From a virus: DNA of 26,264 bases. Where the stretch lies: IMG/VR virus record IMGVR_UViG_3300042322_000122, positions 1-26,264 of that record; one strand, written 5' to 3'. A program made the translations under genes and the position numbers. Every line of letters begins with the position of its first letter. Position 1 is the stretch's first letter. Shown one piece after another: positions 1-26,264 of this stretch. The notes under the pieces are model-generated. The model was given only the letters and a program-made list of their open reading frames with translations. It ran no database searches and was not told the origin of the DNA.

Positions 1-2151
1 GACTTCTTTGGCCCTGATGCCCTCCTTGGTGGACAGTACACGCCTTTTGACCTTGGCTTCCTTGAAGAGTCACTAAAGAACGCAGGAATTGAGTGGACCC
101 CTGCTGGGGTTATAGACAGCAAGGCCCTTGCTGATGAACTTCTTCCAAGATGGACAGCAGATGGCGGAGACGGGCCATTTGCTCTCAACCCAGATGGCAC
201 AAAGTACGCAACAAATAGCCTTGGACCATTATCTGAGTATCTTGAAGTTGAACTAACTGCATGGCATACAGCGGACGCAGACTCAGAAGCATCAGCAATG
301 ATTGTTCAGAAAATACTTGAGCGTGCAGCGGAAAGAGAAGACACTCCAAAACATCTACTTGACGTTGACAACCTTCCGAACGTTGTTACCGAGCGCAAAG
401 CAAGACACAAGCTGGAAATGGACAAGTACTTTGCCGACATGAAGCAGTACAAAATCGATAACGACGCATATGAAGCCTCTCAAACCGGAGAAAGACTTTC
501 TTCGGGAGAAACCCTTGGTGGCAAACCAGAAAAGACTGTCCGTATTGATGAACTTCTTGCTGACCCAGCAATGGCTGAAGAACTGCGCAAGAGAAGCGCA
601 GACGTAAAGGCGCTTTCTTATAGCGAAAGAGAAAAAAGGTTTACTGACCCCAACGACCCCGATGCTGTTTATGTGGTTCACTACGGAGCAACAACACTGG
701 AAGGTGGACAGCTAGACCCATCTCGTTCACGAGGGCAAGTAGGCGCAGGAATAGCCGGAAACACTCGTCAAATAAACGACGAGACAGCTAGGTATATGGT
801 TAGCAAGCGGGATGACGCAAAACGAGACCTTTCCATTTTGGAAGAAATGAAACGTCAGATTGAGGCTGACGGAATTATTGACTTTGAAGCAATCGCAGCA
901 ACCGACTCAAGGGATTCACTCAGGGCGGGAAGAGCAAGAATGCTGCTGGGCCTTAATCGTCGTAACCTTGACTATGAGCGCTCGACAATAACGCCATCCG
1001 ACTGGCAGTCCGCCAATCTAGATGGGGCCATCGATGACCAAAATAGAGTCATATCCAGACTTGATAAAGTTGCTGACCAATTAGTCGCAGATGACTACCA
1101 GTACACGAGTACGTACAGAGCCTCTTCGGCACAAGATTTGTTTGGTTCCTATGGAGGAAGATACGCAGAGAACGACTCTACAGAGTGGGGCGACGGAGCA
1201 GAGCGGTCGCCAGATACCGGGATTCATATATTTAGAGTAAAAATAGGCGAAGATGCAACCGAAGAAAATGCGGTTGGAGAGACACACCTAGTTGGCAAAC
1301 ACACGCCCATTGCTTCTCTTGTTGCTAGCAATGACGCATCGAACAAAAACCCTGCACTGGACACATGGACCGGATGGATGGACATGGCGATTGAGGCCGA
1401 CATCAAGAAGAGGTCAAGTACGACTGAAACAAGATTGTCCAGCGGAGAAGGCCCACGCTCAAAGAAGCCAAAGCGCGTCAAAAAGTACAAGGGCTACACA
1501 TTAAACGAGCCGGACAACCCAACCACCAAACCGGGAGAATATCCTGATGATGTAGTTGAGGCTGCCACAAAACACAGAGCCGAAATAGAAAAAGTAGAAG
1601 CGGAAATCACTAAACTCCTTATTGACCTTGCTGAAAAAAACAAGGCGAATATGGAAGGTCTTGATTTCAGGCTCAAAGCCCTAAAATCTCTAATTCGTAA
1701 AATAGCCGCAGAAAAAGACAGCGAGCATGGCGGCGACGCAGACAAAGCAGCAAAAGCAATGTCTGATGTTGTCAGATACACGATGTCCTACGAACCGGCG
1801 GATTACATTGCTGGCGTCAAGGACGTTATTGCCGAAATGCAAAAACTTGGGTATGACCTAAGAGTAAAGAACTACTGGAAGGGCGACGACCCATACCAGG
1901 GAATCAACGTTGCGGTAACCCACCCCAACGGAACCCAGTTTGAACTTCAATTCCACACTCCACAGTCCGTTGCTGATAAAGAAAAAATTCACTTAATCTA
2001 CGATAACTACAGAACAGAAACAGACCCTAAAAAGCGCTGGATTATGTACAACAGAATGGTAAGAATAGCCAACAAGATTGGTGTCCCAGTTCCGCCAGAT
2101 GAGTTGCTGGAAATTGGTATTGTTAAAGAACAGCCATTCACCCCGAGGTAA
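1..2151 (+). CDS. Modular protein, 5' truncated: DEDDh exonuclease - unknown domain - RelA/SpoT synthetase-like domain
   Basis: The frame is open from the first base, so the gene starts upstream of the window; the first ATG (298) lies inside the exonuclease domain and is not its start. Bases 1-297 encode a DnaQ/RNase T-like 3'-5' exonuclease: an ExoII-type PFDLGFL segment (Asp at 49-51) and an ExoIII HTADAD motif (His 265-267, Asp 280-282); ExoI is off the window. RLSSGE follows at 493-510, then a domain of about 300 residues opening with VYVVHYGA that I do not recognise, then RLSSGE again at 1432-1449. The C-terminal part is RelA/SpoT-like: an ATP-loop R-x-K-x3-S-x3-K (RLKALKSLIRK, from 1669), DVVRYTM, YQGIN (1894) and ELQFHT (1942). 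Such domains make or transfer pyrophosphate-nucleotides such as (p)ppGpp. Position before the capsid gene suggests a virion-associated or injected effector (inference). Domain calls are firm; role is not. Confidence 0.8.
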   Translation, partial: DFFGPDALLGGQYTPFDLGFLEESLKNAGIEWTPAGVIDSKALADELLPRWTADGGDGPFALNPDGTKYATNSLGPLSEYLEVELTAWHTADADSEASAMIVQKILERAAEREDTPKHLLDVDNLPNVVTERKARHKLEMDKYFADMKQYKIDNDAYEASQTGERLSSGETLGGKPEKTVRIDELLADPAMAEELRKRSADVKALSYSEREKRFTDPNDPDAVYVVHYGATTLEGGQLDPSRSRGQVGAGIAGNTRQINDETARYMVSKRDDAKRDLSILEEMKRQIEADGIIDFEAIAATDSRDSLRAGRARMLLGLNRRNLDYERSTITPSDWQSANLDGAIDDQNRVISRLDKVADQLVADDYQYTSTYRASSAQDLFGSYGGRYAENDSTEWGDGAERSPDTGIHIFRVKIGEDATEENAVGETHLVGKHTPIASLVASNDASNKNPALDTWTGWMDMAIEADIKKRSSTTETRLSSGEGPRSKKPKRVKKYKGYTLNEPDNPTTKPGEYPDDVVEAATKHRAEIEKVEAEITKLLIDLAEKNKANMEGLDFRLKALKSLIRKIAAEKDSEHGGDADKAAKAMSDVVRYTMSYEPADYIAGVKDVIAEMQKLGYDLRVKNYWKGDDPYQGINVAVTHPNGTQFELQFHTPQSVADKEKIHLIYDNYRTETDPKKRWIMYNRMVRIANKIGVPVPPDELLEIGIVKEQPFTPR

Positions 2152-2153
2152 TT

Positions 2154-2402
2154 ATGAAAAACAGATTCTTTACAAAAGGCGAAAACGTCAAACTATTCAT
2201 GTTGTCCGTAGATGACGAAAAAGAAGAACTCTATGAGTACTTTCTTTCCGATGGCAAGTGGGAAGAAACCGCAGACCTAATGAAAATCATAATTGACGGG
2301 TTTCAGGGAATAGAAGAAATAGACGAGAAAAAAGCGTCCGAATTATATAAAGACAAAGGCTTTGATAAAGCAATGTCTGGATTAGGTAATTCAGATGGCT
2401 GA
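2154..2402 (+). CDS. Small acidic protein of unknown function next to the RelA/SpoT-domain gene
   Basis: An 82-residue acidic protein starting two bases after the stop of the RelA/SpoT-domain gene; its own stop overlaps the next gene's ATG by eight bases, so it is probably translated by coupling. The sequence is Lys/Glu/Asp-rich with two hydrophobic stretches (VKLFMLSV and LMKIIIDGF), has no cysteine, and shows no signal peptide or membrane segment. I do not recognise a family. Its place directly after a toxin-like domain raises the possibility of an immunity or antitoxin partner, but nothing in its sequence proves this. It could equally be a small structural or accessory protein. Confidence 0.6.
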   Translation: MKNRFFTKGENVKLFMLSVDDEKEELYEYFLSDGKWEETADLMKIIIDGFQGIEEIDEKKASELYKDKGFDKAMSGLGNSDG

Positions 2403-3414
2403 CGAAAAACCAAAAGAAGAAGAATCCTCAAAGAGGGTTGCTGACGCTGCTAGGCGAGCCTATGAAACACGCATAGGCATAGGGCCGGAAGTCGACGATT
2501 CGTTTCGCCCTGTAAGTGGATACCTTGTGAACAGGTCGCAGGATGCCAAACGAAGAGTCATGGCTAAAAGCAATGTCCCGGAGGGCATGGCTGCGCCGTT
2601 CGAGACTTCTGACGCAGACCCGTCAGGCACGGACCTTTCCGTTCAGGGGGAGATAGAGGTCATCCTCAAGCCCGGAGTGGCTAAAAGAACTTCTTATACG
2701 CGAGGTGATGCTGTATCTACTGGCGGTAGAGCAGTGGCGATGAACTCGGACCAACAGGAAGACATCCTTAACGCAATAATTCACGATGACGGTCCTAACG
2801 CCAAGAAGACAATGGCAAGAACAATGCTTGGTCTTCTGAAAGCCTCACTAGACGATGACCACTCTGGGGTAACGGCACTTCCCGATTCGAAGGGGAGACT
2901 TACTCCTGTAGATAAAAAAGACCCATCTGCCCATGAAAGAAAAAACGAGTCCTACGAGGCAATGATTCTTGGTGGGTTTGATGCGGAAGATGTAGAAGGA
3001 ATTCATTTCCCTTATTCAAAAATACAGAAATTGGCCGAAGACGAAAGTGTTGTTGATTTCTTGAATAATAACTTCATCTCTTCACGTCTTAAAAAACTGA
3101 ACAACAGTGCGGAGTCAGCGAGAATATTCTCAAGTCTTCCATCGGCATCGGAAATGAAAACAGAATCAATAACGGCACTGAAAGAGTTCAGGGCTGCCAA
3201 GAAGATGAAAAAGATGTACGAAGGGATTGGGGTTGACTATATAAAAATATCCCACCCAACCGGAGTAAATATTGAAGACCCAAGAACCTATGACAGAAAC
3301 GCATCGCCACTTGCCGATGTGGAGTCAATACTTAAAGCAAAAATAACCAAAGAAGTAGATGAAGAAATACAGAAGTTGTTTAAAAAGAAGTCCGGCATGA
3401 AGGAAGAGAAGTAA
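2395..3414 (+). CDS. Phage protein of unknown function from the head-gene region (GEIEVILKP motif)
   Basis: A 339-residue soluble protein, overlapping the previous gene by eight bases and the next by one (TAATG). From about residue 15 it reads RVADAARRAYETRIGIG, then RPVSGYLV, GEIEVILKPGVAKRT, SYTRGDAVSTGG and AVAMNS. I associate this pattern with a domain seen in large head-region proteins of actinobacteriophages, without a known activity; this is memory of the family, not a search. The middle and C-terminal parts are helical and charged, and the last 40 residues are Lys/Glu-rich. There are no cysteines and no transmembrane segment. A nucleotide-using or ADP-ribosyltransferase-like fold is conceivable, but I see no convincing catalytic motif. 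Confidence 0.65.
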   Translation: MADEKPKEEESSKRVADAARRAYETRIGIGPEVDDSFRPVSGYLVNRSQDAKRRVMAKSNVPEGMAAPFETSDADPSGTDLSVQGEIEVILKPGVAKRTSYTRGDAVSTGGRAVAMNSDQQEDILNAIIHDDGPNAKKTMARTMLGLLKASLDDDHSGVTALPDSKGRLTPVDKKDPSAHERKNESYEAMILGGFDAEDVEGIHFPYSKIQKLAEDESVVDFLNNNFISSRLKKLNNSAESARIFSSLPSASEMKTESITALKEFRAAKKMKKMYEGIGVDYIKISHPTGVNIEDPRTYDRNASPLADVESILKAKITKEVDEEIQKLFKKKSGMKEEK

Positions 3415-3854
3415 TGGGCGCTGTATTGGTTGGGACCGCTGGAGACAAGAAGCTCTATTACGTTGTTGATTCTAAGGACCCATCAAAGGATGGGATAGTT
3501 GAAGACCCGGATGGTTCCACGCACGAGATTTCCTTTTTCTCCTACATAGGAAAAACAACAAACATACGCCCGCTGAGGTCTACTGAGTTTCACAAGTTCC
3601 TATGGAACGAGCCCGAAGAAAAAGACAAAAGGCGCTGGATGGAAGTTTTTATTCAAAAGCTTGACGACCCTGACAAAAACATGATGGAAGGTGTTGCTGT
3701 TCAAGAATCAACAGGCAAGGCCAGAAAAAAGAAAACAAAGATTGACAGCAAGGTAAATGCGTTTATTAACAATAATCACGTTAATAATTCTTCTGGTCTT
3801 CAGTTTTCGACTAAAATGGTAGTATCTGATAGCAAACGCGCGCAAAAGAATTAA
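3414..3854 (+). CDS. Hypothetical protein
   Basis: A 146-residue protein whose ATG shares its A with the preceding TAA (TAATG), a sign of translational coupling. The N-terminal part (VLVGTAGDKKLYYVVDSKD) looks like beta-strands. The middle carries RRWMEVFIQKLDDPDKN, and the C-terminal third is basic with a KARKKKTKID cluster followed by an Asn-rich stretch. No family recognised; no cysteines, signal peptide or membrane helix. The basic tail could bind nucleic acid or another virion protein, which is only a guess. It belongs to the same run of head-region genes as its neighbours. Confidence 0.6.
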   Translation: MGAVLVGTAGDKKLYYVVDSKDPSKDGIVEDPDGSTHEISFFSYIGKTTNIRPLRSTEFHKFLWNEPEEKDKRRWMEVFIQKLDDPDKNMMEGVAVQESTGKARKKKTKIDSKVNAFINNNHVNNSSGLQFSTKMVVSDSKRAQKN

Positions 3855-3869
3855 ACAGGACGGAACGAA

Positions 3870-4523
3870 ATGTCAATAGATTATTCGGAAAAAGCTGCCG
3901 GTGAAGGAGTCCTCCCCGACTTTCTGCCGCAGGAGAATATAACTGGCGACGTCCTCAAGGGTCGTGGTCCACGTAGAGGAAACCTGGAAAGACTCTTGCG
4001 TTACTGGCGACCAATCATGCGCAAAGAGGGTGGGTTTACCCGTTGCCGTGTTATTTTGGCTAACCATCCTGAGCTTTTTCCACTTGAACGCATTTGTGCT
4101 TGGTTGCATCATGAAACTACTGGTCTTTGGCCCAATGAGGGTTGCCACCATCCTGGCATGAAAAACTGCAAAGGCAAGTTGAGAAAACTCATGACCAGCG
4201 ATGCGGCCTTCCGTAAGAAGTTAAACAACCTTGACAATGTCCGTATTCCTGGTGGGAAGAAGTCCGCAATGGCGGAAGATGACGTGGACCACTTTTACAG
4301 CATGCATGACCACTCAAAAATGGGCGAAGATAAACCTGTGGTAACAGAAGATGACATTATTCATGCAATGAAAGTTCTTTCTGATTTTGTTGAAATGGAA
4401 AAAGGTTTTGCCGAGTACCTTCGTGATGAAGAGAACTGGGAAATCGAAGGAGAAGATGTGGATGGCAAAATAAAAACTTTCCCATTTTCTTCTATCGAAA
4501 GAAAGAGCGACTGCTGCGGATAA
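3870..4523 (+). CDS. Conserved-type phage protein with RYWRPIMRKEGG / HHETTGLWPNEG segment
   Basis: A 217-residue protein starting at an ATG with a good upstream ribosome site (AGGACGGA about five bases before it). Residues about 36-90 form a dense block (GNLERLLRYWRP, GGFTRCRVILANHPEL, ICAWLHHETTGLWPNEG) rich in Trp, His, Cys and Arg. It looks strongly constrained and I associate it with uncharacterised actinobacteriophage head-region proteins. Cysteine and histidine positions (RCRVI, RICAWLHH, GCHH, NCKG) could bind metal. The C-terminal half is acidic with another His cluster (DDVDHFYSMHDHSKMG) and ends in DCCG. No enzyme family recognised; role unknown. Confidence 0.7.
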   Translation: MSIDYSEKAAGEGVLPDFLPQENITGDVLKGRGPRRGNLERLLRYWRPIMRKEGGFTRCRVILANHPELFPLERICAWLHHETTGLWPNEGCHHPGMKNCKGKLRKLMTSDAAFRKKLNNLDNVRIPGGKKSAMAEDDVDHFYSMHDHSKMGEDKPVVTEDDIIHAMKVLSDFVEMEKGFAEYLRDEENWEIEGEDVDGKIKTFPFSSIERKSDCCG

Positions 4524-4526
4524 GCA

Positions 4527-6530
4527 ATGACGATTGATTCATGTTGTGACGATAGGCCCACACGCGTAACGAGGGTCATACTGGGGGCTTCTGTAGAGAG
4601 AAGCAGGCCTGCCATTGTCAAAACAGCAATGGCTAATACAAAATTGGTCATTGACTACAAGGCTGCCTCCAATCGTAGCGGCACTATAAGAAACTTTTCT
4701 AGCAGCAGAAACGCCATAAATGGTTCATACAGAGTAAAATCTGCCGCTTTAAGTACGCTGGCTTCTTTGGCTATACCTGGTGACAGTGACCCAATACGTT
4801 CCCCTATACGTTCGACCATCTACAGAACCCTTACTCCAGGCAAGCCCGGAATACCTGGAAGCATGCCTATGAAGCCAAACCGTGGCTACCGGTGTCCAGA
4901 GGGGTACCAGTACGGCGGAAGATTTACTGACTCCAGGCTTTCTACTTGTGGTTTGAAACTTTTTGACATTCCAAGCCCTCTTGGTTTAGCACTTTCTGCA
5001 ATAAGAAAGGGCTTTCGCTCCCTAAAACCAGAAAGAGTAACCGGCGGAGTTCTTGGCGGCGTTCCCGGACCGGGAGACCCAACGGTACGCAGAGACCCCA
5101 ACGTTGTTATACCTAAGGTTTCCACTTTTAACCGTGCAGCATTTCTTGAACAAATCAAACAAATGATTAACGGCCTAAGCACCGCTCAGTCACCAACGGC
5201 AAGAATGGTGAGACGAGATGGTTTCGTGCTTGAACCAGTCGTGCCGGCACGTGTTTTGCGCTCGATTCCAGACAACAGAGACATGGAAGGTGCTGCCTAC
5301 CTCCTTTCGGTTGTTAACGCTAAAGGTTTTGGAAAAGAAGAAATAGGGATGCTCTCCAATACCGGAGTTAAATCTGTAACGTTTGTTCTTCCTGGGGGCT
5401 CAACAATATCCCTTGCTAAGGCCAGAGACCTAACTGTTGGTGAAAGAAGAAAACTCGGAAAAACAATACGCACCGCAGAGTCAATGGCAACACCAAACGA
5501 CCCTACAGGTAACATGAAATACATAGCCGACCAAATGGGTGACGGTATTGCTTATTCTGAATCTTTTACAAACATAAAGAACCCTAACGAAATAATAAAC
5601 GGCAAACCTAAGTGGGTTAACTACGCTTTCTCTAAAGCAAACATGCCCAAAAAACCAGAACCAGAAACCGCTAGAGAAACAGTAAGCAATGCTGCGGCCG
5701 GTAAGAAAATAAAGTCCATAGATGCTGCCATCGAGCATCTTGCAAACGGTGGAAGTCTTTCTCAAATCTCTCCAGAGATATTAGCCAAAGTTTTAGCTAG
5801 AAAAGACCTTGTTCAGCTTCAAAAGTTAAACAATAACCAATCTATAGTAATTATAAATGGTCAAAAATATATCTTATACTCCCCCAAATCGGAGTACGCA
5901 CATCTTGCGGAAAGATTTGCGTCTGACGTCCAGCAACATCTGCGCCTTGAGTCTCCGGACGTCTACCTAGTGGGTGGCGAGGGAAACAAAAGAAAATACC
6001 TCATGCAAAATGTTGAGTCCGCACTGCCTGGCTCTGTATTTAATCCAAACGCAAAGATGGCCGACTTCAAGCAACAAGATGTTGCAAAGATGCTGGTTGC
6101 CGACTTCCTTACGGACCAAAGAAAAAGAGACCTTGCCTCTATTAGTGCGCTAACAACCCCTGACGGTGAAGTGCCAATGTTCGGACAAAACCCAACATCA
6201 GGCCTAACCGATTTAAGCAAAATAGAAATAACAAAGCGCATGAAAATGGCTATAGATGATTTTTACAACTCTGGAACCCAGGTTGACTATTCTGAATATT
6301 ACTTATCTCTAAAGATTGAGCAACAGCTTGCTTTCAGGAGAGCCATAGAACAGTCAATAACTAGAGCAAAGTCATTTAGGGTTGCTGAACTAAAGAGAAA
6401 ACTTAACGCAGACGGACTTTCGCAAGGCGAAATCAACCATTTCAAAATTCTTGAAAAAATATACGACTCTCGTCTTGCTGTTTTGGCTTCTAGTAAAAAA
6501 ATGCTTCTCAACTACTTGAAGGGCATCTAA
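4527..6530 (+). CDS. Large head-region protein with a Cys motif and a possible degenerate kinase-like C-terminal domain
   Basis: A 667-residue protein following the previous stop by three bases and overlapping the next gene in TAATG. The start is uncertain: the ATG at 4527 has only a weak GGATAAG before it, and an internal ATG at 4629 (MANTKLVIDY) is possible. Residues about 120-150 hold a two-cysteine motif (RCPEGYQYGGRFTDS then STCG) followed by FDIPSPLG, which I have seen in related phage proteins. The region around 340-500 contains INGQKYILYSPKS, AERFASDVQQHL, VYLVGG and VAKMLVADFLTDQRKRD. Their order loosely recalls HipA/PI-kinase-type folds (Lys strand, helix, hinge, adfl..DR loop), but catalytic residues are not clear. 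Treated as a head-associated protein of unknown function. Confidence 0.7.
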   Translation: MTIDSCCDDRPTRVTRVILGASVERSRPAIVKTAMANTKLVIDYKAASNRSGTIRNFSSSRNAINGSYRVKSAALSTLASLAIPGDSDPIRSPIRSTIYRTLTPGKPGIPGSMPMKPNRGYRCPEGYQYGGRFTDSRLSTCGLKLFDIPSPLGLALSAIRKGFRSLKPERVTGGVLGGVPGPGDPTVRRDPNVVIPKVSTFNRAAFLEQIKQMINGLSTAQSPTARMVRRDGFVLEPVVPARVLRSIPDNRDMEGAAYLLSVVNAKGFGKEEIGMLSNTGVKSVTFVLPGGSTISLAKARDLTVGERRKLGKTIRTAESMATPNDPTGNMKYIADQMGDGIAYSESFTNIKNPNEIINGKPKWVNYAFSKANMPKKPEPETARETVSNAAAGKKIKSIDAAIEHLANGGSLSQISPEILAKVLARKDLVQLQKLNNNQSIVIINGQKYILYSPKSEYAHLAERFASDVQQHLRLESPDVYLVGGEGNKRKYLMQNVESALPGSVFNPNAKMADFKQQDVAKMLVADFLTDQRKRDLASISALTTPDGEVPMFGQNPTSGLTDLSKIEITKRMKMAIDDFYNSGTQVDYSEYYLSLKIEQQLAFRRAIEQSITRAKSFRVAELKRKLNADGLSQGEINHFKILEKIYDSRLAVLASSKKMLLNYLKGI

Positions 6531-7240
6531 TGGACCTCTTCTCTGTTCTTTACGACCCATCAACATCATCCCCATTTGGTATAGAGGTAGAACATTTCGA
6601 TGGAACAAAATCCCTTCACGGCCTAAGTACCGCTGGAAGGAGCTGGGCAAATAATGGCGTTACTCCGGAAAGAGTAATACGGACAGGGTTTGCCCCCTAC
6701 ACGAAGTCGGCTCAAGAAACAATAGAACCCGCTATAGACGGAAACGTTGTTCTTTCACTTGAGGAAATAAGGAAGCACGTAAACCCAGAGCTCGTTTATA
6801 TTGGCAGGATTGTAAAAACTAGAGACTCAGATACTCCGCGCAAAAGCTTTACCATGTCGATGTCCCCAAATCTTTCAAAATCTAGAATTATTGATTACCT
6901 TGCTTCAAAATTTTCAATGTCCCTAACCCAGTCATCTGCCATCAACGAAGTAAAGTCGGCAAACATCGGATTCAGCAGCAAGTTAAACACCCTCAAAACG
7001 ACAAGCGAAGACCCTTCAAAAATGTGGTTGGTTGACCGTGTTGGCTCAATATTGGGCAGAGGACAAATGCGAAGGATTGGCACAAAAGTGAATCCTGACA
7101 AATCTAGTATTTATTCTAAAAACAGCAGAATAAACAGAAGAGTTAAATCCTTGATTGGTAACGAAGAAACAGACCTGAGCAATTACCCGGTTACTGAAAG
7201 AATAAACATTTCAAGCCTGGAAAGATTCAAGAGGGCATAA
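6530..7240 (+). CDS. Hypothetical protein of the head-region operon
   Basis: A 236-residue protein coupled to the upstream gene by a TAATG overlap. It opens MDLFSVLYDPSTSSPFGIEVEHFDG, continues with GLSTAGRSWANNG and a long middle part with mixed strands and helices, and ends in a basic segment (INRRVKSLIG, ERFKRA). It contains no cysteine at all, unlike the genes on either side. No family recognised. Serine and basic residues are abundant and there is no membrane segment. Close spacing (two bases to the next gene) suggests it works with, or is packaged with, its neighbours. Confidence 0.65.
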   Translation: MDLFSVLYDPSTSSPFGIEVEHFDGTKSLHGLSTAGRSWANNGVTPERVIRTGFAPYTKSAQETIEPAIDGNVVLSLEEIRKHVNPELVYIGRIVKTRDSDTPRKSFTMSMSPNLSKSRIIDYLASKFSMSLTQSSAINEVKSANIGFSSKLNTLKTTSEDPSKMWLVDRVGSILGRGQMRRIGTKVNPDKSSIYSKNSRINRRVKSLIGNEETDLSNYPVTERINISSLERFKRA

Positions 7241-7242
7241 TC

Positions 7243-7962
7243 GTGGCCGAGAAGAAAAGATACAAAGCCCCCAAGTTCCAAAAGGCAGACGCAGAGAAGC
7301 TGGCAACCGCAATAGGCTGTTCTGGCTCTCACCAGGATGCAGATGGCAAATGGCTGCCGTGTGCAACAGAAGAAGAGATGCAAAAACTCTCAATGGATGC
7401 TGAGCCAGATAAAAAACCTATTGGTTTTTATGACAAAAAAGAAGGCAAGCCTAAAAGAAAAAAGCGTGGTAAAAGAAAACGCTATATCGACGACGAATGG
7501 GAAAATTTAAAACAGCGGGCTCCTCTTGGTTTTGATACGCTTCCAGACGGAAGCCTTGTGTCTGGCAACAACCCACCCCTCCCAGCAGTCGGAGAGACCG
7601 TTACTGCTTTTGGCGGAGGAGTAATCCCAGGAATAACTAACTCTGGAAGCAAGTCCGCTTACGAAGAGGCGACAGACATAAAGGCAGGACGGGCTACAGG
7701 TCCTGAATATGTTAGAGACAACGACCCAGATGTTTTTATAGACCCAGAATCTGCAAGATTTAGGTCAAGACAACTTGGATGCATTGGAATAAGCAGAAGA
7801 ATCTCTAAAACCGGACGAGCCGTTTGGATGCCTTGCACCAATATGAGTGACTATTCAAGGGTTTCTGGCTCTACATCATTGGGTCGTAGAGGTCAAAGAC
7901 GAGACATGGAAAACACTGTTAGAACAATAGTGTCTAGAGAACTCAAGAAAAACAAAAAATAG
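7243..7962 (+). CDS. Head-region protein with two GC...PC motif repeats
   Basis: A 239-residue protein read from a GTG two bases after the previous stop; no better start is visible. Near residues 25-45 it has IGCSGSHQDADGKWLPC, and near 165-190 a second copy, LGCIGISRRISKTGRAVWMPC, each with GC, a spacer, [KRV]W[LM]PC and a following [ED]-rich or Ser segment. The paired cysteines could form a metal site or disulfide. Between them are a strongly basic stretch (KPKRKKRGKRKR) and a Gly/Pro-rich linker (NNPPLPAVGETVTAFGGG). I recall similar GC..PC motifs in actinobacteriophage head-region proteins, without known function. It is the last gene before the capsid leader. Confidence 0.7.
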   Translation: MAEKKRYKAPKFQKADAEKLATAIGCSGSHQDADGKWLPCATEEEMQKLSMDAEPDKKPIGFYDKKEGKPKRKKRGKRKRYIDDEWENLKQRAPLGFDTLPDGSLVSGNNPPLPAVGETVTAFGGGVIPGITNSGSKSAYEEATDIKAGRATGPEYVRDNDPDVFIDPESARFRSRQLGCIGISRRISKTGRAVWMPCTNMSDYSRVSGSTSLGRRGQRRDMENTVRTIVSRELKKNKK

Positions 7963-8125
7963 AAATCACATTGTTCGTAGAAGTATTTACGCACAATAGT
8001 TACTAAATATTGTTAGTTCCACTATTGATGGGGAAATTCTGTTATTTTTGATAGTTAAGGGCTGGGTGCTCACCTAAGTCGCAGTTAACCATCCACAAAT
8101 AATCTCACAAGAGGTAGGAAAAAAT
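7963..8125 (+). promoter_or_regulatory. Leader of the capsid gene, probable promoter region
   Basis: The 163 non-coding bases in front of the capsid gene are AT-rich and the only sizeable gap in the first 8 kb. They contain ACAATAGTTAC at 7993-8003, nearly identical to the box ahead of the reductase gene. A spaced inverted repeat, CAATAGT (7994-8000) and ACTATTG (8021-8027), is also present. The capsid ribosome site is GAGGTAGG shortly before the ATG. I could not fix a -35/-10 pair with confidence. A dedicated leader plus terminator argues that the capsid message is made as its own abundant transcript. Confidence 0.45.
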
Positions 8126-9481
8126 ATGTCGGAAGACACTTCAAGAATCAAGGAACTGCAGAGCGCACTCCGCGTTAAAATGGCAGACAATAAGGCTATC
8201 GCCGATTCATTCAGAATCGAAGAAGGCGCTGTTGTCGTCACTGCAGAACAAAAGACTGCGTTCGATAAGAACATGCAGGACATCAAAGAAATCAAGGGCC
8301 TTATCGAGGGTCTTGAGAGCATGGGCGGAGTTTCCGACTGGGCATCAGAGCCACAGGAAACAGTTGCTGGAGCATTTGCTGCAGCTGCGAACGATGTAAA
8401 GCATCTTTCAAGCCGTGAAATCAAGAGCATCGGCGAGATGTTCCTCGATTCCGCAGAATTCAAGTCACTCAACAGTGGCCGTAATGGTGCAAACATGGCT
8501 GCCGCATGGCAAGCTGGCGTTTCGCTTACCGGTCTCAATGTCAAGGACGTTTACTCAGCACTCCCATCAGGCACACCAGGTTCATTCGGTACCATTCAGC
8601 GCGATGCGCTGGTAACACCTCCACAACGCACAAAGCGCGTTCGTGACTTGTTCCCAGTTCGTAACACGACTGCAGCAGTTATCGAATACTTCCGTCAGAT
8701 TGGCTTTACTAGCCTTGCAGCTCCAGGAACCGGCGCTTACTCAACCAACAACGCAGCTGCTCCAGTAGCAGAGCGTTCAGGTTCAGCATTCGGAATCAAG
8801 CCACAATCAGCATTCCAATTCGTTGGTGAGCAGGCTCCAGTACGCACACTTGCGCATTGGGAAGCAGCACACCGCAACGTTCTTGCTGATGAGCCACAAT
8901 TGCGCTCAATCATCGACAACGAGTTGATGTACGGTCTCCGCCTTCTTGAGGATTCTCAAATCCTTAACGGTGACGGAACTGGCGAAAACTTGCTCGGTGT
9001 TTTGAACACTCCAGGAATTCAAGAGTACGCATGGTCAGACGGTGCAACCACACCAGTCGCCGACACAAAGGCTGACGCACTTCGTCGTGCAGCAACCTTG
9101 TCGTTCCTTGCTTACTACGAGCCAACCGGTATCGTTCTTCACCCGAACGATTGGGAAGACATTGAATTGACCAAGGATGCCAACGGCCAGTACCTCATCG
9201 CAGTTTCGGTTGCAATGGGTGGCGAGCCAAAGGTATGGCGTATGCCAATCGTTGACACTCCTGCAATTGCAGAAGGTACAGCTTTGGTTGGTGCGTTCGG
9301 TACTGGAGCTCAGCTCTATGACCGTGAGCAGTCAAGCATTCGCATCAGCGAGCAGCACTCTGACTTCTTCGTAAGAAACGCAATTGTCATCTTGGCCGAG
9401 CAGCGTCTCGCCCTTGCTGTCAAGCGTCCAGAAGCATTCGTAGTCGTAGACTTCGACGGATTCCCAGGATACGAAGCCTAA
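8126..9481 (+). CDS. Major capsid protein, HK97 fold
   Basis: A 451-residue protein of the Phage_capsid (HK97 gp5-like) family, which forms the icosahedral head. The N-terminal ~110 residues are helical and charged (RIKELQSALRVKMADNKAIADSF to SREIKSIGEMFLDS), matching the scaffolding delta domain that is removed at maturation. The rest shows the family pattern: RVRDLFPVRNTT, IEYFRQIGFT, FVGEQAPVRTLAHWEAAHRNVLADEPQLRSIIDNELMYGL split over adjacent segments, ILNGDGTGENLLGVLNTPGI, then IVLHPNDWEDIEL, VDTPAIAEGTALVGAF and a C-terminal RPEAFVVVDF. The start has a strong GAGGTAGG site. Codons differ from neighbours: arginine is almost all CGT/CGC and I find no ATA, typical of a highly expressed gene. 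No maturation protease is recognisable in the window. Confidence 0.96.
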   Translation: MSEDTSRIKELQSALRVKMADNKAIADSFRIEEGAVVVTAEQKTAFDKNMQDIKEIKGLIEGLESMGGVSDWASEPQETVAGAFAAAANDVKHLSSREIKSIGEMFLDSAEFKSLNSGRNGANMAAAWQAGVSLTGLNVKDVYSALPSGTPGSFGTIQRDALVTPPQRTKRVRDLFPVRNTTAAVIEYFRQIGFTSLAAPGTGAYSTNNAAAPVAERSGSAFGIKPQSAFQFVGEQAPVRTLAHWEAAHRNVLADEPQLRSIIDNELMYGLRLLEDSQILNGDGTGENLLGVLNTPGIQEYAWSDGATTPVADTKADALRRAATLSFLAYYEPTGIVLHPNDWEDIELTKDANGQYLIAVSVAMGGEPKVWRMPIVDTPAIAEGTALVGAFGTGAQLYDREQSSIRISEQHSDFFVRNAIVILAEQRLALAVKRPEAFVVVDFDGFPGYEA

Positions 9482-9495
9482 TAATCATTAAGCGG

Positions 9496-9535
9496 AACCC
9501 CGCCTGTACCCTCGAACGGTACGGGCGGGGTTTTT
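9496..9535 (+). terminator. Rho-independent terminator after the capsid gene
   Basis: A 15-bp perfect stem (AACCCCGCCTGTACC pairing with GGTACGGGCGGGGTT) around a CTCGAAC loop, running into five T residues. It lies 14 bases after the capsid stop. Strong and well placed. Confidence 0.95.
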
Positions 9536-9557
9536 GCTATATACGGGAAGATTGTGT

Positions 9558-10091
9558 ATGAAAGAAAATGAAGCATTTCTATCTATAGGAGAGATGCCAC
9601 TATTTAATAATCTTCTAGACGAGGTCTTGTTGTTAACGGACGAAGACTGGACCGAATATGACGACCGAAAGAAAACCCGTGGTGCGGCCTCAGCGGTAAC
9701 CAATACCATCCCATTGATTTACGACTTAAAACACAGGATTGATTCAGGGATACTGCACAAAAACTACGAGAGATTCAGCTCTTACGTAGATGAAGTCATT
9801 TTGTCCGCAAGGGGGCACTTTGGTGAATTAAAAGTGCAGCAAGCAATGCTTACTCAACTTAAAGCTGGAGTAGTTATTCCTAGACACAGGGACGAGGGTC
9901 GACTAACAGCAAAGACCCATAGAATACATGTACCGGTCATAACTAATACGGAGTGTATTTTTAGCGTTGGTGACGAATCCAAAAACCTACCGGCAGGGCA
10001 AATTTGGGTTATAGACAATGTCAACAGATACCACAGTGTTGAGAACCGTGGCAAGAATGACCGAGTGCACTTAATCATAGACGCAATTTAA
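9558..10091 (+). CDS. Aspartyl/asparaginyl beta-hydroxylase-like 2-oxoglutarate/Fe(II) oxygenase
   Basis: A 177-residue protein resembling the Asp/Asn hydroxylase family (cupin fold, iron and 2-oxoglutarate dependent). The iron-binding triad is visible: HRD in IPRHRDEG, and a distal His in RYHSVENRG, followed by an Arg-containing strand (NDRVHLIID) expected to hold 2-oxoglutarate. RIHVPVITN and LPAGQIWVIDN are also characteristic. The ATG at 9558, with GGGAAG seven bases upstream, is preferred over the in-frame TTG at 9534, which would sit inside the terminator. The gene stands alone between two terminators, so it has its own transcript or depends on read-through from the capsid promoter. The substrate is unknown; a capsid or other protein side chain is a natural guess. 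Confidence 0.85.
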   Translation: MKENEAFLSIGEMPLFNNLLDEVLLLTDEDWTEYDDRKKTRGAASAVTNTIPLIYDLKHRIDSGILHKNYERFSSYVDEVILSARGHFGELKVQQAMLTQLKAGVVIPRHRDEGRLTAKTHRIHVPVITNTECIFSVGDESKNLPAGQIWVIDNVNRYHSVENRGKNDRVHLIIDAI

Positions 10092-10129
10092 TGTGAGATA
10101 ATTAATTCATGCCTACCTTAGGGCGAGAG

Positions 10130-10168
10130 AAGGCCCCATGCTTTACTGCGTGGGGCTTTCCCTTTTGT
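10130..10168 (+). terminator. Rho-independent terminator after the oxygenase gene
   Basis: A 12-bp stem (AAGGCCCCATGC with GCGTGGGGCTTT, two G-T pairs) with a TTTACT loop, followed by TCCCTTTTGT. The stem is strong and the T-tract interrupted. It lies 38 bases after the oxygenase stop; the next gene begins at 10217 with an AGAGGA ribosome site. The short space after it may carry a promoter (TAATAT at 10178-10183), but I see no convincing -35. Confidence 0.85.
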
Positions 10169-10216
10169 GCAATGATGTAATATGTAAGAACCCCGAATAA
10201 AGAGGACGAAGACCCC

Positions 10217-11509
10217 ATGGCTGAAGAAGGCAAGTGCCCACCAGCAACGCAGGACGTTGCGGTAAACATAAAGAACAGACAGAGCGCTATAAAATCTGCC
10301 GCCTATGGCCCCCTTAATCCAAAAGAGCCAAACGAAGCATATTGGAAGAAGAGGGCTAATAAATGGGATGTTTCTGTACCTGAGGCAAAAAAGCAAACAT
10401 GCGGTAACTGTCTTATGTTTGTTAGAACCCCAACAATGCTCAACTGTATCGAGGGCGGTCTAGGAAACGAGGAAGGGAATGTTGCTTGGGACATCATCAA
10501 AGCTGGAGAGCTTGGTTATTGCGAAGCTTTTGACTTTAAGTGCGCTGCCGAAAGAACGTGCGATGCCTGGGTTGTGGGTGGACCAACGGTTGATGAGGGA
10601 AAGCTAAAAGAAAAGTCTCTTGAAATGGATTTCATCAAACTTCAAAATACTCGTGTTATTGCCATGGACGCAAAAGATAACGTCGAAGATGTTGAACTCC
10701 CAGAATGGGGCGAAGACTATTCCGACGAAACGCTCCTTGGTGAAAGCTCTGTATCAACAAAGTCCGCAAAGCTCAAAGACCCAAAGGGCGGACTGACCCC
10801 TGCTGGGAGAAAGTTCTTTAATAGGACTCAGGGTTCGAATTTGAAGCCAGGGGTAAAAGGTGCGGCCGACACTCCAGAGAAGATGAAGCGTAAGGGTTCG
10901 TTCCTTACTCGCTTCTTTACTAATCCATCAGGCCCCATGGTTGATGAAAAAGGAAGAGCCACTCGCCTAGCGTTATCCGCTGCCGCGTGGGGTGAAAGAG
11001 TTCCAAAGAATGCAGAAGACGCAGCAGCACTTGCGGCTAAAGGCCGCAGACTTCTTGAAAGGTATGAAAATACAAAAAAGAACAAAAAAGATGCGTTTTA
11101 CGACATTGATTCAAAAGTTTTTTTAGAAATGTCCGACCAGGAAAAAGTAGAAAAATACATAGAGTCGCTTTCTGATGAAGATTTTGAGAAAACGTTTCCG
11201 GTTGATGGTGAGATGAATCTACCAAAAGAAGAGAAATGGTTGTTTGACGTCGCCGGAGCATTTCTTCGTAGGGCCGTAACAAATAGAAGAAAAAAAATAA
11301 GAAGAAAAGAAACATCTTTAGACATTGAAAAGAAATCAGCGCAAAAAGAAGACAAAAAACCTTTTTGGGAACAAGATTCATCCTCTAAGAAAAAATCTTC
11401 CAAATTGACAGACGGTCAAAAAAGAAAAGCAAAAGCTCGTGCTAAAGCAGCTGGACGACCTTACCCAAACCTTGTAGACAACGCTTGGGCATCTAGGCAG
11501 AAGCCATGA
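10217..11509 (+). CDS. Cysteine-containing phage protein with a DUF6321-like central domain
   Basis: A 430-residue protein with three parts. The N-terminal third has clustered cysteines (TCGNC, NCIEGG, GYCEAFDFKCAAERTCDAW), suited to a zinc or Fe-S site and reminiscent of high-potential iron-sulfur-type motifs. The middle (about residues 190-280) reads DPKGGLTPAGRKFF, NLKPGVKG, KMKRKGSFLTRFF, SGPMVDEKGRATRLALSAAAWGE and VPKNAEDAAALAAKGRRLLERY, a pattern I associate with DUF6321-type phage domains of unknown function. The C-terminal part is Lys-rich and ends in KAKARAKAAGRPYPNLVDNAWA, a tail also seen in such proteins. The basic character suggests nucleic-acid or virion contact. The stop overlaps the next ATG. 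Confidence 0.75.
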   Translation: MAEEGKCPPATQDVAVNIKNRQSAIKSAAYGPLNPKEPNEAYWKKRANKWDVSVPEAKKQTCGNCLMFVRTPTMLNCIEGGLGNEEGNVAWDIIKAGELGYCEAFDFKCAAERTCDAWVVGGPTVDEGKLKEKSLEMDFIKLQNTRVIAMDAKDNVEDVELPEWGEDYSDETLLGESSVSTKSAKLKDPKGGLTPAGRKFFNRTQGSNLKPGVKGAADTPEKMKRKGSFLTRFFTNPSGPMVDEKGRATRLALSAAAWGERVPKNAEDAAALAAKGRRLLERYENTKKNKKDAFYDIDSKVFLEMSDQEKVEKYIESLSDEDFEKTFPVDGEMNLPKEEKWLFDVAGAFLRRAVTNRRKKIRRKETSLDIEKKSAQKEDKKPFWEQDSSSKKKSSKLTDGQKRKAKARAKAAGRPYPNLVDNAWASRQKP

Positions 11510-11916
11510 GCGAGAGATTTTGGTACGGAGCAACAGTCCTCAATGTTGTAGATGGCGACACTATAGACCTAATGATTGACCTTGGGTTTAATATTCATCA
11601 CAAAATAAGAGTCAGGCTTTATGGTGTCAACACGCCGGAGTCTAGGACTAAAGATTTGAAAGAAAAAGAGCTAGGTCTGAAGGCCAAGGAATTTACAAAA
11701 GATTGGCTATCCAAGCACCAGTGGGTTTATATAAACACAATCCCTGACAAGAATGATAAGTACGGAAGAGTTCTTGCAAAGATTTATACAGACGAAGCAA
11801 TTGCCAGGCCGGAAGTTGCCTGTCTAAACGAGGACATCATCCAGTCTGGATACGCGCGTGAATACTTTGGTGTTGGCGACAAGACATGGACAGAGTTTAA
11901 GAAGGAGACTAAGTAA
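11506..11916 (+). CDS. Staphylococcal-nuclease-like (thermonuclease) protein
   Basis: A 136-residue protein of the SNase/thermonuclease family, calcium-dependent nucleases of OB fold. Visible are VVDGDTIDLMIDLGF (first strands and a metal-side Asp), VRLYGVNTPES (catalytic Arg and Glu), and DKYGRVLAKIY (second catalytic Arg), in the expected order. There is no signal peptide, so it would act inside the cell or in the virion rather than be secreted. The start overlaps the previous stop (ATGA) and its stop overlaps the following ATG (TAATG), placing it in a three-gene coupled unit. Host or phage DNA turnover is the likely role. Confidence 0.9.
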   Translation: MSERFWYGATVLNVVDGDTIDLMIDLGFNIHHKIRVRLYGVNTPESRTKDLKEKELGLKAKEFTKDWLSKHQWVYINTIPDKNDKYGRVLAKIYTDEAIARPEVACLNEDIIQSGYAREYFGVGDKTWTEFKKETK

Positions 11917-12281
11917 TGTCAGAAGAAAAATCAATCCTCGAAATGCTCATGTCTGGTACTCCTGTAAGAATTGTCAACCGTGTAGAGCCACGACATCACG
12001 CTCTTTCCCCGGAAGAAAAAGAACTAGCAGATGCCCTCGTGAACATTGCTGAAAGATACGGCAAGTTCAACGAAGACAAAAAAGGTATTTGGGCAGGCTA
12101 CGACGAAGCGTCAAGCAACACTGTTGCAAGAATTGGTGTTAAGTGCGAAAACTGCGTCCTATATGCGGGCGCTGGGCAATGCCGCATAATCCTTCAGACC
12201 GTAGAGCCTGAAGGAAAATGCAGATTTGCCGTCATACCAGATGGTGTAGTACAGATGGCAATGGGCGGCCCGATTATTTAA
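11916..12281 (+). CDS. Small four-cysteine protein, possibly Fe-S or zinc binding
   Basis: A 121-residue protein coupled to the nuclease gene by TAATG. The N-terminal half is helical and charged; the C-terminal half has CENCVLYAGAGQC and EPEGKCRFAVIP, giving C-x2-C-x8-C and a fourth Cys about 14 residues later. This layout resembles small high-potential-iron-sulfur-like or zinc proteins annotated in phages, and echoes the cysteine part of the 430-residue protein two genes upstream. No catalytic motif is seen. Its last eight bases overlap the 3' end of the reductase gene on the other strand, so the two transcripts collide here with no terminator visible between them. Confidence 0.7.
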   Translation: MSEEKSILEMLMSGTPVRIVNRVEPRHHALSPEEKELADALVNIAERYGKFNEDKKGIWAGYDEASSNTVARIGVKCENCVLYAGAGQCRIILQTVEPEGKCRFAVIPDGVVQMAMGGPII

Positions 12282-14199
12282 TCGGACACGCACCTGTTGC
12301 GCAGTCATCCATATCCAGCTCTCCAGAACCCTTAGGCGTATAGAGAGGGACGGTGAAGTCAACCTTGCCAAGAAGCTTTTCGTATGCTTCTTTTGTGATT
12401 TCTTCGTATGGCGCAAGGGCAAAGTTGTGGTCTGCATGAAGCAGGAAAGAAACAGACTTGACAGAGTTGTCGTAGTTATTCTCTAGCCACTCCTTGATGA
12501 GCGAAAGCTCTTCCTTGCGATAGTAGACAGTTACCGATACGGCATTGTCTGCCCACTCGGTCTGCATCTTCTTAACCCATTCAAGTTGCTCAACCGCCGT
12601 CATGTCTTTTGCAAGAACTGCGTTCTCTGGAGACTCGCATGGGAATTCGACAACGTAACGAGTGTGGTCTTCACGCCCATCAAGACCCATGTCCCATTGA
12701 ACCTTGTAACCACGCTTGCGACATGCCTCAACAAGAGGGTCAGCCGCACCAAAACGCACACGACGAATGTAGTGACGAGCATATGCGGGATGAATGCCTG
12801 GAGTAATTCCCGGGAGAAGAGAAAGAGTTCCTGAAGGCTGAACCGTGGTGAGTCTTACCGACTTGGGGAAAGACTTTTCCTTGGAGTACGCCTCATCAAA
12901 ATCACGCAAGTTCTGATACGCATCATCAAGCCATGAAACCTGTTCTGCTGAAGCCTGAAGAACGCCGGTAATTGATTGACCAAGACGAGCGTTCTTGCTA
13001 ACAATTTCCGTTGTCTTCTTGTATGGATAGTTCATGCGAGTGATTTGCTTTTGCACCTTGTAAAGAAGTGTGCTGATTTCTTTGAATTGCTCTAGTGATT
13101 CAATGTTCGGAAGGAAGATTGTTGCTAGGTTGCAGGACTCTCCGTCACCAAGTGCGATTTCTGCGCATGGATTAAAGCCCTCAATTGAATTGTCTGGGTT
13201 CTTTTCACCAAGACGGCCAGTCGTACGAGCAAGACGACGATTAAGAAGACCGTAAGGCTCTCCTGAGCCGTCGTAGCCCTTCCACAGTTCTGACATGATT
13301 TCATCAAAGTGGTCAGCGTAAATACTGTTGTTTGAGTTGGCTCTCCACGCAGGAACGTTTCCTGATGCCCAGTTCTTCGCACGAAGGAAAAGAACGTCAT
13401 CAGGGTCGCCCATTGCTATTTGCGCCGACCGACGTGACGAGCCGGAAACAACAATGCGACCAATAATGTTGCAAATATCCAATACATCAATAGACCTCAG
13501 TTTCTTGCCTTCGCGGTTTTTCATAACTTTACAAATGTCTTCTATGCCGTCAACAAGCGCACCTGGTCCGCTTGCGGTTCCACCAAAAGTCTTTAGCGGT
13601 GCACCAAACTCACGAATCAAAATTGTTGAGTAAGAGAATGACTTGCCGGTGTCAAAATATGAACGCAGGACGCTGTGAAGAAGGCGACGCCATCCTTGCC
13701 GTGAGTCCGGGACAATAATGTCAGCGTCGTTAGTGCGCTCATGCGTTACGGAAACATTCATCTTCACTTTTGGCAAATCATGAATCTTTGAACGCTCAAC
13801 AGAGAATCCAACTCCGCCACCAAGCATCAAGTAATCAAACAGAAGTTCAAAGTCCTCTACTTTTTCAATGTTTGTGAAGTAGCAGTTATTAAGAGAAGTG
13901 GCGTTGTATTTTTCTACTAACGGTGTTCCGAGTTGCCATAAAGACCTACCCGAAAAAGAACAACGGAGGTTAAAGCAGTGGTCGAATAAAGTTTCTGCTT
14001 CGCTTTCTGTAAACGGTACCCCAATGTCAAGTGCGCCATTAATGACGCGCTGTAAAGTTTCTGCCCAAGTTTCGTTGTCACCATTTTCCTTCTGTCTGCT
14101 ATATGTGCGAAGAAATACAATTTCTCCTAGTCCGTTAAATCCCCAAGGGGCTTTCTTTGTTGCGTAAGAGTCAACGAATAGTTGGTCTAAATGGCTCAT
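12274..14199 (-). CDS. nrdJ: Class II (adenosylcobalamin-dependent) ribonucleoside-triphosphate reductase
   Basis: A 641-residue monomeric B12-dependent reductase that turns NTPs into dNTPs in the cytoplasm, similar in type to Lactobacillus leichmannii RTPR (739 residues), but shorter. Seen: WGFNGLGEIVFLRTYSR near the start, the first active-site Cys in SLNNCYF, LMLGGGVGFSVER, the thiyl-radical motif FNPCAEI (Cys at 13165-13167 on the complement) with GESCNLATIFLP, QPSGTLSLL, and the C-terminal redox pair CATGACPIK that re-reduces the active site. The ATG at 14199 with AGGA seven bases upstream is preferred over an in-frame TTG five codons earlier. No partner subunit is needed. The host must supply cobalamin and thioredoxin or an equivalent. 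Confidence 0.95.
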   Translation of the reverse strand: MSHLDQLFVDSYATKKAPWGFNGLGEIVFLRTYSRQKENGDNETWAETLQRVINGALDIGVPFTESEAETLFDHCFNLRCSFSGRSLWQLGTPLVEKYNATSLNNCYFTNIEKVEDFELLFDYLMLGGGVGFSVERSKIHDLPKVKMNVSVTHERTNDADIIVPDSRQGWRRLLHSVLRSYFDTGKSFSYSTILIREFGAPLKTFGGTASGPGALVDGIEDICKVMKNREGKKLRSIDVLDICNIIGRIVVSGSSRRSAQIAMGDPDDVLFLRAKNWASGNVPAWRANSNNSIYADHFDEIMSELWKGYDGSGEPYGLLNRRLARTTGRLGEKNPDNSIEGFNPCAEIALGDGESCNLATIFLPNIESLEQFKEISTLLYKVQKQITRMNYPYKKTTEIVSKNARLGQSITGVLQASAEQVSWLDDAYQNLRDFDEAYSKEKSFPKSVRLTTVQPSGTLSLLPGITPGIHPAYARHYIRRVRFGAADPLVEACRKRGYKVQWDMGLDGREDHTRYVVEFPCESPENAVLAKDMTAVEQLEWVKKMQTEWADNAVSVTVYYRKEELSLIKEWLENNYDNSVKSVSFLLHADHNFALAPYEEITKEAYEKLLGKVDFTVPLYTPKGSGELDMDDCATGACPIK

Positions 14200-14236
14200 T
14201 TTTTTCCTGTTCAATATGCCCTAGGTAGGTGTGGGA

Positions 14237-14250
14237 GTTACTATTGTAAC
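14237..14250 (-). promoter_or_regulatory. Candidate promoter/operator box upstream of the reductase gene
   Basis: In the 81 bases ahead of the reductase, the coding strand reads GTTACAATAGTAAC, a perfect inverted repeat with an AATA centre. It includes TACAAT, five of six matches to a -10 hexamer. ACAATAGTAAC differs by one base from the box in the capsid leader. No clear -35 is present, so this may be a phage-specific promoter or a regulator site. Confidence 0.4.
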
Positions 14251-14280
14251 CTACAGGCAAATACTAAAAGAGTCCAGTGT

Positions 14281-14619
14281 CTAAGGAAGTTTTGGTCTCT
14301 CGACTAAACCGAGTCGTTCTGCTTCTCTGTAAGGAATATTTTTGCCTTTTTTGTGCACAAGAACTTTTGCACGAGTGAACGGAGTTATTTGTCTCTCTTC
14401 AAATATGTCTTCTTCGACAAGAACTGTTTGAGTGTCAATGATTGTCTCACTAGAACCTTGTCCAAAAATAACAATAGGCGGACCAGAGTCTCCAGTGCAG
14501 TCCCCGGTCGCGTGTCCACACACAATGCACGGCTGCCTACTGGCCCCAATTATGGTCGTGTCGTTAAAAATCCTTCGCGAACCGTCTTCGGGCGATGTGT
14601 TTTCATAGAAATAGCCCAT
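14281..14619 (-). CDS. Hypothetical phage protein with CxxC motif and C-terminal PYREAERLGL
   Basis: A 112-residue protein with ROF-length zinc-type motif PCIVCGHATGDC near residues 30-41, then GPPIVIFGQG, an acidic strand region and a C-terminal basic segment (TRAKVLVHKKGKNIPYREAERLGLVERPKLP). I associate this ending with a common uncharacterised actinobacteriophage family. The start ATG at 14619 has only a weak AGG upstream and follows the previous stop by 11 bases, so it is probably co-transcribed with that gene. The three cysteines and one histidine could hold a zinc ion. Function unknown. Confidence 0.7.
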   Translation of the reverse strand: MGYFYENTSPEDGSRRIFNDTTIIGASRQPCIVCGHATGDCTGDSGPPIVIFGQGSSETIIDTQTVLVEEDIFEERQITPFTRAKVLVHKKGKNIPYREAERLGLVERPKLP

Positions 14620-14630
14620 AACCTATTTTA

Positions 14631-15314
14631 TCACTCTGGCAATTCCTGCATATAAAATCCATTATTATTAATGGCTTCTTTTAATTCAAAATAGGCCTCA
14701 TCCGGAAGCTCGTCCGAGGACACCGGCTCCGTAAGAGATTTTCTAAGCATTTTGGGGAAACTTGAGTTTCTGAGAACCTTGTCGGCATTGCCCGGATAGG
14801 TGAGAATTTCTCCCCATTCGATTTCATTGTCAGCCAGGTACTTATAAGGCAGGGCAACTAGGTCGCTCAGCATCTTGTCGTTGGTTATAGAAGCATGGGC
14901 CACGGTTATGCACTCCATAACGCTACTATCTCGCTCTGCGTATACCTTTGCCAGGTCAAGACCCTTTGTCTTGCTGGCATCCCTTGAGCAAAAGCCCTCA
15001 GCAATCATGGTTAGGTCCGTAACGCCCCAGTATCTGCGGAGTGCCGTACATAGGTGTCCTGACCTTAAAAGCCTGTCTGAGTGCTCCAGGGTCATCACGG
15101 ACTTCTTCATCTGACAGACCACTTCTAGACTGTCGTCAATCCAGCCCATGAAGTTGAAGGTTAAATCTTCGCCAACCCCGAACTCCTTGACGGACAACTT
15201 TTTAGCTAGCTGCGCCGATGTTATTGCTAGCGCAATTTTACTAAAATTATTGTCGTAAGTTGATTCCACAAAACAATAATAATCACACTTTGGGCATTCC
15301 CAGGGGACTTCCAC
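14631..15314 (-). CDS. Hypothetical protein with N-terminal CPKC motif
   Basis: A 227-residue protein read from a GTG at 15314 on the complementary strand; the frame stays open a little further upstream, so the start is not certain. It begins WECPKCDYYCF, a short zinc-knuckle-like motif, followed by mostly helical sequence with TLEHSDRLLRSGHLCTALRRYWG and YAERDSSVMECITVAHASI. No family recognised. Only 24 bases separate its start from the divergent lysine-rich gene, too few for two separate standard promoters, so promoter elements must overlap coding sequence or each other. Confidence 0.65.
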   Translation of the reverse strand: MEVPWECPKCDYYCFVESTYDNNFSKIALAITSAQLAKKLSVKEFGVGEDLTFNFMGWIDDSLEVVCQMKKSVMTLEHSDRLLRSGHLCTALRRYWGVTDLTMIAEGFCSRDASKTKGLDLAKVYAERDSSVMECITVAHASITNDKMLSDLVALPYKYLADNEIEWGEILTYPGNADKVLRNSSFPKMLRKSLTEPVSSDELPDEAYFELKEAINNNGFYMQELPE

Positions 15315-15338
15315 TACCGAGGGGTTCTTGTCGCTATT

Positions 15339-15761
15339 ATGTCCGATATGACAACACAGAAGAAAAAGTCGACCCCGAAGAAGTCAGCCCCTGCAAAGAA
15401 GGCTGCCCCTGCGAAAAAGACCACAACAAAAAAAGCTGCTCCTAAAAAGTCTCCAGTCAAGAAGGCCCCTGCCAAAAAGACTGCAGCAAAGAAGAGCACC
15501 GCACAGAAAGTGGCGAAGGCCGTTTCTCCCGTTATCAACGTCACAAAGACGTCAACCACTTCATCCACGCCAGGCATTAAGGTAAACTTCAATGCCGCAC
15601 CGATTCATTCGGCTGTGGATAAAACAGTGGATAACATTTCAGTTGTAATCAACGACACAGTTGACAAATACGAAACAGTTATGGAAAACATCAATCTAGT
15701 CTTCCCTGATGAAGTGAAAAAGCTTTCCTTCTTTAAGAGGATTTTCAGACTTAAGAAATAG
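15339..15761 (+). CDS. Lysine/alanine/proline-rich histone-H1-like protein
   Basis: A 140-residue protein whose first ~55 residues are almost entirely Lys, Ala, Pro, Thr and Ser in PAKKA / APAKKT-type repeats, as in bacterial and eukaryotic H1 tails and in the tails of actinobacterial HU proteins. Such tails bind DNA without sequence preference. The remaining ~85 residues (PGIKVNFNAAPIHSAVDKTVDNISVVINDTVDKYE in pieces) are not an HU fold that I recognise, and the protein ends in a basic amphipathic FFKRIFRLKK. ATG codons at 15339 and 15348 are both possible. Likely role: condensing or organising phage or host DNA. It leads the replication/regulation gene block. Confidence 0.75.
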   Translation: MSDMTTQKKKSTPKKSAPAKKAAPAKKTTTKKAAPKKSPVKKAPAKKTAAKKSTAQKVAKAVSPVINVTKTSTTSSTPGIKVNFNAAPIHSAVDKTVDNISVVINDTVDKYETVMENINLVFPDEVKKLSFFKRIFRLKK

Positions 15762-15768
15762 GCTTAAC

Positions 15769-16170
15769 GTGACTACGGAACACCGTAAATCACCGCGCAA
15801 AAAAGTCATCTCTGTAAAAAAGGTCGGCGCATGGGGCTATGTCTCGTACGAACACTTGCTTTCCTGTGGACATGTTGAAACAAGACCAAGAAAAGCATCG
15901 ACAAAGGCATTGGCATGCGCTTGGTGTTTCAAGTCGGTAAATATGGGCAAACAAATGCTGCAACTTGGTTCTGGAACTTCCTACATTGAAGAAGATTCAT
16001 CCTCTGAAGAATTTCGCATAAATAGCATCAAGGCTTCCATCGCTGCAAAATTTAATGTCTCTCTTGATTCAGTAGATGTTGTTTCTGCTTTTGAAAATCA
16101 AGAATTAAAAATTCAGTACGCAACGGTATTTCTTTCTTCTCTTGACGTAGGTAGGATAACCAAATCGTAA
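15769..16170 (+). CDS. Hypothetical protein with CGH...CxxC zinc-type motif
   Basis: A 133-residue protein read from GTG at 15769 with AGG six to eight bases upstream. Residues about 31-53 contain LSCGHVETRPRKASTKALACAWC, giving Cys-x-His and Cys-x2-Cys, a probable zinc-binding unit within a basic region (PRKKVISVKK upstream). The rest is a helical part with DSSSEEFRINSIKASIAAKF and no other motif. Similar CGH/CxxC small proteins occur in actinobacteriophages, with unknown function. It lies between the H1-like gene and whiB and probably shares their transcript. Confidence 0.7.
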   Translation: MTTEHRKSPRKKVISVKKVGAWGYVSYEHLLSCGHVETRPRKASTKALACAWCFKSVNMGKQMLQLGSGTSYIEEDSSSEEFRINSIKASIAAKFNVSLDSVDVVSAFENQELKIQYATVFLSSLDVGRITKS

Positions 16171-16188
16171 ACCGCACCGGAGGAATGA

Positions 16189-16548
16189 ATGGCCGACAAA
16201 TTTGATGAAGCTCCACGAGATGGTAGATGCAAAGGCCAAGACACCAACATGTGGTTTCCGGTTTTTGGTGCTTCACCAACAAGGGAAGAACGCAAAGCAA
16301 ATGAGCGCAATACTGCGCAGGCATTAATCATTTGCAAAGACTGTGAACAAACACAACACTGTCTCGAGTATTCACTCCGTCACGAACCATACGGGATATG
16401 GGGAGGCAGGACCGAACTGCAGAGAGCAAAACTCAGAGCGGCAAGAAGCATCAGACTCTCAAGAGATGCTCGTATATTTTTCCCAGGAATAGGTACTAGA
16501 AATGCAAACGGAGACTTCACCGGTTGGCGTGATATGGATGCGCAGTGA
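16189..16548 (+). CDS. WhiB-family [4Fe-4S] transcriptional regulator
   Basis: A 119-residue WhiB-like protein. The four cluster cysteines are C14, C49, C52 and C58 (C-x34-C-x2-C-x5-C), and the family turn YGIWGG (residues 68-73) is followed by a basic segment (RTELQRAKLRAARS) that contacts DNA. The N-terminal DTNMWFP and CLEYSLRHEPYG are also typical. WhiB proteins bind the sigma factor region 4 and adjust promoter choice; phage copies can act against or imitate host WhiB proteins. A near-perfect ribosome site GGAGGA precedes the ATG. The C-terminal extension of ~40 residues has no known motif. The stop overlaps the GTG of the primase gene. Confidence 0.95.
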   Translation: MADKFDEAPRDGRCKGQDTNMWFPVFGASPTREERKANERNTAQALIICKDCEQTQHCLEYSLRHEPYGIWGGRTELQRAKLRAARSIRLSRDARIFFPGIGTRNANGDFTGWRDMDAQ

Positions 16549-18311
16549 CACAACCAAAGTTTAAACACACAGAAGAACTGCTATCTCGCCTGGTCGGCGT
16601 TAGGCCTTCTTCTTCCGGATGGGAAGCAAGATGCCCATGCAGGGATGATGACAAAAACCCATCACTGTCCGTCGCCGAAGATAGTAATGGAACAGTTTTG
16701 GTTCACTGCCATAGGGGCAACGGCTGCGGAGTGGATAAAATTTGTTCATCCGTAGGGCTAAAGCCGTCAGACCTATACCCTGTAAAAATAGAGAAGAAAG
16801 AACGCCCACAAGAAAAAGAAAAACTAACACTGGTTAAAGAGTACGACTACCTCGATGAAAGCGGAACGTTGCTGTTCCAAAAACTCAGGTATGTAAACCA
16901 GTGGGGAGTAAAAACTTTCAGACAGCGCAAACCACTGGACAACGGCGATTGGGTTTATTCCCTCGGTGATACACCAAAGATTCTTTACAATCTTCCATAC
17001 GTTATTCAGGCCAAAGAAGCCAATGTCCCAATCTGGCTTGTGGAAGGCGAAAAAGATGCAGACACACTCATGGACATGGGGATTGTCGCTACTACTGCTC
17101 CAGGTGGTGCTGGTAAGTGGCTGGAAATAAATACCGAGTCTCTCGCCGGCGCTACTGTGGAAATTGTCGCTGACAACGATTCGGTCGGCAAGGCACACGC
17201 CATTAATGTTTGTGAACAACTCCGCAAGGCGGGCTGTACTGCCACAATATTTATTAGTCCTCACGAAAAAGACGTCACTGACCACTTGCGGGCTGGGTAC
17301 TCACTAGACGAGCTTGAATACTTTGAACCTTCCGATTTCGTTGAAGAGATTCAAGAAGTAGAAGAAGTAATAGAAAAAGAAAAAGATAAAGGGCAGGACA
17401 CCCTTGACAGAATCTCAAAAATATTAGCCAACGACGAATTAAACACTCTTCAGAAGCTAGTTAAGGCCTCAACTATTATTAGTTCGTTTTCATCAGACGA
17501 AGCACCTGACCCTGGTCGATTGGTTGAATGGCAGAGTTTTCTTGCCGAAACCGACGACGACACTTACGAATGGATTATTCCTGGTCTTCTAGAAAAGGGT
17601 GAAAGAGTTATTGTTGTTGCGGCCGAAGGTGTTGGAAAAACAATGCTTGCTAGGCAGATAGCTATTTGCTGTATGTGGGGGATTCATCCATTCACATATC
17701 AGCCAATGGACCAAGTACGAACACTTACTATCGACCTTGAAAACCCAGAAAGAATTATTCGCAGAACGTCAAGGGCCATAGGTGCAGCGGCAGCCAATAG
17801 GGCAAAAATGCACCGCAGGGTTACTGCTCCTACTGGAAGTGTCGTTATCAAGCCTGATGGACTTGACCTACTCAAGGCATCAGACAGGCTGATTATTGAA
17901 GAGCATATTGAAAAAACAAATCCACAACTAATCGTCTTGGGACCACTGTATAAGGCTTTTGTAGACCCGGGTGGCCGAACGTCGGAATCCGTAGCGGTCG
18001 AAGTAGCAAAGTATCTTGACTACATCAGAACAACATACGGTTGCGCTCTGTGGTTAGAGCATCACGCCCCACTTGGAAGCAGTATGTCGACCAGAGACTT
18101 GCGTCCATTTGGTTCCGCTGTATGGTCTCGTTGGCCAGAATTCGGTATCTCTCTAACTCCGGACCTAACCGCCTCAATGCCTTATGTTTACGACGTTAGA
18201 CACTTTAGAGGTGCGCGTGATGAGCGACATTGGCCAACTAAAATCACTCGTGGCAAGGAATTCCCGTTTCAGGTCATTGAATTTGCTAAGGTTTCAGGAG
18301 AGCAAAAGTGA
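16545..18311 (+). CDS. Primase-helicase (CHC2 zinc, TOPRIM and RecA-like ATPase)
   Basis: A 588-residue bifunctional replication protein. Residues 30-61 form a CHC2-like zinc region (C30, C32, H54, C55, C61). A TOPRIM fold follows with WLVEGEKDA (E167) and the metal-binding DND at 210-212. After an acidic linker, the C-terminal RecA-like domain has a Walker A AAEGVGKT (359-366) and a strand PQLIVLGPLYKAF at the Walker B place, where the usual Asp is Gly; this GPLYK form is one I associate with AAA_25-type phage proteins. LWLEHHAPLG is a plausible sensor region. It would prime and unwind the phage fork, much like T7 gp4. The start is GTG overlapping the whiB stop. Whether it is an active helicase is unproven. 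Confidence 0.88.
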   Translation: MTQPKFKHTEELLSRLVGVRPSSSGWEARCPCRDDDKNPSLSVAEDSNGTVLVHCHRGNGCGVDKICSSVGLKPSDLYPVKIEKKERPQEKEKLTLVKEYDYLDESGTLLFQKLRYVNQWGVKTFRQRKPLDNGDWVYSLGDTPKILYNLPYVIQAKEANVPIWLVEGEKDADTLMDMGIVATTAPGGAGKWLEINTESLAGATVEIVADNDSVGKAHAINVCEQLRKAGCTATIFISPHEKDVTDHLRAGYSLDELEYFEPSDFVEEIQEVEEVIEKEKDKGQDTLDRISKILANDELNTLQKLVKASTIISSFSSDEAPDPGRLVEWQSFLAETDDDTYEWIIPGLLEKGERVIVVAAEGVGKTMLARQIAICCMWGIHPFTYQPMDQVRTLTIDLENPERIIRRTSRAIGAAAANRAKMHRRVTAPTGSVVIKPDGLDLLKASDRLIIEEHIEKTNPQLIVLGPLYKAFVDPGGRTSESVAVEVAKYLDYIRTTYGCALWLEHHAPLGSSMSTRDLRPFGSAVWSRWPEFGISLTPDLTASMPYVYDVRHFRGARDERHWPTKITRGKEFPFQVIEFAKVSGEQK

Positions 18312-18324
18312 ATAGGCGCACCCA

Positions 18325-18978
18325 ATGGCAGAAGATAGAGGCAATAAGCCTGTAACTAGAGAATTCCTTTCCGAAAGGGATGCCCGCATATTCAAAATGC
18401 GACAAGCGGGAACCTCCATACAGGAAATAGCAAGACGCTTTGGCGTCAGCTCAGGCGTAGTCTCCAACGCTGTTAAAAGGCAACTGGAAAAACTAAACAA
18501 AGAGGCAATGCTTGCCTATCCAGAAGTTTTAAGAATGGAGCTTGAAAGGCTCGACAATCTTCAGCAAGCAATCTGGCCACTGACTCAACACCGTAAAGTC
18601 CGAATGGATGACGGCTCAGAGGTGTCAGTGGAACCCGACATGAAGGCGATTCAGCAGGTTTTGTCCATCATGGATAGAAGAACAAAGCTTCTCGGAATGG
18701 ACCAAGTTAACCTCAACGTGCAGATGGATGCCAGCATGTCCAGTTCTGACCCAGTAAGAGTAACCCTGGCTGGGGCTACAGCAAAGGGTGAGATAGAAAA
18801 GTTCGACCCAGAGTCAGAAGCAAGGAAACTGCTTGAACTTATGGGTGCTTCAGGAATACTCCCGCCAGAGATGATTAGGCAACTACTTAGAGGTGGGGAA
18901 ATTATCGACGCTGATGTAGTAGAAATAGAGGACGAAGAAGAGGAGACCGAAATCCTCTCTATCGAGAATCGAGAATAG
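18325..18978 (+). CDS. HTH protein, probable terminase small subunit
   Basis: A 217-residue protein. Residues about 17-55 form a helix-turn-helix (RDARIFKMRQAGTSIQEIARRFGVSSGVVSNAVKR in two pieces), followed by a long helical region (RMELERLDNLQQAIWPL, KAIQQVLSIMDRRTKLLGMD) and an acidic C-terminal tail (VVEIEDEEEETE). HTH plus LxIxxRRxxLLGxD is a common pattern in proteins annotated as phage terminase small subunits, which recognise DNA for packaging. A transcription regulator remains possible since no large terminase subunit is in the window. It begins 13 bases after the primase gene. Confidence 0.55.
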   Translation: MAEDRGNKPVTREFLSERDARIFKMRQAGTSIQEIARRFGVSSGVVSNAVKRQLEKLNKEAMLAYPEVLRMELERLDNLQQAIWPLTQHRKVRMDDGSEVSVEPDMKAIQQVLSIMDRRTKLLGMDQVNLNVQMDASMSSSDPVRVTLAGATAKGEIEKFDPESEARKLLELMGASGILPPEMIRQLLRGGEIIDADVVEIEDEEEETEILSIENRE

Positions 18979-18980
18979 TA

Positions 18981-19328
18981 ATGGCAAAAGATAAAGAAAT
19001 CAGAGAAGCCATAGACAGAGTCATGGAAGACAACAAAGACATGGCTATTGCTAACCCCGCTACGTCCAACGGGGAAACTGTTGACAAGCAAGTATTAATC
19101 AGGGCGTCCGAATATGACCGTGATAGATGGAAGAGTGCCGCTGAAAAATCAGGAACAACACTCTCCTCATGGATTCGCGACTCCCTCAACAAGACCGCAG
19201 CGGAAGCTTTGGACTGCGTGCACCCTCTTAATTCGAGAAGATTTTATCCCTGGGCAGAGATATGTCTTGCTTGTAACACACGCTTAAAAGAACATAATCC
19301 TAAAACGAGAAAGCAACGCAACAACTAG
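18981..19328 (+). CDS. Ribbon-helix-helix protein with C-terminal zinc-type motif
   Basis: A 115-residue protein. Residues about 35-72 (KQVLIRASEYDRDRWKSAAEK then GTTLSSWIRDSLNKTA) fit a MetJ/Arc-type ribbon-helix-helix: one strand, a helix, a turn and a second helix. The C-terminal part has DCVHPLNSRRFYPWAEICLACN, a Cys-x2-His and Cys-x2-Cys that would bind zinc; this HP-x-N-x-R...CxxC ending is familiar from actinobacteriophage proteins. RHH proteins bind DNA as dimers, so this is a likely regulator. It starts two bases after the preceding stop. The stop codon sits in a 10-bp palindrome CAACTAGTTG (19322-19331), which may be coincidence. Confidence 0.75.
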   Translation: MAKDKEIREAIDRVMEDNKDMAIANPATSNGETVDKQVLIRASEYDRDRWKSAAEKSGTTLSSWIRDSLNKTAAEALDCVHPLNSRRFYPWAEICLACNTRLKEHNPKTRKQRNN

Positions 19329-19368
19329 TTGCACTGGCCTTACCAGGGCTAAAAGTAGAATATCTTTT

Positions 19369-20499
19369 ATGGAAAACACATCCGAAGACGGCGCGTCAAG
19401 ACGCAAACCCTGGCCCAGCCAAGAAGGCCTTAGGGAAGCCGCAGGCTCTGGCCCTGTAAAGAGGAAGTATTTATCCGACAGAGTTGCTGGACCGAACAGA
19501 ATCGAAAAGCCCCATAGAACCGAGATTAAGGCTCTATCGGAAAAAATGGAAGACGCCTATATCAGGGACATGGAAGACAAGATTCCAGATGAACCCTTTT
19601 CTTCTTCTGGGGCCGACATACAAAGCATTATCGACATGGCTACCCCAACGTCACCAGAGCAGTACTTTGAAATATGGAAGAAGTCAAACCGTATCGACTC
19701 AATGAGTGAAGAGTCTGAAAGCAAATTTAAAACCGAATTCGACAAATGGGTTTCCCTGCCAGAAAACAGTGTTGACTTTTCCGAAAAGACTGTTTCGCGA
19801 ATTAAAGACATCGTTAAATCAGCGATTGAAGAATCTCCAAAATTTAAATGGGCAGTTAAGAAATACGGGTTCCCTATAATTGTTGCAAAAACAGATAGTG
19901 CAGAACGGGCAACTATTTCCAAAATAGACGGCAAGCAAGAAGACCCATCCCAAAATACTGGAAATGTCGGGGTCGTATCAGACGCATTCCTTACCAGTAT
20001 TTCGTTCATGCCATCAGTAATAAATTCTATATATACAAATGGCGATACGCCGGACAGTACGGCAATGACGAGCCGTGCCTCTGTTCCCAAAATGGGAGAC
20101 CCCGTGATGGACCCATCAATAAACGGACAGATACGACACGAATGGTCTCATCACCTTATTGCTGATGCTCTCAATGATTCTGAAAGAGTAAAAAGACAAA
20201 AAAGTCTTAAAGACAAAAACAACGCTGCGTTATTTAGAATTGCAGAAAAGTACATGTCCGATTCAACAATGATGACGAATTTGGACAAAGAGTTTTCTGA
20301 AACACCTAACTCCCCAAGAACTATAACCAGATATGCCCATTCAAGCATGTTTGAAATGTTTGCAGAAGGTATGTCTGCTTACCTTCACCCGGATACGGCA
20401 TTTGAGAGGTTTGTAATGAACGCTGAACTCCGCAAAGACATAGAGACCGCATTGGGCGGTTCCCAAGGCAATAAGCCATGGGAAGAAAACGGTGAGTGA
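19369..20499 (+). CDS. HEXXH zinc metallopeptidase-like protein
   Basis: A 376-residue protein. The zincin motif HEWSH (H257-H261) sits in GQIRHEWSHHLIADAL, and a later helix MFEMFAEGMSAYLHP supplies Glu (E329 or E333) as a probable third zinc ligand, a gluzincin-type arrangement. The first ~200 residues are charged and helical, with a strand region (FPIIVAKTDSAERATI) just before the catalytic core. There is no signal peptide, so it would act in the cell or be packaged. Similar metallopeptidase domains occur in phage head-associated and toxin-like proteins. Targets are unknown. Upstream is a 40-base gap with weak ribosome signals, which may hold a promoter. Confidence 0.8.
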   Translation: MENTSEDGASRRKPWPSQEGLREAAGSGPVKRKYLSDRVAGPNRIEKPHRTEIKALSEKMEDAYIRDMEDKIPDEPFSSSGADIQSIIDMATPTSPEQYFEIWKKSNRIDSMSEESESKFKTEFDKWVSLPENSVDFSEKTVSRIKDIVKSAIEESPKFKWAVKKYGFPIIVAKTDSAERATISKIDGKQEDPSQNTGNVGVVSDAFLTSISFMPSVINSIYTNGDTPDSTAMTSRASVPKMGDPVMDPSINGQIRHEWSHHLIADALNDSERVKRQKSLKDKNNAALFRIAEKYMSDSTMMTNLDKEFSETPNSPRTITRYAHSSMFEMFAEGMSAYLHPDTAFERFVMNAELRKDIETALGGSQGNKPWEENGE

Positions 20500-20508
20500 G
20501 TGTCAATC

Positions 20509-20679
20509 ATGGCTGGTTACGAACCTGAAGAAGACGAACTCTTCGAAAAGTACCAAAGGTACGTTATATTAAATCCCGGTATACCGGAAGACTATGACAC
20601 ATGGGCCCAAAACCAATCCCTAGGGCAGAGAAGAAAAAAGAAACAACGCCCGAAGAAGTTTACGGAGTACGGTGACTGA
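20509..20679 (+). CDS. Small hypothetical protein (56 residues)
   Basis: A short ORF encoding an acidic N-terminus (MAGYEPEEDELFEKYQRY) and a basic C-terminus (GQRRKKKQRPKKFTEYGD). It starts nine bases after the metallopeptidase stop, with GTGAG-type weak ribosome signal, and its stop overlaps the GTG of the next ORF (GTGACTGA). This close packing is the main support for a real gene. No family recognised; the split charge could suit a small DNA- or protein-binding peptide. Confidence 0.5.
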   Translation: MAGYEPEEDELFEKYQRYVILNPGIPEDYDTWAQNQSLGQRRKKKQRPKKFTEYGD

Positions 20680-20914
20680 TATGACACTTCCATTTGATAG
20701 CAAAAACCCAGAAAAGGCATTAGCCGCTATGAAAATAGGGACTCATGGTTTTTTCTCGCAGAACAACGACCTGATGGACATGGTCGTCGTTGCTGAAAAT
20801 AAAAACAATAAACCAAAAGACCATCAAGCAATTTCTGATGAGTCTCTAAAAATAGACCCAAAAGAGTACATGGAAGAAGAGTCGAAAGAGGCTACTTCTT
20901 CAGAAGAGCTTTAA
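20672..20914 (+). CDS. Small hypothetical protein (77-80 residues)
   Basis: A short, acidic protein (LPFDSKNPEKALAAMKIGTHGFFSQNND in pieces, then DMVVVAENKNN). The start is either GTG at 20672, with GGAG four bases upstream, or ATG at 20681. The last 23 bases overlap the end of the small gene on the opposite strand. The C-terminal tail is strongly acidic (MEEESKEATSSEEL). No motif or family recognised. It closes the long rightward gene block that began with the H1-like gene. Confidence 0.5.
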   Translation: MTDMTLPFDSKNPEKALAAMKIGTHGFFSQNNDLMDMVVVAENKNNKPKDHQAISDESLKIDPKEYMEEESKEATSSEEL

Positions 20915-21095
20915 GTTCGTCTTCAAAAATGTCAACGTACTCATCGGCGTAGCGATGTTGAAGAACGAGTGAAGCCCTGCGTCTTGCTTCTTGACGTTTT
21001 CCTGTTAGTTCTTTTCTGCTTTGTTTTTCTTCTTCAGAAAGCCGTGGTCGTCCACGAACAAGTCCGCGTTTTTTTAGAGTGTCGTACTCTGACAT
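20892..21095 (-). CDS. Small basic protein, possible DNA binder
   Basis: A 67-residue protein (MSEYDTLKKRGLVRGRPRLSEEE, then a Lys/Arg helix KQSRKELTGKRQEARRRAS, then HRYADEYVDIFEDELKALL). The ATG at 21095 has a good ribosome site GAGAGG six bases upstream. GRPRLSEEE recalls an AT-hook-like or short basic segment before a helix, and small proteins of this kind are frequent in actinobacteriophages. It is the only leftward gene in this part, convergent with the preceding rightward ORF and divergent from the next, as a small regulator would be. Confidence 0.7.
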   Translation of the reverse strand: MSEYDTLKKRGLVRGRPRLSEEEKQSRKELTGKRQEARRRASLVLQHRYADEYVDIFEDELKALLKK

Positions 21096-21116
21096 TTAAA
21101 ACCTCTCTTTTCTAGG

Positions 21117-21202
21117 TTGACATAAACATATACGCCATCTATTGACAACGCAACCCCAGGCTTGAAATATTCACATCTTTATTTGGGACTTGTAATAACA
21201 AG
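21117..21202 (+). promoter_or_regulatory. Candidate rightward promoter region between divergent genes
   Basis: The 129-base gap between the leftward small gene and 21225 has two TTGACA hexamers (21117-21122 and 21142-21147). The second is followed after 18 bases by AATATT, a fair -10. Further on, CTTGTAATAACAAG (21189-21202) is a perfect 5-bp inverted repeat with an AATA centre, a possible operator. The leftward promoter must also lie here, but I could not place it. Confidence 0.35.
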
Positions 21203-21224
21203 TTTTATTGGTAGGATACGGTCC

Positions 21225-21440
21225 ATGGAAGAATTAGACCGTTTTTTAACAGAACTATCAGAACTGTACTCTTATGACAATTTTTTTAGAGTTTCAGCCG
21301 AAAGCGTTATAGACCGCCTCCTTGAGATAAGAAACTCTATGGAGAATATGAAACCCCGAGAGATAGTCATCGACGGGGATGAATTGTCCAAGTATTTCCG
21401 CGGAAATAAGCGTTCCGGAAATACCGGCCTTGATGACTAG
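21225..21440 (+). CDS. Small hypothetical protein
   Basis: A 71-residue acidic, helical protein (MEELDRFLTELSELYSYDNFF, then SVIDRLLEIRNSMENM). I chose the ATG at 21225, with AGGA eight bases upstream, over an upstream in-frame TTG (21162), which would start inside the likely promoter. The C-terminus is less ordered (RGNKRSGNTGLDD). Its stop overlaps the ATG of the nuclease gene by eight bases, so the two are probably translated together. No family recognised. Confidence 0.6.
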   Translation: MEELDRFLTELSELYSYDNFFRVSAESVIDRLLEIRNSMENMKPREIVIDGDELSKYFRGNKRSGNTGLDD

Positions 21441-21894
21441 GAAAGAATACGACCTACCCCAGAGGACGATTGACTTCAAAAAAGACCTGTCGTTTGGGCA
21501 CCAAGGAGAAGACCTAGTCACGGGGTTTCTTGATTCCTTATCTGCTGGAAGCTTTGAAGTCAAAACTGACAGGTACAGAAACGGGCGGATGGTTGTAGAA
21601 ACCAATCAAAACCCTAAGGCAATCAAAGACAGCGACGGTAATCCGATATGGGTTCCTAGCGGGATAAACGTAACAACAGCAAAGTGGTGGGTTTACGTAT
21701 TCGCCCTAGATGGTTCTTTTGTCATGGTTGACACCAGCAGATTAAAGCGGTATCTTCGCATGAACAATAAAAAGTTCAATGAGTCAACCAAGAAACCACT
21801 TGGCGGGGCAGACAATCCGGCCCGTGGGTTCTTGTTAATGGCCAACGACGTACAAGACCTATTAATCAATCCTGAATACGATTTGGAAACATAA
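21433..21894 (+). CDS. PD-(D/E)XK-type nuclease
   Basis: A 154-residue protein with a restriction-endonuclease-like fold. GHQGEDLVTGFLDSL (E26 as the helix-1 acid) precedes the core FEVKTDR (E42-x-K44, D46), then RMVVETNQ as the next strand with another Glu, SGINVTTAKWWVYVFALDG and a strand/helix VMVDTSRLKRYLR. This order (E, ExK, strand Glu, TTAKWW) is typical of small phage PD-(D/E)XK nucleases related to resolvase/VRR-type enzymes. The ATG at 21433 keeps an eight-base overlap with the gene before; an in-frame ATG at 21379 would overlap by 62 bases and is less likely. Probable role: cutting branched or foreign DNA during replication or recombination. Confidence 0.8.
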   Translation: MTRKEYDLPQRTIDFKKDLSFGHQGEDLVTGFLDSLSAGSFEVKTDRYRNGRMVVETNQNPKAIKDSDGNPIWVPSGINVTTAKWWVYVFALDGSFVMVDTSRLKRYLRMNNKKFNESTKKPLGGADNPARGFLLMANDVQDLLINPEYDLET

Positions 21895-21896
21895 CA

Positions 21897-22235
21897 ATGG
21901 AAATGCCAGACCTCCCTCCTGAGAAAAAAAGAGAAGAAGAACGCAAGGCTCTCAGGTTCTGGATTGAGCACTGCCACATTCTTGAAGACAGGCTTGTGAA
22001 AGCAAAAATAGAAGCTACGGAATTAAAAAAGATTCTTAAAATTTGGATGCCAGAAGTAATGTCGGCAAGGTCAGAAGATTATTTTGCGGCTGGGTGGCTT
22101 ACAGACCTAGACATTAAACTTCCAGAGATGGATGAGGACATTCGCAAGGCTGCAGATATCCTTGGAGAAATACCAACGTACTGGGATGGCAATAGCGACC
22201 CGGAAACAAACGCAACATGGCGAATATACCCATAA
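21897..22235 (+). CDS. Hypothetical protein, partly coiled-coil
   Basis: A 112-residue acidic protein starting two bases after the nuclease stop. It begins with a charged segment (LPPEKKREEERKALRFW) followed by a likely coiled coil (HILEDRLVKAKIEATELKKILKIW), then DYFAAGWLTDLDIKLPEMDEDIRKA and a Trp-containing end. No catalytic motif. The tRNA-Ile gene begins seven bases after its stop, so the tRNA is probably processed from a shared transcript. Confidence 0.6.
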   Translation: MEMPDLPPEKKREEERKALRFWIEHCHILEDRLVKAKIEATELKKILKIWMPEVMSARSEDYFAAGWLTDLDIKLPEMDEDIRKAADILGEIPTYWDGNSDPETNATWRIYP

Positions 22236-22241
22236 TCACTA

Positions 22242-22314
22242 GGGCTAGTAGCTCAGTGGTAAGAGCAGCACTCTTATAAGGTGTTGGTCGTGGGTTCAAT
22301 TCCCATCTAGCCCA
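22242..22314 (+). tRNA. tRNA-Ile, anticodon TAT
   Basis: A complete 73-base cloverleaf: acceptor GGGCTAG/CTAGCCC, D stem GCTC/GAGC, anticodon stem GCACT/GGTGT with loop CTTATAA, variable TGGTC, T stem GTGGG/CCCAT with loop TTCAATT, discriminator A. The anticodon is TAT (22275-22277), which reads the isoleucine codon ATA. No CCA is encoded (CTA follows), as is common in actinobacterial tRNAs. Most bacteria read ATA with a lysidine-modified CAT anticodon instead, so a true TAT-Ile tRNA is uncommon. Confidence 0.93.
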
Positions 22315-22329
22315 CTATGAAAGGAAAAG

Positions 22330-22632
22330 ATGCCAAGCAATAAAGGAACCATAGGTAAATTTACGCAATCAGGAAACGAGAGCGATGTTGTCTACGTCAT
22401 ATGGCATACATCTGACCCGTCCGAAAGATGGTTTGTAACAATCGAAGAAACTAAAGAGCGAGCAATCCTGAAGTCCCTAATCGACAGACGACCTCACCCT
22501 GCCAACCACGGCTTTACTCAGGACGCATGGACGTACGAGGTGGTTAGCGAAAAAACATGGCTAAGAATGAACGCTGGGGGACTTCCAATCCCGCCAAAGT
22601 TAATAATGGAAAACACAAACCTAAACCGATAG
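22330..22632 (+). CDS. Hypothetical protein
   Basis: A 100-residue protein with a good ribosome site (AAAGGA five bases before the ATG), 15 bases after the tRNA. It has a beta-rich start (DVVYVIWHTSDPSERWFVTIEET) and AWTYEVVSEKTWLRMN; tryptophan content is high for its size. There is no cysteine and no catalytic motif. Family not recognised. Confidence 0.6.
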   Translation: MPSNKGTIGKFTQSGNESDVVYVIWHTSDPSERWFVTIEETKERAILKSLIDRRPHPANHGFTQDAWTYEVVSEKTWLRMNAGGLPIPPKLIMENTNLNR

Positions 22633-22645
22633 ACAAGAGACAACA

Positions 22646-23506
22646 ATGGCAATAAGAACAGTAAACCACATCCCATTCCACAAGCGTCCAAAGCCTGCTT
22701 ACCTCATATGGATAAGAGACGACAGTCGCACAAGCAATGAAGCCAAAACGCTCGAAAACTACGACGGTTACAGGCACCTACATACATGGCAAAACAGTAT
22801 GTGCGCAATGTGCGGCAGAGACGGGGAAAAACTTGTTTTGGACCATTGCCATGAAACGGGTCTTGCTCGTGGCTTTCTTTGCTCCCCGTGCAACATTAAA
22901 GAGTCAAAAAGTTTTGGTGCAATCGAGTGGGAGATTTATAGAAAGTTTCCCCCGGCAGTACTGCTAGGGCTAAAGTTCTATTACAACGACTTTGGTCAGT
23001 CTCCATATCCTGCTCAACACCTTATTGAAAAAGAAGATATTGAATCAGGGATTGAATCATGGGAAGACGAGACATGTCATGAATTGATAAAACTTTTCTG
23101 CAATTACAGCGCTAATCTTCATTGGGTAAATTTATCCGACATGAGATTGCTGATTCGTAAATCTTTTGCACACGTTAGAGAAGTGTCCGGTGTGGAAGTT
23201 TTATCAGAAAATGAAAAGGGACGTCTTGCCGCAGCCGGAGCCAAAAACAGATACCTGAATCTTGCAAAAGCCGAAGAAATCAAAGAAGTCGAAGAAGTTG
23301 TGGATAAATCTATTTCAACTGAAGAAAATTCTGCAAGAACTGATAGGTATTTCTCCATTGCAGAAGAAGACAGAGACATGATTGACAATCTTGCATTGGC
23401 AATGTCTAAGGCGACCGGCGCATCCATTAACCCCCAAGATGTATTGGAAGCAATGTCTCAAGCGGAGATATCAGTTTATCCAACATCAGGAAAGTGGCAA
23501 GAATGA
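22646..23506 (+). CDS. Endonuclease VII-type HNH (Holliday-junction) nuclease
   Basis: A 286-residue protein whose N-terminal part matches the recombination endonuclease VII family. Zinc ligands C53-x2-C56 and C79-x2-C82 frame the active-site motif LVLDHCHETGLARGFLC (D66, H67, H69), followed by the conserved CN. T4 endonuclease VII cuts branched DNA and mismatches before packaging; this copy probably does the same. Residues about 100-286 are an extra region of no known type: helical, with an acidic coil (KAEEIKEVEEVVDKS) and a C-terminal helix (DMIDNLALAMSKATG). The start is the ATG at 22646 and the end overlaps the next gene (ATGA). Confidence 0.9.
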   Translation: MAIRTVNHIPFHKRPKPAYLIWIRDDSRTSNEAKTLENYDGYRHLHTWQNSMCAMCGRDGEKLVLDHCHETGLARGFLCSPCNIKESKSFGAIEWEIYRKFPPAVLLGLKFYYNDFGQSPYPAQHLIEKEDIESGIESWEDETCHELIKLFCNYSANLHWVNLSDMRLLIRKSFAHVREVSGVEVLSENEKGRLAAAGAKNRYLNLAKAEEIKEVEEVVDKSISTEENSARTDRYFSIAEEDRDMIDNLALAMSKATGASINPQDVLEAMSQAEISVYPTSGKWQE

Positions 23507-24216
23507 GTCTGCTCGACAGAATGGAACGCATTTCAGAACGTGACGAAAGACTATCGAGGTACAAAGAGGAGTCAAAACGAATAGCCTCTCTCGGTCTTGC
23601 AAGGTCTCCAGAAAATCAATACGACAGAGAACTTGGTGTATATGTTCCACGTTCCAGATTAATAGGCTTCGACGGAATAGTTAGGGCTGGAAGAACTGTT
23701 GACCAGGAACCGCTTAAAAAACCAAAAAACTCTACGTTCATGAAAATGACACATGCATTCACGAGCCTAAGGCGTGCTGGAGTGGACGCAAGATGGAATG
23801 TTACCGTTCCTGAAGCAGACACGCGCGTTGGGTACTTTTGCTCGCTTTCATATCCTTACGTTGGCCCCCGTGTAACTCACTGGCGAGCTGCTGATGTAAC
23901 AAATGAATCAATCTCTACGGGCATACAGTGGGGGCAAGACTGGGAACCAATACAAGATGCTGTTGATTTTGATAGCTTCAACGGTGCAGAAGAAGTATTC
24001 ATTACGACTCTTGCTGAGCATGGTATAAGAGCAGAAGTGTACGAAGAGTGCGACGATAACAAGATAATAAAAGTAATTTTTCGTGGAGAAGGAAGCCTCT
24101 GTGGTGCGAGATGGGTATGGACGGACTACGCCTTTTCGAGCAAGAGGGTCGATGCTCCGGAAATAGGTTCCTTAATTACAGACACAACCCCATACATGGA
24201 AATGTATACAAACTAG
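23503..24216 (+). CDS. Hypothetical protein
   Basis: A 237-residue protein. ATG at 23503 overlaps the preceding TGA and has AGGAAAG about eight bases upstream; an in-frame GTG at 23494 is an alternative. The N-terminal 40 residues are a charged helix (LLDRMERISERDERLSRYKEE). The rest is mixed with many Trp and Tyr (RVGYFCSLSYPYVGPRVTHWRAADV, IQWGQDWEPI, CGARWVWTDYAFSS in parts), suggesting a compact beta-rich fold. No family recognised. The last G of the stop codon is the first base of the following tRNA. Confidence 0.65.
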   Translation: MSLLDRMERISERDERLSRYKEESKRIASLGLARSPENQYDRELGVYVPRSRLIGFDGIVRAGRTVDQEPLKKPKNSTFMKMTHAFTSLRRAGVDARWNVTVPEADTRVGYFCSLSYPYVGPRVTHWRAADVTNESISTGIQWGQDWEPIQDAVDFDSFNGAEEVFITTLAEHGIRAEVYEECDDNKIIKVIFRGEGSLCGARWVWTDYAFSSKRVDAPEIGSLITDTTPYMEMYTN

Positions 24217-24289
24217 GGCCCTTAGCTCAGTTGGTTAGAGCGCCGGACTCATAATCCGTTGGTCCTGGGTTCAAGTCCCAGAGGGCCCA
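24216..24289 (+). tRNA. tRNA with CAT anticodon, probably tRNA-Ile2 (lysidine type), alternatively elongator Met
   Basis: A 74-base cloverleaf: acceptor GGGCCCT/AGGGCCC, D stem GCTC/GAGC, anticodon stem CCGGA/TCCGT (one C-T mismatch at its outer end), loop CTCATAA, T stem CTGGG/CCCAG with loop TTCAAGT, discriminator A. Anticodon CAT is at 24250-24252. From memory the sequence is closest to E. coli tRNA-Ile2 (ileX), and it has the C4-G69 and C5-G68 acceptor pairs used by the lysidine synthetase TilS. It would then read ATA. A Met tRNA cannot be excluded. No CCA is encoded. Confidence 0.92.
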
Positions 24290-24322
24290 CCGATAAATTT
24301 AAACAAACGCAGAAAGAAGACA

Positions 24323-24592
24323 ATGTCTAACCAGTCGTCAATGACTTATGGAGCAAATCGGCTATCCATTGAAACCGTCCTCAGGATGTTTGCTGAAAAA
24401 GAGCTAGCCGCAGGAGACATTGGAGAGGTATGTGGGTTTTCTCGCAAGACCTACTATCGATTCAAGCAGTACGGAGTCTCCCTGGAGTGGGCTGAGAAAA
24501 TCGCCCATAGCCTTGGGCTCCACCCTACAGAGATTTGGGGTACGGCGTATTTGATGTCCTGTGCTGCCGAAGAAGCGGAAAATGGGCACTGA
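24323..24592 (+). CDS. XRE-type helix-turn-helix protein
   Basis: An 89-residue protein with a single helix-turn-helix domain (residues about 18-72). The core is IETVLRMFAEKELAAGDIGEV, CGFSRKTYYRFKQYG as the recognition part, and LEWAEKIAHSLGLHPTEIWG, an ending typical of XRE/Cro-like or phage excisive-type regulators. No dimerisation or protease domain follows. The ATG has AGAAAGAAG upstream. Just before it, at 24290-24301, lies a half-copy of the palindrome found ahead of the next genes, so it may be under shared control. It belongs to the right-end regulatory block. Confidence 0.75.
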   Translation: MSNQSSMTYGANRLSIETVLRMFAEKELAAGDIGEVCGFSRKTYYRFKQYGVSLEWAEKIAHSLGLHPTEIWGTAYLMSCAAEEAENGH

Positions 24593-24795
24593 GCCATTTC
24601 CGGCATTTGGGGCCCTCTACGGCCCGCACAACCCCGCTGAGGGCACCCCACGCCCGCCCGGCCGCAACTATCCGGCATCGTTAAGTTGTATTTAACAATC
24701 CAGCGCGTAGCGCTCCGCGAAATTTTTAGAAAACAGCATCAAACCCCCTAAAGTCCGATAAATTTATCCGAAAGAGACCAGAGGAGCCAATATTT
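24593..24795. promoter_or_regulatory. GC-rich gap with inverted repeats and operator-like palindrome before the LexA-like gene
   Basis: This 203-base gap starts GC-rich (about 24597-24675) and becomes AT-rich. It contains GTTAA (24680-24684) with TTAAC (24692-24696), and AGCGC-GTA-GCGCT (24702-24714). It also contains the perfect palindrome GATAAATTTATC (24757-24768) ahead of the LexA-like gene. The ribosome site AGGAG precedes 24796. Clear promoter hexamers could not be fixed. Confidence 0.55.
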
Positions 24796-25092
24796 ATGGG
24801 TAACCCACTTCCATTCACCCCCACGCACGATGGGGTCACTATGCGTCACCGAGAGATGGGCCTACGCCTACTCAAGTTCGTCTACGAATACCGCGAAGAG
24901 AACGGATTCCCCCCATCCGTACGAGAGATATGTGCCGCTCTGGGGTACAACTCGTCAAGCTCCGGCAAAACAGTGCTGGAAATGGCAGAAAAGCGCGGCT
25001 GGCTGCAGGTAAACACGAAAATCCCACGAGGAATCAAGATTCTGGAAGAAGGAATGGCCGTGCTGCAGCAGGAAATTCTGGAAAGTCAATAA
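24796..25092 (+). CDS. LexA-type DNA-binding domain protein lacking the S24 peptidase
   Basis: A 98-residue protein. Residues 17-85 align with the winged-helix DNA-binding domain of LexA: REMGLRLLKFVYEYREENGFPPSVREICAALGY in sections, SSSSGKTVLEMAEKRGWL and a wing IPRGIKI. LexA normally continues for about 120 residues with a Ser/Lys self-cleaving domain; here only a short helix (MAVLQQEILESQ) follows. It therefore cannot be cleaved in the usual SOS manner and may be a constitutive repressor or a competitor at LexA-like sites. AGGAG nine bases before the ATG fits the start; an internal ATG (M16) is less likely. Palindromes lie before and after it, suggesting self-control. Confidence 0.85.
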   Translation: MGNPLPFTPTHDGVTMRHREMGLRLLKFVYEYREENGFPPSVREICAALGYNSSSSGKTVLEMAEKRGWLQVNTKIPRGIKILEEGMAVLQQEILESQ

Positions 25093-25106
25093 AAAACGCC
25101 CCCTTT

Positions 25107-25120
25107 GGATAAATTTATCC
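25107..25120. promoter_or_regulatory. Perfect palindrome GGATAAATTTATCC, candidate operator
   Basis: This 14-bp perfect palindrome lies between the LexA-like gene and the gene at 25181. Together with the following bases it repeats the site at 24757 over 20 positions with one mismatch. A small inverted repeat, ACTAC-TCCT-GTAGT followed by ATTTTT, lies just downstream and could be a weak terminator or second site. Confidence 0.6.
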
Positions 25121-25180
25121 GGAAGAGCTGACTACTCCTGTAGTATTTTTAGCGAGGGAACCGACACTAAGGTAAACATC

Positions 25181-25387
25181 ATGACCCTACGAGACCCCAA
25201 CGAGTACATGCCCGAAACCGTAGAGCGATTCAGGGGTTACGACCACCCTAAAGCACGTGTCTACGTCGAGTACTACGACCAAAACGGTCACTTCCCTCCG
25301 GGAATCTGGGAAGACGTGCAAATACTAGACATGCAATTCAATATGCAGATTGCAATGGGTGAACGACCTGAGGATTTAGAAGAATAA
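25181..25387 (+). CDS. Small hypothetical protein
   Basis: A 68-residue acidic protein (RFRGYDHPKARVYVEYYDQNGHFPPG, then EDVQILDMQFNMQIAMGERPEDLEE). The ATG has AAGG about seven bases upstream, and codon use resembles that of the LexA-like gene. No family or motif recognised. It lies 60 bases after the GGATAAATTTATCC palindrome and is the last credible gene before the repeat region. Confidence 0.6.
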   Translation: MTLRDPNEYMPETVERFRGYDHPKARVYVEYYDQNGHFPPGIWEDVQILDMQFNMQIAMGERPEDLEE

Positions 25388-25560
25388 CCCCCTCGCATTT
25401 AGAAGAACAAACTCTTACCTCTGGGGAGTTTGGATAAATCTATTGGAGATTTGGTGAGCTTGAAAAATTTCAAACTTGACCCCCCCAGGAATTTAGGGCT
25501 GTGTGGCAAGGGATTCGGGGCTACAAGGCACCCATTTTCAGAGGGCACGACATCATTTGT
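25388..25560. other. Non-coding leader into the repeat region
   Basis: I see no credible gene here. The region holds a degraded copy of the operator-like palindrome (GGATAAATCTATTG, 25432-25445, 11 of 14 positions) and TTGAAA-AA-TTTCAA (25460-25473), a near-perfect palindrome. A C-tract (ACCCCCCC) follows. It may carry a promoter or other regulatory site reading into or away from the repeats. Confidence 0.5.
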
Positions 25561-26264
25561 ACAGCGCAACCACTACACATCACACACTACCAGCACGCAC
25601 AGTCACACACACAATCGCAGTGAGCCCACATAGCACACGCAATGACATAGCACATCATCAGCATTAGTACATCATCACGAAATGCCGTTATGGGTTTATG
25701 GGTTCACGGGTCTATGGGTCAGTGAGTACACACACCACACACCACATCAGTACACACACGCAGTACACATCACATCACACGCACACACGCAATGTCGTAT
25801 CACACATCACATCACACGCAATCGCATACACATACGCAATCGTTATCGCAATGTCAATCGTCATCACATCACACATCATTCATTAGTACACATCACATCA
25901 TTCATTGACATACATACAATCGCATACGCAATCGCATACACATCACATACACATCATCATTAGATACATCACATCATCATCATCACGCATACATAGATGA
26001 CATCATCATCACATACACACATCACATACATAGATGACACACACATCATCACATCATCATTGACTCATCACATCACATCACGCACACATAGGTACATACA
26101 TAGGTACATCACATCACGCATCACATCACGCATTGACATAGGCACATAGGTAATCGCCTAGTGCTATGGGTTGCCTATGGGTAATCCATACACACCCACC
26201 TACAGAGGTACACATACATACATAGGTACATAGGTACACACACCTACCTACACACGCACGCCTA
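25560..26264. repeat. Low-complexity CACAT/CATCAT repeat region
   Basis: About 700 bases of degenerate short repeats built mainly of CACAT, CATCAT, ACGCA and CATAGGTACAT units, continuing to the window edge. It is very poor in G on this strand: in 25921-25980 I count 4 G against 19 C. Longer exact copies are embedded: CAATCGCATACACAT at 25819-25833 and 25929-25943, CATACATAGATGACA at 25988-26002 and 26025-26039, and TATGGGT at several places. Open frames across it give only His/Thr-rich products of the repeat and are not genes. The type suggests an expanded satellite-like, possibly structural or origin/packaging-associated, region. Confidence 0.85.
25692..25718 (+). repeat. Four-tract G-quadruplex motif with 8-base period
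   Basis: Four GGG runs (25692-25694, 25700-25702, 25708-25710, 25716-25718) are each separated by exactly five bases (TTTAT, TTCAC, TCTAT). This fits the G3-N5 quadruplex pattern on the + strand. It is the only G-rich stretch in the otherwise G-poor repeat region. Related TATGGGT copies recur near 26165-26182. Confidence 0.8.

Follow-up and report, generated by a model that had tools for sequence, protein, structure and literature searches.

A conserved 14-nt palindrome as a candidate operator in a family of large uncultured actinophages

We describe a palindromic site that recurs in a family of large uncultured actinophages, and whose copies, judging from sequence comparison, probably serve as operators of a small regulon under a shared phage protein or a host factor. 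From the conservation, positions and enrichment of the sites, we infer that a symmetric, probably dimeric DNA-binding protein would recognise the consensus RGWTARATYTAWCY, which we derived from the collected sites. The LexA-like gene lying between two of them is more likely a target than the source of their reader.

The sequence analysed (hereafter the window, or G000) is a linear IMG/VR record of 26 kb (26,264 nt), and the related phage genomes compared with it carry other G-numbers. Among its genes are one encoding a 646-aa protein (12274-14214, minus strand), ribonucleotide reductase-like to judge by appearance and 98.6 % identical in G001 and 93.8 % in G004, and a WhiB-like gene (16189-16548; PF02467). 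No close cultured relative of the group was found in the phage collection searched.

Sites in the window and in related genomes

A sequence-only reading of the window had listed four related sites, all of which a check of the sequence located where they had been placed:

24290-24301: site ahead of the XRE-like gene, CCGATAAATTTA
24757-24768: core ahead of the LexA-like gene, GATAAATTTATC
25107-25120: 14-mer ahead of the gene at 25181, GGATAAATTTATCC
25432-25445: site regarded as a degraded copy, GGATAAATCTATTG

The reported agreement of the two best copies was also retrieved, i.e. a 20-nt match with one mismatch between 24757-24776 and 25108-25127 (95 % identity). At three mismatches or fewer the window contains 7 sites for 1.34 expected, and none of 100 shuffles reached 7. 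A further copy, missing from the earlier list, lies in the HNH gene:

23124-23137 (no strand assigned): HNH-gene copy GGGTAAATTTATCC, one mismatch, inside coding sequence

In relatives, the peptide W(V/I)N(L/S)SDMR encoded there is kept and the palindrome decays to 3 mismatches, at silent positions; from this comparison, the copy is probably a coding coincidence.

The motif also recurred in other phage genomes: GGATAAATTTATCC gave 31 matches at two mismatches or fewer, and 20 at one or fewer, in 583 kb of related phage DNA. Composition-matched palindromes obtained by permuting the half-site (n = 105, the motif itself included) averaged 2.9 and 0.45 matches, respectively, in the same 583 kb, the best rival reaching 12 and 4. 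A PWM excess over Markov-1 (dinucleotide) simulated sequence was obtained for every motif-bearing genome, in a test that is not independent since the PWM was trained partly on sites from these genomes. No such excess was seen in G024, and both sites of G026 lie at the genome end. Each motif-bearing genome carries 3-9 sites (PWM score of at least 12). The symmetric variants AGATAGATTTATCT and AGTTAGATTTAACT of G023 suggest selection on the palindrome. The distance from site to gene start is variable (26-81 nt), some sites lie at gene 3' ends (site a of G015, and G029), and some matches in G004 and other genomes fall within coding sequence. The 14-mer did not occur in the literature searched.

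The LexA-like gene and its flanking sites

The features of this part of the window are as follows:

24216-24291: tRNA-Met
24291-24304 (no strand assigned): XRE 'half-site' CGATAAATTTAAAC, overlapping the tRNA-Met 3' end
24323-24592 (plus strand): XRE-like protein, 89 aa, all-helical, AF2 model weakly XRE/Cro-like
24657-24728 (plus strand): noncoding block lying between the genes for the XRE-like and LexA-like proteins, with hairpins then a T-run, terminator-like
24756-24769 (no strand assigned): O1, CGATAAATTTATCC, 26 nt ahead of the LexA-like ATG
24796-25092 (plus strand): LexA-like protein, 98 aa, PF01726 (E=7e-10)
25107-25120 (no strand assigned): O2, perfect palindrome GGATAAATTTATCC, 60 nt ahead of the 68-aa gene
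25181-25387 (plus strand): 68-aa protein, function unassigned, 3' of O2 and conserved in relatives

The core ahead of the LexA-like gene and the 14-mer ahead of 25181, which correspond to O1 and O2, were confirmed as strong palindromes conserved in relatives. O1 occupies the same position in G001 and reads CGCTAAATTTATCC in G004/G005 and GGATAGATTTATCC in G007/G008; O2, just 3' of the LexA-like gene, is found at the homologous place as GGATAAATCTATCC in G001/G004/G005 and CGATAGATTTATCC in G007/G008. Both were retained in all four genomes compared, O1 at 26-27 nt before the LexA-like gene and O2 at 60-61 nt before the 68-aa gene. The LexA-like gene is thus bracketed by the two sites in G000, G001, G004, G005, G007 and G008; in G007/G008, where its product is only ~30 % identical, O3 (described below) follows.

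The LexA-like protein consists of a LexA DNA-binding domain without the C-terminal peptidase (PF01726 only; wHTH fold), and its AF2 model matches 3jso (a LexA-DNA complex), 3k2z and 1lea. Relatives of the gene were found in five viral contigs, and a wider search of viral and genome contigs returned these five only, with none in genomes.

The half-site proposed before the XRE-like gene is present, but is probably not an operator: it overlaps the end of the tRNA-Met gene and is restricted to the closest relatives (AGATAAATTTAAAT in G001, absent from G004/G005). For the XRE-like protein itself, neither Pfam nor PHROG yielded a family at E<=1e-3. In G023, XRE-like and LexA-like genes overlap as a pair (L163 2243-2882, minus strand), with no motif near them. 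A tRNA-Ile gene (TAT anticodon) was also noted at 22242-22315; Rfam analysis of the window returned tRNAs only, plus sub-threshold antisense matches over them.

Against G004/G005, the noncoding block at 24657-24728 shows 94.7 % identity over 75 nt, exceeding the surrounding genes. It is terminator-like, and its predicted fold is no better than shuffles. An RNA hairpin function of the palindrome was rejected, as the G004 sequence CGCTAAATTTATCC disrupts the stem with no compensating change and the predicted folds around O1 and O2 fall in the shuffle range.

The O3 element and distant phages

The right-hand end of the window contains the following elements:

25429-25445 (plus strand): O3, TTTGGATAAATCTATTG, left half-site conserved, right half not
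25429-25525 (plus strand): composite O3 element, i.e. half-site, then AAAAATTT, C-run and CGGGGCT
25550-26264: low-complexity CACATCAC/ACACGCA region, present after O3 in relatives and possibly an origin region

The copy at 25432, described earlier as degraded, turned out to be the conserved left half of a longer element kept in distant relatives. In the window this composite borders the CACA-rich noncoding region and is laid out as TTTGGATAAATCTA, ~20 nt, AAAAATTTG, CCCCCC, ~30 nt and CGGGGCT; its family form is TTTRGATAAAT, ~20 nt, AAAATTTG (or ATATTTTG) and a C-run, usually followed by CGGGGCT. TTTGGATAAATCTA is exact in G001, G004, G005 and G007, with a varying right arm, and variants of the half-site occur in G012, G015, G030, G033, G031 and G017. 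Each genome yielded a single copy, bordering the noncoding region, in far-apart phages. A search for structured RNA 3' of O3 gave 4 pairs and no covariation.

Distant relatives were retrieved using the small-terminase-like protein (18325-18975), which yielded 80 further loci. The same motif was present in six genomes with no detectable LexA-DBD protein (G015, G017, G027, G029, G031 and G033), and no XRE homologue was found in these six or in G007 and G008, which also carry the motif. In phages without a LexA-DBD gene the sites adjoin other genes, encoding a small protein termed R2, wHTH-like only by weak matches (G015, G017, G021, G031 and G032), and a MerR-like protein. Relationship of R2 to the LexA-like protein was unsupported by hhalign (probability 5.5).

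A site also precedes the start of a DUF932-like gene (DUF932/TIGR03299, a name that we presume from recognising the sequence, which starts MAHEL...) by 28-41 nt in 8/8 genomes where the gene was found, i.e. G004, G005, G008, G031, G017, G033, G027 and G023, G004 and G005 being near-identical. After realignment, the sequence ahead of the ATG reads AGATA[AG]AT[CT]TA in 8/8 genomes, and the site is present whichever regulator the genome carries. In G004/G005 it had seemed coding, and the real start is likely 17 codons later; in G004 the gene is ~8 kb beyond the cassette, outside the window fragment. Conserved symmetric sites thus stand before orthologous genes in several genomes and number only ~3-9 per motif-bearing genome, which supports well the small regulon, with these sites as its operators, that the sequence-only reading had proposed.

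Candidate readers and mode of action

The scheme that we favour would have the symmetric DNA-binding protein control the cassette bordering the CACA-rich region (in the window, the genes of the LexA-like and 68-aa proteins, through O1 and O2), with the O3 composite element at the border and the DUF932-like gene as further units. The LexA-like gene would then be one of the regulated genes, and the reader most likely a family-wide phage protein or a host factor. The aligned sites share an A/T-rich block (A/T 0.81-0.96) at a distance of 18-23 nt from the edge of the palindrome, which at some of them could serve as a -10 element. TTATCC was discarded as a general -35 element, the right half being unconserved in O3 and some DUF932 sites. 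A single promoter layout is doubtful, given the right-arm variation of O3 and the position of the DUF932 sites immediately ahead of the RBS. What the sites would have in common is an operator close to where transcription starts, and we do not commit to the sign of control. No tyrosine or serine integrase (PF00589 or PF00239) was found in 16 genomes, contigs of 119-170 kb among them, records which may be fragments. Lysogeny is therefore unsupported, and the sites more likely control the lytic programme than immunity.

The sequence-only reading had pointed to the LexA-like and XRE-like proteins as readers, and neither assignment was upheld: on sequence distribution, the controlling protein is probably neither of them. 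That the LexA-like protein binds O1 and O2 and regulates its own gene and the 68-aa gene, like gp6 of GIL01, would fit the bracketing of its gene, the modelled resemblance of its wHTH fold to LexA-DNA complexes, the 14-bp palindrome likewise bound by gp6 (PMC6182141) and the A/T-rich block as a possible -10 place. We nevertheless consider it unlikely, since the motif occurs in phages devoid of a LexA-DBD gene and before DUF932-like genes regardless; moreover, the residues of the recognition helix are SSSSGKT in the window but SSSTAHL in G007, though the sites hardly differ, and O1 has no consistent -10/-35 pair. Presence of the motif in phages without LexA-like and XRE genes makes the LexA-like gene more likely a target than a reader. 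The XRE-like protein is a very improbable reader: its gene is adjacent, its model is XRE-like and a partial site precedes it, but no homologue was found in G007/G008 or in the non-LexA genomes that bear the motif, and the half-site is that unconserved one overlapping the tRNA. A host actinobacterial transcription factor, through which phage genes would respond to the state of the host, would explain why the motif is constant while the adjoining cassette changes (LexA-like, R2 or MerR-like); taken as the sole explanation it seems about as unlikely as the LexA-like protein, the motif having been matched to no known host box. Overall, sequence comparison makes a conserved phage protein or a host factor a more plausible reader than the LexA-like protein.

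The elements could instead mark a replication origin rather than promoters, as suggested by O3, the CACA-rich region, the A/T block and the DnaA boxes of G007. The O3 composite adjoins repeats, three DnaA-box-like TTATCCACA repeats directly follow O3 in G007 (L150 3416-3446), and in G001, G008, G015, G027 and G029 a GC-skew extreme is found no more than ~2 kb from O3. Against this, O3 does not coincide with a skew extreme in G004, G005, G031 and G033, no DnaA-box cluster follows O3 in genomes other than G007, and O1, O2 and the DUF932-like-gene sites are left unexplained, so that we hold an origin to be a rather improbable account of the whole set. For O3 itself, a promoter and an origin are both possible.

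Returning to a regulon with a shared reader, two proteins of the window are candidates:

18981-19328 (plus strand): RHH-like (ribbon-helix-helix-like) protein, 115 aa, with a C-terminal Cys/His motif, candidate common reader
20892-21095 (minus strand): basic protein, 67 aa, carrying the AT-hook-like motif RGRPRLS, second candidate reader

Among the genes of G004, that of the 115-aa protein has an ortholog in all motif-bearing genomes that extend over this region, and none was found in G024 or G026; its only Pfam matches, NikA-like and TacA1, are weak and below cut-off, and the 67-aa protein has none. The 67-aa protein and, elsewhere in G004, MarR-like and RHH proteins show a distribution similar to that of the 115-aa protein, and such MarR-like or RHH proteins encoded outside the window are further candidates. 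Because shared ancestry gives the same presence-absence pattern, a reader and co-inherited genes are inseparable among these ~12 partial genomes. G026, with two sites and no candidate reader, is a counter-case. Tentatively, a single phage protein (e.g. the RHH-like 115-aa protein, ~6 kb upstream) may read the constant palindrome while LexA-like, R2 and MerR-like genes are swapped beneath it, with O3 possibly linking the regulon to a conserved element of noncoding or origin type.

Several known systems offer comparison. Actinobacterial LexA SOS boxes (consensus CGAACN4GTTCG) are likewise palindromic operators of a LexA-fold protein, whereas their consensus is unrelated to ours and the peptidase domain is absent here. 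The start-associated sequences of cluster K actinophages are short conserved motifs just upstream of some start codons and thus of a gene subset, as here, but they differ in sequence, and our sites keep no fixed distance to the start. Among experimentally studied cases, the nearest to a LexA-DBD protein paired with a 14-bp palindrome is gp6 of the Bacillus tectivirus GIL01, a truncated LexA homologue with the DNA-binding domain and no peptidase, which binds GaCACAnnTGTGaC (P3 site) overlapping the -35 element and activates transcription (PMC6182141). Protein architecture and palindrome length are shared; in contrast, the gp6 site lies at one late promoter, whereas our phages carry several sites each, including phages without a LexA-like gene. 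Cluster A mycobacteriophage operators/stoperators are also short motifs repeated at several intergenic places of actinophage genomes. Stoperators are reported to be asymmetric and numerous, with an immunity repressor that reads them as a monomer (PMC9283540), unlike the ~3-9 palindromic sites of phages in which no integrase was found.

These results call for caution, as the product of a repressor-like gene is not necessarily the reader of a palindrome beside it. They also single out O3 as a conserved noncoding border, possibly an origin or a promoter. If the sites are operators, as is probable, they would provide an initial cis-regulatory code for these uncultured actinophages, a large group, with a list of the proteins that may read it.
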